From the NCBI RefSeq assembly GCF_014192515.1, contig NZ_JACHYB010000002.1, positions 682,001 to 746,000 on the forward strand: DNA of 64,000 nucleotides. The letters run 5' to 3'. Positions within the stretch are counted from its first letter, which is position 1; each line of letters starts with the position of its first letter. Position numbers and translations under genes: made by a program. Shown here piece after piece: positions 1-64,000 of the stretch. The notes beneath the pieces are model-generated. The model saw only the letters and a program-made list of their open reading frames with translations, was not told the DNA's origin and ran no database searches. The DNA is from Microbacter margulisiae. GTDB lineage: Bacteria > Bacteroidota > Bacteroidia > Bacteroidales > Paludibacteraceae.

Positions 1-12
1 ATGTTACGACGG

Positions 13-720
13 CTAGGTCACGATTGTGTTTTCGAGTTTTGACCACGGGCTGGCCAGTTCAGGATGTTTGGTGTTGTACCATCGGAGGTAGATATAGAGG
101 AATTTACCTATGTTGCCTGCCCCGAGTGAAAGATTGAAAATCGCCTTTGTGGAGATATTCATCTTCAGGCCCGGCGCCTCTTCCGATTCGGGTGGTGTTT
201 CGCTCACCATGTAGAGATATTGCACGCAGTTGGCTCCGGGATAAATGGAGTAACGGCTCCCGATAGAGCTACGGCATTTCACCGACACCACGTTACCCCC
301 CAAGGGAGCAAGGGTCACCGACACCGATTCCTGAATGGGTTTCTCCCCTACTGTCCGTGCTTCAGCATCCAAAGTGCCTTTACCGATATGAAACATGGCC
401 AGGTCGTCAATAGTGACGGAGACCGAGGCCGCAATACGATCGAGAAAGTGGGACAATTTATTAAAATCGACTGTGTTGCTGATGATTTTCAGTAATTTGT
501 CTTTTACGGTGGTGGTACGGCTGTTTTTCTTGTCCACATAGAGGGCATAGAGAGGACTCCACTGGGTGTTGAAACTCTTCCACTGCGTCACCTCTTCTTC
601 TGTGATTCCCAACCGGGTGGCATTTGTGGTGGGTGTCCCCGCCTCAAGATAGGCTGTGGTGGTGGTGATGTACTCGTCGAATTGATTTATCGAACGTGGA
701 ATTCTAGCTGTGTTTGTCAT
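13..720 (-). CDS. Uncharacterised Bacteroidota protein, 235 aa
   Basis: A complete reading frame of normal Bacteroidota composition. The protein is soluble, with no signal peptide or membrane segment. The first ~100 residues look mainly helical; the rest contains alternating beta-type segments and a proline/glutamate-rich patch (PPESEEAPG, near residue 180). I recall similar proteins of unknown function in Bacteroidales genomes, sometimes beside HU-like proteins such as the one at 34658-35389, but I cannot name a domain. The gene reads leftward, away from the AraC-type regulator's 3' end, with a 96-bp gap that shows no clear promoter or terminator. No function is proposed. Confidence 0.7.
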   Translation of the reverse strand: MTNTARIPRSINQFDEYITTTTAYLEAGTPTTNATRLGITEEEVTQWKSFNTQWSPLYALYVDKKNSRTTTVKDKLLKIISNTVDFNKLSHFLDRIAASVSVTIDDLAMFHIGKGTLDAEARTVGEKPIQESVSVTLAPLGGNVVSVKCRSSIGSRYSIYPGANCVQYLYMVSETPPESEEAPGLKMNISTKAIFNLSLGAGNIGKFLYIYLRWYNTKHPELASPWSKLENTIVT

Positions 721-816
721 ACTTTTTTTGTTTTAATTGTTAAATAAATAAAGTCAGGCGATTGATATGCACGAAACCAATGAAGAGCGGTAGCTACTGA
801 TGCACTCTCAACCGGT

Positions 817-1680
817 TTATGATTTCAACCGTTTTTTCTTTTTGACAGGCAGGTATAATGTTGCATGAAACCTATCCCGATTGTTATTAAAGTGTTTGGA
901 AAAAATTTCAAGACGGGGAGTTATATCAATCATGTATTCATTGCCGTCTTGCCAATTCCGTGTGATATAATTCCATGCGGCATGCAGTTCCTCTTCTTTT
1001 CCCGAGAAATGATAACAGGCATAAGTACCACCCTTTATCCATTTCGAGTTGTACAAACGCCGTGGCTTTGTAAACGCCGTGTTTATGGAAAAACAAACAT
1101 CATAGCGGCATTTGTTGTGAGGTGTGTAATCGGGGTCATCGTGTATCACCCCGATGGATTGGCATACCTCCAGGTTGTCCTGCATAACGCAGGTGGACAA
1201 GGAGCAAAAGTTGCTACGGATTTTTTCAGGAGTATATCCTTTGAATACCCTCCGGTATACCACAAACCGATCGGCCATCTCACAAATGCCCCCGAACCGG
1301 ATGTCGGATTCAAAATCAGGATTGATATGGCGCGTGACAGGCTTCTGCTTCAGAAACCGTGCATGTGAAGGCAGGATGCCAAAGGCTTTGTTGAAGGCAG
1401 TACTAAAGCTACCGGAATACCCATAGCCTAACAAGACTGCAATAAGCTGAATAAGCAGGGAAGGTTCGGCATGCAGGATACGGTAGGCTAATTCCATCTT
1501 GACACGTATAATATAATTATCATAGGATTCTCCTGTTATTTCTTTAAACAAACACCACAATTTAGTGGTTGAAACAGGAACCATTTGGGCAATCTCCATA
1601 TAAGTGCCGTGATGGCCAAGATTGGCTTCGATGTGCTCCAGTATACGCGTAATATGCACAATTTGTTCTACTGTTATCAT
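817..1680 (-). CDS. AraC-family regulator with GyrI-like C-terminal domain
   Basis: A 287-residue one-component regulator. Residues ~1-105 carry two AraC/XylS helix-turn-helix motifs (YMEIAQMVPVSTTKLWCLF, then LGYGYSGSFSTAFNKAFGILPS), so the DNA-binding domain is N-terminal. Residues ~120-285 resemble the GyrI/effector-binding domain of the Rob/SbmC type, which binds small amphipathic ligands. The start is set at the ATG at 1680: the alternative upstream TTG at 1707 lies inside the -7 box of the promoter and could not be in the transcript. The regulated genes are unknown. The 21-bp palindrome array at 1867-2097 lies upstream of its promoter and is a possible, untested target. The positively charged C-terminus (KKKKRLKS) is unremarkable. 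Confidence 0.88.
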   Translation of the reverse strand: MITVEQIVHITRILEHIEANLGHHGTYMEIAQMVPVSTTKLWCLFKEITGESYDNYIIRVKMELAYRILHAEPSLLIQLIAVLLGYGYSGSFSTAFNKAFGILPSHARFLKQKPVTRHINPDFESDIRFGGICEMADRFVVYRRVFKGYTPEKIRSNFCSLSTCVMQDNLEVCQSIGVIHDDPDYTPHNKCRYDVCFSINTAFTKPRRLYNSKWIKGGTYACYHFSGKEEELHAAWNYITRNWQDGNEYMIDITPRLEIFSKHFNNNRDRFHATLYLPVKKKKRLKS

Positions 1681-1704
1681 ATCATGTATTAAAATTTTGA
1701 ATTG

Positions 1705-1733
1705 CAAAAATAATAGTTAATTAAAGAGGCAAA
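1705..1733 (-). promoter_or_regulatory. Promoter of the AraC-type gene
   Basis: On the minus strand a -7 box TATTTTTG (1705-1712) is preceded by a -33 TTTG (1730-1733) with 17 bp between, close to the Bacteroidota consensus. Transcription would start about 10-20 nt upstream of the ATG at 1680, giving a very short leader. Confidence 0.6.
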
Positions 1734-1856
1734 TTATGATTTTCCACATTTATTTTATTTCAACCAAAAACAATGAGTTTTCAATTATTAAAACAGGACA
1801 GGCTTTAGATGATTCACTAACAAGAAAGGAGATCCATAGCAATGCATAAAATTTCA

Positions 1857-2116
1857 GATCACATTTTTACTCCAACAATGTGCATTGTTACTCCAACAAT
1901 GTGCATTGTTACTCCAACAATGTGCATTGATACTCTAATAATGTGCATTATTACTCTAACAATGTGCATTGATACTCTAATAATGTGCATTGATACTCCA
2001 ACAATGTGCATTGATACTCCAACAATGTGCATTGATGCTCTAATAATGTGCATTGATACTCCAATAATGTGCATTGATACTCTAACAATGTGCATTATTA
2101 CTTTAAAAATGTGATC
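1857..2116. repeat. 13-bp perfect inverted repeats bounding the array
   Basis: GATCACATTTTTA (1857-1869) is exactly complementary to TAAAAATGTGATC (2104-2116). The pair brackets the 21-bp array and overlaps its first and last units. The outer copies may be diverged array units in opposite orientation or true element ends. Confidence 0.8.
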
Positions 2117-2117
2117 G
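1867..2117. repeat. 21-bp tandem array of 11 phased palindromes
   Basis: Eleven direct copies of a 21-bp unit run without gaps from 1867 to 2097, followed by a degenerate twelfth copy (2098-2117). Each unit contains the dyad CAATG-TG-CATTG (the last base is A in copies 4 and 11); AATGTGCATT is invariant in all eleven. Copies differ almost only by C/T changes at two positions and A/T/G changes at the unit boundary. The 21-bp period equals two turns of B-DNA, so all dyads face the same side. The period is a multiple of three, so both strands are open by chance. The variable bases fall at amino-acid-changing positions in both open frames, which argues against coding. Confidence 0.93.
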
Positions 2118-2351
2118 TAACATTGAATCAGTTGACACAATGACGACCATATATTACACAATAACAAGATGTTACATAAAACGCAACCTGATCCGTCGAA
2201 TTTATAAATCTGACGGGACAAGGATAAAGAAAACCAAACCCTACCCCTGTTCCGGGTACTTCCCTTCATCAGAAGGACAGAACAATCTGACAAACAAGCT
2301 AAGGCGAATCGGGTTGCCTGACCCGTTGGATTTGTAAATCCGTCGCGACGG
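2115..2351. repeat. Diverged direct repeat, copy A
   Basis: This stretch aligns with 2509-2706 over most of its length. Both begin with TCGTAA-ATT-AATCAGTTG-CACAATGA and share a long central block around GTTCCGGGTACTTCCCTTC. Copy A has about 40 extra bases after the first 35. Near each end lies a short near-palindrome of the type GGATTTGTAAATCC (2204-2218 and 2329-2342). No open frame with family similarity is seen, so it is called an intergenic repeat. Confidence 0.8.
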
Positions 2352-2508
2352 AAGCAGAGCGGCTTTGCTGGTTTACAATCATATCTTCGGGTGTTTTTCC
2401 GTATGGCATAAATCCTGTTTCCAAATTTCGCTTTCCTTCCCTTGCTGCAGAGCCGCTCAATATTTGTTACAGAAGGATGATACGATATCGCCAGGAAGAT
2501 GCAGGGCG

Positions 2509-2706
2509 TCGTAATATTAAATCAGTTGGCACAATGATGCCCCTGCCATGTCGGGTTTGTAAATCCAACGCGACGAGGTTAAAGAAAACCTAACCCTAAC
2601 CCCGTTCCGGGTACTTCCCTTCATCAGAAGGGCAGAACAATCTGGCAAACAAACCAAGGCGAACAGGGTTGCCTGACCCATCGGATTGTTACATCCGACG
2701 AGACGG
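2509..2706. repeat. Diverged direct repeat, copy B
   Basis: The second copy of the repeat at 2115-2351, lacking the ~40-bp insert. It carries near-palindromes at both ends (around 2560-2575 and 2682-2697), reminiscent of REP-type elements. The 157 bp between the copies (2352-2508) start with AGCGGCTTTGC and end near GCAGAGCCGCT, a 10-of-11 inverted match, so the spacer itself could be a small insertion. Confidence 0.8.
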
Positions 2707-2877
2707 GAAGAGAATGGCCGAAAGCCGGGAGAGACCAATAAGCCGAAATGACAAAAAAGTTTTATTTCCGGAAAAAATCAAGACGGCTTCTTCTTCAATA
2801 GTAGCCGAAGAGAAGAGAAATGAGGGAAACCCTTCATCCCTGAAATTGCAGAAAGGAGATCAGTTTATCCCGAAAAA

Positions 2878-2889
2878 TGTGCCCGCACA
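2878..2889. promoter_or_regulatory. Candidate operator TGTGC-CC-GCACA
   Basis: A perfect 5-2-5 dyad located 28 bp upstream of the -7 box of the LacI-type gene, the position expected for a regulator site near -35. Assignment to this regulator is inference. Confidence 0.35.
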
Positions 2890-2916
2890 CACAACAAATA
2901 TCCAAACTTTATTTTT

Positions 2917-2938
2917 TATATTTGCAGTGGTTAACCAC
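2917..2938 (+). promoter_or_regulatory. LacI-type gene promoter with overlapping palindrome
   Basis: The -7 box TATATTTG lies at 2917-2924. The perfect 12-bp palindrome GTGGTTAACCAC (2927-2938) covers the expected transcription start, 13 bp before the ATG at 2951. A palindrome at the start point of a repressor gene suggests autoregulation. Confidence 0.6.
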
Positions 2939-2950
2939 GCACATTTTACT

Positions 2951-4018
2951 ATGGCTGAAAATAAAAATATCAAGATCAAAGATATTGCCCAAATGGCTGG
3001 CGTTTCGGTTGGCACAGTCGACCGCGTACTGCATGACAGGGGGCGGGTGTCTGAAGAAAACCTCAAAAAGGTAAAAGCCATTCTGGAAGTGGTCAATTAT
3101 CAGCCGAACATGATGGCCCGGACCCTTGCCTCAAAGAAACACTATAAAATTGCCGTCATCATTCCCGCTTTTCAACCGGGAGAGTACTGGGAAAAGGTAT
3201 ATAAAGGCATACAACGGGCTGAAGGAGAGTTTGCGGGCTATGGCGTACATCTTGAGAAATTTTTGTTCGACCAGCACAACAGCCATTCACTACGCAAAAT
3301 CATCAACGAGCTACTGGCAGGATCTTTTGATTTTAATGCCGTCTTAATGGCTACCCTGTTTTCGAACCTGATGATTGAATTTTCCCAAACGCTGGATCTT
3401 CTCAGGATTCCGTATAATTATATCGATGCCAATATCCCCGCACAGCAGCAATTGGCCTATTTTGGAACCAATTCCGGGGATAGCGGTGAGATCGGAGCCA
3501 AGATGTTACTGTATAACATCAAAAAGAATGCTGATATTGTCATTCCCAAAATATTAAACATAGGCGATCAGGACTCCAATCAATGGATCAACCGGGAAAC
3601 CGGATTCCTGGATTACCTGAACCATACCGCCTATAGCGGCACAATCCATCGTATTGAGCTGTATCTGGATGATCCGGTTTATAACTTCAGGGAGCTCGAT
3701 ATTCTGCTAAAGAGTAAACCGAAAATCAGGGGTGGCATTGTCTTTAACTCCAAAGCCCATATCCTTGCCAATTATCTGAAAATAAGAAACATCAACGACA
3801 TCAGTGTCATCGGGTATGATGTCATCGAAGCAAACATCAAACTGCTCAAGGAAGGCATCATCAAAGCCCTGATCGCACAACGCCCACAACAACAGGGCTA
3901 TGAAGGGATAAAATCGCTCTGCGAATACCTTATTCTAAAGAAGACCCCGCCAAAAGAAAATTATCTCCCTATTGATATTCTTTTGCCCGAAAACATTGAT
4001 TACTATCAAAACCAATGA
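2951..4018 (+). CDS. LacI-family transcriptional regulator
   Basis: A 355-residue sugar-responsive regulator. Residues ~8-60 form the LacI helix-turn-helix and hinge (IKDIAQMAGVSVGTVDRVLH, then RTLASKKHYKIAVIIP). The rest is a periplasmic-binding-protein-like effector domain. The start is the ATG at 2951, which directly follows the promoter at 2917-2938; the frame is open further upstream (from 2669), but that part runs through repeat DNA and the promoter. The gene lies 96 bp before the GH3 gene on the same strand, so it probably controls the GH3-GH88 pair and perhaps the arabinoside genes. The ligand cannot be read from sequence. The LacI assignment is secure. Confidence 0.92.
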   Translation: MAENKNIKIKDIAQMAGVSVGTVDRVLHDRGRVSEENLKKVKAILEVVNYQPNMMARTLASKKHYKIAVIIPAFQPGEYWEKVYKGIQRAEGEFAGYGVHLEKFLFDQHNSHSLRKIINELLAGSFDFNAVLMATLFSNLMIEFSQTLDLLRIPYNYIDANIPAQQQLAYFGTNSGDSGEIGAKMLLYNIKKNADIVIPKILNIGDQDSNQWINRETGFLDYLNHTAYSGTIHRIELYLDDPVYNFRELDILLKSKPKIRGGIVFNSKAHILANYLKIRNINDISVIGYDVIEANIKLLKEGIIKALIAQRPQQQGYEGIKSLCEYLILKKTPPKENYLPIDILLPENIDYYQNQ

Positions 4019-4034
4019 TTACACTATCCCGGTA

Positions 4035-4050
4035 TGTGTGCGCGAACACA
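4035..4050. promoter_or_regulatory. Candidate operator TGTGT-N6-ACACA
   Basis: An inverted repeat with a GCGCGA centre in the gap between the LacI-type regulator and GH3. It loosely resembles the TGTGC-CC-GCACA dyad at 2878. No good -7 box was found beside it, so the GH3 gene may also be read through from the regulator promoter. Confidence 0.3.
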
Positions 4051-4114
4051 ACCATTAAGACAATTCATATTCACGCATTTAACTATCTATTCACTCTATA
4101 AATTACACTACACT

Positions 4115-6178
4115 ATGAAGAAACAGATTATTTTTATCGGTATGGCTGTATGCCTTGCATTACCGATGGCGCTGAAGGGGGCTATTACAGCTCCAAAAGC
4201 CGATCATCCTGATTTCAATGCCCGTGCCCGGAAGATCGTTGCCCAAATGACACTGGATGAGAAGATATCCCAGCTTCACGGGATACAGAATGACACCGAC
4301 TTCCGCATTGTCCCCGGCATCCCCCGGCTGGGCATCCCTCCGTTGACCGTCTGCAACGGGCCTGCCGGACTGGGACCTGCCGGATATGGCCACCAGGGAA
4401 AAGCAACTGCATTGTCTGCCCCTATCTCCCTTGCAGCTACATGGGATACGCAAGCCGCATATGATTATGGCAAAGTGGCTGGTGAGGAATCCCTGTTGTT
4501 AGGCAACATCTTCCTGGAATCGCCGGATGTTAACATAGCACGCACTCCCCACGGCGGAAGAACCTTCGAAAGCTTCGGGGAAGACCCTTTTCTGACAAGC
4601 CGGATGGGAGTGGGTGAAATCAAAGGCATTCAAAGTTGCGGCATCATTGCCAATGTGAAACATTATGTGGCTAACAACCAGGAATCCGACCGGTTCAAAA
4701 TCAATGAGATCATTGATGGACGTACATTGCGGGAGATCTACCTGCCGGCTTTCAGGGCAGCTGTCGAAGAAGGACATGTAGGCTCCGTCATGGCAGCATA
4801 TAATAAGGTCAATGGTACTTTTTGCAGTGAGAATGACTTCCTGTTAACGGATATCCTGCGGAAAGAGTGGAAGTTCGATGGCTTTATTACTTCCGATTTC
4901 GGTGCCGTACATAGCACTGTCCCTGCCGCCAGGGGAGGCTTGGATGTGGAAATGCCTACTGGCATCTATTTCGGCAATGCACTGAAAAGAGCAGTCATGT
5001 CGGGAGAAGTCTCCGAATCCCTGTTAAATGAAAAGCTAATCCGCAGGTATAGTACCATGATGCGCTTCGGTGTATGGGAGACTCCCCAACAAGGTGCCAT
5101 CCCGGTGATGAAGGATGCAGCCATTGCCATGAAGATTGGAGCAGAAGGGGTGGTGTTGCTGAAGAACCAGCATAATGTACTGCCGTTGGATATCCATGCA
5201 ATCCATTCCATTGCACTGATCGGACCCTTTGCCGGAGAGGCTATGACCGGAGGTGGCGGAAGTTCCCATGTGGAGCCCATCCTCACCGTTTCTCCCATGG
5301 AAGGCATTCAGAAACTGGCAGGAGCCAATGTTTCCATACAGGTCAATGACGGGACGGATATCGCCCGGGCACTGGCAATAGCCAAAAAGGCAGATGTCAC
5401 CATCCTTATGCTGGGTGACAGGCAGACAGAAGGACGCGATCATCCTATCACCCTTAGCGGCAATCAGGACGCACTGGCAGAAGCAGTACTGAATGCAGAT
5501 CCCCATGCTATTGTGGTCTTAAAAACAGGTGGCCCTGTCCTCATGCCCTGGATTGCGAAAGCATCAGCGCTTCTTGAAGCCTGGTATCCGGGCGAGGAAG
5601 ACGGCAATGTAGTAGCATCCGTATTGTTCGGCGAAGTCAATCCTTCAGGGAAACTACCTATCACCTTCCCGCAAAAGGATAGCGATCTGCCCACACAAAC
5701 CGTGGAACAGTATCCGGGCGTAAATGGGACAGTGCATTATTCGGAAGGCATATTGGTAGGATACCGCTGGTATGATGCTAAACAGATTAAACCCCTGTTC
5801 CCCTTCGGTTATGGTTTGTCCTATACAACCTTTGCCTATAAAGATCTCACCATTTCCAAACCTGAGCATAACACAGTGACAGTAGGATTCATCGTAACCA
5901 ACACCGGGAAACGTGCAGGGGCCGAAGTGGCACAGCTTTATCTCGGTATGCCTTCCACGCCGGCTATTCCACAACCGCCTTTGCAATTAAAGGGCTTTAA
6001 GCGGGTAAATCTGGCGCCGGGACAATCGGCCCATGTCAGCATCACACTGAACGCACATGATTTGTCGTACTGGGACACTACCTCCCATGCATGGAAAATC
6101 ATGCCGGGAGTGTATAAAGTATATGCGGCTGCTTCATCACAGGATATTCAATTAAAAGGAAATTTCAGGATGCAGTAG
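4115..6178 (+). CDS. Glycoside hydrolase family 3 enzyme, secreted
   Basis: A 687-residue exo-acting beta-glycosidase. Residues 1-~22 form a signal peptide (hydrophobic stretch FIGMAVCLALPMAL), so it is exported. Residues ~30-330 are the GH3 N-terminal barrel with the nucleophile motif ITSDFGA (Asp ~261). Residues ~350-560 are the alpha/beta sandwich domain, and the C-terminal ~120 residues a fibronectin III-like domain (FGYGLSYTTF, then GAEVAQLYLG). The usual length is about 700-750, so it is complete. The ATG at 4115 is chosen because it begins a clean signal peptide; the frame is open upstream without homology. GH3 enzymes include beta-glucosidases, beta-xylosidases and alpha-arabinosidases; the substrate is not decided by sequence. 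It pairs with the GH88 gene 59 bp downstream. Confidence 0.93.
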   Translation: MKKQIIFIGMAVCLALPMALKGAITAPKADHPDFNARARKIVAQMTLDEKISQLHGIQNDTDFRIVPGIPRLGIPPLTVCNGPAGLGPAGYGHQGKATALSAPISLAATWDTQAAYDYGKVAGEESLLLGNIFLESPDVNIARTPHGGRTFESFGEDPFLTSRMGVGEIKGIQSCGIIANVKHYVANNQESDRFKINEIIDGRTLREIYLPAFRAAVEEGHVGSVMAAYNKVNGTFCSENDFLLTDILRKEWKFDGFITSDFGAVHSTVPAARGGLDVEMPTGIYFGNALKRAVMSGEVSESLLNEKLIRRYSTMMRFGVWETPQQGAIPVMKDAAIAMKIGAEGVVLLKNQHNVLPLDIHAIHSIALIGPFAGEAMTGGGGSSHVEPILTVSPMEGIQKLAGANVSIQVNDGTDIARALAIAKKADVTILMLGDRQTEGRDHPITLSGNQDALAEAVLNADPHAIVVLKTGGPVLMPWIAKASALLEAWYPGEEDGNVVASVLFGEVNPSGKLPITFPQKDSDLPTQTVEQYPGVNGTVHYSEGILVGYRWYDAKQIKPLFPFGYGLSYTTFAYKDLTISKPEHNTVTVGFIVTNTGKRAGAEVAQLYLGMPSTPAIPQPPLQLKGFKRVNLAPGQSAHVSITLNAHDLSYWDTTSHAWKIMPGVYKVYAAASSQDIQLKGNFRMQ

Positions 6179-6237
6179 GCACACTCATCTTTTCGTTAAG
6201 ACCGACTACTGATCCAACTCTTTTTATCACATAGCCT

Positions 6238-7446
6238 ATGATCAGAAAATATTTTTTCGGGCTAGTCCTGTTGTTATCCGTTCCAGTGAGCCAGGCCAGG
6301 GCTGAATCCTTGTTATCCCTCATTGACCATAACCTGAGTTTTGCCATTAAGCAAGACTCTCTCATGGCAATAACAATGCTCCATTATCCAGGACGATTAC
6401 CACAAACCATCAACAGGCAGGGGAACTTAGTGACTTGTTCCCCTACCTGGTGGGTGAGCGGCTTCTTCCCGGGATCGCTCTGGTATTTATATGAATATTC
6501 AAAAGACAAACACCTGGAGTCGTACGCCCAAACCTTTACCCAACGGGTGGCCAGTCAACAATACAACACAGATACCCATGATGTCGGGTTCATGATTAAC
6601 TGCAGCTTCGGCAACGGATACCGCATCACGGGTAATCCTGCCTATAAGCAGGTACTGGAAAACGCAGCCCACTCGTTAAGTACCCGCTTCAATCCGGTTG
6701 TGGGGTGCATCCGCTCATGGAACGGTACACAATGGGAATATCCGGTGATCATTGACAACATGATGAATCTGGAACTGCTCTTTAACGTAGCCCATCTGTC
6801 AGGAGACAAACGCTACGGGCAGATCGCGGTTTCCCATGCCAACAAGACGCTGGAGAATCAGTTCAGACCCAATGGTAGTTGTTTCCACCTTGTTTCGTAT
6901 GACACCATTACCGGCAGGGCTGTTGCACATAAAACGGTACAGGGTTATTCCGATTCATCCTCATGGGCACGTGGACAGGCATGGGCCTTGTATGCCTACA
7001 CCATGTGTTACCGCGAAACAGGGGATATGGCCTATTTGCATCAGGCAGAAAAGGTAGCCTCGTTCCTGTTGAACAATCCCCATCTGCCCAAGGATAAGAT
7101 TCCGTACTGGGATTTTGACGATCCGGCAATTCCCCACACCTACCGTGATGCTTCGGCAGGAGCGGTCATCTGTTCGGCGCTGATCGAATTAAGCCAATAT
7201 GTTCCCAGGGAAAAGGCGAAGGAATATTTGCAGGTGGCAGCTACCCAGATCAGGACACTCTCCTCTCCTGCCTTCCGGGCAAAGTTGGGGGGAAACGGAG
7301 ATTTCATTCTCATGCACAGTGTAGGAAACCTGCCGGGACATACAGAAATAGATGTCCCGCTTACCTATGCCGACTACTATTACATCGAAGCATTGACGCG
7401 TTATCGTAACCTCCTTTTGGGAAAGCCGTTATTTCCCCGTAAATAG
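6238..7446 (+). CDS. GH88 unsaturated uronyl hydrolase, secreted
   Basis: A 402-residue enzyme that hydrolyses the terminal 4,5-unsaturated uronic acid left by polysaccharide lyases. Residues 1-~22 are a signal peptide (FFGLVLLLSVPVSQARA). The (alpha/alpha)6 barrel carries the two catalytic-site aspartates of the family: Asp115 in THDVGFM and Asp173 in IDNMMNL. Length fits GH88 (about 370-400). It follows GH3 by 59 bp and is followed by a terminator at 7523, so GH3 and GH88 form one unit. This implies the cell meets lyase-cut uronic-acid glycans (pectic side chains, rhamnogalacturonan or glycosaminoglycan-like). The related GH105 family shares the fold, but the paired HD/DN motifs favour GH88. 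Confidence 0.9.
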   Translation: MIRKYFFGLVLLLSVPVSQARAESLLSLIDHNLSFAIKQDSLMAITMLHYPGRLPQTINRQGNLVTCSPTWWVSGFFPGSLWYLYEYSKDKHLESYAQTFTQRVASQQYNTDTHDVGFMINCSFGNGYRITGNPAYKQVLENAAHSLSTRFNPVVGCIRSWNGTQWEYPVIIDNMMNLELLFNVAHLSGDKRYGQIAVSHANKTLENQFRPNGSCFHLVSYDTITGRAVAHKTVQGYSDSSSWARGQAWALYAYTMCYRETGDMAYLHQAEKVASFLLNNPHLPKDKIPYWDFDDPAIPHTYRDASAGAVICSALIELSQYVPREKAKEYLQVAATQIRTLSSPAFRAKLGGNGDFILMHSVGNLPGHTEIDVPLTYADYYYIEALTRYRNLLLGKPLFPRK

Positions 7447-7522
7447 TTAAGGAGCAAGAACAGCAGAAAGCACGGATAAACCAAGCCAGATGAGATCATG
7501 AAAGGAATCCCTGCTCATAAAG

Positions 7523-7564
7523 AAGAATGTTGGGTGACAGCCATACTACCCGGCATTCTTTTTT
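7523..7564 (+). terminator. Rho-independent terminator after GH88
   Basis: AAGAATG (7523-7529) pairs with CATTCTT (7554-7560), with an inner GGGT/ACCC extension, and is followed by TTTT. It separates the GH3-GH88 unit from the arabinoside cluster. Confidence 0.75.
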
Positions 7565-7692
7565 ATCCATCCATCATTCCTCTTTTCCGGATAGTCAAAC
7601 CCTGCCTGTAATAAAATCAATCAGCTGAAAAACTGACCATTGACTCCATTATACCCACATCAACATGATTGGATTTAAGAGGGGAATCTTTT

Positions 7693-7708
7693 TATGTTGC
7701 ATAACATA
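7693..7708. promoter_or_regulatory. Dyad TATGTT-GCAT-AACATA upstream of GH27
   Basis: A perfect 6-4-6 inverted repeat in the 486-bp gap before the arabinoside cluster. No T-run follows, so it is not a terminator. It is a candidate operator; no convincing -7 box was seen in the gap (7565-7932). Confidence 0.35.
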
Positions 7709-7932
7709 TAATTAAAATGATGGCTGTACGAAATAAGTGTTATTTTTACACCCATTAATTCTGACCATTAGGACCTCTTTTTTTATTCTTTGAAGCCAGG
7801 CACATATGTGGTTTCAGCTTAACTAATTATGCAAAAATAAAAAAGAGACAAGGCTTGTTGTTGCTGATACACTCTATTACGATAGAAATACATCATATTG
7901 AAAGCACACATTCTTTAATATTTTACTAAACC

Positions 7933-9297
7933 ATGAAATTGACCCGTATTGCTATATTGTTATTGACTTTGTCATTAGGAATATCCGGATTTGCCCATCC
8001 CGCTGTTCGCGATAGTTTGAAGTTTCTCCAATGGGCTCCTACTCCGCCAATGGGATGGAACAGTTGGGACTGTTATGGTCCTACGGTAACAGAAAAAGAG
8101 GTTAAGGCAAATGCCAGTTATATGGCCCATAATTTGAAAAAATTTGGCTGGAAATATATCGTGGTAGATATCCGCTGGTACGTCAGTAATCCTAAAACCC
8201 ACGGATACAACGAGACAAACCCCGAGTACTGCTTAGATCAATACGGACGCTTTGTCCCTTCGCCGGTACGATTCCCCTCTGCTGCCAATAATAAAGGATT
8301 TAAACCGCTGGCTGACTATGTGCACCATCTTGGATTGAAATTCGGAATTCATATCATGCGTGGCATACCCAAGATTGCAGTCAAAGAAAATACGCCTATC
8401 CTGAACTCTCCTTATCATGCAGATGATATCTATAACACGAATGAACTATGCCAATGGTTGCATGACATGTACACCGTAGATGCCACAAAAGCGGGAGCAC
8501 AGGCTTATTATAACTCTTTGTTCGATTTGTATGCATCATGGGGAGTGGACTTTGTCAAGGTCGATGACCTGTCTCGTCCTTACCACAAAGATGAGATTGA
8601 TATGATCCGCAAAGCCATAGATCAATGTGGCCGTCCGATCGTATTAAGCACATCTCCGGGAGCAACGCCCATTACCGAGGCAGACCACATCGAAACCCAT
8701 GCCAACATGTGGCGTATTATGGACGACTTCTGGGATAACTGGCCTGAAGAGAAAGCACATTTTGCCCTGTTCGAACAATGGATTCGGTATTCAGGCTATG
8801 GGCATTGGCCGGATGGGGATATGCTGCCCCTTGGCAGAATAGGCATTCGTTCAGAGCGGGGTAACAATCGGCTCACACACTTCACGCCCGATGAACAATA
8901 TACGCTGATGTCCCTTTTCGCAATTTGTAAATCGCCATTGATCTTTGGAGGAGACTTACCTTCAAACGACGCTTTTACCTTATCGCTCATCACAAATCCG
9001 GATGTGCTGTATATTGATCAACACAGCATCCATAACAGGCTGTTGAAAAACGATAACGGGATAGTGATCTGGACAGCAGACTCACCCAAAGGAGATAAAT
9101 ATCTGGCTGTTTTTAATGCCACGGATGATCAGAATCCTCAACATGTGTCCGTCAACCGGCAATTGGCAGGAGTCGCATCGTCCTGCATGGTCACTAATAT
9201 TTGGACACATAAAACAGAAGGCCATTTTGGCGAAACATTCACCTGTGTGGTTCCCCGGCATGGAGTGAAGCTATACAAATTACAAAAAAGGCAATAA
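7933..9297 (+). CDS. GH27 alpha-galactosidase / beta-L-arabinopyranosidase-like, secreted
   Basis: A 454-residue retaining glycosidase. The first ~22 residues are a signal peptide. The (beta/alpha)8 barrel starts with the family motif PPMGWNSW (residues ~38-45). The predicted nucleophile is Asp211 in DFVKVDD and the acid/base Asp265 in RIMDD. The C-terminal ~100 residues form the antiparallel beta domain. GH27 covers alpha-galactosidases, alpha-N-acetylgalactosaminidases and beta-L-arabinopyranosidases. The usual YxKYDxC motif is altered here to FVKVDDL, and the neighbours all act on L-arabinose, so beta-L-arabinopyranosidase is a reasonable but unproven choice. It is the first gene of the block running to the terminator at 17979. 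Confidence 0.88.
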   Translation: MKLTRIAILLLTLSLGISGFAHPAVRDSLKFLQWAPTPPMGWNSWDCYGPTVTEKEVKANASYMAHNLKKFGWKYIVVDIRWYVSNPKTHGYNETNPEYCLDQYGRFVPSPVRFPSAANNKGFKPLADYVHHLGLKFGIHIMRGIPKIAVKENTPILNSPYHADDIYNTNELCQWLHDMYTVDATKAGAQAYYNSLFDLYASWGVDFVKVDDLSRPYHKDEIDMIRKAIDQCGRPIVLSTSPGATPITEADHIETHANMWRIMDDFWDNWPEEKAHFALFEQWIRYSGYGHWPDGDMLPLGRIGIRSERGNNRLTHFTPDEQYTLMSLFAICKSPLIFGGDLPSNDAFTLSLITNPDVLYIDQHSIHNRLLKNDNGIVIWTADSPKGDKYLAVFNATDDQNPQHVSVNRQLAGVASSCMVTNIWTHKTEGHFGETFTCVVPRHGVKLYKLQKRQ

Positions 9298-9433
9298 AAA
9301 AAAGGAAGCAAACGGACCTGATAAAGCTTTTCAGGAGATGAGTCAGTCCGATAAGCAGATTCAAAATTTGGGAATATACGATTATAGCAAGTTTTAAGCA
9401 ACCCGTAAAAACACGCATTTTATCCATATTACC

Positions 9434-11428
9434 ATGAGGAATAAGAAGCACTTATTATTAGGAATAATGCTGATATCACTGCCTTTGATGGCTCAAAGGA
9501 GAGACTATCCTATTCAGGAAGTTCCGTTCAGCAAAGTAACTATTGACGACCAGTTTTGGCTTCCCAGGATTGACACTAACCGGACAGTAACCATCCCCTC
9601 ATCGTTCAAAAAGTGCGAAGAAACCGGGAGGGTAGAAAACTTTATCCTTGCAGGGAAGAAAAATGCAGACCCTTCCTTTAAAGGAAAATTCCAGACCCAA
9701 TATCCATTTGACGACACGGATATATATAAAATTATTGAGGGAGCTGCCTATTCCCTGACAGTCCACCCTGACCCGAAGCTCGAAAAGTATGTGGATAGCC
9801 TGATCACCATTATTGGGAAAGCCCAGGAACCGGACGGATATTTATATACCGCCCGCACCATTGACCCGGAACATCCGCACCCATGGTCCGGTGCCCAAAG
9901 ATGGGTAAATGAATCGATACTAAGCCATGAAACCTACGATTCGGGACATCTCTTTGAAGCTGCCGCTGCCTGGTACCAGGCCACCGGACAACGTAACTTC
10001 TTGGATATTGCACTCAAGAATGCCGATCTGCTATGCCGCGTCTTTGGTCCCGGCAAGCGACATGATGCTACCGGACATGAAATCGTTGAGATGGGTTTAG
10101 TACGTTTATACCGCATTACCGGCGAAAAGAAATACCTCAATCTGGCCAAGTTTTTTATCGACTGCCGGGGAAGATACAACAATCCCAGATCCACTTATTC
10201 ACAAGATGACAAACCGGTCGTTGATCAAACTGTTGCTGAAGGTCATGCGGTGAGGGCCGGTTATCTGTATTCAGGAGTGGCCGATGTTGCTGCGCTAACC
10301 GGCGATACTGCTTATCGGCATGCCATTGACAAGATATGGAACAATATGGTTTCAAAGAAATATTATATTACTGGAGGTATCGGCGCCATTCCAAAGTGGG
10401 AAGGATTTGGAGATAATTACCAGTTGCCAAACCTGACTGCCTATAATGAGACTTGCGCTTCTATTGCAAATGTATTCTGGAACTACCGCATGTTCCTGTT
10501 GCATGGAGATGCAAAATATATTGATGTTCTTGAACGTACGCTATATAACAGTTTACGCGCAGGAGTTTCCATCAGTGGTGATAAATTCTTTTATGCCAAT
10601 CCGCTTGCCTGTGACGGGAAGTTCCAGTTTAACCGGGAAAGTTTAACCCGCCAGCCGTGGTTTGATTGCTCATGTTGCCCCACAAATATGTGCCGCTTCA
10701 TGCCTTCCCTGCCAAAATATATTTACGCACAAAACAGGGACAGCCTTTATATCAATTTGTTTGTAGGCAGCAAAACCGACGTTACATTAAACGGAAGAAT
10801 GCCGGTAAAAATAGATCAACAGACAAATTATCCATGGAGCGGAAATATCAGGATAGGTGTCCATCCGGAACATCCTTCCCGCTTTTCAGTTTGCCTCCGT
10901 ATCCCGGGGTGGGTACAAAACCAGCCTGTGCCCAGCAACCTGTATGCGTTCAAACATACTGATCCGAAAACTTTTACAATAAGAATCAACGGGAAACCTG
11001 TTTCTTTCATAAAAAGGAAAGGATATGCCGTTATTAGCCGGACATGGGGAAAGAATGACGAGATTGCATATACCCTTCCCATGCCTATCCGACGTGTGAT
11101 AGCCAATCAGCAGGTTAAGAATGATCAGGGGAAAGTGACTTTGGAACGGGGTCCGATTGTCTATTGCCTGGAAGGAATAGATAACGGAGGAAATGTTTCG
11201 GACATCATACTTCCCGATGCCACAAAACTAAAAACAACATTTTATCCTGATTTGTTAGGTGGCATCGACATGATAACAGGCGAGGCCAAAGTGGTTAAAC
11301 AAACGAATCAAGGAGTAGTTAATCAGAGCTGCCTCATCAAAGCCATTCCATATTACGCATGGAGCAACCGGGGAGTCGATGAGATGGAGGTATGGATTCC
11401 TGACCATTCAGGGGAAAATCATAAATGA
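9434..11428 (+). CDS. GH127 beta-L-arabinofuranosidase, secreted
   Basis: A 664-residue enzyme of the former DUF1680 family. Residues 1-~20 are a signal peptide (HLLLGIMLISLPLMAQ). The catalytic (alpha/alpha)6 barrel shows every hallmark of the Bifidobacterium HypBA1 enzyme: Glu323 (WEGFG, acid/base), the zinc ligands Glu339 and Cys341 in NETC, and the pair Cys414-Cys415 in CSCCPTN, of which the first is the cysteine nucleophile. These assignments come from matching spacing to HypBA1. It releases beta-L-arabinofuranose from plant glycoproteins or rhamnogalacturonan II. It lies 136 bp after GH27; the symporter and ribulokinase follow. The family assignment is very secure. Confidence 0.95.
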   Translation: MRNKKHLLLGIMLISLPLMAQRRDYPIQEVPFSKVTIDDQFWLPRIDTNRTVTIPSSFKKCEETGRVENFILAGKKNADPSFKGKFQTQYPFDDTDIYKIIEGAAYSLTVHPDPKLEKYVDSLITIIGKAQEPDGYLYTARTIDPEHPHPWSGAQRWVNESILSHETYDSGHLFEAAAAWYQATGQRNFLDIALKNADLLCRVFGPGKRHDATGHEIVEMGLVRLYRITGEKKYLNLAKFFIDCRGRYNNPRSTYSQDDKPVVDQTVAEGHAVRAGYLYSGVADVAALTGDTAYRHAIDKIWNNMVSKKYYITGGIGAIPKWEGFGDNYQLPNLTAYNETCASIANVFWNYRMFLLHGDAKYIDVLERTLYNSLRAGVSISGDKFFYANPLACDGKFQFNRESLTRQPWFDCSCCPTNMCRFMPSLPKYIYAQNRDSLYINLFVGSKTDVTLNGRMPVKIDQQTNYPWSGNIRIGVHPEHPSRFSVCLRIPGWVQNQPVPSNLYAFKHTDPKTFTIRINGKPVSFIKRKGYAVISRTWGKNDEIAYTLPMPIRRVIANQQVKNDQGKVTLERGPIVYCLEGIDNGGNVSDIILPDATKLKTTFYPDLLGGIDMITGEAKVVKQTNQGVVNQSCLIKAIPYYAWSNRGVDEMEVWIPDHSGENHK

Positions 11429-11567
11429 AGCAAATACAGGCAATAATACATGTATACAACAAGCAAAACTTTCTGAAAAGGACAGCAATATGAAACGAAC
11501 ATCTCAATCGCCTACATCTAAAGAAATGGGTTACAAACGGCATGCTGCCATACGCACGGACATCAAC

Positions 11568-11587
11568 TTTTCCTGAAACGGGAAAAG
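11568..11587. promoter_or_regulatory. Hairpin CTTTTCC-N6-GGAAAAG before the symporter gene
   Basis: A perfect 7-bp stem with a 6-base loop, 60 bp upstream of the symporter ATG, in the 218-bp gap after GH127. No T-run follows. It could be an operator or an mRNA processing/stability hairpin. Confidence 0.35.
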
Positions 11588-11646
11588 CGCATAAAAGCAC
11601 TTGGATATACAACAGATAATCATAAATTTAATAAAAACAAAAAACA

Positions 11647-13392
11647 ATGAATTGGAATTCACATGAGTTTATTTGGCTCGACTGGGTAATCATTGCAGTA
11701 GGTATTCTGGCTGTAGCCTGGGCAGTATGGTATTCGATAAACAAGCATAAAAAAGCCCAAAAGGGTGCCGACAGTCAAGATTACCTCTTTGGTAAAGGCG
11801 AACCATGGTACATCATCGGAGCGGCTATTTTTGCGGCCAACATTGGTTCGGAACATCTTGTCGGTCTTGCAGGTACCGGAGCAAAAGCAGGTGTTGGTAT
11901 GGCACACTGGGAAATGCAGGGTTGGATGATTCTTATTCTGGGGTGGCTTTTCGTTCCATTTTATCAGCTTATGAACAATAAGTTAGGTAAAATCATTACT
12001 ATGCCCGACTTTCTCAAAAACCGTTACACACCAGCCACCGGTTCGTGGCTATCCATCATAACACTCATAGCCTACGTACTGACCAAAGTAAGCGTCACAG
12101 CCTTCACGGGTGGTATTTTTATGGAAAGTCTTCTTGGTTTGCCATTCTGGTACGGAGCTATCGGCTTGATTGTGCTGACAGGGATTTTCACTGTCTTTGG
12201 CGGCATGAAAGGCGTAATGACGCTATCGGCTATTCAGACACCCATTCTAATCATCGGTTCATTTCTGGTACTTTTCCTTGGATTATCGGCGCTCGGTCAT
12301 GGAAGTATCAGTGCTGGCTGGACAGACATGATTAATTATTCCAAAACGCTTAATGTCGGTAAGGATGGCGTCGCCTACGGCACCAACCATTTATTTCACT
12401 TCAATACCGGTGACCCGTTGTATGACGACTATCCGGGCTTCTGGGTGTTTATCGGAGCTACTATTATCGGATTCTGGTATTGGGCAACCGACCAGCATAT
12501 TGTTCAACGGGTACTCGGGCAAAGCAAAGGCGAAGCCAACGATGTGGTCATGAAACGGGCCCGCAGAGGAACAATCGCTGCCGGTTATTTTAAATTATTA
12601 CCTGTTTTTATGTTCCTGATTCCAGGAATGGTAGCAGCTGCATTGGCTGCACGTCCTGATAGCGGTTTTTCATTGGCCAACCCTGATATGGCTTTTGGCC
12701 AAATGGTGAAGTTCGTATTACCTGCTGGTGTTAAAGGGATTGTAACAATTGGATTTATATCGGCTCTTGTTACTTCATTATCTGCATTCTTCAACTCTTG
12801 TGCTACGCTGTTTACAGAAGATTTCTATAAACCAAACTTCAAGGGTAAGAGCGAAGAAAGATATGTTTTGGTAGGTCGTATTGCAACAGTTGTAGTGGTT
12901 ATCTTGGGTATGGCATGGATACCTGTGATGATGAGTCTCGGCAGCTTGTATTCTTACCTGCAAGGGATTCAATCGTTGCTTGCACCGGCCATGGTGGCTG
13001 TATTTGTACTGGGAATATTCTCAAAAAAAATTACCCCTAAAGCCGGCGAAACTGGTTTAATAGTCGGTTTTGGTATCGGTATGGTACGCTTGCTGACCAA
13101 TATATTAACAGATACGGGTAAAAACGTAATGACCGGTTCTTTCTGGAATTCTACCTATTGGTTCTGGCACACCAACTGGCTTATTTTTGAAGTTTGGTTG
13201 CTTATTTTCATTATGTTGACCATGGTTGTGGTATCGTTTTTTACGCCTAAACCAACTGCTCAACAGGTTGAATTTATCACTTTTACCAAAGATTACAAAG
13301 CGTTGATCAACAAAAGCTGGAACAAATGGGATGTGATTACGTCACTGGGCGTTGTAGCCTTATGCGCTGCATTTTACTGGTATTTCTGGTAA
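11647..13392 (+). CDS. Sodium:solute symporter (SSS/SGLT family)
   Basis: A 581-residue inner-membrane sugar transporter. About 14 hydrophobic segments are visible, starting near residue 12 (WVIIAVGILAVAWAVW). Family motifs include FAANIGSEHLVGLAGTGAKA (residues ~60-80) and the sodium-site helix ALVTSLSAFFNSCATLFTEDFY (~375-397). It resembles the SGLT branch that takes up galactose, glucose or arabinose with sodium. Sitting between GH127 and ribulokinase, it probably imports L-arabinose; this is inferred from context. There is no SusC/SusD pair in the cluster, so outer-membrane entry must use another porin. Confidence 0.93.
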   Translation: MNWNSHEFIWLDWVIIAVGILAVAWAVWYSINKHKKAQKGADSQDYLFGKGEPWYIIGAAIFAANIGSEHLVGLAGTGAKAGVGMAHWEMQGWMILILGWLFVPFYQLMNNKLGKIITMPDFLKNRYTPATGSWLSIITLIAYVLTKVSVTAFTGGIFMESLLGLPFWYGAIGLIVLTGIFTVFGGMKGVMTLSAIQTPILIIGSFLVLFLGLSALGHGSISAGWTDMINYSKTLNVGKDGVAYGTNHLFHFNTGDPLYDDYPGFWVFIGATIIGFWYWATDQHIVQRVLGQSKGEANDVVMKRARRGTIAAGYFKLLPVFMFLIPGMVAAALAARPDSGFSLANPDMAFGQMVKFVLPAGVKGIVTIGFISALVTSLSAFFNSCATLFTEDFYKPNFKGKSEERYVLVGRIATVVVVILGMAWIPVMMSLGSLYSYLQGIQSLLAPAMVAVFVLGIFSKKITPKAGETGLIVGFGIGMVRLLTNILTDTGKNVMTGSFWNSTYWFWHTNWLIFEVWLLIFIMLTMVVVSFFTPKPTAQQVEFITFTKDYKALINKSWNKWDVITSLGVVALCAAFYWYFW

Positions 13393-13482
13393 CAAAAGGT
13401 GAATAATAACCAACAGAATTCTTTACAGCAACAAATCATCTGATAGTTTATCTGAAAATCAAAATATTTAAATCAAGAAGTT

Positions 13483-15156
13483 ATGTCAAAATACACCATT
13501 GGAGTGGATTACGGATCGGATTCAGTTCGTTCCCTTATTGTGAATGCAGAAAATGGGCAAGAAGTAGCTGGTAGCGTATTTTATTATCCACGCTGGAAAG
13601 CAGGAAAATATTGCAATCCTTCAAAAAATCAGTTCCGCCAGCACCCGCTTGACTATATCGAAGGGCTTGAATTTACCATCAGGGAAGCGCTTTCGAAATC
13701 TCCGGATAACGTGGCTGAAAATGTTGTGGCTATTTCAGTCGACACCACCGGATCAACGCCTGTTGCAGTTAACGAAGCAGGTATTCCGCTATCATTGTTA
13801 CCCGAATTTGCCGAAAATCCGAATGCAATGTTCGTTTTATGGAAAGATCACACAGCAACACAGGAAGCAGAAGAGATTAATACAATGGCCCGTTCATGGG
13901 GCGGAGAAGATTACACAAAATATGAAGGAGGGATTTATTCTTCGGAATGGTTCTGGGCAAAACTGCTACATGTGCTCCGCGAGGATGCAAAGGTACGCGA
14001 AGCTTCCTTTTCATGGGTGGAACATTGCGATTGGATTCCTGCACTAATCACAGGTAATACAGATCCGCTTAGCATGAAACGCAGCCGATGTGCTGCCGGG
14101 CATAAAGCTTTATGGCATGAGGATTGGGACGGACTTCCACCCGAAGAATTTCTTGTTAAGCTAGATCCTCTGTTGAAGGGATTACGTGAACGGTTATTTT
14201 CACAAACAGATACGTGCGACATAAAAGTAGGCAATCTTTCTCCTGAATGGGCGACACGGTTAGGTTTACCTGAATCAGTTTCCGTAGGAGTCGGCGCTTT
14301 TGATGCTCATTTAGGCGCTATTGGAGGAGAAATAAAACCTTACTATCTTAGTAAAGTGATGGGAACTTCAACATGCGACATCCTAATAGCTCCTGAAAAA
14401 GAAGTAAAAGGCAAATTGGTCAAAGGCATTTGTGGACAGGTCGACGGTTCTGTAGTGCCCGGAATGATGGGGCTGGAAGCTGGGCAATCGGCTTTCGGAG
14501 ATGTATATGCTTGGTTCAAAGAGTTGCTGATGTGGCCTGTCAACACACTGCTGAGCTCTTCTGCTGTGCTGGATGAAACAACAAGAAAAAAACTCATAGA
14601 TGAAATTTCCTCTGCCATGATTCCGGAACTGGAACGCCAGGCACTGAAAATACCAATTGGTGAATCCGGGGTGATTGCCCTTGATTGGATGAATGGACGG
14701 CGGACACCCGATGCAAACCAACTACTAAAAGGAGCCATAACAGGAATTACACTGGGAACGGATGCTCCCCGCATTTACCGGGCATTAGTGGAAGCAACCG
14801 CTTTCGGGGCAAAGAAAATTGTAGATCGCTTTATAGAGGAGGGCGTAGAAATTAAAGGCGTAATTGCCTTAGGAGGGGTTGCCAAGAAATCAAAATTCGT
14901 CATGCAAACCGTATCAGACGTCCTGGATATGCCAATTCTTGTTGCCAGTAGCGAACAGGCATGTGCATTGGGATCTGCCATGGCAGCAGCCGTAGTTGGC
15001 GGTTTATACCCTTCTGTACTCGATGCCCAAAAAGCTATGAGCAATGGGTTTGATGCCGAATATCAGCCTGATGCAGCTAACGCGAAAGCTTACAAAGCTT
15101 TGTATGAAAAATATTCTATACTTGGTGGTTTTATTGAGCAACAGACAAACAAATAA
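13483..15156 (+). CDS. araB: L-ribulokinase
   Basis: A 557-residue FGGY carbohydrate kinase that phosphorylates L-ribulose to L-ribulose-5-phosphate. The N-terminus MSKYTIGVDYGSDSVRSLIV is the ribulokinase phosphate-binding motif, with the typical SVR. CAAGHKALWHEDWDGLP (residues ~204-220), GAFDAHLGAIGG and ALGGVAKKSKFVMQ (C-terminal FGGY-2 motif) also fit AraB. Its length matches the family (~550-570). It follows the symporter by 90 bp. L-arabinose isomerase (araA) and ribulose-phosphate epimerase (araD), needed on either side of this step, are not in the window and must be encoded elsewhere. Confidence 0.95.
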   Translation: MSKYTIGVDYGSDSVRSLIVNAENGQEVAGSVFYYPRWKAGKYCNPSKNQFRQHPLDYIEGLEFTIREALSKSPDNVAENVVAISVDTTGSTPVAVNEAGIPLSLLPEFAENPNAMFVLWKDHTATQEAEEINTMARSWGGEDYTKYEGGIYSSEWFWAKLLHVLREDAKVREASFSWVEHCDWIPALITGNTDPLSMKRSRCAAGHKALWHEDWDGLPPEEFLVKLDPLLKGLRERLFSQTDTCDIKVGNLSPEWATRLGLPESVSVGVGAFDAHLGAIGGEIKPYYLSKVMGTSTCDILIAPEKEVKGKLVKGICGQVDGSVVPGMMGLEAGQSAFGDVYAWFKELLMWPVNTLLSSSAVLDETTRKKLIDEISSAMIPELERQALKIPIGESGVIALDWMNGRRTPDANQLLKGAITGITLGTDAPRIYRALVEATAFGAKKIVDRFIEEGVEIKGVIALGGVAKKSKFVMQTVSDVLDMPILVASSEQACALGSAMAAAVVGGLYPSVLDAQKAMSNGFDAEYQPDAANAKAYKALYEKYSILGGFIEQQTNK

Positions 15157-15190
15157 TACCCAACACACTAATTTCTAAAATGAGAGTAAT

Positions 15191-16360
15191 ATGAAAAACA
15201 TTCAACATTATGTATGGCTAAGCCTTACGATTGCCATGCTGGCTTCATGCAAGTCGCATACGGCAACCAATCAACAACAAAGTACCAATCCCGGCGTTCC
15301 CGTCTTGCAGGCAAAGAATTTTGCAGACACCATTAACGGGAAAACAACGAGCCTCTATCTCCTGAAAAACAAGAATGGCATGCAGGTGGCTATCACCAAT
15401 TACGGAGCACGGCTGGTGAGCATCGTCGTTCCCGACAAAAACAATGTACCGACAGATGTAATCATAGGCTTCACAAATGTGAAGGAATACGTTACTTCTC
15501 CCGATCGTTTCTATGGAGCCATTATCGGGCGTGTGGCCAACCGGATTGCCAAAGGAATGTTTACTTTAGGCGGAAAGACATACCATCTGGCCATCAACAA
15601 TCCACCCAACTCATTACATGGTGGGGAACCCGGTTACCAGGATGTGGTCTGGGATGCTACACAACCCAATGACTCAACGGTGGAACTGAGCTACCTGTCA
15701 AAAGACGGGCAAGCGAATTATCCGGGAAACCTGCAGATTCATGTGACCTATACCCTGGGATCAGACAATGCATTAAAAATTAGTTATGAAGCCCAGACGG
15801 ACAAAACAACCCTGGTCAGCCTGACAAACCACTCCTACTTCAACCTTAACGGAGAAGGCAGCGGAACCATCGACAACCAGGAGCTTCAACTGAATGCCGA
15901 CCAGGTTACTCCTGTGGATTCCACTCAGATTCCAACCGGCAAGTTTGATTCAGTGGCAGGAACGCCGTTTGATTTCCGTACCTTAACGGCCATAGGGAAA
16001 CGCATTGGGGAAAAGAATACCCAGCTGGCTTACGGAAAAGGCTATGATGTCAACTATGTATTGAATAATCCCAAAGCAGGCAGCCTGTTCCATGCAGCAA
16101 CAGTTATTGGTGACAAATCAGGTATACAAATGGATGTTTATACTGTTGAGCCGGGGCTTCAGTTCTACAGCGGGAATTTCATGGCAGGAAACAATATCCT
16201 TCAAAATAAGAATATAAAAGACGGTTACCGCACGGCATTCTGTCTGGAAACACAACATTATCCGGATGCTCCAAACCACAAGAATTTCCCATCCATTGTG
16301 CTAAAGCCCGGAAAGAAATACGCAACATATTCTATCTATAAATTCTCTGTTGAAAAATAA
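15191..16360 (+). CDS. galM: Aldose 1-epimerase (mutarotase), lipoprotein
   Basis: A 389-residue galactose mutarotase-type enzyme that interconverts alpha and beta sugar anomers. Residues 1-20 form a lipoprotein signal ending in the lipobox LASC, so it is probably anchored in the outer or cytoplasmic membrane and works in the periplasm. The beta-sandwich domain shows the family motifs GRVANRIAKG (~110), NSLHGG (~138), the catalytic-histidine region LTNHSYFNLNGEG (~218), and VEPGLQFYSGNF with the catalytic glutamate region (~318). It starts 34 bp after araB. It would equilibrate arabinose released as one anomer by the retaining glycosidases. Confidence 0.92.
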   Translation: MKNIQHYVWLSLTIAMLASCKSHTATNQQQSTNPGVPVLQAKNFADTINGKTTSLYLLKNKNGMQVAITNYGARLVSIVVPDKNNVPTDVIIGFTNVKEYVTSPDRFYGAIIGRVANRIAKGMFTLGGKTYHLAINNPPNSLHGGEPGYQDVVWDATQPNDSTVELSYLSKDGQANYPGNLQIHVTYTLGSDNALKISYEAQTDKTTLVSLTNHSYFNLNGEGSGTIDNQELQLNADQVTPVDSTQIPTGKFDSVAGTPFDFRTLTAIGKRIGEKNTQLAYGKGYDVNYVLNNPKAGSLFHAATVIGDKSGIQMDVYTVEPGLQFYSGNFMAGNNILQNKNIKDGYRTAFCLETQHYPDAPNHKNFPSIVLKPGKKYATYSIYKFSVEK

Positions 16361-16420
16361 AGGCAACAAACAAGGGCCTCTTTCATTATTATAATTACCT
16401 GGTTTTTAATTTATCTAACT

Positions 16421-17959
16421 ATGAAAAGAATTAGTTTTTTCTTAATCAGCCTGATGCTTTCCGGAGGTTTTGCCATGGCGCAACCCTCCAAAGCAACTCT
16501 GGTCATTGCAACAGACCATCCCCAGTTTAAAATTCACAAAGAGATTTATGGTCAATTTGCTGAAGATTTGGGAGCAGGCATCTATGGAGGTATTTGGGTA
16601 GGAAAAAATTCAAAGATTCCCAATATTGATGGATACAGACGGGATATAGTGAATGCTATCAAGCAACTATCCGTCCCAGTCATCCGTTGGCCTGGAGGGT
16701 GCTTTGCCGATCAATATCATTGGATGGATGGCATCGGTCCCCAATCCCAACGCAAACCTATTATCAATAACAACTGGGGTGGCGGCGAGGAAGATAATAG
16801 TTTTGGAACCAATGAATTTCTCAATTTCTGTAAGCTGGTAGGAGCAGAACCTTATATAAGCGGAAATCTTGGAAGCGGTTCGCCTAAAGAAATGTCTAAT
16901 TGGGTACAATATATTACCGCGACAAACGGCCCGATGGCTGATCTTCGGAAAAAATATGGACACCCAGCCCCCTGGAAGGTTAAATTTTGGGGAGTCGGAA
17001 ACGAAAGCTGGGGCTGCGGTGGAAACATGACACCAGAGTATTACTCTGATTTATATCGCAGATTTTCAACTTTTCTTCCCAACTATAATGGAAATGTTCT
17101 TTACAAGATTGCCAGCGGAGCAAATGCTGATGATTACGACTGGACCAATGTTTTGATGAAAAATATAGGGTATAGGATGCAGGGAATTTCATTACATTAT
17201 TATACTGTTCCCAAAACCTGGGCAGACAAAGGATCGGCCACAAGCTTCAGTGATCAGGAATATCTCACATCGATTGAAAAAACATTACATATGGGCGAAT
17301 TGATCGCAAAACACTCTGCCATTATGGATAAATACGATCCCCAAAAAAAGATCGGATTAGTAGTGGATGAATGGGGAATATGGACCAATGTTGAACCTGG
17401 CACCAATCCGGCATTCTTATTCCAACAAAATTCCTTACGGGATGCGATCATCGCTGCATTGAATTTCAATATTTTCAATCAACATGCAGACAGGGTACGT
17501 ATGGCAAATATTGCACAGATGGTCAATGTATTGCAATCTATTATTCTGACCAAGGGAGATAAAATGATTTTAACGCCAACATATTATGCCTTTGAAATGT
17601 ACAAAGGACATATGGGAGGCCAATTCCTTGATTCGAACATGAAATGTGACTCCGTCAACCTTGGGAGTGAAGACAGTCCAATGCTAAGCGCTTCAGCTTC
17701 CGAAAAAGATGGCGTTCTAACTTTGTCGATTGTCAATATAGATCCAACAAGAGATGCAGATCTTACTTGCGTGCTCCGCGATGGAACATACAAAAGCGTT
17801 ATGGGAGAAATTCTCACCTCTAAGAATCTGACTGATATCAATACATTTGATCTTCCTTCTACAGTTCAATTGAAGCCTTTTACATCGGCCAAATTAAAAG
17901 GAAATGACGTTGTACTGAAAGTTCCTGCAAAATCAATCATTACATTGACGATTCAATAA
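16421..17959 (+). CDS. GH51 alpha-L-arabinofuranosidase, secreted
   Basis: A 512-residue exo-enzyme removing alpha-L-arabinofuranosyl residues from arabinan and arabinoxylan. Residues 1-~21 are a signal peptide (FFLISLMLSGGFAMAQ). The (beta/alpha)8 barrel has the N-terminal motif IYGQFAEDLG, PVIRWPGGCFADQYHW (~86-101), the acid/base Glu195 in GVGNESWG and the nucleophile Glu317 in VVDEWG. A C-terminal beta-sandwich follows. Length fits GH51 (about 500). Many bacterial GH51 enzymes are intracellular; this one has an export signal, which agrees with the extracytoplasmic GH127 and GH27. It is the last gene of the arabinoside block, with a terminator 20 bp downstream. Confidence 0.95.
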   Translation: MKRISFFLISLMLSGGFAMAQPSKATLVIATDHPQFKIHKEIYGQFAEDLGAGIYGGIWVGKNSKIPNIDGYRRDIVNAIKQLSVPVIRWPGGCFADQYHWMDGIGPQSQRKPIINNNWGGGEEDNSFGTNEFLNFCKLVGAEPYISGNLGSGSPKEMSNWVQYITATNGPMADLRKKYGHPAPWKVKFWGVGNESWGCGGNMTPEYYSDLYRRFSTFLPNYNGNVLYKIASGANADDYDWTNVLMKNIGYRMQGISLHYYTVPKTWADKGSATSFSDQEYLTSIEKTLHMGELIAKHSAIMDKYDPQKKIGLVVDEWGIWTNVEPGTNPAFLFQQNSLRDAIIAALNFNIFNQHADRVRMANIAQMVNVLQSIILTKGDKMILTPTYYAFEMYKGHMGGQFLDSNMKCDSVNLGSEDSPMLSASASEKDGVLTLSIVNIDPTRDADLTCVLRDGTYKSVMGEILTSKNLTDINTFDLPSTVQLKPFTSAKLKGNDVVLKVPAKSIITLTIQ

Positions 17960-17978
17960 TTGTGCAATTTTTACATGT

Positions 17979-18022
17979 AGTGAAGCCTTCTCTATATAAA
18001 AAGAGAAAGCTTCACTATTTTT
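17979..18022 (+). terminator. Terminator after GH51
   Basis: AGTGAAGC (17979-17986) pairs with GCTTCACT (18009-18016); an inner CTCT/AGAG extends the stem, and ATTTTTAT follows. Confidence 0.85.
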
Positions 18023-18132
18023 ATCAGGTTCGTTTTCCCCTATAATTCCAAATCAGGACCATCCAACAAATAAACCTTCTTTACATCAAAACAATCTCTG
18101 AAAAGAGAATTCCATTGTATTGATTTGATTCT

Positions 18133-18152
18133 TTGATGTAGCAAAACATCAA
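18133..18152. promoter_or_regulatory. Dyad TTGATGT-AGCAAA-ACATCAA
   Basis: A perfect 7-6-7 inverted repeat about 70 bp upstream of the -7 box of the hexuronate operon, with no T-run after it. It is the best operator candidate for this operon; no regulator gene is adjacent. Confidence 0.45.
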
Positions 18153-18220
18153 GAAGATGTGCCAATTCATCTTATCCTTATAAATTTTCTAAGACCAATA
18201 CAGAATATCAAATTAAATAG

Positions 18221-18228
18221 TATTTTTG
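18221..18228 (+). promoter_or_regulatory. -7 box of the hexuronate operon, long leader
   Basis: TATTTTTG matches TAnnTTTG; no clear -33 was seen. If used, the mRNA leader is about 200 nt and includes a C-run/G-run hairpin near 18361-18378 (TCCCC/GGGGGGA). The remaining leader shows no recognisable riboswitch. Confidence 0.4.
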
Positions 18229-18438
18229 TAGAAAAATTTTTCTGTGTACGAAAACGGTCGGTCTATTTTCTAAATTATTGTTTATTTACCGGATATTTAT
18301 AAGAATGTTTTACCTGAAAAATACCATTCAGAACATCATCATTGAAAGTATATAAACAAACTCCCCAAGGGGGGGATCAAATCGTTTCCGAGCAAAAAAC
18401 CTGAAACACCGTAATCTTAACTTATTAAACTGATCATT

Positions 18439-19692
18439 ATGAAATTAGCAAAAAACAGCATTGGCATTGGAGATCGTTTTGCACATCAAGGAGTAGCACA
18501 ACTCCGCGCAATAGCAAAAGCAAACCAATATGGAGTCAATATCAGTCCGGTTTGGAATAAATCAAACCGTGAACACATATACATACATTCGCATCCTTCA
18601 GACGTTCGCAAAGAGGCTGATTTAGCGGTAGCTACGCTGGAATTTCAAGGAAAGTATTTTGTAGATGCCGACCATATCAATTTAGGCACAGTATCACCAT
18701 TTGTAGAAACCGCTGATTTCTTTACGCTTGATGTAGCAGCTTTCATCGGAAAAGAAAGCGCTGAAAATGATATTAAATTATTCGTTTCTTCATGCCAAAA
18801 ATACATAGGAGATCTGAGTATTCCGGGAATTGATCATCCGCTGCTCGTTTCAGAAGAATTACTCCAAAACATCGCCACAAAATTTTTAGCTGCCACCCAA
18901 CAGGCTTCCGAAATATATCATTTTCTTGAAAACAAAAAAGGGAAAGATAACTTTATCACGGAGGTATCTATGGATGAAGTGGAAAGCCCACAAACACCAA
19001 TTGAACTACTGTTTATTTTAAAAATGTTGGCAGACAAAGGAGTTCCAGCGCAGACTATTGCGCCAAAATTTACAGGAAGATTCAACAAAGGCGTTGATTA
19101 CAAAGGAGACACAAAACAATTTGCTAAAGAATTTGAAGAAGATGTGCTAATTCTTGATTTTGCTGTCAAAGAATTTGGTTTGCCGGAAGAGTTGAAATTA
19201 AGCATACATTCTGGCAGCGATAAATTTTCCATTTACCCAATTATGGCTCAAATCATCAAAAAGCATAACAAAGGATTACATCTGAAAACTGCAGGTACCA
19301 CCTGGCTTGAAGAAGTTATAGGATTGGCGCTTGCTGGGGGAAAAGCCCTTACAATCGCAAAGAAAATTTATGCTACTTCCTTGGGATTGAAAGATGAATT
19401 ATGCGCCCCTTATGCTGATGTAATCGACATTGACGTATCCCAATTACCATCGATTGAAGAAGTAAACAGTTGGGATAGCGAAAAGTTTGCAAATACCTTA
19501 CGACACATTCCGGGACATCCTGATTACAATCCGAATTTCCGCCAGTTGATCCACGTTGCATATAAAATTGCAGCGGATATGGGAACGACCTACACAGATT
19601 TATTGGAACAACACGCAGAAATCATCGGTCAATGCGTTGAAGAAAACATATTTGACCGGCACTTAAAACGATTATTTGGTTTGGGAGAATAG
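18439..19692 (+). CDS. uxaE: Tagaturonate/fructuronate epimerase-like protein (UxaE family)
   Basis: A 417-residue cytoplasmic protein resembling the UxaE family first described in Thermotoga, which interconverts D-tagaturonate and D-fructuronate, joining galacturonate to glucuronate catabolism. The N-terminus SIGIGDRFAHQGVAQLRA and the motifs VDADHINLGTVSPF (~74-88) and LKLSIHSGSDKFSIYPIM (~255-270) are typical as I remember the family. Histidines and acidic residues in these motifs are plausible metal ligands. It is the first gene of a six-gene same-strand operon ending at 25671; the SDR gene follows after 70 bp. Bacteroidota members are usually named tagaturonate epimerase family proteins and few have been assayed, so the substrate is not certain. 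Confidence 0.8.
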   Translation: MKLAKNSIGIGDRFAHQGVAQLRAIAKANQYGVNISPVWNKSNREHIYIHSHPSDVRKEADLAVATLEFQGKYFVDADHINLGTVSPFVETADFFTLDVAAFIGKESAENDIKLFVSSCQKYIGDLSIPGIDHPLLVSEELLQNIATKFLAATQQASEIYHFLENKKGKDNFITEVSMDEVESPQTPIELLFILKMLADKGVPAQTIAPKFTGRFNKGVDYKGDTKQFAKEFEEDVLILDFAVKEFGLPEELKLSIHSGSDKFSIYPIMAQIIKKHNKGLHLKTAGTTWLEEVIGLALAGGKALTIAKKIYATSLGLKDELCAPYADVIDIDVSQLPSIEEVNSWDSEKFANTLRHIPGHPDYNPNFRQLIHVAYKIAADMGTTYTDLLEQHAEIIGQCVEENIFDRHLKRLFGLGE

Positions 19693-19762
19693 GTCAAATC
19701 GCCCAAATATTTAAACATAAAAACATTAATACTATACAGAACAAAACAAAATACTCAACATT

Positions 19763-20575
19763 ATGCAAAACTTATTTGATTTACACGACAAAGTGGTTGT
19801 CATAACCGGTGGCACCGGAGTTTTAGGTAGTAAAATGTCAGAATATTTGGCAGAACAAGGGGCAAAAATTGCTATCTTGGCAAGAAATATTGCCAACGGA
19901 GAAGCGTTGGTCTCAAGTATTCACAAACAAGGCGGTACGGCAATATTTTTACAGGCAGATGTTCTTAATCAAGCCCAGTTGGAGACCAATGCGCGCAAAA
20001 TTATAGACACATTCGGACATATTGATGTATTAATTAATGGAGCCGGCGGCAATATGCCGGGAGCAACAATTTCTCCGGATAAAACGATCTTCGATCTAAA
20101 TATTGATGATTTTCGTAAAGTGGTAGATTTGAATCTGATGGGAACTGTTATTCCCACGATGGTTTTTGCAAAAGAAATGGTGAAACAACAGCAGGGTAGC
20201 ATCATTAATATTTCATCCGAATCAGCTTTACGACCACTCACACGCGTAGTGGGATATGGTGCCGCCAAAGCCGCTGTAACTAATTTCACAAAATATTTGT
20301 CCATAGAATTAGCCACTAAATTTGGGCAAGGATTTAGAGTAAATGCCATGGCTCCGGGCTTTTTCCTTACGGAACAAAACAGAACCTTACTGACTAATCC
20401 TGATGGTTCTTATACAGACAGGGCAAAAACAATCATAGCCCATACGCCGTTCGGACGTTTTGGCGAAGCAGAAGAATTATTAGGAACCTTGCATTGGCTG
20501 GCTAGTGACGCTTCCAAATTTGTTACAGGAACCTTGACCATAATTGACGGTGGATTTGATGCATTCGCCATTTAA
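19763..20575 (+). CDS. SDR oxidoreductase, probable D-mannonate (fructuronate) dehydrogenase
   Basis: A 270-residue short-chain dehydrogenase of classical type. The Rossmann motif TGGTGVLG occupies residues 15-22, NGAG follows at 92-95, the catalytic Ser lies in INISSES (~151-154) and Tyr165/Lys169 in YGAAK. It resembles the SDR-type UxuB of Bacillus, which reduces D-fructuronate to D-mannonate with NADH; the insert NMPGATISPDKTIFDL is common in that group. Lying 70 bp after the UxaE-like gene, it would use that enzyme's product. A role on another keto-acid sugar, such as 5-ketogluconate, is possible. Confidence 0.82.
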   Translation: MQNLFDLHDKVVVITGGTGVLGSKMSEYLAEQGAKIAILARNIANGEALVSSIHKQGGTAIFLQADVLNQAQLETNARKIIDTFGHIDVLINGAGGNMPGATISPDKTIFDLNIDDFRKVVDLNLMGTVIPTMVFAKEMVKQQQGSIINISSESALRPLTRVVGYGAAKAAVTNFTKYLSIELATKFGQGFRVNAMAPGFFLTEQNRTLLTNPDGSYTDRAKTIIAHTPFGRFGEAEELLGTLHWLASDASKFVTGTLTIIDGGFDAFAI

Positions 20576-20607
20576 CAACAAAAACACTACATATTAAACA
20601 AATAGAT

Positions 20608-21687
20608 ATGAGCCTAGAATTAAAAAAAAATTGTGCATATTCTTTATTAGTAGCTTCCAGTATGGGAGTCAGGATTACGCCGGTAAACGGACAACCCGTC
20701 CATAGCAGTCATCTGTTTGAAATGCAAGCTACCAGTGCTGAAACCAATGTGGCCAGCATAGCATCGTATTTAGGACTTCCCGTAAAAGTTTTGACTACCT
20801 TTGTAAAAGACAGCCCGATAGCTCAATTTATAAAAAACGATCTAAAAAGCAGACACATGGACTACGAAGGGCCGGAAATTGCCCAAGGAGATCCGTGGGG
20901 ATACCGGCATCAGTTTAATATTGCCGATAGCGGATTCGGGTTAAGAGGGCCGCGCGTTCAGAATGACCGGGCTGGCGAAGTAGGACGCACGCTGAATGTA
21001 AAAGATTTTGATCTGGAACGGATTTTTGGAAAAGAAGGGGTTCAGGTCGTACATTTGTCGGGATTGATTGGAGCACTCTCTCCTGAAACAAGTAATTTTT
21101 GCCTTGAACTAGCCCGTTTTGCTAAGAAACATGGAACGCGTATTTCATTCGACCTGAACTACAGAGCCTCTTTTTGGAAAGGACGTGAAAAAGAACTACG
21201 CGGGATCTTTACCGAAATTGCATCTGTATCAGATATTTTAATTGGCAACGAAGAAGATTTTCAACTATGTTTGGGTATAGAAGGTCCGGAAGCCGGAGGG
21301 AAAGGTATTGAAGCAAAAATCGAAGGATTCAAGGAAATGATTTCCAGAGTAAAAAAATCATTCCCCAATGCTTCTGTTTTTGCTACCACATTGCGACAGG
21401 TAATCAGTGCGAACGAACACCTTTGGGGAGCAATCATGCTCGAAGGAAACAATTGGCAGGTCATTGAACCGCGAAAAATAAATGTCCTTGACCGTATCGG
21501 TGGCGGCGATGGATTTGTAGGCGGTATGTTATATGCTATTCTGAAAGGCTGGGAACCTGAAAAATGGGGACAATTCGGATGGGCATCCGGAGCGTTGGCT
21601 ACAACATTTTTGACCGACTATGCACAACCTGCAGATGAAGAAATGATATGGAGCATCTGGGGAGGCAATGCAAGAGTAAAAAGATAG
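20608..21687 (+). CDS. PfkB-family sugar (acid) kinase
   Basis: A 359-residue ribokinase-fold kinase usually annotated as 2-keto-3-deoxygluconate kinase. FDLNYRASFWKGRE (~181-194) and NEEDF (~214-218) are typical of that group. The C-terminal PfkB signature is RIGGGDGF with the catalytic base Asp301; the usual GAGD has Gly in place of Ala. It starts 32 bp after the SDR gene. In a classical hexuronate pathway it would phosphorylate KDG, but no mannonate dehydratase or KDPG aldolase is present, while 6-phosphogluconate dehydrogenase is. A gluconate kinase activity is therefore a serious alternative and should be tested. Confidence 0.8.
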   Translation: MSLELKKNCAYSLLVASSMGVRITPVNGQPVHSSHLFEMQATSAETNVASIASYLGLPVKVLTTFVKDSPIAQFIKNDLKSRHMDYEGPEIAQGDPWGYRHQFNIADSGFGLRGPRVQNDRAGEVGRTLNVKDFDLERIFGKEGVQVVHLSGLIGALSPETSNFCLELARFAKKHGTRISFDLNYRASFWKGREKELRGIFTEIASVSDILIGNEEDFQLCLGIEGPEAGGKGIEAKIEGFKEMISRVKKSFPNASVFATTLRQVISANEHLWGAIMLEGNNWQVIEPRKINVLDRIGGGDGFVGGMLYAILKGWEPEKWGQFGWASGALATTFLTDYAQPADEEMIWSIWGGNARVKR

Positions 21688-21752
21688 GTAAAAAAGGAGG
21701 CAGAGGTAAAAAATAAGTAACAAAGAAAAACTATGGCCTCAAACTGAATATT

Positions 21753-23042
21753 ATGTTGTATTACGAAATAGGTTCTATACATCACGAACTCAATGCTAAT
21801 GACCTAAAAAAGGGTCTGTATGAAGCATTAGATAAACTGGGGAAGAAGACAAAAGTACTTGCTATTCCTCCCGATTATACGCGGCTGCCAAGCCGCTCCG
21901 GCGAACTTACCGAATTTACGTGGCAATATTATGGAGAGGCATTGACGGATGTATTGCCTGCATTAGGCACTCATACCCCCATGACTCCTCATCAGATTGC
22001 TCATATGTTCGGCTCATTGCCACCCTCGTTAATTCGCGATCACGATTGGAGGCATGACGTAGTAACCGTGGGAATGATCCCGGCGGAATATGTAAAAGAA
22101 GTTTCAGGAGGAGCTGTCAGCTTCCCCTGGCCTGCACAGGTTAACAAATTGCTTTTAGAGGGACATTTTGACTTGATCCTTTCCATTGGACAAGTTGTCC
22201 CTCATGAAGTAGTGGGAATGGCAAATTACAATAAGAACATCTTTGTCGGGACAGGAGGAGTGGAAGGCATCAATAAAAGCCATTTCGTAGGAGCTGTGTA
22301 TGGAATGGAAAAGATGATGGGACATGCCGATACGCCTGTGCGCCGCTTATTCAATTACGCTTCCGAGCATTTTACCAAACATCTTCCGATTGTGTATGTA
22401 CAAACGGTAGTGGGACTTGACAAAAGCGATGGAAAAATTAAGACACGCGGACTTTTTATTGGCGATGACTTTGAAGTATTCGATAAAGCTGCTAAATTGG
22501 CATTGCAAGTAAATTTCGAAATGCTGGACAAACCCTTAAAAAAGGTGGTGGTTTATCTGGATCCGACTGAATTTAAGAGTACATGGCTGGGAAATAAATC
22601 TGTTTACAGGACAAGGATGGCAATAGACGACGGTGGAGAACTGATCGTGATTGCACCGGCACTGAGAGAATTCGGTGAAGACAAGGAAATCGACCGTCTC
22701 ATCCGGAAATACGGATACTTCGGCACGCCCGCCACCCTCAGGGCATGCAATGAGAACGAAGATTTAAGAAACAACCTGAGCGCTGCCGCCCATCTGATTC
22801 ATGGATCCTCTGAAGGAAGATTCAGCATTACCTATTGCCCGGGAAAAGGACCGGAGAATCTGACAAAGGCAGAAATAGAAAGCGTTGGTTTCAAGTATGG
22901 CGATATTGACCAAATCACAGCATTGTACAATCCGGGGAAACTCCATGACGGATACAATACACTGGAAAACGGAGAAGAGATTTTCTATATCTCCAATCCT
23001 GCCCTGGGACTATGGGCATATAAGGATAGATTTGACTACTAA
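21753..23042 (+). CDS. LarA-family nickel-pincer racemase/epimerase
   Basis: A 429-residue member of the lactate racemase (LarA, DUF2088) superfamily, which uses the nickel-pincer nucleotide cofactor to racemise or epimerise 2-hydroxy acids. The catalytic residues align with LarA: DYTR (residues ~41-44), His74 in GTHTPM, His151 in VVPHEV, Lys161 (cofactor-attaching lysine position) in NYNKN and His177 in NKSHF. The spacings His-10-Lys-16-His are identical to LarA 174-184-200. It lies between the kinase and PdxB genes. Family members include D-gluconate 2-epimerases, and mannonate and gluconate are 2-epimers, so this enzyme could convert mannonate to gluconate. The cofactor genes larB, larC and larE are not in the window. 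Confidence 0.85.
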   Translation: MLYYEIGSIHHELNANDLKKGLYEALDKLGKKTKVLAIPPDYTRLPSRSGELTEFTWQYYGEALTDVLPALGTHTPMTPHQIAHMFGSLPPSLIRDHDWRHDVVTVGMIPAEYVKEVSGGAVSFPWPAQVNKLLLEGHFDLILSIGQVVPHEVVGMANYNKNIFVGTGGVEGINKSHFVGAVYGMEKMMGHADTPVRRLFNYASEHFTKHLPIVYVQTVVGLDKSDGKIKTRGLFIGDDFEVFDKAAKLALQVNFEMLDKPLKKVVVYLDPTEFKSTWLGNKSVYRTRMAIDDGGELIVIAPALREFGEDKEIDRLIRKYGYFGTPATLRACNENEDLRNNLSAAAHLIHGSSEGRFSITYCPGKGPENLTKAEIESVGFKYGDIDQITALYNPGKLHDGYNTLENGEEIFYISNPALGLWAYKDRFDY

Positions 23043-23053
23043 GCAAGAGATTT

Positions 23054-24184
23054 ATGAAGATAGTTATTGATGACAAAATCCCTTACATAAAAGGAGCTTT
23101 CGAAGAGAAAGCGGAAGTGATCTATCTCCCCGGATCAAAAACGACACCCGACATAGTGAAAGACGCTGATGTGTTGGTCACCCGTACACGCACAATTTGC
23201 AATGAAAAATTACTGTCCGGATCGTCGGTGAAATTTATCGCAACAGCGACCATCGGATTCGATCACATTGATATTGACTATTGCGCTACGCATGGCATTC
23301 AATGGACAAATGCCCCTGGCTGCAATTCCAAGTCGGTTGAACAATACATTGCCTCCGTATTGATGGTGCTGGCAACGAAAAAAAACCTGCAACTAAAAGA
23401 GTTGAGAATGGGAATCGTAGGGGTTGGAAATGTAGGAAAGAAAATTGCACGGTTGTGTGATCTGTTAGGAATGAAAGTACTGCTGAATGACCCTCCCCGG
23501 GAACGCACCGAAGGTTCATCCGGATTTGTATCGTTACAGACAGTTATGGAAGAAGCTGATATTATCACGCTGCACGTGCCATTAAACATGAAAGGAGAAG
23601 ATGCCACCTATCACCTTGCGGATGAACCGTTTTTTGCAAAGCTGAAAAGACAACCGGTGCTGATTAATTCATGCCGCGGCGAAGTGGTGGAAACGGAAGC
23701 CGTCAAAACAGCGATTGCTCAACAGCAAATCTCTTCTTTTGTATGCGATTGCTGGGAACACGAACCCGGAATCGATCTCGACTTATTAAGTCAGACAGAA
23801 CTGGCCACTCCCCATATTGCAGGTTATTCCAAAGACGGAAAAGCATTAGGGACACAAATGAGCGTGCATGCAGTCAATACGTTTTTCAATCTTGGTTTAA
23901 ATGACTGGCAGCCGTCAGGTGTCGAAAAACCTCAAAATCCTGTTATTGAAATTAATGGATCCGGCTTAACGGAACAACAAATATTGGCAAAAGCAATACT
24001 GGCAACATATGATATCCGGCAGGATGACGCTACTTTCAGAAACAATACAGCTCAGTTTGAGCAACTACGCGGCGACTACCCTACCCGTCGGGAATTTCCG
24101 GCCTATACCATTATTCCTACCAAAATAACAGATGAGACTATAGCCAAACTTCGACAACTGGGATTCAACATTGATAATAAATAA
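23054..24184 (+). CDS. pdxB: 4-phosphoerythronate dehydrogenase
   Basis: A 376-residue NAD-dependent D-2-hydroxyacid dehydrogenase of the PdxB type, which oxidises 4-phospho-D-erythronate in pyridoxal phosphate synthesis. Evidence: the N-terminal catalytic domain (MKIVIDDKIPYIKGAFE, ATIGFDHID), the NAD motif GIVGVGNVGKKIA (~121-133), the catalytic Arg/Glu/His region (NSCRGEVVE, CWEHEPGID, TPHIAGYSKDGK), and the extra C-terminal dimerisation domain that distinguishes PdxB from other family members. It begins 12 bp after the LarA-like gene and 33 bp before gnd, so it is cotranscribed with sugar-acid genes. This may be a chance arrangement or a link between B6 supply and sugar-acid flux. Confidence 0.92.
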   Translation: MKIVIDDKIPYIKGAFEEKAEVIYLPGSKTTPDIVKDADVLVTRTRTICNEKLLSGSSVKFIATATIGFDHIDIDYCATHGIQWTNAPGCNSKSVEQYIASVLMVLATKKNLQLKELRMGIVGVGNVGKKIARLCDLLGMKVLLNDPPRERTEGSSGFVSLQTVMEEADIITLHVPLNMKGEDATYHLADEPFFAKLKRQPVLINSCRGEVVETEAVKTAIAQQQISSFVCDCWEHEPGIDLDLLSQTELATPHIAGYSKDGKALGTQMSVHAVNTFFNLGLNDWQPSGVEKPQNPVIEINGSGLTEQQILAKAILATYDIRQDDATFRNNTAQFEQLRGDYPTRREFPAYTIIPTKITDETIAKLRQLGFNIDNK

Positions 24185-24216
24185 AAAAAGAACACTTAAT
24201 TAATCATCAACATTTT

Positions 24217-25671
24217 ATGAAAAAACTGGCAGACATCGGATTAATCGGATTAGCCGTGATGGGCGAAAATCTGGTTCTAAACATGGAGAGCAAAGGATAC
24301 ACAGTGAGCGTTTTTAACCGTACCGTAGAACGTGTTGATCATTTTGTAAATGGTCGCGGAGCAGGGAAAAATTTCATAGCAACACATTCCATTGCCGAAC
24401 TTTGCGCATCGCTCGAAAGACCGCGTAAGGTGATGATGCTTGTAAAAGCGGGCAAACCTGTGGATGATTTTATTGATCAATTATTACCTCACCTGGAGCC
24501 GAGCGATATCATCATCGACGGGGGAAATTCCCATTTCCCGGATACTATCCGGCGCACTAAATACGTTGAAAGCAAAGGGCTACTTTATATCGGAACCGGT
24601 GTCTCAGGAGGTGAAGAAGGTGCTTTGAACGGCCCCTCAATGATGCCTGGCGGATCACCCGCTGCCTGGTCTGCCGTCAAAGATATTTTTCAATCTATTT
24701 CCGCAAAAGTGGAAGACGGAACACCTTGCTGCGACTGGGTCGGCGAGGGCGGTGCCGGTCATTTTGTCAAAATGGTGCACAACGGCATCGAATATGGCGA
24801 CATGCAAATTATCAACGAAGCTTACCAGATTATGAAAGACATGCTGGGAATGTCTGCTGACGAAATGCATGAAGTATTTAAGGCTTGGAACGAAGGCGAT
24901 CTCGATTCATACCTCATCGAAATTACACGTGATATTTTAGCATACAAAGATGAAAATGGAGAACCTCTGGTTGAAAAAATACTCGACACGGCAGGCCAAA
25001 AAGGTACCGGAAAATGGACAGCCGTATCGGCTCTCGATCTTGGCATTCCTTTGACACTGATTGGAGAATCGGTCTTTGCCCGTTGTTTATCCGCTCAAAA
25101 AGAGATGCGCGTTGAAGCCTCAAAATTAATACAAGGCCCTAAAGTGAATTTCACAGGAGATAAAGCTCAGATGATTTCGGATCTGAAAGATGCGTTATTT
25201 GGAGCAAAAATTATTTCATATGCTCAGGGATATAACCTGATGATGGAAGCGGCCAAAGAATACGAGTGGAACCTGAATTACGGAGGAATCGCATTAATGT
25301 GGCGTGGAGGATGTATCATCCGTTCTGTCTTCTTAGGCGATATTAAAAAGGCATTTGATAAGAACCCGAACCTGGAACATCTGTTGTTCGATCCTTATTT
25401 CAAAAACATTATCGAAGCAGCCCAGTCCGGATGGCGTCGCGTATGCGCAGCCGCTCTCTCCAATGGTATCCCTGTGCCAGCGTTAACCGCAGCATTATGT
25501 TATTTCGACGGATTACGCACGGAACGTCTCCCGGCTAATCTTTTACAAGCACAACGCGACTATTTCGGCGCACATACTTACGAAAGAGTCGATAGACCGC
25601 GTGGCGAATTCTTCCATACCAACTGGACAGGAAAAGGTGGAGATACAGCTTCAACAACTTATGTAGTATAG
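24217..25671 (+). CDS. gnd: 6-phosphogluconate dehydrogenase, decarboxylating
   Basis: A 484-residue enzyme oxidising 6-phosphogluconate to ribulose-5-phosphate and CO2 with NADP+. The cofactor motif GLAVMGENLVLNM is at residues ~11-23. The catalytic motif GEGGAGHFVKMVHNGIEYGD (~178-197) contains the catalytic lysine and the substrate-binding HNGIEYGD. GQKGTGKWT and the conserved C-terminal RTERLPANLLQAQRDYFGAHTYERVDRPRG region identify the family. Full length for the dimeric long-chain form (~470-485). It is the last gene of the hexuronate-type operon. Its presence there, rather than next to zwf, suggests that the operon makes 6-phosphogluconate. Confidence 0.97.
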   Translation: MKKLADIGLIGLAVMGENLVLNMESKGYTVSVFNRTVERVDHFVNGRGAGKNFIATHSIAELCASLERPRKVMMLVKAGKPVDDFIDQLLPHLEPSDIIIDGGNSHFPDTIRRTKYVESKGLLYIGTGVSGGEEGALNGPSMMPGGSPAAWSAVKDIFQSISAKVEDGTPCCDWVGEGGAGHFVKMVHNGIEYGDMQIINEAYQIMKDMLGMSADEMHEVFKAWNEGDLDSYLIEITRDILAYKDENGEPLVEKILDTAGQKGTGKWTAVSALDLGIPLTLIGESVFARCLSAQKEMRVEASKLIQGPKVNFTGDKAQMISDLKDALFGAKIISYAQGYNLMMEAAKEYEWNLNYGGIALMWRGGCIIRSVFLGDIKKAFDKNPNLEHLLFDPYFKNIIEAAQSGWRRVCAAALSNGIPVPALTAALCYFDGLRTERLPANLLQAQRDYFGAHTYERVDRPRGEFFHTNWTGKGGDTASTTYVV

Positions 25672-25685
25672 ATCTTACAACTACA

Positions 25686-25736
25686 ACACAAAAAGCTGCT
25701 ATGCGAAAGTCATCTTTCTTATAGCAGCTTTTGTGT
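25686..25736. terminator. Bidirectional terminator between gnd and the convergent gene
   Basis: AAAAGCTGCTAT (25691-25702) pairs with ATAGCAGCTTTT (25721-25732); the flanking ACACA/TGTGT lengthens the stem. T-runs or A-runs on both sides allow it to act in both directions. Confidence 0.85.
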
Positions 25737-25758
25737 GTAAAGTACGCCTGGATTCCGG

Positions 25759-26688
25759 CTATTGAAAGAATAAAGAGAGCAAAAGATCCTGAGATACGGG
25801 ATGATTTCTCTTCTTTTTAGACATCAGCGATCTCATTTGTACAGACATGGGTATTTCTTCTTTTTCTTTCGCTTCCTCCTCATCAAACAATAGATGTTCC
25901 TGTAATGGTTCAGCTATAACAGTCTCAGGAATTGCTATCGCGGCAATCGCCTCTACTTCTACAGGTTCGGCATCAGCGATGCAATCATTTTCCAGAGTTA
26001 AAACCGCTTCTCCACGCCGATAATAATAAACCACTCCCCACGCCTTACAAGTTTCCAACCGCTGATAGGGTGAAAGCGATTGAAAAGATGCTTCAATCTG
26101 ATTCCAAAGATCAACAATCAACGTATCCACATCATTACGCATAGCGCTTACCTGTGCAGCGTATCGTTGGGTATTTTGTTGCAATGATAATTGATTCAGT
26201 CGGCGTTCTTTAAAGATATCATAATGCACTTTGACTTTTGCGATAGCCGGATTGTACAACGGAGTACCTCCTTGACGAATACGCTCTGCTTCGCCCTCGA
26301 TAACATAAGCTCCGGTTTCAAGTAAACTATCCATCGAAGAAAAATCAGGGATTGAAGCAACATCCGGAGATATATGAAAAAGCCTCTTTATTTCGGGTTT
26401 TATTTCACCACGAATCACCGAAAGGTTAAATACCTGAATAAAATGGGAAAGATAAAGGCGGGCATTATGAAAAACCTCTTGCAAATCCTTGCTGGCAGTA
26501 ACTTGCCGATCGTACATTTGCTGGTAATGAGAAATGGTTTGTTCGAAATTCTGAAAACATGTTTTCGCCTCAAGTTGAGATTTATACGAAACAACAGAAT
26601 CTCCTGGTTGGGCTGCAGAGGCCGTAAGGACAGCACGAAGCGCACGAAGGCGTGCCTGATCGGTATTGGGTAATCTTCTGTAAGGCAT
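25759..26688 (-). CDS. Uncharacterised protein, 309 aa, mostly helical
   Basis: No signal peptide or membrane segment is seen. Residues ~1-215 look helical and rich in Gln, Glu and Tyr (for example QNFEQTISHYQQMYDRQVTASKDLQEVF). Residues ~235-275 are an acidic Ala/Ile/Glu-rich stretch that may be disordered, and the tail is basic, ending LLLSLFFQ. The gene follows the polyprenyl synthase gene by 26 bp on the same strand and is probably cotranscribed with it. I recall helical proteins of this type in other Bacteroidales genomes but cannot name a domain or function. Confidence 0.7.
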   Translation of the reverse strand: MPYRRLPNTDQARLRALRAVLTASAAQPGDSVVSYKSQLEAKTCFQNFEQTISHYQQMYDRQVTASKDLQEVFHNARLYLSHFIQVFNLSVIRGEIKPEIKRLFHISPDVASIPDFSSMDSLLETGAYVIEGEAERIRQGGTPLYNPAIAKVKVHYDIFKERRLNQLSLQQNTQRYAAQVSAMRNDVDTLIVDLWNQIEASFQSLSPYQRLETCKAWGVVYYYRRGEAVLTLENDCIADAEPVEVEAIAAIAIPETVIAEPLQEHLLFDEEEAKEKEEIPMSVQMRSLMSKKKRNHPVSQDLLLSLFFQ

Positions 26689-26714
26689 GATTCCAACGAA
26701 TTAAGATGTTAATA

Positions 26715-27689
26715 TTAAGTTTGACGCTGCATCAGGGCAGAGACATAATCAATCAATATTTGTTTCCGCGACAGGGGTAAGCCAAGTTTATCAAACGCCA
26801 CAAATGCTTTTTCATGAAAAGAAGCAATCTGCTTTTTGCAAATGGATCCTATCCCCAACGTATCATATATTTCAGTGACAGCCTTGATTTTTTCTTCAGG
26901 ATTTACTACCGGTTCTTTTATCCAGCGTAAAAGGGATTCTTTAATACTTCCGGTAGCGCTATTCATAGCAAGAATCAACAAAAAGGTTTTTTTGTTGGAA
27001 ACAATATCTCCTCCGATATTTTTCCCAAATGTCTTTGCATCACCATACACATCCAGCAAATCATCCTGAAGCTGAAATGCAAGCCCTAACGAAGACCCAA
27101 AGTCATACAACAATCCAGCTTCCTGCTCAGTGGCTCCACCCATCCAAGCACCTATCTGAAGGCTGGCTGCCACTAAAACCGCTGTCTTAAGCCGTATCAT
27201 TTCAAGATAATCCTCTTCCGGAACTTCACATCGCTTCTCAAAATCCATATCGATTTGTTGACCTTCGCACACTTCAATAGCTGTCTGCGAAAAACGGGCA
27301 AGTACCCTCGGCAGATTTGCAACAGAAGTAAGGGATATATGACGATAAGCTTCTATTTGCATCGCATCTCCGGATAGAATAGCTACATTTTCATTCCACT
27401 TACGATGAACGGTAAGGTGTCCTCTTCGTTTATCCGCCTTATCCATGATATCATCATGCAAGAGCGTAAAGTTATGGAACAATTCTATTCCCAAAGCAGG
27501 TTCAATTGCCAATTCAACCTCATCGGAAAACAAATTGCACGCCATCAATGTGAGAGTTGGACGTAGCCTTTTACCTCCTAACGAAAGAATATATTGGATG
27601 GGATCATATAAATCGGCAGGAGTAGCCGGAAATGAAAGGGATTCAATTCTCTGATTAATAATTTTTTGTATCTCAGTAGCTGTCAACAT
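26715..27689 (-). CDS. Polyprenyl diphosphate synthase
   Basis: A 324-residue trans-isoprenyl diphosphate synthase that extends allylic diphosphates with isopentenyl diphosphate. The first aspartate-rich motif is DDIMD (HNFTLLHDDIMDKADKRRG, residues ~73-91) and the second is DDLLD (LAFQLQDDLLDVYGD, ~198-212). GGKRLRP (~35-41) binds isopentenyl diphosphate. The residues before the first motif are bulky (FHNFTLL), hinting at a short- to medium-chain product, but chain length is not certain. The start is placed at the ATG at 27689, which gives the standard N-terminus; the frame continues upstream by 50 residues rich in Phe/Ser/Cys that do not fit the family. Confidence 0.92.
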   Translation of the reverse strand: MLTATEIQKIINQRIESLSFPATPADLYDPIQYILSLGGKRLRPTLTLMACNLFSDEVELAIEPALGIELFHNFTLLHDDIMDKADKRRGHLTVHRKWNENVAILSGDAMQIEAYRHISLTSVANLPRVLARFSQTAIEVCEGQQIDMDFEKRCEVPEEDYLEMIRLKTAVLVAASLQIGAWMGGATEQEAGLLYDFGSSLGLAFQLQDDLLDVYGDAKTFGKNIGGDIVSNKKTFLLILAMNSATGSIKESLLRWIKEPVVNPEEKIKAVTEIYDTLGIGSICKKQIASFHEKAFVAFDKLGLPLSRKQILIDYVSALMQRQT

Positions 27690-27980
27690 AGATTTCAGAA
27701 TAAAGGGCATAGCGAATGTACAAGAAAAAAAACAAAAAAAGTGGCAAAAAAACGATGACAATGAAAATTTAACGATTATTGCCATTCGTTCAAAGCGAAC
27801 CAATTTATTTCTTTCAAAAAGAGGAGAAAAAGGACGCAAAAGAAGGCGTATAAAAGCCGTGGAACATCTTCTTTACAACCACGCAAGTGTCAATAATATC
27901 AGTAATCACAGCATAAAGGACAACAAAAAATCAACAATAAGAAATAATGGCAATCATTTTCGATATTAAGCAAACATTAG

Positions 27981-27988
27981 TACTTTTG
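27981..27988 (+). promoter_or_regulatory. -7 box of the yifB gene
   Basis: TACTTTTG matches TAnnTTTG, 31 bp before the ATG at 28020. Its position excludes the in-frame ATG at 27990 as the start, because that codon would fall before the transcription start. Confidence 0.6.
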
Positions 27989-28019
27989 TATGCATATAAA
28001 TGCTAATTTTGCTTACACC

Positions 28020-29558
28020 ATGTTAGTCAAAACGTTCGGAGCAGCTGTGCATGGCATTCATGCAACCATTGTAACCATCGAGGTAAATGTATCGCGGGGA
28101 ATCCGTTTTTTATTGGTCGGCTTACCCGATAACGCCGTCAAAGAGAGTCAACAACGCATCATTTCAGCATTGCAGGTCAATAACATCGAATTTCCGCGTC
28201 ACCAGGTGGTGATCAACATGGCTCCGGCAGATATCCGCAAAGAAGGTTCTGCATACGATCTACCACTCGCTATCGGAATTCTGGCTGCTTCGAAAACGAT
28301 TAAAAGCGATGAACTGGATCAATATCTCATCATGGGAGAACTTTCACTTGACGGGACGCTGCAACCTGTGAAAGGGATGCTTCCGATCGCCATCAAGGCG
28401 CGTGAAGAAGGCTTTAAAGGAATGATTGTTCCTAAACAAAATGCACGCGAAGCTGCTGTGGTCAACAATATCTCTATCTATGGTGCAGAAACTATCAAAG
28501 AGGTGCTCGATTTTCTCAATGGTGATATCACAATTGAGCCAACCATAGTGGATACCCGGCAGGAATTTATGGAACAGATAGGACTTTTCGAATCGGACTT
28601 TGCCGATGTGCGCGGTCAGGAAAGCGTGAAACGGGCTATTGAAGTAGCAGCTGCCGGTGGTCACAATCTGATTATGGTAGGTCCCCCGGGCGCGGGAAAA
28701 TCCATGATGGCGCAACGTATTCCCTCCATTCTTCCTCCTTTGTCGCTTCACGAAGCATTGGAAACAACCAAAATTCATTCGGTAGCAGGAAAGATGGGAA
28801 CCAATATTTCGTTGTTGGCACAGCGACCTTTCCGAAATCCCCACCATACCATTTCCGACGTTGCCCTGGTAGGGGGTGGTACTTTCCCTCAACCTGGAGA
28901 GATTTCCCTGGCACACAATGGGGTACTTTTTCTGGATGAATTACCTGAATTTAAGCGCAGCGTACTGGAAGTATTACGACAACCACTGGAAGAACGTAAG
29001 ATTTGCATTTCGCGCGCCAAGTTCGCTATTGAATATCCCGCGAGCTTCATGCTGGTGGCTTCGATGAATCCCTGTCCATGCGGCTATCACAACCATCCCG
29101 ACAGGGAATGCGTTTGTTCACCAGGTGCCATCCAAAAATACCTGGGACGAATCTCAGGCCCATTGCTCGATCGCATTGATATTCAGATTGAAATCGTTCC
29201 GGTGCCTTTCGACAAACTGGCCGGCTCAGCACAGCCTGAGCCCAGTAGTGCAATCCGCGAGCGTGTCATGAAAGCGCGGTATATTCAGGAAAATCGTTTT
29301 AAAGAGACAAGAGGTATCTATTGCAATGCACAAATGAGTTCAAAGCTATTACGGCAGTATGCACAACCCGATGCCTCAGGTTCGGCACTACTGAAGAATG
29401 CCATGCAGCGACTCAATCTTTCGGCAAGAGCATATGACCGCATCCTGAAGGTATCGCGTACCATAGCGGATCTCGAAGGTAGTGACAAAGTGCTTGGACA
29501 CCACATCGCCGAAGCCATTAACTACCGGAATCTCGACCGCGACGGATGGGGAGGTTAG
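28020..29558 (+). CDS. YifB/ComM family Mg-chelatase-like AAA+ ATPase
   Basis: A 512-residue AAA+ protein. Residues ~1-170 form the YifB N-terminal domain (VKTFGAAVHGIHATIVTIEV, then LPDNAVKESQQRI). The ATPase has Walker A GPPGAGKSMM (~217-226), Walker B GVLFLDELPEF (~297-307) and the zinc-type cluster MNPCPCGYHNHPDREC (~348-363). The C-terminal domain (LNLSARAYDRILKVSRTIADLEG) is typical. The best studied homologue, ComM, is a branch-migration helicase that helps integrate DNA during natural transformation; here the role is assumed by family. Start choice rests on the promoter at 27981. The last four bases overlap the convergent gene at 29555. Confidence 0.93.
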   Translation: MLVKTFGAAVHGIHATIVTIEVNVSRGIRFLLVGLPDNAVKESQQRIISALQVNNIEFPRHQVVINMAPADIRKEGSAYDLPLAIGILAASKTIKSDELDQYLIMGELSLDGTLQPVKGMLPIAIKAREEGFKGMIVPKQNAREAAVVNNISIYGAETIKEVLDFLNGDITIEPTIVDTRQEFMEQIGLFESDFADVRGQESVKRAIEVAAAGGHNLIMVGPPGAGKSMMAQRIPSILPPLSLHEALETTKIHSVAGKMGTNISLLAQRPFRNPHHTISDVALVGGGTFPQPGEISLAHNGVLFLDELPEFKRSVLEVLRQPLEERKICISRAKFAIEYPASFMLVASMNPCPCGYHNHPDRECVCSPGAIQKYLGRISGPLLDRIDIQIEIVPVPFDKLAGSAQPEPSSAIRERVMKARYIQENRFKETRGIYCNAQMSSKLLRQYAQPDASGSALLKNAMQRLNLSARAYDRILKVSRTIADLEGSDKVLGHHIAEAINYRNLDRDGWGG

Positions 29559-30241
29559 GCAAACAGCCTGGCCACAACAAAAGCAGCTGCAGCAGCCAAC
29601 GCTCCGATAATCATTACTTTCAACGCACCTGTAAACAAGGGTTGTCCAGTGACTTTGCTTTTGACAAAGCCGAACACAAACAAACAAATTAACGTGATGA
29701 TGGCTGAAATGTGCAGCCCCATTGCAGGAGTAGCAGTAAAGAAATAGGGTGAAAGAGGGATCATCCCTCCGACCACATAGCTCAAACCAATCGTGATGGC
29801 GCTCTTGGAGGCACGATTGGGATCGGGGCGTTCAAGCCCCAGCTCATACTTCATCATAAAGTCCACCCATTTCTCCTTGTCCCTCGACAGCTCTTCAGCC
29901 AGGCGGGTCTGGAAATCCTCGCTGAATCCATACGCTGCAAAAATCTCTTTTATCTCTTCTTTTTCCTTCTCGGGGATAAACTCTACTTCGTATTCTTCTT
30001 TGGCACGTTCCGATTTATAGTGATCCCACTCGGTCTTGCCCGCCAGATAACCTCCAAGCCCCATAGCGATGCATCCTGCTATTACCTCGGCAATGCCCGC
30101 GGTAGTCACAATGTGATTGCTGGCCACGGCGCTGCTTACACCAGCCGCTAAAGCAAAAGGAACAGTCAGCCCGTCGCTCATCCCGATCACAACATCAGTG
30201 ATGAAATCCGAATTCTTCAGGTGATTTTCAGTATGAATCAT
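29555..30241 (-). CDS. VIT1/CCC1-family membrane protein
   Basis: A 228-residue protein of the vacuolar iron transporter family. The N-terminal motif FITDVVIGMSDGLTVPFALAAGVSSA (residues ~13-38) is the family signature. There are about five membrane segments: two before residue ~70 and three after ~145. Between them, residues ~70-140 form a charged Glu-rich cytoplasmic domain (EKEKEEIKEIF) that in related proteins collects metal ions. The predicted function is Fe2+/Mn2+ efflux or sequestration across the inner membrane. It lies 24 bp after the beta-barrel gene at 30266-31111, so the two could be cotranscribed. Confidence 0.88.
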   Translation of the reverse strand: MIHTENHLKNSDFITDVVIGMSDGLTVPFALAAGVSSAVASNHIVTTAGIAEVIAGCIAMGLGGYLAGKTEWDHYKSERAKEEYEVEFIPEKEKEEIKEIFAAYGFSEDFQTRLAEELSRDKEKWVDFMMKYELGLERPDPNRASKSAITIGLSYVVGGMIPLSPYFFTATPAMGLHISAIITLICLFVFGFVKSKVTGQPLFTGALKVMIIGALAAAAAFVVARLFA

Positions 30242-30265
30242 AATAGTTTGAAATTAAAGATGCAC

Positions 30266-31111
30266 TCAGGAACCCTGCAAATTGAAGATCACACTACCCA
30301 TGACCACAAAACCGGATTGCACAGGCAGTTCCCGTATGGCATAGGGATTGGTCATCTGGCTATGGGTGGCGCGTATCTCGGGGCCTCCACAAAGCGAAAA
30401 CGAAAGCCTCGACTTTTTTGGCGCCAGGCTCAGGGATGGCCCGACGAGCATTTTGGCACCACCCTCGGCTTCATCCGTTTCCCAGAAGCCTTCCAGATCT
30501 TGCCCTACCGCTTCCAGTCCGGCATACAGATTACCGGCCACACAGTATTGTGCTCCAAGATTGATGATGACATCCAAGGGGTCGCGACCTTTCAGGAAGG
30601 TGTGTTCAAACAAGGCATTCCCGCTCAGTTTCAGGTAAGGCATATCATAAGCAAGCGTCAATCGGCTCAGCAGAGACTTGGCATTGCTAAAGTCATTGCT
30701 TACGCCCAGTCCAAGACCTATACGAAGACCCATTAGCCTTTTGCCCCCGATAAGATCACGGATCACCTCCACCTGTTGGGCACTGGTCACATTACCTCCT
30801 TCATTGGGAATACCCAGAGAGGCATTGGCCAAAAGTGTAAGCCGATTGCCCAGATAGCCTTTCACAGCAATTTGCTGGCTGACGCCTTCGTATCCGAAAG
30901 GGCCCTCAACATTCTGTCCATAGCTGCCCGCATAGTGCATGCTCCATTTCAAGTCCTGCGACGTTAGGGTGGTTACCGAATACATGAAAGGCTCCGGCGT
31001 TCTGTTCACATCTTCAAGGGTTGTCACTTGTCCGGGCGCTTCCAGATCTTGCGCCATGGCTATCAATCCTGTCATTGCGGCCATCAAAAGCATGAATACA
31101 CGTTTCTTCAT
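30266..31111 (-). CDS. Secreted protein, probable outer-membrane beta-barrel
   Basis: A 281-residue protein with a clear signal peptide (RVFMLLMAAMTGLIAMAQD, residues ~3-21). The rest is rich in Gly and aromatic residues in alternating segments typical of beta strands (for example LMGLRIGLGLGVSNDF, LYAGLEAVGQDL), and it ends in a final hydrophobic strand (SGFVVMGSVIFNLQGS). An outer-membrane barrel is likely, but I do not recognise a named family. A -33/-7-like pair (TTTG near 31172; TACCTTCC near 31143) lies upstream on the minus strand but is imperfect. Its pairing with the VIT1-like gene is the only clue to function. Confidence 0.72.
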   Translation of the reverse strand: MKKRVFMLLMAAMTGLIAMAQDLEAPGQVTTLEDVNRTPEPFMYSVTTLTSQDLKWSMHYAGSYGQNVEGPFGYEGVSQQIAVKGYLGNRLTLLANASLGIPNEGGNVTSAQQVEVIRDLIGGKRLMGLRIGLGLGVSNDFSNAKSLLSRLTLAYDMPYLKLSGNALFEHTFLKGRDPLDVIINLGAQYCVAGNLYAGLEAVGQDLEGFWETDEAEGGAKMLVGPSLSLAPKKSRLSFSLCGGPEIRATHSQMTNPYAIRELPVQSGFVVMGSVIFNLQGS

Positions 31112-31274
31112 AAGGATTCATTTATAGGTAAATATCGGAAGGTAGAATGATCTTTAAATCTCTTACAAAGTTGCAGAAAAAAGCTGAAAGAGCCGCCATT
31201 CATTGTTGTAAAATATAATGGCCGAACAACGTCTCGTCATCCGGCCAGTGATACATCTTCAGGCAAGTCAAAAA

Positions 31275-31631
31275 TTATGAGTTTTGTGAATCTATAGCCA
31301 ATAAAAGATTTTGCAGTGTATGAACATACCGGATTGGCTGATGAAGATTTGGATCTGTAATAGGGTTCTGAAGAATACTATAACTACCATTAACAGGTAC
31401 ATCAAGAAGCAAAGAACCTCTGGAATATCCAGTAGGAACAACCGTAAATTCTAATTCTATAAGCAATTCTTCATCCAACGGCATCGGACCAATTTCATTC
31501 TCACCATAATATTTTGAATCATTTAATTGAATTGGCTTTGGTGGGTTTACATTATGATCAAATCCCAATACTGTTGCACGTTCCCCATTGTGCAAAACCC
31601 AATTCCCGTTTTGTAATTCTCTTATATCCAT
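31275..31631 (-). CDS. Small Bacteroidota protein of a phage/mobile-associated type
   Basis: A 118-residue soluble protein. Its layout, NGNWVLHNGERATVLGFD at the start, GPMPLDEELLIELEF in the middle and IRYVHTLQNLLLAI at the end, matches a group of small Bacteroidota proteins I recall from prophages and integrative elements (ending YVHQLQNLYFALTG). No enzymatic motif is visible. It lies just left of the nested insertion sequences and may itself be a mobile-element remnant. The function is unknown. Confidence 0.65.
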   Translation of the reverse strand: MDIRELQNGNWVLHNGERATVLGFDHNVNPPKPIQLNDSKYYGENEIGPMPLDEELLIELEFTVVPTGYSRGSLLLDVPVNGSYSILQNPITDPNLHQPIRYVHTLQNLLLAIDSQNS

Positions 31632-31727
31632 ATTAATATCGTATTTAGTTGCGCCTACTCGTTAGCTTTTCGGCTTAGGCTCCCTACTCTTTTTTGGATT
31701 TTCGGGGTTCTCCATACTTGGGTTAAA

Positions 31728-31753
31728 CAGGGACTCCTACTATGGAATCCCTG
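31728..31753. other. Short hairpin near 31740
   Basis: CAGGGA-CTCC pairs with GGA-A-TCCCTG around a TACTAT loop. It lies upstream of the 23-bp tandem repeats; its role is unknown, and no T-run follows. Confidence 0.4.
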
Positions 31754-32855
31754 CCTAAAGTTTCTTATATCATGTGTCGGGCGATAGCATCACCCACTAT
31801 CGGCTTATAGCGTCACCTACTATCGCACTGTCAATGTCATTAAGTTAAGGCCATCAGAAAGTATTTTTATTGTTTTTCAGCAACTTCGGTTTACCTCTTT
31901 TTCTGTATTTGTCAGTATCTCTTTCAAATCTTCTATTTGGTCGTATTGGTATCGTGTGTTTTTTAAACAACGCTTTGAGTTCTGATACTATTTCGTTCAT
32001 ATCCTTTTCCGAGAAAAACAGTAAAATTATCCTGTCTTTGAGAAAGCCGTATGATAAATTGCTATTGACTTTGTATTGATATTGATATTTGGTTGATTCT
32101 TTGGCTAATTCATCATTTATGTCTCCAACGATTAAACTCTGAACGTTTGACACAAATAAGGCTGCATAAAAATCCTGCAATATACAATGCTCTGAATAGC
32201 CTGAAAAATGTTCTATTTTTATCTTGTTCTTCAATTCATCATAAAACGTTTCGATTCCCCATCTTAAAAAATACAGTTCTTTAAATAGAAAGTTTGGATA
32301 TTTTTGTGTGTCAGACAAAGAGGTTATCAGTATTTCTATTTCTCCATCAGGTAGTTCAACCCGAACCAGCCGGACATCTTTGAATGTATTTTTCGAATAC
32401 GGCTTATCTGAAAGTTTTATGTTCTTTCCAGGTTGCATTCGAGCAATAGCTGACTGTAGTCCACTCTGGTAAAATTCCCGGGTGAGGTTACTAAAATCAG
32501 CTTTAACCCGGATGAGAAAATCTACTCCTTTTTCAAAATGCTCATAAATCAAATTGAAAGAAGGATAACCTCTATCGTAAATAATCAAGTCGTTAGCTTT
32601 TGCAAAAACCAAATGATTCAACGCCAAAACACTCTCTCCAGTTGACAGTGGAGCTAAAACACCATCTATGGCAAACCGATTCAAAACATCGTACAATACC
32701 GATATTCTGGCCTGTACCACCCCGGTTTCAGATTGGTTTTTAGTCCTGCCATAAATGCTTTCCAACTCCTGAGTATCGGGCAAAACCAATCTTGACCCAT
32801 CAATAGCCAACAACCTAAATCCATTCCAGAGCTTTATCGATGCATCATTGTCTGT

Positions 32856-34171
32856 CACTAGTGTCCCATTAAAATTGGGGCGAATTAAAAATCAAATAAA
32901 CTTGGCACATTAAGCCTAAAACGATCTTTGTCATTTTGGAATTTAGTTCTCTCGAAGAGGTCCCGAAGATGAGTTTTATCAGTTAATGACATACTCAATA
33001 TCTGCAAAATCTCATATGTACTACTGTCAAGTTGCATGTCCTTTTGGATTATTGCCACCAGACAATATGTGCATATAGCTACGTAGATTTGAATCCGAAC
33101 AGCGTTTTCAGTTGTACCCCAAAATTTCTTTATTTTCAGATGTTGTTTCAACCATTTGAAGAACAGCTCAACTTGCCAGCGGTTCTTGTAAAGTTCGGCA
33201 ACATGAAGAGCTGAAATATGCATCGCATTGGTTAAGAAAACAAACTCACGTTCTTGTTCTTCATCCCAGTATCTGACCAAACGAAGAGTTCCCGGATAGT
33301 ATTGACTTGGATAAAATCCCGTCAATTCAATCATCACATCTGAAAGCACATTCTCAGGTAACCTGCGTCTCCATTTGATGGATTTGTATTGCAGGTTCTT
33401 CTTGGCTCTAACAACAAAGAAAGCTTCTATCTGATGAATCTTATACAGCATTTTGAAGCTGTTGTACGCTCTGTCAAATATATAATATGATCCTGATTCA
33501 TACGGAATTTCTTTCATTGCCTTTGAGTCATGTACTGACGCTTCAGTGATATGGAAAAATGCTGGTATCTGTGTTTCTACATCGTATAATGTATGTACTT
33601 TGATCCCACCTTTCTTCTTACGGAACTTCACCCACCAGAAGGCTGAAAGACATAAGTCAATCGTTGTTGAATCGAAAGCGTAGACATTACCACCAAGTTT
33701 GAAAATGTCAGAAACTCGTTTCTCTCTCGCGTCGTTTATCAGGTAGTAAGCATACTCTTCAAAAATGTGATAATCTCTGTCTTGATTGGCTCTTGCCAGA
33801 GATGATTTTGAAACATTTTTGCCAAAACCCAAATGGTAAGATTTGGAGTGATGAGCATCAAGTGCGACAATCAAATCTCATAAACTTTCTCGGTTGGACA
33901 GTTGTCCGAACATCAGAGCAAGTAATTGATTCCAGCATTTAAAATGCGTTACATATTTGTCGCCATCGAACTTGCGAACAATGTAGTTGAACTTATTCCG
34001 ATCCAAGAAAGAGGCTAACTGAGCGAAAACGTATTTTTCCTTATGCATTTACAAATCTGTTTAAGTATTGCAAAAGTGCAAATTGAAATCCGTTTAATCG
34101 AAAAAACCCAGTAATGAACTAAATTTCAAATATTTCAAAGAGCTTCCTTAGATTTTAATGGGACAGCAATG
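32856..34171 (-). mobile_element. Inner IS4-group insertion sequence, 1316 bp
   Basis: The ends match at 17 of 20 positions (CACTAGTGTCCCATTAAAAT at 32856; CATTGCTGTCCCATTAAAAT read inward from 34171). A perfect 9-bp target duplication ATTGTCTGT lies at 32847-32855 and 34172-34180. Both ends and the duplication are intact, so the insertion looks fairly recent. Confidence 0.93.
32885..34048 (-). pseudogene. IS4-group transposase with one premature stop
   Basis: A 387-codon frame from the ATG at 34048 is open except for a TGA at 33878-33880. The context NRESL-stop-DLIVALDAHH suggests that an arginine codon (CGA or AGA) was lost. The N-terminal DUF4372-like domain (KYVFAQLASFLDRNKFNYIV) is followed by DDE residues in YAFDSTTID, YIFDRAYNSF and the signature YKNRWQVELFFKWLKQ. 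All other parts are intact. A protein starting after the stop would lack the N-terminal DNA-binding region. Confidence 0.9.
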
Positions 34172-34657
34172 ATTGTCTGTATAAAACTCCTCAATCAAAC
34201 TATCTGAAAGTGACTTAAACACTTCCGGCTTTATCTTTTTACGATACTGTACAAAAGCACTTTTTGTAATACCATTTATCGAAGCACCAGGCATATTGTA
34301 CTTTATGAAACTAATAAAGTTAGTTATCTCAACCGAAAGACTTTTAGTGAGAAAATTTATCATAAAGACAATAGCACTATGAAATGATTGCTTCCTGTTT
34401 CTTGTAAAATCTGTCTCTAACATTTTGAACTGTAAAACTATTTCTTGCGAAAATACTCTTTTCCTTATCAGTTCCAATATACTTTCCGGCGTTTTTTTTC
34501 ATGATAATAACTATTTGATTCTGAAACAAATATACAAAAAACAACTCATATACACAAGCGTTTATTGTTGATAATCAGATAATTATATCGCTAACTTAAT
34601 GACATTGAGCGCACTGTAGCGTCATCCACTATCGTGCTGTAGTGCCATCCGCTACAA

Positions 34658-35389
34658 TCATTTTACGGATAGTACCTTGTCAAATATCGCCGTGCGGGGT
34701 TCTTTCAGCAAAGAACTATTAGTGAATTGGCTTGTCATCTTCAGGGTGTATGTGCCTGCCGGAAGAGAAGGCGTAATGATCATCAGTTCTGAAGGATTGT
34801 TGATCACCACATCGGAGGTATCTACTTTGACGACATCGCCTGTGGTTTCGTTGGTGAAATAAATACCGATGGAGGGATCGCTCCCAGCCAGTTTAATCTT
34901 GCTGCCCTTGATTTTCAGGTTGCGCCCCGGCGTGATGACACCATTCACCTCCCCTGTCTTCACATCGGTCACCTGCACAATTGACATGCCACTTTCGGCC
35001 ACACCCATGATTTGAACCTCGATGTTCGAAATCTCTTTGCGCATTACGTCACCCTGATTGAACTGGAAAATCACACTGTGCTTGGCAGGGTCAAAACCTT
35101 CCACAGGACTGTTGAATACACCTTTAATCAGTGGCGCTGCCGTGAAATAACCAGTGTTGACAGAGAATCCGTCACACAGCTGATAGGTCATTTCCTTAAA
35201 AAAAAGATTCACATGATGCTCCATATCGACAGCCGATACGGAAGCGCCGCCACGTGTCACAGCGGCATTGGCAATGTCAGCTACATCGAGCGTACGTTCG
35301 GAACTTACCCTTGCCACAAAATCATTCGGATCTTCAGTCAGAAGATTGTCATACAAATTCGCTTTAATGCGATGCAAGATGCTACTCAT
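34658..35389 (-). CDS. HU-like DNA-binding / DUF4469-type protein
   Basis: A 243-residue Bacteroidota protein. Residues ~1-125 resemble the atypical HU/IHF-like DNA-binding fold (TEDPNDFVARVSSERTLDVADIANAAVTRGG, then FFKEMTYQLCDGFSVNTGYF). Residues ~140-243 form an all-beta Ig-like domain (PGRNLKIKGSKIKLAG, then SLPAGTYTLKMTSQF) as in DUF4469. The ATG at 35389 gives the expected MSSILHRIKANLYDN start; upstream codons encode an unrelated Cys/aromatic-rich stretch. Such proteins are common in Bacteroidales, sometimes in several copies, and their role is unknown. The unrelated gene at 13-720 is of a type I associate with them. Confidence 0.82.
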   Translation of the reverse strand: MSSILHRIKANLYDNLLTEDPNDFVARVSSERTLDVADIANAAVTRGGASVSAVDMEHHVNLFFKEMTYQLCDGFSVNTGYFTAAPLIKGVFNSPVEGFDPAKHSVIFQFNQGDVMRKEISNIEVQIMGVAESGMSIVQVTDVKTGEVNGVITPGRNLKIKGSKIKLAGSDPSIGIYFTNETTGDVVKVDTSDVVINNPSELMIITPSLPAGTYTLKMTSQFTNSSLLKEPRTAIFDKVLSVK

Positions 35390-35544
35390 TGAAAAATGTT
35401 TTAATTGATTAATACTAAAAAATCGATACACACATAAATCAGCACAGCCACACCCCCACAAAAAACAGCTATTTAACTGAAGAACACGATACACAACCCC
35501 GTGCTTCCAGGCTCAGCCATTTTATTCAACCAAGGCCTGCATGG

Positions 35545-35574
35545 CAAAGGTAAAAAAATATTCACATAAACAAA
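35545..35574 (-). promoter_or_regulatory. Promoter of the HU-like gene
   Basis: On the minus strand, -33 TTTG (35571-35574) and -7 TACCTTTG (35545-35552) are separated by 18 bp. The leader would be about 150 nt. Confidence 0.6.
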
Positions 35575-35714
35575 AACAAAAAGGCATAATTGTCAATATT
35601 TATTCACCCCTGTTCAATAAGTCCTAAACAAAGCATTAAAGCAGCCGGAATATTGAAATCCACCCGTTTAACACTTCAGGCTCCTCCACAAAAGGTATTA
35701 TGAAGTAGTTTTTG

Positions 35715-35722
35715 TATCTTTG
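35715..35722 (+). promoter_or_regulatory. -7 box of metG
   Basis: TATCTTTG matches TAnnTTTG and implies a leader of about 120 nt before the ATG at 35848. The rest of the divergent 458-bp gap (35390-35847) holds only this and the promoter at 35545. Confidence 0.6.
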
Positions 35723-35847
35723 TGCGCTTTTTCTAATCTGTTTGCAATCTGCCACTCACACGACAACCCGTTGCACAACAGATATACGCGGAATATCCTT
35801 CCTTAAAATCAACAACAGTACATTCAAAACAAACCATACATACCACA

Positions 35848-37890
35848 ATGGCTCAACAATTTAAACGAACACTAATCACTACTGCACTGCCCTATGCCAA
35901 CGGGCCTGTACACATCGGCCACCTGGCAGGCGTATACGTACCTGCCGACATTTATGCACGTTATCTCCGGCTCAGGGGAGAAGAAGTAATCATGATCGGA
36001 GGCTCCGACGAACACGGGGTTCCCATCACCATCAAAGCCCGCAATGAAGGCATCTCCCCTCAGGCAGTAGTCGACCGGTACCACTCTATCATCAAGCGTT
36101 CGTTCGAAGAATTCGGCATATCATTCGACATCTATTCCCGCACAACTTCCCGTATTCACCACCAGACCGCTTCTGACTTTTTCAAGACACTCTATGACAA
36201 AGGTGAATTCATCACCAAGACCTCCGAGCAATATTACGATGAAGAAGCACAACAGTTCCTTGCCGACCGCTACATCACTGGCCAATGCCCCCATTGCGGC
36301 AACGAAAGAGCTTATGGCGACCAGTGCGAATCATGCGGCACATCGCTCAGTCCGCTCGACCTGATCAACCCAAAGTCAGCTATCAGCGGCAGCAGTCCCG
36401 TGCTGAAGGAAACCACCCACTGGTATCTTCCTCTCGACAAGCACGAAGCATGGCTGCGCGAATGGATTCTCGAAAACCATAAAGAATGGAAACCCAACGT
36501 GTACGGGCAGTGCAAATCGTGGCTGGATATGGGACTGCAACCCCGCGCCGTAAGTCGCGACCTCGACTGGGGCGTTCCCGTTCCCCTCGAAGATGCCAAG
36601 GGCAAAGTGCTCTACGTCTGGTTCGATGCCCCGATAGGCTACATCTCCAACACAAAAGAATTACTCCCCGACACATGGGAAAAATGGTGGAAAGACCCGG
36701 AAACCAAGATGGTACATTTCATTGGGAAAGACAACATCGTCTTTCATTGCATCGTCTTCCCCTCAATGCTCAAAGCCGAAGGTTCTTATATTCTACCCGA
36801 TAACGTTCCGGCAAATGAGTTTCTTAACCTCGAAGGGGACAAAATATCCACTTCCCGCAACTGGGCAGTGTGGCTCCACGAATACCTTGAAGAATTTCCC
36901 GGCAAGCAGGATGTGTTGCGCTACGTACTCACCGCCAACGCTCCCGAAACCAAGGACAACGACTTCACATGGAAAGACTTTCAGGCACGCAACAACAACG
37001 AGTTGGTAGCCATATTCGGTAACTTTGTAAACCGCGCACTGGTGCTGACACAAAAATATTTTGACGGGAAAGTACCTGCAAAAGGCAACTTCAACGAATA
37101 TGACCAACAAACGATAAACGAATTCGTAGCCGTCAAAGCTGAAATGGAGCATCTGCTCGACACCTACCGGTTCCGCGATGCGTTGAAGGAAGCGATGAAT
37201 CTCGCCCGTATCGGCAATAAATACCTGGCTGACATGGAGCCCTGGAAGCTGGCCAAAACAGATATGTCCCGCGTCGCCACCATCATGAACCTGAGCCTGC
37301 AGATTACAGCCAACCTTGCCATAGCATTTGAACCGTTCCTACCTTTCTCAGCAGAAAAACTGCGCGACATGATCGGCTTGCAACAATGGGAATGGAGCGC
37401 CTTGGGAAGTTTCTCCCTTCTGCTCGAAGGCCATACATTGAACCAAGCTACCCTTCTTTTTGAAAAAATAGAGGATAACGTAGTAGAAGCCCAGATACAG
37501 AAACTGCTCAACACGAAAAAGGCCAACGAAGCAGCCGCCTTCAAAGCCAACCCTGTGAAAGAGAACGTGGCATTCGAAGACTTCACGAAAATGGATATCC
37601 GCGTGGGTACCGTCCTCGATTGCCAGAAAGTGCCGAAAGCCGACAAGCTGTTACAATTCCGCATTGCAGACGGATTACAGGAACGCACCATCCTGTCAGG
37701 CATTGCCAAATATTATCCCAATCCCGAAGAACTGATAGGGACACAAGTCTGTTTCATAGCTAACTTCGAGCCCAAGAAACTTCGTGGCGTTATGAGCGAA
37801 GGAATGATCCTTTCCGCTGAAGATGCCGACGGCAAACTAATATTGATTCAGCCGAGAGCGAAAGTCACCAACGGCGTGGAAGTGAAATAA
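35848..37890 (+). CDS. metG: Methionyl-tRNA synthetase
   Basis: A 680-residue class I aminoacyl-tRNA synthetase. The HIGH motif is at residues 22-25 (PVHIGHLAG). The connective peptide contains a four-Cys zinc knuckle (CPHCG...CESCG, ~148-164), and the KMSKS loop is KISTSRN (~331-337). A C-terminal tRNA-binding (EMAP-II/Trbp111) domain runs from ~575 to 680 ([21 protein letters not shown]). This is the dimeric long form. Codons are richer in C at third positions than in neighbouring genes, consistent with high expression. The TrmH-family gene begins 4 bp after its stop and is probably cotranscribed. Confidence 0.97.
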
Positions 37891-37894
37891 AACG

Positions 37895-38434
37895 ATGCGT
37901 AAACTTAAGATAACGGAACTCAATCGTCTTTCCACAGACGAATTCAAGGAGGCAGAGAAACTTCCCCTGGTGGTAGTTCTCGACAACGTACGCAGCCTGC
38001 ACAATGTGGGTTCCGTATTTCGCACAGCCGATGCTTACCTGATACAAGCCGTTTATCTTTGCGGCATTACGGCACAACCTCCTCATGCCGAAATTCATAA
38101 ATCAGCCCTTGGAGCAGAGTTTTCTGTCGACTGGTATTATTTTAGACAGACAGAAGATGCCGTTGTTCAGTTACAAAAAGAGGGCTACACTGTTTTTGCC
38201 ATTGAACAGGCTGAAGGAAGTATCATGCTCAATCATTTACATTTACAAACAGGACAAAAATATGCCGTCATCCTCGGAAACGAAGTAAAAGGTGTTCAAC
38301 AGGATGTTGTGGATATGTGCCAAGGTTGCATTGAATTACCACAATATGGCACTAAGCATTCACTCAACGTTTCCGTTACAGCCGGCATCGTAATATGGGA
38401 GTTCTTCAGGGAAATGACGTACAATAATAACTAG
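37895..38434 (+). CDS. TrmH/SpoU-family RNA 2'-O-methyltransferase
   Basis: A 179-residue SPOUT enzyme. The three SpoU motifs are present: motif 1 DNVRSLHNVGSVFRTADA (~30-47), motif 2 YAVILGNEVKGV (~121-132), and motif 3 CIELPQYGTKHSLNVSVTAGIVIWEF (~143-168), which form the deep trefoil knot and the S-adenosylmethionine pocket. It lacks the extra N-terminal L30-like substrate-binding domain seen in RlmB, so a tRNA or small rRNA target is likely, but which one is not clear. It begins 4 bp after metG; translational coupling is probable. Confidence 0.92.
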   Translation: MRKLKITELNRLSTDEFKEAEKLPLVVVLDNVRSLHNVGSVFRTADAYLIQAVYLCGITAQPPHAEIHKSALGAEFSVDWYYFRQTEDAVVQLQKEGYTVFAIEQAEGSIMLNHLHLQTGQKYAVILGNEVKGVQQDVVDMCQGCIELPQYGTKHSLNVSVTAGIVIWEFFREMTYNNN

Positions 38435-38506
38435 GCAATCACTGCGTATGCTTTCCTTTTTTTCAAAGAAACATGTAACTTAGCTGCACTTTTCAACAAA
38501 ACGAAT

Positions 38507-40435
38507 ATGACACAAACAAGAAAACAAGTTCCTTTTGGTATTATCGGACTTATCGTCGCCATCGGCATTGTGTACGGTGACATCGGCACCTCCCCTCTCT
38601 ATGTGATGCAGGCTATTTACGACGGCCTGCCCAAAGCATACCTGAATGCAAATGCCATTATCGGAGCGCTTTCATGTATCATCTGGACACTGACGCTACA
38701 AACCACTGTCAAATATGTCATTATTACGTTACGGGCCAATAATAAGGGAGAAGGTGGCATCATGTCGCTGTTCGCCTTAATTCGGAAAAAATACCGTTGG
38801 GCCTACATCATCGCTGCCATCGGAGCAGCCACCCTACTTGCCGACGGCGTTATCACGCCTTCTATTACAGTGATTTCGGCTATAGAAGGTGTGCATGGCG
38901 TTTTATCAGTTGTCCCCATTATCCCTGTAACGATTGCCATTCTACTTGTGTTGTTTCTTATTCAACCTTTCGGGACGGCCTGGCTCGGTAAATATTTCGG
39001 CAGCATCATGCTAATTTGGTTTTCCATGCTTGCCACATTAGGAATCATCGGATTCTTACAATATCCGGAAATAGCAAAAGCATTTAATCCAATATATGCT
39101 TTCCGGTTCTTGCGGGAAGTTCCAAGCGCCTATGTCATCTTAGGTGCCGTATTTCTGGCTACTACAGGAGCAGAAGCCCTCTATTCGGATCTTGGACATT
39201 GCGGGATGAACAATATACGAGTCTCATGGATCTTTGTCAAATCATCGCTCATCCTTAATTATCTGGGACAAGGCGCTTGGATCCTGACTCACGCTTCATC
39301 CATGTCAGGCTCAGTTAATCCTTTCTTTGCCATGATGCCTACTTGGTTTTCACCTTTTGGGGTACTCATGGCCACCTTAGCAGCAATTATAGCCAGTCAG
39401 GCTATGATCAGTGGATCATATACCATTATCAGCGAAGCTATTTCAATGGATATCTGGCCAAATATCTATATTAAATATCCTACCGAAGTAAAAGGGCAGA
39501 TGTATATCCCTATGGTTAATTACATTCTGCTAACGCTATGCCTTGCCATTGTATTGGCATTCCGATCGTCCAACAATATGGAAGCAGCCTACGGATTATC
39601 CATCACTATCACCATGCTGATGACAACCATGTTGCTTTTCCTCTATTTCAGAATGCAGCATATTTCATTATGGATCAGCATTACCATCACAGCATTCTTC
39701 TTAACAGTAGAAACAAACTTTCTGATTGCAAACCTGAATAAATTTGCTCACGGAGGTTTTGCAACTATTATTATTGCAGGCATTATATTCGTATTTATGT
39801 ATGTGTGGTACAACGGTCGTCGAATTAAAAACCGCGCCGTAACCTATCAGCCCATCAAATCAACCATTCCTGTTTTGGAAGAAATAAGTACAGACACCAC
39901 CATTCCGAAATTTGCCACTCACCTGGTGTATGTGACTCGGGCAAAATATCCAAATGAAATAGAACGAAAAGTAATTTACTCATTAATCCACCTGCTCCCC
40001 AAGAGAGCTGACACCTATTGGTTTGTATATCTTTCACGCAGTGACGAACCTTATGAATTCAGTTATACGGTTAAGACGTTTTCTCAGCAAAAGATATTCC
40101 GTATCGATATCAATGCAGGCTTTAAGTTAGGGATCCATATCGATAAATATATCCGCCAGATTGCACTGGAAATGGAAGAAAAGGGCATGGTTTCTCTGGC
40201 AAGCCGTTATCCATCATTGTATAATCATCACATTGGAGGTGATTTCAGATTTGTGGTTGTGGAACGTATTTTACAGGGAGACACAAAACTGCCACCTGTC
40301 AAGAAAACAATTCTTTCCTTTTATTATTTCATGAAACGATTCTCTACTTCGGATACACAAATACTGGGGCTTGACCCAACCAGTGTAACGGTAGAAAGTG
40401 TACCTCTGTTTAGCGTGATGCCTGATGAACAATAG
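38507..40435 (+). CDS. kup: KUP/HAK/KT potassium transporter
   Basis: A 642-residue inner-membrane K+ uptake protein. The family signature GIVYGDIGTSPLYVMQ (~20-35) and GEGGIMSLFALIRKKY (~77-92) are present. Twelve hydrophobic segments fill residues ~10-440, followed by a ~200-residue cytoplasmic C-terminal domain. Length fits the family (620-650). The response-regulator gene starts 22 bp downstream and may be cotranscribed. Upstream, TAACTTAG near 38477 is a one-mismatch -7 box and was not called as a feature. Confidence 0.95.
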   Translation: MTQTRKQVPFGIIGLIVAIGIVYGDIGTSPLYVMQAIYDGLPKAYLNANAIIGALSCIIWTLTLQTTVKYVIITLRANNKGEGGIMSLFALIRKKYRWAYIIAAIGAATLLADGVITPSITVISAIEGVHGVLSVVPIIPVTIAILLVLFLIQPFGTAWLGKYFGSIMLIWFSMLATLGIIGFLQYPEIAKAFNPIYAFRFLREVPSAYVILGAVFLATTGAEALYSDLGHCGMNNIRVSWIFVKSSLILNYLGQGAWILTHASSMSGSVNPFFAMMPTWFSPFGVLMATLAAIIASQAMISGSYTIISEAISMDIWPNIYIKYPTEVKGQMYIPMVNYILLTLCLAIVLAFRSSNNMEAAYGLSITITMLMTTMLLFLYFRMQHISLWISITITAFFLTVETNFLIANLNKFAHGGFATIIIAGIIFVFMYVWYNGRRIKNRAVTYQPIKSTIPVLEEISTDTTIPKFATHLVYVTRAKYPNEIERKVIYSLIHLLPKRADTYWFVYLSRSDEPYEFSYTVKTFSQQKIFRIDINAGFKLGIHIDKYIRQIALEMEEKGMVSLASRYPSLYNHHIGGDFRFVVVERILQGDTKLPPVKKTILSFYYFMKRFSTSDTQILGLDPTSVTVESVPLFSVMPDEQ

Positions 40436-40457
40436 TTTGTAACATACACAGCATGAT

Positions 40458-41111
40458 ATGAATAAAGTGGCATTCATCTTGTTTGATAATCAGGAAATCA
40501 CACATTTGGGAATAAAAACGCTTCTTGCGAAAACATTTCCTTCTCATGTCACGACCGATGTTTACACAAAAAGTGATTTACGCACCGTCTTACGACAAAC
40601 TTCAGAAACAATTGTTATTCTGGATTATACGCTTGCCGACTTTAATGATATAGGGGAGTTGCTCAACATGGCTCAACGATATCCTTTAACCCGATGGATT
40701 ATTTTTTCGGATGAATTGAGTCTGGAGTTTCTGAGACGTATCGACACCTCATCTGAGACTATCAGCGTGTTATTGAAAGAAGCCTCATTAGATGAGTGTA
40801 AAACGGCTATTCGGCTAAATATAGCACAGAAACGTTATTTGGATGAAAGAACAATTCAGACGATAGCAGAAAATAACCTTGATTACAGTCAGAATAAACC
40901 TATCCTGAGTGAAACAGAACAATCCATTCTGCGCATGATGTCGCTTGGAAAAACAACGAAAGAAATTGCTGCAGAGAAGAATCTGAGTTTTCATACCATC
41001 AATACACACCGAAAAAACATCTTTCATAAGTTAGAAGTCAATAACATCCATGAGGCTACAAAATATGCACTCCGGGCCGGAATTCTTTCTGTCGCCGAAT
41101 ACATGATATGA
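40458..41111 (+). CDS. NarL/LuxR-type response regulator
   Basis: A 217-residue DNA-binding regulator. The N-terminal receiver-like domain (~1-120) has Asp10 at the acidic pocket, the probable phospho-acceptor Asp56 in VILDYTLAD and Lys107 in VLLKEAS. Asn11 replaces the usual second acidic residue. The C-terminal LuxR helix-turn-helix (LSETEQSILRMMSLGKTTKEIA, then TINTHRKNIFHKLEVNN) spans ~150-210. No histidine kinase is nearby, so its partner is elsewhere. The position 22 bp after kup and 30 bp before thiamine pyrophosphokinase is probably operon-linked but functionally unexplained. Confidence 0.9.
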   Translation: MNKVAFILFDNQEITHLGIKTLLAKTFPSHVTTDVYTKSDLRTVLRQTSETIVILDYTLADFNDIGELLNMAQRYPLTRWIIFSDELSLEFLRRIDTSSETISVLLKEASLDECKTAIRLNIAQKRYLDERTIQTIAENNLDYSQNKPILSETEQSILRMMSLGKTTKEIAAEKNLSFHTINTHRKNIFHKLEVNNIHEATKYALRAGILSVAEYMI

Positions 41112-41141
41112 AGACCTGCATGGATTTAGCCAATACTGATT

Positions 41142-41771
41142 ATGACTCAATCCTCAATTTCATACGTTCTTTTAGCAGATGGGCTCTTTCCTTCTCATCC
41201 ACAAGCCCTGGCATGTTTAGAAAAAGCGCATAAGATAGTTTGCTGTGATGGCGCATCGCAAAAATTACTCGATTTTGGGAAGGAACCCGATTATATTGTA
41301 GGTGATTTCGACAGTATCAGTCCAGAGGTGAGAGTCCGTTTTCATGATCGATTGGTACATAGTCCTGATCAGGAAACAAACGATCTGACCAAAGGATTTC
41401 GTTTTTGTCTGGGACAAGACGCTTCAAATATCACTATTCTGGGAGCTACAGGATTACGCGAAGATCACACACTGGGAAACATTTCTCTTTTGGCCGATTA
41501 TGCCACATATCTTCCCTCTATTCGTATGATGACCGATTTTGGTATTTTCATCGTCGTTAGTGATTCCAAAATAATTAAAAGCTATCCCGGACAACAAATC
41601 TCTTTATTCTCCATTGATCCTACCCAACAAATTACATCTTATGGATTAAAATATCCATTGAACAATAGACCACTGACAAATTGGTGGCAAGGAACCCTGA
41701 ACGAGAGTTTAACCGATTCTTTTCGACTGGACATTTCCCATGGCAGTCTTCTCATTTTTCAATGTTATTGA
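41142..41771 (+). CDS. Thiamine pyrophosphokinase
   Basis: A 209-residue enzyme transferring pyrophosphate from ATP to thiamine to make thiamine diphosphate. The catalytic domain has the family motifs CCDGASQKLLDFG (~36-48), YIVGDFDSISPE (~52-63), PDQETNDLTKGFRF (~76-89) and LGATGLREDHTLGN (~100-113), which together bind ATP and Mg2+. The C-terminal ~70 residues form the thiamine-binding beta domain. It follows the response regulator by 30 bp. Thiamine salvage fits the absence of other thiamine genes here. Confidence 0.92.
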   Translation: MTQSSISYVLLADGLFPSHPQALACLEKAHKIVCCDGASQKLLDFGKEPDYIVGDFDSISPEVRVRFHDRLVHSPDQETNDLTKGFRFCLGQDASNITILGATGLREDHTLGNISLLADYATYLPSIRMMTDFGIFIVVSDSKIIKSYPGQQISLFSIDPTQQITSYGLKYPLNNRPLTNWWQGTLNESLTDSFRLDISHGSLLIFQCY

Positions 41772-41832
41772 TTTTCGATTTAAAAGGATAAAAAGCCATA
41801 ATGCTGCTTCTGATGTTCTATTAGCTAAAAAT

Positions 41833-41848
41833 TACCATGATCATGGTA
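41833..41848. promoter_or_regulatory. 16-bp perfect palindrome TACCATGATCATGGTA
   Basis: It lies immediately upstream of the -33 element of metY, an ideal place for a transcription factor. It is not followed by a T-run. The regulator is unknown; a sulfur or methionine-responsive factor is a guess. Confidence 0.6.
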
Positions 41849-43213
<1,365 letters not shown>

Positions 43214-43225
43214 ACAAGACATATT

Positions 43226-44182
43226 ATGACAACAACAAGAATAGCTTCTCAGTTGACCGATTTAATCGGTAACACACCATTACTGGAAGCAAAGCACTTC
43301 AGTAAAAATCATGGTTTAAAGAATCCTCTTATTCTGAAATTAGAATTTTTCAATCCCGGAGGTAGTGTCAAAGACCGTATCGCTAATGCGATGATTCAGG
43401 CAGCAGAAGAGAATGGGACTTTAAAACCTGGAGCAACCATCATTGAACCCACAAGCGGGAATACCGGCATTGGGCTAGCATGGGTAGCAACCGTAAAAGG
43501 GTATCATCTGATCCTCACCATGCCGGAAACAATGAGTATTGAAAGACGCAACTTATTGAAAGCATTAGGCGCAGAAATCGTATTGACTCCGGGTCCGGAA
43601 GGTATGAAAGGGGCAATCCGTGTAGCTAATGAATTGAAAGAAAAAACCCCGGGAGCAGTCATTCTACAGCAGTTTGAAAACCCCGCTAATCCAATCATAC
43701 ACAAAAAGACAACTGGAGAAGAAATCTGGAGAGATACAGAAGGACATGTGGATATTTTTGTGGCTGGAGTAGGCACAGGAGGCACGGTGACTGGTGTTGG
43801 CGAAACACTAAAGACACATAATCCAAACGTCCAAATTGTAGCCGTAGAGCCTAAAAATTCACCCGTATTGTCAGGTGGATCTCCGGGGCCCCACAAAATT
43901 CAAGGCATTGGGGCAGGATTTCAGCCGGTCAATTACGAACCACGCTGGGTAGACCATATTGTTCAGGTAAGTGATGACGATGCCATCAAAACAAGCCGTG
44001 AATTGGCACGCACAGAAGGGCTTCTCGTTGGTATCTCTGCCGGAGCAGCTGTATTTGCAGCTTTACAAATCGCTAAGCTACCCGAAAATGCAGATAAAAT
44101 GGTAGTCACTTTACTTCCGGATACAGGCGAACGCTATTTATCAACAGTTCTATACGCCTTCGAAGAATATCCGATTGATTAA
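43226..44182 (+). CDS. cysK: Cysteine synthase A
   Basis: A 318-residue PLP enzyme that joins sulfide with O-acetylserine to form cysteine. The PLP lysine lies in NPGGSVKDRIANAM (~45-58), the substrate loop is EPTSGNTGIGLAW (~74-86), and the phosphate-binding glycine loop is GVGTGGTVTGVG (~181-192). Full length for CysK (about 310). It shares the metY promoter. It converges with the meaB-type gene with only 8 bp between stops and no clear terminator there. Confidence 0.96.
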   Translation: MTTTRIASQLTDLIGNTPLLEAKHFSKNHGLKNPLILKLEFFNPGGSVKDRIANAMIQAAEENGTLKPGATIIEPTSGNTGIGLAWVATVKGYHLILTMPETMSIERRNLLKALGAEIVLTPGPEGMKGAIRVANELKEKTPGAVILQQFENPANPIIHKKTTGEEIWRDTEGHVDIFVAGVGTGGTVTGVGETLKTHNPNVQIVAVEPKNSPVLSGGSPGPHKIQGIGAGFQPVNYEPRWVDHIVQVSDDDAIKTSRELARTEGLLVGISAGAAVFAALQIAKLPENADKMVVTLLPDTGERYLSTVLYAFEEYPID

Positions 44183-44190
44183 AAAGCGGG

Positions 44191-45300
44191 TTATACCTTC
44201 TGCTTCAATAATTGATTGAAATAAAGATCAAGTAAACGGGAAGCTGCGGCAAAAGAGAAAATTTCATTTGCAAAAATCTTTTGTTCATATTCCTTCAACC
44301 AACGGGCAATATTAGGATCATTATAAAAATGATTTTTAAGTTGCTCGTTGATTGCTTCATACATCCAGTAAGTCGCCTGTTGTGTCCTATTGCGTTGAAA
44401 GAAACCATTGTCTTTAACAAAATCAATATAACTCAGAATCATAGCCCAAATAACATCTATATTCGTATGATTCATAGCCGAGCAAGTCATTACTTTAGGT
44501 GTCCATCCGGATTCCGGCAAAGGAAACATATGTAAAGCATTTACCAATTGGGCTTTGGTAAGGTTCACCCGTTCCAGGTTGCCTTCTTCTGCCTTATTAA
44601 TGGCTATTCCATCCACCATTTCCATGATTCCCCGTTTGATCCCCTGCAGTTCATCACCAGTACCGGCTACTTGTAACAACAAAAAGAAATCGACCATAGA
44701 ATGAACAACCGTTTCCGATTGACCAACACCCATTGTCTCCACAAAAATAGTATTAAAACCTGCCGCCTCACACAACAGAATTGTTTCTCGCGTTTTACGG
44801 GCAACGCCTCCCAATGTGCCTGCCGATGGCGAAGGCCGGATAAATGCATTAGGTTGCCGTGACAGTTCTATCATACGGGTTTTATCCCCTAGTATGCTCC
44901 CTTTTGTCCTTTCACTGCTGGGGTCAATAGCCAAAACAGCCAGTTGATGACCTTGCTGAACCAGAAACATTCCCAAGGCCTCTATAAAAGTACTTTTTCC
45001 AGCTCCGGGCACTCCGGTAATCCCTATTTTAATCGAATTTCCTGAATAGGGAAGACATCTCTCTATAATTTCCTGAGCAATGATCTCATGCTCTGGAAGT
45101 TCACTCTCAATTAACGTTACAGCCTGACTCAGAATTACCCGATTTCCCTTAACAATACCGTCTACAATTTCAGCAGCAGAATATTGTTTTCTTTTCTTTA
45201 TCCGTTGGGATTGCAAATAAGGATTCACACTCGGCGGTTGTACAATTCCATCGTTTACAACAAGCCCTTTATACTTCGGATCATTTTCAATGTGAGCCAT
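44191..45300 (-). CDS. meaB: MeaB/ArgK-type GTPase, methylmalonyl-CoA mutase chaperone
   Basis: A 369-residue G3E P-loop GTPase that loads and protects coenzyme B12 on methylmalonyl-CoA mutase. Walker A is GVPGAGKST (~96-104); IDPSSERTKGSILGDKTRM (~125-143) is the MeaB-specific switch region, and NKAEEGNLERV (NKAE, guanine specificity) is at ~234. The C-terminal dimerisation arm is present. The mutase subunits are not in the window. It implies the succinate-propionate pathway usual in Bacteroidales. It is convergent with cysK. Confidence 0.94.
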   Translation of the reverse strand: MAHIENDPKYKGLVVNDGIVQPPSVNPYLQSQRIKKRKQYSAAEIVDGIVKGNRVILSQAVTLIESELPEHEIIAQEIIERCLPYSGNSIKIGITGVPGAGKSTFIEALGMFLVQQGHQLAVLAIDPSSERTKGSILGDKTRMIELSRQPNAFIRPSPSAGTLGGVARKTRETILLCEAAGFNTIFVETMGVGQSETVVHSMVDFFLLLQVAGTGDELQGIKRGIMEMVDGIAINKAEEGNLERVNLTKAQLVNALHMFPLPESGWTPKVMTCSAMNHTNIDVIWAMILSYIDFVKDNGFFQRNRTQQATYWMYEAINEQLKNHFYNDPNIARWLKEYEQKIFANEIFSFAAASRLLDLYFNQLLKQKV

Positions 45301-45365
45301 ATCAGGTAGTTTTACAGTATCATGTAATCAGGAAGCATCCTTAACAGAATGCTTACAAAAGTAAC

Positions 45366-45397
45366 AAAAAAAGCCGCCCTAAAACAGGCAGCTTTTT
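45366..45397 (-). terminator. rpsA terminator
   Basis: Read on the minus strand, AAAAAGCTGCC pairs with GGCGGCTTTTTTT across an 8-base loop, ending in a T-run 20 bp after the rpsA stop codon. Confidence 0.8.
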
Positions 45398-45417
45398 GTA
45401 ATATTGATAAAAACAGC

Positions 45418-47448
45418 TTATTCAGCTGCTTTTTCTTCTTCGCTGTTTTCAGAAGCAGCAGCTTTTTTAGCAACACGTTTTGCATGTGCTTCAGCAGCTT
45501 TCACAGCTTGTGTATGCTCTTCTTCCGACAATTGATCCTTCAAATCAGCCAATTGTTGAATATCACCTAATGTAGTTTTTTCATAAACTGGTGCAGTAGG
45601 AGCGCTGGAACCTGATTCGTCACCAGCGGATTTCCTTCCTCTCTTAGGAGATGATTCTTTCTTTTCTGCAGCTGGAGCAGCAGCACGTTGTTCATCTTCA
45701 TGAATGCGGCTATGCGAAACAATGATACGTTTTGCATCCTTATTGAATTCAATCACCTTGAACGGTAATTTTTCATCCAATTTAGCCGCAGTTCCGTCTT
45801 CTTTAATCAAATGTTTCGGAGTAGCAAAACCTTCAACACCATAAGGCAAAGCAACAACAGCGCCCTTATCTAACAATTCAATAATGGTTCCTTCGTGAAT
45901 ACTGTCTACTTTGAAGATTGTCTCGAAAACATCCCATGGATTTTCTTCCAGTTGCTTGTGGCCTAAGCTTAAACGACGATTATCCTTGTCGATTTCCAAG
46001 ACTACAACATCCATATTTGCCCCAATTTGGGTAAATTCGGATGGATGTTTAATCTTACGTGTCCATGAAAGATCGCTGATATGGATCAAGCCATCAACGC
46101 CTTCTTCAATTTCAACAAATACACCGAAGTTAGTAAAATTGCGGACGCGGGCAGTATGCTTCGAACCAACAGCATATTTTTCTTCAATATTAACCCAAGG
46201 ATCTTGTTTTAATTGTTTGATTCCTAATGACATCTTACGTTCGTCACGGTCAAGAGTCAAAATAACAGCTTCAACTTCGTCACCAACTTTCAGGAAGTCC
46301 TGAGCGCTACGTAAATGCTGGCTCCATGACATCTCCGAAACATGGATCAAACCTTCTACACCTGGCAAAATTTCAACAAAAGCGCCATAATCGGCAACAA
46401 CCACTACTTTGCCTTTTACTTTGTCTCCTACTTTCAGATCAGCATCCAAAGCGTCCCATGGGTGTGGAGTTAGTTGTTTCAATCCTAAAGCAATACGTTT
46501 CTTTTCGTTATCGAAATCAATAATAACTACGTTCAGTTTTTGATCCAGTTTCACTACTTCATCCGGATGTGAAACGCGACCCCAGGAAAGATCAGTAATG
46601 TGAATCAAACCATCAACACCTCCCAAATCGATAAATACACCGTAATTGGTAATATTCTTCACAGTACCTTCGAGTACTTGTCCCTTTTCGAGTTTTGAGA
46701 TAATTTCTTTCTTTTGTTGTTCAAGTTCAGCCTCAATTAATGCTTTGTGCGAAACAACAACATTCTTGAACTCATGATTGATTTTTACGACTTTGAATTC
46801 CATTGTTTTTCCAACAAACACATCGTAGTCGCGGATAGGACGAACATCAATTTGTGAGCCTGGCAAGAAAGCTTCAATGCCAAATACGTCAACAATCATA
46901 CCTCCTTTGGTACGGCATTTTACATAACCCTTGATTGTTTCGTCATTTTCAAGTGCTGCATTTACGCGATCCCACGAACGTGACGTACGTGCCTGTTTGT
47001 GGGAAAGGATAAGTTGACCTTTTTTATCTTCTTGGTTTTCAATATACACTTCTACTTTATCGCCGATCTTCAGATCAGGATTGTAGCGAAATTCGTTTAA
47101 AGAAATAATGCCATCCGATTTAAATCCGATATTGACCACTACTTCACGTTTGTTCATTGCAATGACAGTTCCTTCAACAACTTCTTTTTCCTTAATGGTA
47201 TTGAGGGTTGTGTCATATTGTTTTGTAAGCTCTGCACGGTTAGTAACCTGTATATCTCCTTTTTCATATACATCCCAATCAAAGTCTTCTGCAGGAGCAG
47301 TTACTTTTTGGGGTTCCTGTGTTGCTACCGGTTGAGTTGTTTCTTCAGCTTGCTGAGGCTGGTCGTTGGCTTCAACAGCTTGTTGTGTAGGTTCTTCAGC
47401 GGCGGAATTTTTTACATCTTCCACGATGTTTTCTTGTTGTTCTTCCAT
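45418..47448 (-). CDS. rpsA: 30S ribosomal protein S1
   Basis: A 676-residue RNA-binding protein that brings mRNA to the 30S subunit. Six S1 (OB-fold) domains follow one another from ~75 to ~585; domains 3-5 carry repeated motifs such as GVFIDLGGVDGLIHITDLSW, GAFVEILPGVEGLIHVSEMSW and GVFVEIEEGVDGLIHISDLSW. The first ~65 residues are an acidic Gln/Glu/Ala-rich extension and the last ~90 a charged Ala/Lys/Glu tail, both usual for Bacteroidota S1. In this phylum S1 matters more for initiation because Shine-Dalgarno sequences are rare. Confidence 0.97.
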   Translation of the reverse strand: MEEQQENIVEDVKNSAAEEPTQQAVEANDQPQQAEETTQPVATQEPQKVTAPAEDFDWDVYEKGDIQVTNRAELTKQYDTTLNTIKEKEVVEGTVIAMNKREVVVNIGFKSDGIISLNEFRYNPDLKIGDKVEVYIENQEDKKGQLILSHKQARTSRSWDRVNAALENDETIKGYVKCRTKGGMIVDVFGIEAFLPGSQIDVRPIRDYDVFVGKTMEFKVVKINHEFKNVVVSHKALIEAELEQQKKEIISKLEKGQVLEGTVKNITNYGVFIDLGGVDGLIHITDLSWGRVSHPDEVVKLDQKLNVVIIDFDNEKKRIALGLKQLTPHPWDALDADLKVGDKVKGKVVVVADYGAFVEILPGVEGLIHVSEMSWSQHLRSAQDFLKVGDEVEAVILTLDRDERKMSLGIKQLKQDPWVNIEEKYAVGSKHTARVRNFTNFGVFVEIEEGVDGLIHISDLSWTRKIKHPSEFTQIGANMDVVVLEIDKDNRRLSLGHKQLEENPWDVFETIFKVDSIHEGTIIELLDKGAVVALPYGVEGFATPKHLIKEDGTAAKLDEKLPFKVIEFNKDAKRIIVSHSRIHEDEQRAAAPAAEKKESSPKRGRKSAGDESGSSAPTAPVYEKTTLGDIQQLADLKDQLSEEEHTQAVKAAEAHAKRVAKKAAASENSEEEKAAE

Positions 47449-47508
47449 AAAATAAGAATAGAGTAACTGTTAATAAATTGGACATTATGTTGTCAAAAAA
47501 GCGAGTTG

Positions 47509-47540
47509 CAAAGTTAGAACTTAATTTTCTATCTACCAAA
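47509..47540 (-). promoter_or_regulatory. rpsA promoter
   Basis: A near-perfect consensus on the minus strand: -33 TTTG (47537-47540), 20 bp, -7 TAACTTTG (47509-47516). The leader is about 53 nt. Confidence 0.8.
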
Positions 47541-47612
47541 CAGAAAACAATACCCTTACAACTCCGGAATTCACGGGAACACTATCGGAAAGACCTACAG
47601 ACGACTCTTTTT

Positions 47613-48800
47613 TTAACGGCGAATCTCCCGTATTTTCCAATAGATCCAAATGCTGTTTACCACTGTTAATGCAGCAATAATACCACCGCCCCAAATAAGG
47701 CTTCCCCAGTCCCAAAGCGAATCGTCAATGTGCATTGACGAAGAGAACAAAGTGATATAATAATTGCGCAAATAGGTAACCAACAGGAGTGATAAGACGA
47801 AGATCACACCATTTACCACAATCACCAACCCCTGATAGGGCCGGGCAATTGATTCAGTGGGATAACCCGTCAGGGCCAAATTCTCTATCTTATCATGATT
47901 CTTTTGGATCAACAGGTTTATGCTAAGCAGCATCAATCCCAGTGCCAGCAAGGTGATAACCATTCCAATTGTAAGCACTACGAAAATCAGGGTACGTAAA
48001 AATGAAGAGGCTTCGCCGGCAACAGCTTTATCATTGGCAACCTCATAATCATGTGAAGCAAAAAAATCGCCCATCCGGGGATCAGTAAGGTTGTAAGGTT
48101 CCACAATGAGTCGTGATGGAAAGCTCAATCCTGTACCAAATTGATCATTTGCCCAATTCATAAATGACTGCGGAACCAAAATTGAATTAATACGATCCGT
48201 ATAACCGACAATCCTGCTGTGAAAAACTGCATCCTTATTATTTCCTGAAAGTTCAATCGTCAGATCCAAATGAGACAACATACTACCAGAAAGCTGAGGA
48301 AGTCCCTGGCTTGGAGCAAATCCAAAATTATAAAGCGTCAAATACGACCGAGGTAAAATAATAGGAATAAAATTACTGCTTGGATTCCATTGCCAATCTC
48401 CGGGTTTCACATCTAAAAATGCATCCGGGACGGATTCGAAAAATAGCGAAGTACCTAAATTGGCGATTTTCCCTCCCATGGCAACCGAGGCATAAACCCT
48501 GAAAGTAGCGGTGGTAAAACCGGCAATACGTTTAACAAAGGGTTGACTTTCAATCTCTTTCATCTCTTCATTACTAAAAGACGTCTTCGTGATTTTCAAG
48601 GTTCTGAAAATGGAAACTTTTTTGCTGATTACCAGATAATCGTGCGCAAAAATACCTTGTTTTTCGTTGAAGACCGGACGAATATCTTCAAAAAACTGAA
48701 TTGACATCAGTACGATAGTTAGACCCAGTAGCGTAGCAAGCACATACCCTATCAGCTGACCAATAGCAATATTCTTACGCAATAAATGCCACAACAACAT
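47613..48800 (-). CDS. ABC transporter permease (FtsX/MacB-like)
   Basis: A 395-residue inner-membrane protein. One membrane segment lies near residues 14-36 (IGQLIGYVLATLLGLTIVLMSIQFF), then a ~230-residue extracytoplasmic domain, then three segments near 270-300, 325-347 and 368-390: the 1+3 topology of FtsX/MacB/LolC-type permeases. The C-terminal FtsX domain is recognisable but diverged. It starts 21 bp after the ATPase gene stops and forms a transporter with it. Partners of this type move lipoproteins, peptides or drugs, or transmit force to cell-wall enzymes. Confidence 0.85.
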   Translation of the reverse strand: MLLWHLLRKNIAIGQLIGYVLATLLGLTIVLMSIQFFEDIRPVFNEKQGIFAHDYLVISKKVSIFRTLKITKTSFSNEEMKEIESQPFVKRIAGFTTATFRVYASVAMGGKIANLGTSLFFESVPDAFLDVKPGDWQWNPSSNFIPIILPRSYLTLYNFGFAPSQGLPQLSGSMLSHLDLTIELSGNNKDAVFHSRIVGYTDRINSILVPQSFMNWANDQFGTGLSFPSRLIVEPYNLTDPRMGDFFASHDYEVANDKAVAGEASSFLRTLIFVVLTIGMVITLLALGLMLLSINLLIQKNHDKIENLALTGYPTESIARPYQGLVIVVNGVIFVLSLLLVTYLRNYYITLFSSSMHIDDSLWDWGSLIWGGGIIAALTVVNSIWIYWKIREIRR

Positions 48801-48821
48801 AAATGTAATATTTTAATTTAG

Positions 48822-49478
48822 CTATAACACTAACTTTTCATCAAAGTCAAAAAAATAGGGATCGCCTAACGAAGAGAGAAGTAAACCTGCTCCCCGCTCT
48901 CGTATTTCTTCTGAAATCAAACGACAAATTGTACGTTGATTTATTTCATCCAGATGGCTAAAAGGTTCATCAAGCAACAAAAAGTCGAATGGTTGGCAAA
49001 GCGACCGCACAATAGCAACCCGTTGCTGCTGACCATAGGACAAGAATCGTAAAGGAATATTTCGTTTGTCTGCAATTCCCATCGCCTCCAGCAAATGATT
49101 CAGTTTTTCGGAAGACAAATAATGAGTCAGCTGATTCTTAAGTTGCAAATTTTCCCATACCGTTAATTCGGAGAAAAGTCTGAATCCCTGAAAGACAAGA
49201 CTTAAATGATTCTGCCTGATTTCTACCCAGTCGTTGGTTCGGAGCGACTTTATCGAGTGTCCGTCAAATGAAATTGTTCCGACAAAATCATTACGCCGGC
49301 CATAAAAAAAATCGAATAAAGAAGATTTTCCTTTTCCCGATTCTGATGTAATTAAATAATGATGCCCACGCTCGAAACGACGATCGGTATACCAAACAGA
49401 TAAATCCCGGGCAGCAATATCGACAATCGGTTCTGGAACGACCTGAGTTAGTTCTATTGTATGCACTTTAACAAGCAA
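48822..49478 (-). CDS. ABC transporter ATP-binding protein (LolD/FtsE-like)
   Basis: A 218-residue ATPase. Walker A is SESGKGKSS (~44-52), the Q-loop lies in LSLVFQGFRLF (~92-102), the signature is LSYGQQQRVAIVRSL (~144-158; the usual LSGGQ has Tyr for the first Gly), and Walker B with the catalytic Glu is FLLLDEPFSHLDE (~165-177). It energises the permease gene directly downstream. The lipoprotein gene at 49486 stops 7 bp before its start, so all three are one operon. Confidence 0.92.
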   Translation of the reverse strand: MLVKVHTIELTQVVPEPIVDIAARDLSVWYTDRRFERGHHYLITSESGKGKSSLFDFFYGRRNDFVGTISFDGHSIKSLRTNDWVEIRQNHLSLVFQGFRLFSELTVWENLQLKNQLTHYLSSEKLNHLLEAMGIADKRNIPLRFLSYGQQQRVAIVRSLCQPFDFLLLDEPFSHLDEINQRTICRLISEEIRERGAGLLLSSLGDPYFFDFDEKLVL

Positions 49479-49485
49479 TTATAAA

Positions 49486-50982
49486 TTAATTAGTTGAGCC
49501 AATAGCTTCATTGGCTTTCTGCAGTATCACATGCAAACTGTTTTGGGTAGTATCTTTCAAACGCAATTCACAAGAAGCTCTATTAGTGGATGGATTATAA
49601 GAAACCTGTAAATCCTTGAAAATAAAATTCTGTTTCACAGCATCAAAGGAGCTTATTCCAAAATTACTCAAGAAATCTGCTAATGCCGCAGGATACTTTT
49701 GTAAATCCAAATTAACATACAGAAACAAAGGATCATGGATTGCACCATTCCAGGCAGTGGACTGTACAGGATTATCACATGCCCGGTTAGCTACAAAATC
49801 ACGGATCATAATCTGATTTGTGGTCACCATCATTGTTTGCCCCACAAGAGCAGTATATAATGTAAAAGGTTGGATGGACACTACCGTATATCCTCCCATG
49901 CTCCTCTTCTGAAAATGTTGCAACAATTCATTCAGCAAAACGTCATATCCTTTCCGGTCACGAAGTGTTGCCAGAAGTACCATTTGAGGAATCGGAAAAT
50001 CTGAATTTGCAAAACCGAAAAAAGACAACGCGGCGTCTCCCGACCATGCATGAAGAAACTGCTGATATGAAGATGACGATTCATTCACTGCTGCAAGATA
50101 AGGAAATGCAATCTCAGGAAGAACAGACAGCTTGGCTATTAGTAAGGAATTAGCAGGTAGGTAAGACATAAAGCTGCTATCCTCCGGTTGCTTTGCTATT
50201 GAATGTCTCACTACAGAATCATTATTTGTAACAAAATCGAGATGTCCGTCAATGCTTCCTTTATCAAAAGAAAGGTATGCATGAAGGTATTTTTTGCTTG
50301 TAAACGGCGTATCCAATGTTTCTTTTGGTAAAAAACTACATTGGTGAAATTCGTTCAGGTTTATCCAACAAGCAATATCTTTCTGGTTTTGATAAAAACG
50401 GACAAAATCCCTGTTTGTCAGAATATTATTTGCTACTGGAGTGGCAAACACAGCCAAAGCTAATTGAGGAGACGAATGTATTAGGATTAATGCTTTATGA
50501 TGATCCCATACCAAGACCATGCTGTCCTGTGCCGAAAAAAAGATATATTTGCATTTGGAAGCTTTTTGAATCGCTACCGGATAATATCCCTCTTTTCCAA
50601 TGGCTACTACGGCTTTCTCAAAAGATGAAGCAGAGTGCAGTGGAAAAGAGATTCCCGTCTGATTAGGAGGCAACAAAAACACAAACATAGTTTTAAAATC
50701 GATGCCGCTTTTTTCAGGATGGTCAATTAACGTTTTCAACATAGGCTCCCCACCAGGTCCACCATGAGTTATCATCGCGATTGATGGTAGATTTTTGAAT
50801 GAACTCAAAGCAGCTTTATCAACAAGTTGTTTCATATTAATAGAAGCTACTAACGAAGCATTAGCAGGAATTATAGTTAGACTTTCGGGATATTTCTCGC
50901 GGGAACAAGACGACAAAAACAGCCCCAGTATTGCTACCATGGCTATCGCCTTAAAATAATGAGATTTATAGGTCTGGAACAT
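49486..50982 (-). CDS. DUF4836-like lipoprotein
   Basis: A 498-residue exported lipoprotein. The N-terminus (FKAIAMVAILGLFLSSCSR) has a lipobox LSSC, with the lipidated Cys at about residue 26. The mature part begins with IIPANASLVASINMKQLVDKA, the hallmark of the Bacteroidota DUF4836 family, and contains repeated beta-rich segments such as YLPANSLLIAKLSVLPEIAF. The start at 50982 follows from the promoter at 51032 and gives a good signal peptide. Its function is unknown. As first gene of an operon with an FtsX-like ABC pair, it may be the pair's extracytoplasmic partner or cargo. Confidence 0.82.
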   Translation of the reverse strand: MFQTYKSHYFKAIAMVAILGLFLSSCSREKYPESLTIIPANASLVASINMKQLVDKAALSSFKNLPSIAMITHGGPGGEPMLKTLIDHPEKSGIDFKTMFVFLLPPNQTGISFPLHSASSFEKAVVAIGKEGYYPVAIQKASKCKYIFFSAQDSMVLVWDHHKALILIHSSPQLALAVFATPVANNILTNRDFVRFYQNQKDIACWINLNEFHQCSFLPKETLDTPFTSKKYLHAYLSFDKGSIDGHLDFVTNNDSVVRHSIAKQPEDSSFMSYLPANSLLIAKLSVLPEIAFPYLAAVNESSSSYQQFLHAWSGDAALSFFGFANSDFPIPQMVLLATLRDRKGYDVLLNELLQHFQKRSMGGYTVVSIQPFTLYTALVGQTMMVTTNQIMIRDFVANRACDNPVQSTAWNGAIHDPLFLYVNLDLQKYPAALADFLSNFGISSFDAVKQNFIFKDLQVSYNPSTNRASCELRLKDTTQNSLHVILQKANEAIGSTN

Positions 50983-51031
50983 ACTATACTTATCAAAAAA
51001 ATCAGACAATTAACAAAGGAATACGACAACA

Positions 51032-51039
51032 CAAAAGTA
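51032..51039 (-). promoter_or_regulatory. -7 box of the lipoprotein-ABC operon
   Basis: TACTTTTG on the minus strand, 49 bp before the ATG at 50982. No distinct -33 was seen. Confidence 0.5.
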
Positions 51040-51134
51040 CATATTTTTAGGCAGAAGCTTGTATTCGTAATAGAACACTCAATTAAAAACAGCTTTATTT
51101 ACAAAAAAAATAACGCATTCAATTCAAGGAGCAT

Positions 51135-51740
51135 ATGTCAGACTGCATACGTACATTACGAAGAACTTCAGAAGGCATCTACAAAGAAAAAGGGAGTAAG
51201 TTTCTCTCGTTTGCCATGCCGGTGTCAAGCGAAACGGAGATCAGGCAAATCATAGAATCATTCAGAAAACGTTTCTATGATGCACGGCATGTTTGCTATG
51301 CTTATGTATTGGGCGAGGAGAAAAATCAATATCGTGCCTATGATGACGGAGAACCCTCAGGCACTGCAGGGCGCCCCATCTTAGGGCAGATTCATTCATA
51401 TGAGCTCACGAATGTATTGATTATAGTAGTCAGATATTTCGGAGGTGTTTTGTTGGGAACAGGCGGGTTGACTCACGCCTACAAACAATCGGCTACTGAT
51501 GCCCTGGCAAATAATGAAATCAGCGAAGAAGAAATCAGACAAACAATGCAGCTCTCCTTTGATTATGCACAAATGCCTCAGGTAATGGCTGCAATCAAAG
51601 CCTGGCATGTTACTATTCAGGAACAACAATTTGAGAGCACCTGCCACATGGTTATATCCATTCCACGGACAGAAAGTGCCGCTTTTCTTGCCAAACTACA
51701 ATCGGTTATCCGAGATATCTCTCTATTAAAGAAACAATAA
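51135..51740 (+). CDS. YigZ/IMPACT-family protein
   Basis: A 201-residue protein of the conserved UPF0029/IMPACT family. The N-terminal domain (~1-120) has the signature EGIYKEKGSKFLSFAMPV and ARHVCYAY...YDDGEPSGTAGRPIL, with VVRYFGGVLLGTGGLTHAY following. The C-terminal ferredoxin-like domain resembles the EF-G domain IV-V region. In eukaryotes IMPACT controls Gcn2; in bacteria the role is unclear, possibly nucleic-acid binding. It is transcribed towards the rRNA operon and ends 71 bp before that operon's terminator. Confidence 0.92.
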   Translation: MSDCIRTLRRTSEGIYKEKGSKFLSFAMPVSSETEIRQIIESFRKRFYDARHVCYAYVLGEEKNQYRAYDDGEPSGTAGRPILGQIHSYELTNVLIIVVRYFGGVLLGTGGLTHAYKQSATDALANNEISEEEIRQTMQLSFDYAQMPQVMAAIKAWHVTIQEQQFESTCHMVISIPRTESAAFLAKLQSVIRDISLLKKQ

Positions 51741-51810
51741 GAAGATGATCCAACCTTACAGTTTCATAAATTAGCGTCAGCATTTTGAACAGGGGAGTGA
51801 GGTTGTTATG

Positions 51811-51853
51811 GGAAAAAAAGAGAGCCTCATTTGTTATCAAATGAAGCTCTCTT
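51811..51853 (-). terminator. rRNA operon terminator
   Basis: On the minus strand AAGAGAGC-TTCATTTG pairs with CAAATGA-GGCTCTCTT, then a run of T. It lies directly after the 5S gene. Confidence 0.9.
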
Positions 51854-51856
51854 AAA

Positions 51857-51966
<110 letters not shown>

Positions 51967-52125
51967 AAATCTTCTGGCCCTCCGGCTTATCTTTACCTGA
52001 GGCTGCCAATATATTTTGTATGACTTACCAAAAAACAAGAAAGAAAATACCCTAAAGTTGGCAACGGCTCCAATAGCACTACTGAACCTTACACCTTGCT
52101 ACCTGACTGGGTAGCTACAAACTTA

Positions 52126-55022
<2,897 letters not shown>

Positions 55023-55187
55023 TCTAAAACGTATCTCCCTGTTGCCAGAAAAATACATCTCATTTGTTTCTTTTGCGTTAAGCTCAGTATCACTACTTTC
55101 ACCCTTCGCCTTACTTTACTCGTTTCTCTCTTGTTTTTCAATATGTCAAAGACCTTACGGCGTTGCCTTCTGGCTCTACGCCTTGCG

Positions 55188-55215
55188 TGGAGTGATACGG
55201 ATTCGAACCGTGCGC
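55188..55215 (-). other. tRNA-like 3' fragment in the 16S-23S spacer
   Basis: The minus strand reads CACGGTTCGAATCCGT followed by ATCACTCCA, a T-arm plus acceptor 3' strand much like the tRNA-Ala 240 bp upstream. No matching 5' acceptor strand or anticodon arm is found, so it is a remnant. Confidence 0.6.
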
Positions 55216-55456
55216 ACTGCTCAAACCCGCTCTGGGTTTATTACCGTGCAGACCCCTTGTGGTCATGTTACTCCTTCTTTCATCTTTTGTCCCTTGTCTC
55301 TTCCGCTTCCCGCGCTCGGGTTGCTTGCTCTTTACCGGGAGGATTCCAGCATGCTCCTGCTTTTTCTTAATTGCTCATCAATCCTGTGCCTGCCATACTG
55401 GCTTTGCATTGCTCCCTGCCCATGCCAAACAACCTCCCCTGGTTGTCCCCTTTTTG

Positions 55457-55530
55457 TGGAGAATAACGGATTCGAACCGTTGACCCTCTGCGTGCAAGGC
55501 AGATGCTCTAGCCAGCTGAGCTAATCCCCC
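55457..55530 (-). tRNA. tRNA-Ala (anticodon UGC)
   Basis: 74 nt on the minus strand. The acceptor GGGGGAT pairs with ATTCTCC (two G-U pairs), the D-arm is TAGCTCAGCTGGCTAGAGCA, the anticodon loop reads CTTGCAC with anticodon TGC, and the T-arm is GGTTCGAATCC. The discriminator is A and CCA is not encoded. It lies in the 16S-23S spacer, as usual. Confidence 0.95.
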
Positions 55531-55644
55531 TTATGCTATACAATTCATAATTGATAATTGACAATTATACCTGACTGTTTATGCTCCTGACTATTTGACT
55601 CGTCCTTCGCCAATTGTCACTGTCCATTGCCAATTGTTTTTTTG

Positions 55645-55718
55645 TAGTCCCAGGCAGAGTTGAACTGCCGACCTCTACATTATCAGTGTAGCGCTCTAAC
55701 CAACTGAGCTATAGGACT
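55645..55718 (-). tRNA. tRNA-Ile (anticodon GAU)
   Basis: 74 nt on the minus strand. The acceptor AGTCCTA pairs with TGGGACT, the D-arm is TAGCTCAGTTGGTTAGAGC, the anticodon loop contains GAT (CTGATAA), and the T-arm is AGTTCAACTCT. It lies between 16S and tRNA-Ala in the standard Ile-Ala order. CCA is not encoded. Confidence 0.95.
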
Positions 55719-55870
55719 GTTCTTTCCCCCTGCCTTGAGGATCCGTGCTGCATCTTTTCTCTTTCCGCAGCTTTTATCATGAAAAACAACTTTTGCAGTA
55801 CACAAGTCAGGCTGTCTTGACCTAACCTTTGTCTTGTGCCTCTTTCAAGGGTTTCAGAGACATCTCTCCA

Positions 55871-57396
<1,526 letters not shown>

Positions 57397-57621
57397 ATTA
57401 ATCTCTTTTGTTCTTTCTGTCTTTTCTGCTCGCGCTGAAAAAACTTGTTCTGCTCAGGATGTCTCCTTTTTATTTTGCCTGTACCCCGGTCTCTAACCGA
57501 AATACAAACCCCCTGTTTTGGCTCTTGACGGTTAGCTCTTTTCTAACCTTTCCTTGTATACTACATTTGTTGTTCATTCTTCCAAAGATCGCTCGCCCGC
57601 CTGCCCTGGCGAAACGGACTG

Positions 57622-57652
57622 CAAAGATACTGCTTTTTTTCGGTCTGCAAAA
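57622..57652 (-). promoter_or_regulatory. rRNA operon promoter P1
   Basis: On the minus strand, -33 TTTTG (57648-57652) and -7 TATCTTTG (57622-57629) are 18 bp apart. It lies about 230 bp upstream of 16S. Confidence 0.7.
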
Positions 57653-57717
57653 TATCTTGTGCTCTTTTTTTCCGCCCCCCTGATCAGGAACTCTCATGTC
57701 CCCTGGCAAAGCGGCTG

Positions 57718-57750
57718 CAAAGATAAGCCCTTTTTTATTCCCATTCCAAA
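57718..57750 (-). promoter_or_regulatory. rRNA operon promoter P2
   Basis: On the minus strand, -33 TTTG (57747-57750) and -7 TATCTTTG (57718-57725) are 21 bp apart. The sequence after the -7 box (TTTGCAG-CCG, then GCCAGGG) repeats that of P1 96 bp away, so the two arose by duplication. Beyond it, 57751-58200 holds A/T- and C-rich low-complexity DNA with no gene seen. Confidence 0.7.
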
Positions 57751-58201
57751 TTTATCCCCCTTTTTTATCCTATTTTCCCTCAAAAAACATACAACAAACT
57801 GAAATATAAGAATATATTTTTCCCCCATTTATCCACCGGACTCTGCCCTAAATGAAAAAATAAGGCCAAAATACATCCAAAATACCCTCCCATATCATGA
57901 TTATCCATCCTGAATAATCAAATTCCTCTCTCAAAAAATAGAAAAAAACCCCAATGTCTTGTCCTCAGCATTCCCTTTTTCCCCTCTTTTCGCTAAAATC
58001 TTTACGGAAATCCTGCAAAAAAATTCCTACATCATGCCTCTGAAAAAGCTAAATCGATCCTGAATTTGTCTTTTACACGAAAAAAAAAGCTTGGGAGATA
58101 CGAAAAATCCCCTGAAGTGGATCCTCTCCTTCCCGATTGAAAGGATCAACCTTGAATAAAATCTTCTAACCCCGTTCCATGGAAATCATATATCCCCTAT
58201 G

Positions 58202-58209
58202 TATATTTG
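58202..58209 (+). promoter_or_regulatory. -7 box of the DUF218 gene
   Basis: TATATTTG matches TAnnTTTG, 64 bp before the ATG at 58274. No clear -33 element. Confidence 0.5.
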
Positions 58210-58273
58210 CTACAGAAAACCGATATGAGGTGATACAACATTTTATACCTCCTTACAAACAACATTACACCAT

Positions 58274-59518
58274 ATGAAGAAGCTGCTATCCATTGTCTTT
58301 TTATTGACTGCCACCCTTATATATGCTTATGCACAGGTGGTTCCCGGCTACAAACTATTGGCGCCGGCCAGCGTTGAAACCAAGAACTATTATTTCGTCT
58401 CTTTACTCGAACATCTTCCGGCAGCCAGAAAACTCATCACCAACGATCCGGTTCTCTGCGCAATAAGTAAGGAAAAACAACAGAAATTAGCAGCGGCAAC
58501 CACTTCTGCGGAGATCATTGCAGCATTTAAATTTTCCCCGGAAGAGATAGATGACATAGGCAACCGTTTGGCAGCGCTCTATACACCCGGAACTATTCTG
58601 GATAGTATGATACAACGGCACATCCTTCCTTCCGGGTGCTACATCCTGCTGGCAAAAAAATTTCAGGGGAAAAGCCTGCTGAAAGCCATTTGGGATCAGG
58701 ATGCCAATGGGATGAATTACGCAATCGATGTGTATGCAGCGGCAAAACGACCTGAATATGCCTCCATAGATTCCATCTCTTTCAATGTACACAGCGCATA
58801 CTATACCCAGGGAATCCTACCCGCATGCCAGCAAAATATCGAAGCAATTGTCTCCGGGAATAATGCTTTCTTTGCTGTGCCACTCACCGCTGTACAAACC
58901 ATTCTGGATTTTAATGACAGGGATCTGGCCATCGATTATGAACCATTGGGAAAAGGAGTAAACCAAAAAAGCTATGCCAAAATAATGCATACTAACTGGG
59001 CAAAATATTCTTACACAGCAATATTGGTGTTAGGCGCCGGACCGGAGACCCTCAACACGGAGATCAGTCCGTTCGGAAGATTAAGAGCTGCTTATGGCGC
59101 TCTCTTGTACAAAAAGCACCTGGCTCCCTTCATCATTGTTTCGGGCGGAAAAGTCCACCCATACCATACGCCCTATTGCGAAGCCTACGAAATGAAGAAG
59201 TACCTGATGAAAAGGTGGGGGATTCCCGAAGATGCCATCATTATGGAACCCCATGCAAGGCATACTAACACCAATGTACGCAACACGGTAAGAATCATGA
59301 TTAGGAAAGGATTTCCATTGGATCGGCCAGCCCTAATGACTTCCTCCGAATCGCACATCAACTATATTAAAGATCAGGGCATGTTTGCAAAACGATGCGA
59401 AACGGATTTGAACATGGTTCCGTATCGTCTGGGAAAACGTGTGTCAAAACGGGCAATTGAATTTTATCCCCAAGAAGTAGCCCTGCAGATTAATCCGTTT
59501 GAACCTCTCGATCCCTGA
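58274..59518 (+). CDS. DUF218 (YdcF/SanA-like) exported protein
   Basis: A 414-residue protein with a signal peptide (LLSIVFLLTATLIYAYAQ, ~4-21). Residues ~225-390 form the DUF218 domain: YTAILVLGAGPET (~245-257), FGRLRAAYGALLYKKHLAPFIIVSGG (~264-289), and TNTNVRNTVRIM (~331-342), as in YdcF, SanA and ElyC. These proteins are linked to envelope integrity and undecaprenyl-lipid or vancomycin phenotypes, but the biochemical role is unknown. The N-terminal ~200 residues look helical and are not recognised. It stands alone, divergent from the rRNA operon. Confidence 0.85.
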   Translation: MKKLLSIVFLLTATLIYAYAQVVPGYKLLAPASVETKNYYFVSLLEHLPAARKLITNDPVLCAISKEKQQKLAAATTSAEIIAAFKFSPEEIDDIGNRLAALYTPGTILDSMIQRHILPSGCYILLAKKFQGKSLLKAIWDQDANGMNYAIDVYAAAKRPEYASIDSISFNVHSAYYTQGILPACQQNIEAIVSGNNAFFAVPLTAVQTILDFNDRDLAIDYEPLGKGVNQKSYAKIMHTNWAKYSYTAILVLGAGPETLNTEISPFGRLRAAYGALLYKKHLAPFIIVSGGKVHPYHTPYCEAYEMKKYLMKRWGIPEDAIIMEPHARHTNTNVRNTVRIMIRKGFPLDRPALMTSSESHINYIKDQGMFAKRCETDLNMVPYRLGKRVSKRAIEFYPQEVALQINPFEPLDP

Positions 59519-59664
59519 AAAAGCGGAAGCACACATGCTCTTTAATCAAAATAAGAACAGAGTGGCATCCCGCCGCCCTGTCCCCATCGCTTTGCATAAA
59601 GAACTATTGTGTACTATGATATAAATCAGCGGATCTACATTTTTAATTCTTTTCTGCCTATAAA

Positions 59665-59678
59665 TTCACGAACGTGAA
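59665..59678. other. Hairpin TTCACG-AA-CGTGAA in the 59519-59796 gap
   Basis: A perfect 6-bp inverted repeat between two convergent genes. It lacks a proper T-run, so it is at best a weak terminator. Nothing else is seen in the gap. Confidence 0.35.
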
Positions 59679-59796
59679 CATTAAGTCATTAATTTATTTT
59701 CTTATTTGTTTTGAATTAATCCCGTAAAATAACTTGTAATCTGCTTGTTGTATCGTGGAGTGAGAATGAAATTTGCAGTTTTCTCCTCGCTTTGCT

Positions 59797-62013
59797 TTAG
59801 TTTCCTAGCTCTAATTGATTTTTTACTAATTGATAATAAGCTCCTTGTTTATGTGTTAACTCTTCATGAGACCCTATTTCAACTATCTTTCCTTCTTCCA
59901 AAACGACTATTTGATCTGCATTTTTTACAGTTGAAAGGCGATGGGCAATAATAATAACCGTTTTCCCTACAAAGAATTTTTTTAAGTTATCATGGATCAT
60001 TTTTTCGCTTTTAGCGTCTAAAAAACTCGTTGCTTCATCCAAAAAGATATATCGTGGATTTCGGTACACGGCACGAGCAATTAAAATGCGTTGCCGTTGC
60101 CCTCCGGAAATACTATTCCCAATTGAGCCTATTTTGGTTTTATACCCAAGAGGTAATTCCTCAATAAAATCCTTTATACATGCAATTTGAACCGCCTGCT
60201 GTAACCTTTCATTATCTATTGTGCTGTCGCTTGTAGCAATATTTCTTTCCATTGTATCGGAAAATATAAAACCATCCTGCATAACTACGCCAACATTCTC
60301 ACGTAGACTTTTTGCCGATAGCTCATTTATATTATATTCATTATAGAATATATCACCCTGAACTGATTCATAGAATTTAAGTAATAATTTCATCAAGGTT
60401 GTTTTGCCACTTCCGCTAATTCCTACTATAGCTGTAACTTTCCCTTCGGGAATAAACAAGTCAATATCTTTTAACACAAAAGGAGACATGGGCCCTTGAT
60501 ATTGAAATGAGAGATTATTAATCTGAATTCCGTGCCTTTCTATATGCTCATTAAGGGATTTGTCCAATAAATGAATTTGATTAGGCTGCTCTTCCTCTGC
60601 AATTTGTTGTACTTCATTAAGACGCTCCAAGGATAAACGGGCATCCTGTAATGAGCGAAAAAAGGTGACTAGTTGATTAACAGGAGAATTCATTTGCCCT
60701 ATGATATAGGAAACACTCATCAATTGTCCCAATGTCATCTTATCCTGTACGACAAAATAAGCAGCTAAACATGTTACCAGAATATTCTTTAATTGATTGA
60801 AGAACTCGAATCCTGAGTTTTGGAATTGATCTAATCTCAAAATTCTGATATTAATTTTGAATAATTTCTTTTGTATTTCTTCCCATTCATTTCGTTTATA
60901 ATCTTCAAGTTGGTTAAGTTTCATCTCAGTAACTCCATTCAGAATTTCGTATATTGAACTTTGATTCCGGCTCTGCTCCTGAAACCTAAAATAATCCACA
61001 ATTTTTCTTTTCTTCAACCATGCAAATGACCAAAATACAGCAACAATAGTCAAAACCAGATAAATGGCTAATATTTCATAGCTATAATAACACAAGACAC
61101 CAAAGAATACGATAAATGTAATCATGGAAAATACTGTAAGTATGCTTTGGGATGTGATAAAATGCTCAATACGTTCATTATCCTGGATACGTTGCTGAAG
61201 GTCTCCTACCATTTTGGAATCAAAAAACTTAATAGGTAATTTAAAGATCTTTTTCAAGAAATCGGATATAATATTGATGCTAAGATGCGCTCCTACAATA
61301 AGCGTTATCCAGTTACGCAGTATTTCTATAACAATGACTCCGACAAACAAAGAGAGCTGTGCAATCAGGATTAGGACAATAAGATTCAGATTCTTATGAT
61401 TTATCCCTTTATCAATAAGGTCTTGTGTCAGAAACGGAAAAATCAAATTTAATCCACTCCCAATCAGCAAAAGGATAAGCATGACAGATAAATGCTTACG
61501 GAAGGGAATCAGATAATCAAGCAAATATCGTATTGAGAATTTTACATTTTTCTGAGGATTAAGCTCATAGAATTTAGGAGTGGGTTCGACAAACATGGCC
61601 ACACCTTCTTTATCTTCCGAAAGCCAGGATGCTTCGAATTTATCTTGTGATAACGTAATAAAACCATGTCCGGGGTCTGCAAGTTGAAAAGTATATTTTC
61701 TTGTCAATGAATTTCTGTTTATTTTACGTAAGACAACAAAATGACTTTGGTTCCAGTGCAGAATACAGGGCATTGGTACTTGTGAGCTAAGTACAAGTTC
61801 GATTAATTTATCGACAGTCAATTTAGCCGACAAAGTAGTCATCCCCATCTTATCAGCCGCTTGGACGATAGCCAATAAAGACACCCCTTCCCGGGTAAGA
61901 TAGCATGTTTCCCGTAAAAACTGTATGCTATATTCTTTCCCATAATGACTTGCAATCATTGAAAGACAGGCCGGACCACAGTCCATTTGATCATGCTGAG
62001 GCGTAAATTTCAT
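59797..62013 (-). CDS. C39-peptidase ABC transporter (peptide exporter)
   Basis: A 738-residue bifunctional exporter (PCAT type) that cuts a double-glycine leader and exports the mature peptide. The N-terminal C39 peptidase (~1-140) has the catalytic Cys12 in QMDCGPACL, His91 in SHFVVL and Asp113 in LADPGHG. The membrane domain (~165-440) has about six segments, the first near LSVMLILLLIGSGLNLIFPF. The ATPase carries Walker A GISGSGKTTL, signature SISGGQRQRILIARA, Walker B YIFLDEATSFLDAKSE and the H-loop IIIAHRLST. All parts are intact. Downstream of the radical SAM gene, it probably exports that enzyme's modified peptide. Confidence 0.95.
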   Translation of the reverse strand: MKFTPQHDQMDCGPACLSMIASHYGKEYSIQFLRETCYLTREGVSLLAIVQAADKMGMTTLSAKLTVDKLIELVLSSQVPMPCILHWNQSHFVVLRKINRNSLTRKYTFQLADPGHGFITLSQDKFEASWLSEDKEGVAMFVEPTPKFYELNPQKNVKFSIRYLLDYLIPFRKHLSVMLILLLIGSGLNLIFPFLTQDLIDKGINHKNLNLIVLILIAQLSLFVGVIVIEILRNWITLIVGAHLSINIISDFLKKIFKLPIKFFDSKMVGDLQQRIQDNERIEHFITSQSILTVFSMITFIVFFGVLCYYSYEILAIYLVLTIVAVFWSFAWLKKRKIVDYFRFQEQSRNQSSIYEILNGVTEMKLNQLEDYKRNEWEEIQKKLFKINIRILRLDQFQNSGFEFFNQLKNILVTCLAAYFVVQDKMTLGQLMSVSYIIGQMNSPVNQLVTFFRSLQDARLSLERLNEVQQIAEEEQPNQIHLLDKSLNEHIERHGIQINNLSFQYQGPMSPFVLKDIDLFIPEGKVTAIVGISGSGKTTLMKLLLKFYESVQGDIFYNEYNINELSAKSLRENVGVVMQDGFIFSDTMERNIATSDSTIDNERLQQAVQIACIKDFIEELPLGYKTKIGSIGNSISGGQRQRILIARAVYRNPRYIFLDEATSFLDAKSEKMIHDNLKKFFVGKTVIIIAHRLSTVKNADQIVVLEEGKIVEIGSHEELTHKQGAYYQLVKNQLELGN

Positions 62014-62053
62014 TCAACCTAAATCGTATATTGTTGAAATTAAAGAGGAGGCG

Positions 62054-62710
62054 TTAGTTTATAATAAGAGGATGTCCTGCAAGGTCAAAATGCATAACAT
62101 TATTTACATCGGATTTCAACTGCTTGCTTACATAAAGACTCATAGAAATACCACTGTGGGCCGTTAAATCCAGATCCTTGATCTTAAAATTCCCCATTTT
62201 TATATCCGTGGTGGAGGTAAAATCAAATTTGCACCGGTTGGCAGAGCCTGTCATCTCTGCATAGGCAACGGCATTGAACGTGCAGTTAAAAACATTAGAT
62301 ATAAGATTCATTTTGATACTGGCTACCGATCGGGCGTCAAACTGTAAGTTATCGAGTTCCAGGGTGCTGTTTGGGCTTGTATAACAACTGGCTACATTCC
62401 TGGCTATGATGGTTACCGGTTTATTGGGTATCGTAATATAGGCAATGCAGCGTTTGGAGTTTAATTTGTGTGTCACGTCTATCGCAAGCTGATGGTTGGT
62501 TTCTGTAACTGTAACATTGGGCTGATTTGCTTTTTCTGTTTCGATTTCCACCTTGTAGGTGCTGCCCGCTAAAAAACAGACGGCGGCAACGTCGTTAATT
62601 TTGACCGTATGGATGGTACCAGCAGTATTCACACGTACTTCTTTTACGATCTGAGCTTGCATATGCAAAATACTAGCCAGTAGAAATGTAAGTATGACAA
62701 GATATCTCAT
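62054..62710 (-). CDS. Secreted DUF2807-like (head GIN domain) protein
   Basis: A 218-residue exported protein with a signal peptide (YLVILTFLLASILHMQA, ~3-19). The mature part is a series of short beta segments (VSSI-like turns, NVASCYTSPNSTLELDNLQFDARSVASIKM, then GNFKIKDLDLTAHSGISMSLYVSK), a right-handed repeat pattern like the putative auto-transporter adhesin DUF2807 found in many Bacteroidota. It lies 40 bp upstream of the exporter and 169 bp after the radical SAM gene, all on the minus strand. Whether it belongs to the peptide system is open. Confidence 0.75.
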   Translation of the reverse strand: MRYLVILTFLLASILHMQAQIVKEVRVNTAGTIHTVKINDVAAVCFLAGSTYKVEIETEKANQPNVTVTETNHQLAIDVTHKLNSKRCIAYITIPNKPVTIIARNVASCYTSPNSTLELDNLQFDARSVASIKMNLISNVFNCTFNAVAYAEMTGSANRCKFDFTSTTDIKMGNFKIKDLDLTAHSGISMSLYVSKQLKSDVNNVMHFDLAGHPLIIN

Positions 62711-62879
62711 ATATTTATAATTGATTTTTCAGAGTTATAGGAAACTCCATTATAAAATGTAAGCATTCTCTCACATGGTACGAGGATATGCTTTGGCATA
62801 TTCGCCTCATACTATAATCCTTATTTTATTGTTAAAGATCGGATATGTGATAATGTATATATTAAAAATAACGACATAT

Positions 62880-64000
62880 TTAATTTATAACATACAATAA
62901 CTTATCTCGGATGATGTCTAATTTTATATTTTCGTCATAATTATGAATACAATATTCCCTCCCTTTATGCTCTAATGCCTGTTGAGAACATCCCCCATTG
63001 CATATAGGCAAGATTTTACAAATCAAACATGAAGGATTATGAAATTTGGCATCCATCCTTTCATAATATTTTTTATTCCATTCTATATCACCTTTTTCTG
63101 TCAATATACCTTCCTTGCTTTCCGGAATGAAATCCCTGGCTGTACATTTGAAAACATCTCCATTATAGTTAATCGTGGCCTGATTCATCTTATCCGCATA
63201 ACAAGAATTCCTGACAGTATCAATGAACTTATTATAGTTCACCACAAAATTTTGATCGTGGAAAAATTTAATGATTTGTAATATCTCTGTGTGAAGGTCT
63301 GTAGATTCTTGCCATACTTTATTAAAGGAAAAATCAATCAACTGTTTTTCGCTTGAAGATAAATCCGAGAAATCTTCAATAATCTGCGTTACATCTTCCG
63401 TTAATGTTTCCTTTGACAAGTTGATTCTGCAAGTTACTTTCATACCTGCTTGCAAGCATCGCTTAATATTTGCCACAATAAGATCATAAGATTCTTTCCC
63501 CTGGCCGATATAGCGTACCTGATTATGCCGTTTCCTATGCCCGTCCAAGGTTATTTGCCACTGAGTAACGTGTAAGTTTTTGCATGCTGACAAAATGTTG
63601 TCGTCGATCAATAAGCCGTTTGATGTAAAATCAGAATTAAATTGAATATCCCTGCTGCCTGTATATTCATGAACAAACTCAAGCATAGGAAGTATTACTT
63701 GTTTAAAATACAGCAACGGCTCACCACCAAACCAACTGACAGTAAATTGTTTAATAATTCCGTTGCTCAATTTCTTGGCAATATGTCTTTTAATTTTTTC
63801 AATAGTGTCTTTATTCATTTTTGAACCAGGAATATGCGTTTCGTAGCAGTACCAGCATTTAAAATTACAGTTCAACGTCGGATTAATAATGAGATGATAA
63901 TGTTCCGAATTCCGGTCAATTGAATAAACCAAATCTTTTACTTTTTGTAATTCGTCTGTCTGTTCCGGAATACAGAAACTCTTTGCAACAAGTAAATTCC
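62880..64000 (-). CDS. Radical SAM/SPASM peptide maturase, 5' end beyond window
   Basis: The frame stays open through the window edge at 64000 (codons upstream of the first possible start read FCIPEQTDELQKVKDL), so the true start lies outside. The radical SAM motif is CNFKCWYC (CxxxCxxC, for the 4Fe-4S cluster and S-adenosylmethionine), followed by FGGEPLL. The C-terminal SPASM domain has further Cys ligands (CTARDF, then CLICKILPICNGGC and C near the end). SPASM enzymes modify ribosomal peptides, often forming thioether or C-C links. The nearby C39 exporter supports a Bacteroidales double-glycine peptide system; the precursor is not visible here. Confidence 0.9.
   Translation of the reverse strand, partial: NLLVAKSFCIPEQTDELQKVKDLVYSIDRNSEHYHLIINPTLNCNFKCWYCYETHIPGSKMNKDTIEKIKRHIAKKLSNGIIKQFTVSWFGGEPLLYFKQVILPMLEFVHEYTGSRDIQFNSDFTSNGLLIDDNILSACKNLHVTQWQITLDGHRKRHNQVRYIGQGKESYDLIVANIKRCLQAGMKVTCRINLSKETLTEDVTQIIEDFSDLSSSEKQLIDFSFNKVWQESTDLHTEILQIIKFFHDQNFVVNYNKFIDTVRNSCYADKMNQATINYNGDVFKCTARDFIPESKEGILTEKGDIEWNKKYYERMDAKFHNPSCLICKILPICNGGCSQQALEHKGREYCIHNYDENIKLDIIRDKLLYVIN

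Follow-up and report, generated by a model that had tools for sequence, protein, structure and literature searches.

The presence of a LarA-type epimerase, a PfkB-family kinase and gnd beside uxaE raises the question of where this operon sends hexuronate carbon. We analyzed a 64-kb window (64,000 nucleotides, C2:682001-746000) of the Microbacter margulisiae genome, in which uxaE, a mannonate-type SDR gene, pfkB, larA, pdxB and gnd form one row on the + strand at window positions 18439-25671 (Table 1), with intergenic gaps of 70, 32, 65, 11 and 32 bases in that order. The original prediction had placed five of these genes in one operon, and all five are present, with profile scores over the cut-offs and an order conserved in relatives; the sixth, pdxB, lies in the same interval and had gone unmentioned. 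We read the operon, with a probability of roughly 0.6, as a branch linked to galacturonate use, through which hexuronate carbon reaches the pentose phosphate pathway.

Table 1. Features of the operon and its upstream region (window positions)
Feature	Position	Strand	Evidence
Probable operator of LacI type, 177 bases upstream of uxaE	18239..18261	+	matrix match 19.2 bits
uxaE, tagaturonate/fructuronate epimerase family, 417 aa	18439..19692	+	PF16257 186.2 bits, cut-off 27.1
SDR, mannonate-type (fructuronate reductase)	19763..20575	+	NF006132 'D-mannonate oxidoreductase' 383.9 bits, cut-off 281
PfkB-family kinase, proposed gluconate (or mannonate) kinase	20608..21687	+	PF00294 72.4 bits, cut-off 25.8
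LarA-type C2 epimerase, group 18, proposed mannonate/gluconate epimerase	21753..23042	+	NF052594 654.1 bits, cut-off 500
pdxB, 4-phosphoerythronate dehydrogenase family	23054..24184	+	NF001309 460.7 bits, cut-off 434; conserved place
gnd, decarboxylating 6-phosphogluconate dehydrogenase	24217..25671	+	TIGR00873 760 bits, cut-off 426.7

Gene order was counted over the best 80 loci of relatives, among those with room for the neighbor in question. Directly upstream of larA, pfkB is found in 68 of 70 loci with room; pdxB follows larA in 55 of 56, and gnd lies further on in 54 of 56. Since the same order is kept across the relatives' loci, the neighborhood is not due to chance. One locus (L066) has the pfkB-larA pair by itself, and a Gfo/Idh/MocA gene follows larA in 41 of the 80. 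The structure matches of the uxaE product are solved UxaE chains.

The operator matrix was built from 49 sites derived from relatives' promoters. The site before uxaE is its top match in the window, the next separate match scoring 7.7 bits, and a LacI-type operator is probably common to the operon and to uxaC-kdgK-eda-exuT, linking the two. When three of the genome's own upstream regions were compared directly, the 18-mers obtained had at least 3 mismatches and no clear motif emerged. Scans returned 18 promoter-like sites (19.3 expected) and 15 terminator-like sites (7.6 expected), and these were set aside.

Gene content, gene order, residues and the shared operator can be read from the sequence; we infer each substrate, and the order of epimerase before kinase. 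Tagaturonate would be supplied by UxaC and an ExuT-like carrier, whose genes lie elsewhere behind the same operator; UxaE would convert it to fructuronate, and the SDR would reduce this to mannonate. The LarA-type enzyme would then invert C2 to give gluconate, the PfkB kinase would form 6-phosphogluconate, and Gnd would yield ribulose-5-phosphate, recovering the reductant used by the SDR provided that the cofactors match. PdxB may clear 4-phosphoerythronate, which inhibits Gnd, or take part in making vitamin B6, or both. The upper steps, as far as mannonate, are those of the classical isomerase (Ashwell) route, which proceeds via UxuA, KdgK and Eda, here encoded outside the operon. By profile search, uxuA and eda are absent from the operon and from the 64-kb window, in line with the original prediction that Ashwell enzymes were missing, but this does not hold for the genome: uxuA, kdgK, eda and uxaC are all encoded elsewhere, a finding that the prediction itself had named as a partial refutation. 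The sole genome matches of PF03786 (uxuA) and PF01081 (eda) are at C2:479775 and C1:1152250, both outside the window. With uxuA, kdgK and eda in the genome, the operon is a branch that is not needed for hexuronate use, and mannonate is the branch point.

The genome's Ashwell genes also leave room for a different account: the kinase would phosphorylate KDG, the operon would belong to the Ashwell route, whose remaining genes stand elsewhere, and larA and gnd would be otherwise employed. The closest solved structure to the operon kinase is indeed a KDG kinase (2afb). Against this, the genome has a dedicated kdgK alongside eda and uxaC, apart from the operon, and both kinase genes occur in 27 of the relatives' best 80 loci. 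The operon kinase and the genome's own KdgK share 29% identity, and the kinase half of NF041633 gives 504.9 bits for KdgK and 173.1 bits for the operon kinase. The KdgK columns G35, G36, Y90 and Y105, which we take to be the pocket columns that bind KDG, are replaced by S43, A44, N104 and N119 in the operon kinases. Likeness to 2afb and to the genome's own KdgK thus lies in the PfkB fold family and two retained arginines, whereas the four pocket columns and the gene neighbors differ. In 17 of the best 80 loci uxuA stands immediately before pfkB; larA is retained there, which argues against the KDG reading, while the same loci leave scope for a KDG role in those relatives. Overall we consider a KDG kinase quite improbable, and the separate kdgK and replaced pocket columns bear out the predicted distinction between the operon kinase and the genome's KDG kinase. 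The prediction had also named gntK as a gene to search for, and GntK was below the profile cut-off in all 51 genomes searched.

The epimerase falls in the curated family NF052594, 'nickel-dependent putative hexonate epimerase'. The NPN-binding residues R44, K161 and H177 and the catalytic residues D41, H74, H151 and K282 are all present, and the seven are invariant across 81 aligned LarA sequences (21 from genomes with larB and larC, 30 from genomes without them, the window included, and 30 unscored). The predicted LarA-family epimerase of hexonate type is thereby upheld in its family and its complete catalytic set. GntE2 is a distant relative (122 bits, phmmer) with matching catalytic residues. 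GntE1 and GntE2 represent LarA groups 19 and 20, whereas the operon LarA belongs to group 18; the cofactor and catalytic residues and an 'EV' after the second histidine are alike. In PMC7583248, group 18 is named just as a hypothetical hexonate epimerase, GntE2 of Thermotoga maritima converts free mannonate to gluconate in vitro, and group 19 is suspected of having a different native substrate. The last point would fit an enzyme acting here on other hexonates, e.g., altronate/allonate or idonate/gulonate, with 6-phosphogluconate not the aim; the adjoining SDR should produce mannonate, however, and gnd within the operon suits gluconate, and we regard such a specificity as improbable. In a class survey NF052594 was found in 1 of 395 genomes, which was the M. 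margulisiae genome itself, so the survey gives no distribution for the family. A literature search, which fell short of most subscription papers, found no report of an assayed group 18 member, a PfkB gluconate kinase, KDG kinase substrate residues, or the route in Bacteroidales-type bacteria.

The genome seems, from profile searches, unable to make the nickel cofactor (NPN) that LarA should need: LarC and LarE are below the cut-offs, and LarB has just a weak, PurE-like match. The original prediction had listed these genes for a search, and its route offers no explanation for their absence. Among 50 relatives having the same LarA, counted for LarB and LarC, both are present in 21 and both absent in 29; because larB and larC are often neighbors and may leave a bin together, single genomes may be misjudged in these counts. 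Maribellus luteus is among the genomes without larBC, and Sunxiuqinia elliptica and Mangrovibacterium marinum are among those with them. Incomplete bins were rejected as the main cause since zwf was recovered from 20 of 21 genomes with, and 26 of 29 without, the two genes. The Gfo/Idh/MocA gene does not track larBC (14/21 with, 15/29 without). Five LarA columns splitting the two sets passed the threshold (6, 11, 27, 31 and 211), none of them catalytic or cofactor residues. These absences would be expected if LarA were a dead relic in genomes lacking larBCE, M. margulisiae included. We consider this very improbable, given the invariant cofactor and catalytic residues, the conserved gene order, and a larA pN/pS of 0.037-0.092 in six pairs without larBC and 0.035-0.086 in six pairs with them; in the pairs compared, constraint on larA is equal with or without larBC. 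We tentatively suggest that in many Bacteroidales LarA may work although the known NPN genes have been lost, via a cofactor or intermediate from other cells, unknown enzymes, or a substitute cofactor in the same site. The search, again short of most subscription papers, found no report of NPN salvage, of LarA/lactate racemase cofactor auxotrophy, or of LarB/LarC distribution across genomes. If this suggestion is true, repeated larBCE loss beside an unchanged larA would be a first sign of cofactor sharing or replacement, and genomes lacking larBCE pose the directly testable question of the nickel cofactor's source.

A pectin-degrading bacterium thus probably has a gene set feeding galacturonate via gluconate into the pentose phosphate pathway. 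If true, this would widen the mannonate-to-gluconate link from Thermotoga to pectin-degrading Bacteroidales, give LarA group 18 and a PfkB gluconate kinase each a function, and allow galacturonate to be turned into pentose phosphate in a redox-neutral way, as sought by pectin biotechnology.

The mannonate-to-gluconate route has already been proposed for Thermotoga; the operon described here differs in its LarA group and in having a PfkB kinase where T. maritima has GntK, which we take to be of the FGGY gluconokinase family. The predicted novelty of the route therefore falls away: it was proposed for T. maritima, and a phosphorylated variant exists in Lactobacillus suebicus. According to PMC3750489, the T. 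maritima gnd-uxaRED-gntEK operon, of the UxaR regulon, likewise joins UxaE, a reductase, a LarA-type epimerase, a kinase and gnd, and there is likewise a separate operon of uxuA-kdgK-eda type. The same gene set is complete here, with PfkB in place of a GntK-type kinase and LarA group 18 in place of group 20. LarC has a match over the cut-off in T. maritima, whereas it is below the cut-off in M. margulisiae. No pdxB is told of in that description of the T. maritima operon, whose regulator, UxaR, belongs to the GntR family, in contrast to the LacI-type site here. The L. suebicus galacturonate-phosphoketolase pathway also connects mannonate to 6-phosphogluconate and Gnd, but there the kinase acts first and the epimerase on the phosphate, as known from extract activities, not genes (PMC6978723). 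By analogy, PfkB could be a mannonate kinase, with LarA epimerizing 6-phosphomannonate to 6-phosphogluconate. Both activities were measured in the L. suebicus extracts, in which mannonate gave no gluconate (PMC6978723), and here, too, pfkB and larA go inseparably together. Yet the characterized GntE proteins use free mannonate (PMC7583248), and the candidates for the L. suebicus kinase are homologs of gluconate kinases, not said to be PfkB (PMC6978723). We consider this order of steps rather unlikely, and favor epimerization of free mannonate before phosphorylation, as in the Thermotoga route.

Six genes run head to tail, with intergenic gaps of 70, 32, 65, 11 and 32 bases, and family models bear out the operon of uxaE, SDR, pfkB, larA and gnd in the original prediction, which had missed pdxB. 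The first product is UxaE by profile search (PF16257), the second a D-mannonate oxidoreductase SDR (NF006132, 383.9 bits against a cut-off of 281), the third a PfkB kinase (PF00294), the fourth a "nickel-dependent putative hexonate epimerase" (NF052594, 654.1 against 500), the fifth PdxB (NF001309, 460.7 against 434) and the sixth Gnd (TIGR00873, 760 against 426.7). Upstream lie plant side-chain genes encoding a LacI-type regulator, GH3, a GH88-family protein, an alpha-galactosidase-type protein, GH127, a sodium symporter, ribulokinase, aldose epimerase and arabinofuranosidase. We give a probability of about 0.8 that the operon joins mannonate to 6-phosphogluconate, with epimerase and kinase in either order; the order through gluconate, epimerase first and then kinase, is somewhat favored.

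Features of the window and of two relatives' loci
Location	Strand	Feature
Window 18439-25671	+	uxaE, SDR, pfkB, larA, pdxB, gnd
Window 18239-18261		Top operator match in the 64-kb window, 19.2 bits
Window 2669-4018		LacI-type gene
Window 4033-4055		7.7-bit operator match at GH3 gene start, just past the LacI-type gene
Window 1868-2096		21-base unit in tandem, 10.9 copies
Window 1859-2293	-	ORF open across the tandem array, encoding repeated VSMHIVG-like peptides
Window 31854-32858		DDE transposase gene (PF01609)
L066:8916-11290		pfkB-larA pair
G399:C23:2591-3825 (L117)		larC broken into two overlapping frames, larB alongside intact

Among solved structures, the sole significant match of the window LarA was GntE2 of Thermotoga maritima (4nar, E 2.8e-34). 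Residues were located through the 4nar alignment and the residue list in PMC7583248. Across the 81 LarA sequences of the window and the 80 loci, D41, R44, H74, H151, K161, H177 and K282 never vary, and neither do E152, V153 and W278, the last being, by our own placement, the probable helix-11 tryptophan of that paper. According to the same paper, groups 19 and 20 (GntE1 and GntE2) turn mannonate into gluconate, and a hexonate substrate is hypothesized for group 18, to which the window LarA belongs.

The operon kinase and the KdgK encoded elsewhere in the genome share 29% identity, and the solved structure closest to the operon kinase is a KDG kinase (2afb). Against the kinase half of NF041633, KdgK scored 504.9 bits and the operon kinase 173.1, both below that fusion model's cut-off of 700. 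When 26 LarA-linked kinases were compared with 11 KdgK proteins, R121 and R186 were common to both, and the KdgK columns G35, G36, Y90 and Y105 had become S43, A44, N104 and N119. We take such columns to bind KDG in solved KDG kinases, a role for which our literature search found no source; the changes fit a sugar acid other than KDG. GntK was over its cut-off in none of 51 genomes, with weak matches in 16.

LarA relatives turned up in 344 stretches when 84,980 species genomes were scanned, and the best 80 were used. These are 78-90% identical to the window LarA and by title nearly all Bacteroidota; most come from bins, and four are from named strains (L060, L067, L084, L086). Neighbors were counted only at loci with room (more than 1.3 kb for those upstream of larA, more than 4 kb for those downstream), skipping four kinds of small ORFs. 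Among these best 80, pfkB is directly upstream of larA in 68 of 70 loci with room (exceptions L036, with an unlabelled ORF in between, and L072), pdxB is within the next three genes in 55/56 and gnd within the next four in 54/56 (exceptions L066 and L082). L066, a bin filed as Phycisphaerales, has pfkB and larA alone, without the remaining operon genes; its LarA is 82% identical to the window's, reflecting cross-phylum transfer or a misplaced contig. Many of the 80 loci break off at contig ends. Of the full 80, uxaE is present in 51, the SDR in 66, uxaC in 31, kdgK in 27, eda in 23 and uxuA in 17, and uxuA always lies ≤400 bases before pfkB (17/17). Many members thus hold both exits from mannonate side by side, and in the relatives' clusters for uxaC, kdgK, eda, the carrier and uxuA, every member matches the protein of M. 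margulisiae. Many Prolixibacteraceae-type loci have an SDR that shares just 41-46% identity with that of the window. A Gfo/Idh/MocA oxidoreductase, absent from the window, stands between larA and pdxB in 41 of the 80 loci. Small ORFs repeatedly occupy operon gaps, mostly between pfkB, larA and pdxB (L014, L015, L018, L020, L025 and others); by reading only, they were named four-helix-bundle-like (18/80 loci) and GxxExxY (9/80).

The original prediction took uxuA and KDPG aldolase to be not present, and both were found elsewhere in the genome (3.56 Mb, two contigs, completeness score 100%). UxuA (PF03786) has one match, with a GH115 gene and another mannonate-type SDR as neighbors; Eda (PF01081) and UxaC (PF02614) have one each, both within a row of carrier, eda, kdgK and uxaC on the other contig from the window. 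With uxuA, eda, kdgK and uxaC found, the classical route is complete. The carrier is provisionally named ExuT by likeness (top model galactonate transporter, score below cut-off). The genome also has zwf, with a pgl-like gene identified by reading nearby; no Gnd relative was found in the 12-kb stretch around zwf or in 14 equivalent stretches from relatives.

In relatives, the uxaE promoter and that of a LacI-family gene have a palindromic site in common. The matrix was built from 49 distinct relatives' sites, excluding the window and including the close relatives L008 and L009; each site was picked as its promoter's best match, allowing at most four mismatches, which in itself accounts for part of their similarity. 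Beyond the window's top match, the next separate one scored 7.7 and is perhaps a related operator of the arabinan cluster. The 20 kb around uxaC gave 18.9 upstream of uxaC (next separate match 3.9), and the 20 kb around uxuA gave 4.7 at best. The operon therefore seems, from these scores, to share a regulon with the carrier, eda, kdgK and uxaC, with uxuA outside it.

The operon pdxB is the sole PdxB match over cut-off in its genome, and PdxB is over cut-off in 48 of 51 genomes (twice in G425); PdxB therefore probably contributes to vitamin B6 synthesis. According to PMC6449344 and PMC12445079, 4-phosphoerythronate, the PdxB substrate, inhibits 6-phosphogluconate dehydrogenase, and Bacillus mutants unable to clear it are poisoned by carbon sources feeding the pentose phosphate pathway. 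Encoded before gnd, PdxB might protect Gnd from this compound.

The nickel-pincer cofactor genes larB, larC and larE, for which the original prediction proposed a search, gave nothing over cut-off in the genome: LarC had no match by profile search, LarE reached 28.6 bits against 150, and the single LarB match (54.9 against 175) is probably PurE. Fifty of the 80 relatives' genomes were surveyed for LarB and LarC, the other 30, mostly on short contigs and four of them to cap the sample size, being left out. LarC was present in 21, LarB was over cut-off in the same 21, and 29 had neither; zwf, a yardstick of completeness, was in 20/21 and 26/29, respectively. Three of the named strains have the pair and one (Maribellus luteus) lacks it. 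In five regions read, larB and larC are grouped with a PP-loop gene, taken by reading for larE, a NikR-like gene (backed by a family model in one of the five) and a membrane protein. The split larC of G399, one of these regions, could reflect decay, assembly error or frameshifting, which is known for L. plantarum larC. The window-type LarA is the sole Lar_N protein in 19 of the 21 genomes (G429 has two, G439 three), so the cofactor there is presumably made for it; a second, classical LarA occurs in two of the 29 (G415, G432). On the LarA tree, the larBC state changes at least 11 times and 3 times counting starred branches only, so part of the changes may be noise of bins and a weak tree. Constraint on larA is equal with and without the pair: pN/pS is 0.035-0.086 in six pairs with it and 0.037-0.092 in six without, several pairs being saturated at silent sites. 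These values fall in the same range as those for pfkB and gnd; pdxB is looser (0.097-0.291). Our literature search found no report of larA without larBCE; the converse is mentioned in PMC11796402.

The route of the original prediction, offered as new, is of a known kind: according to citing papers, it was proposed for T. maritima by Rodionova 2012. PMC3750489 describes gnd-uxaRED-gntEK under UxaR and a separate kdgAK-uxuBA operon in T. maritima, a likeness to M. margulisiae in that gnd, uxa genes, epimerase and kinase share one operon with kdg and uxu genes apart. L. suebicus joins mannonate to 6-phosphogluconate with the kinase step first (PMC6978723). New with respect to the known route are the missing cofactor genes, the PfkB kinase, a group 18 LarA, pdxB, the LacI-type site and the spread through Bacteroidales.
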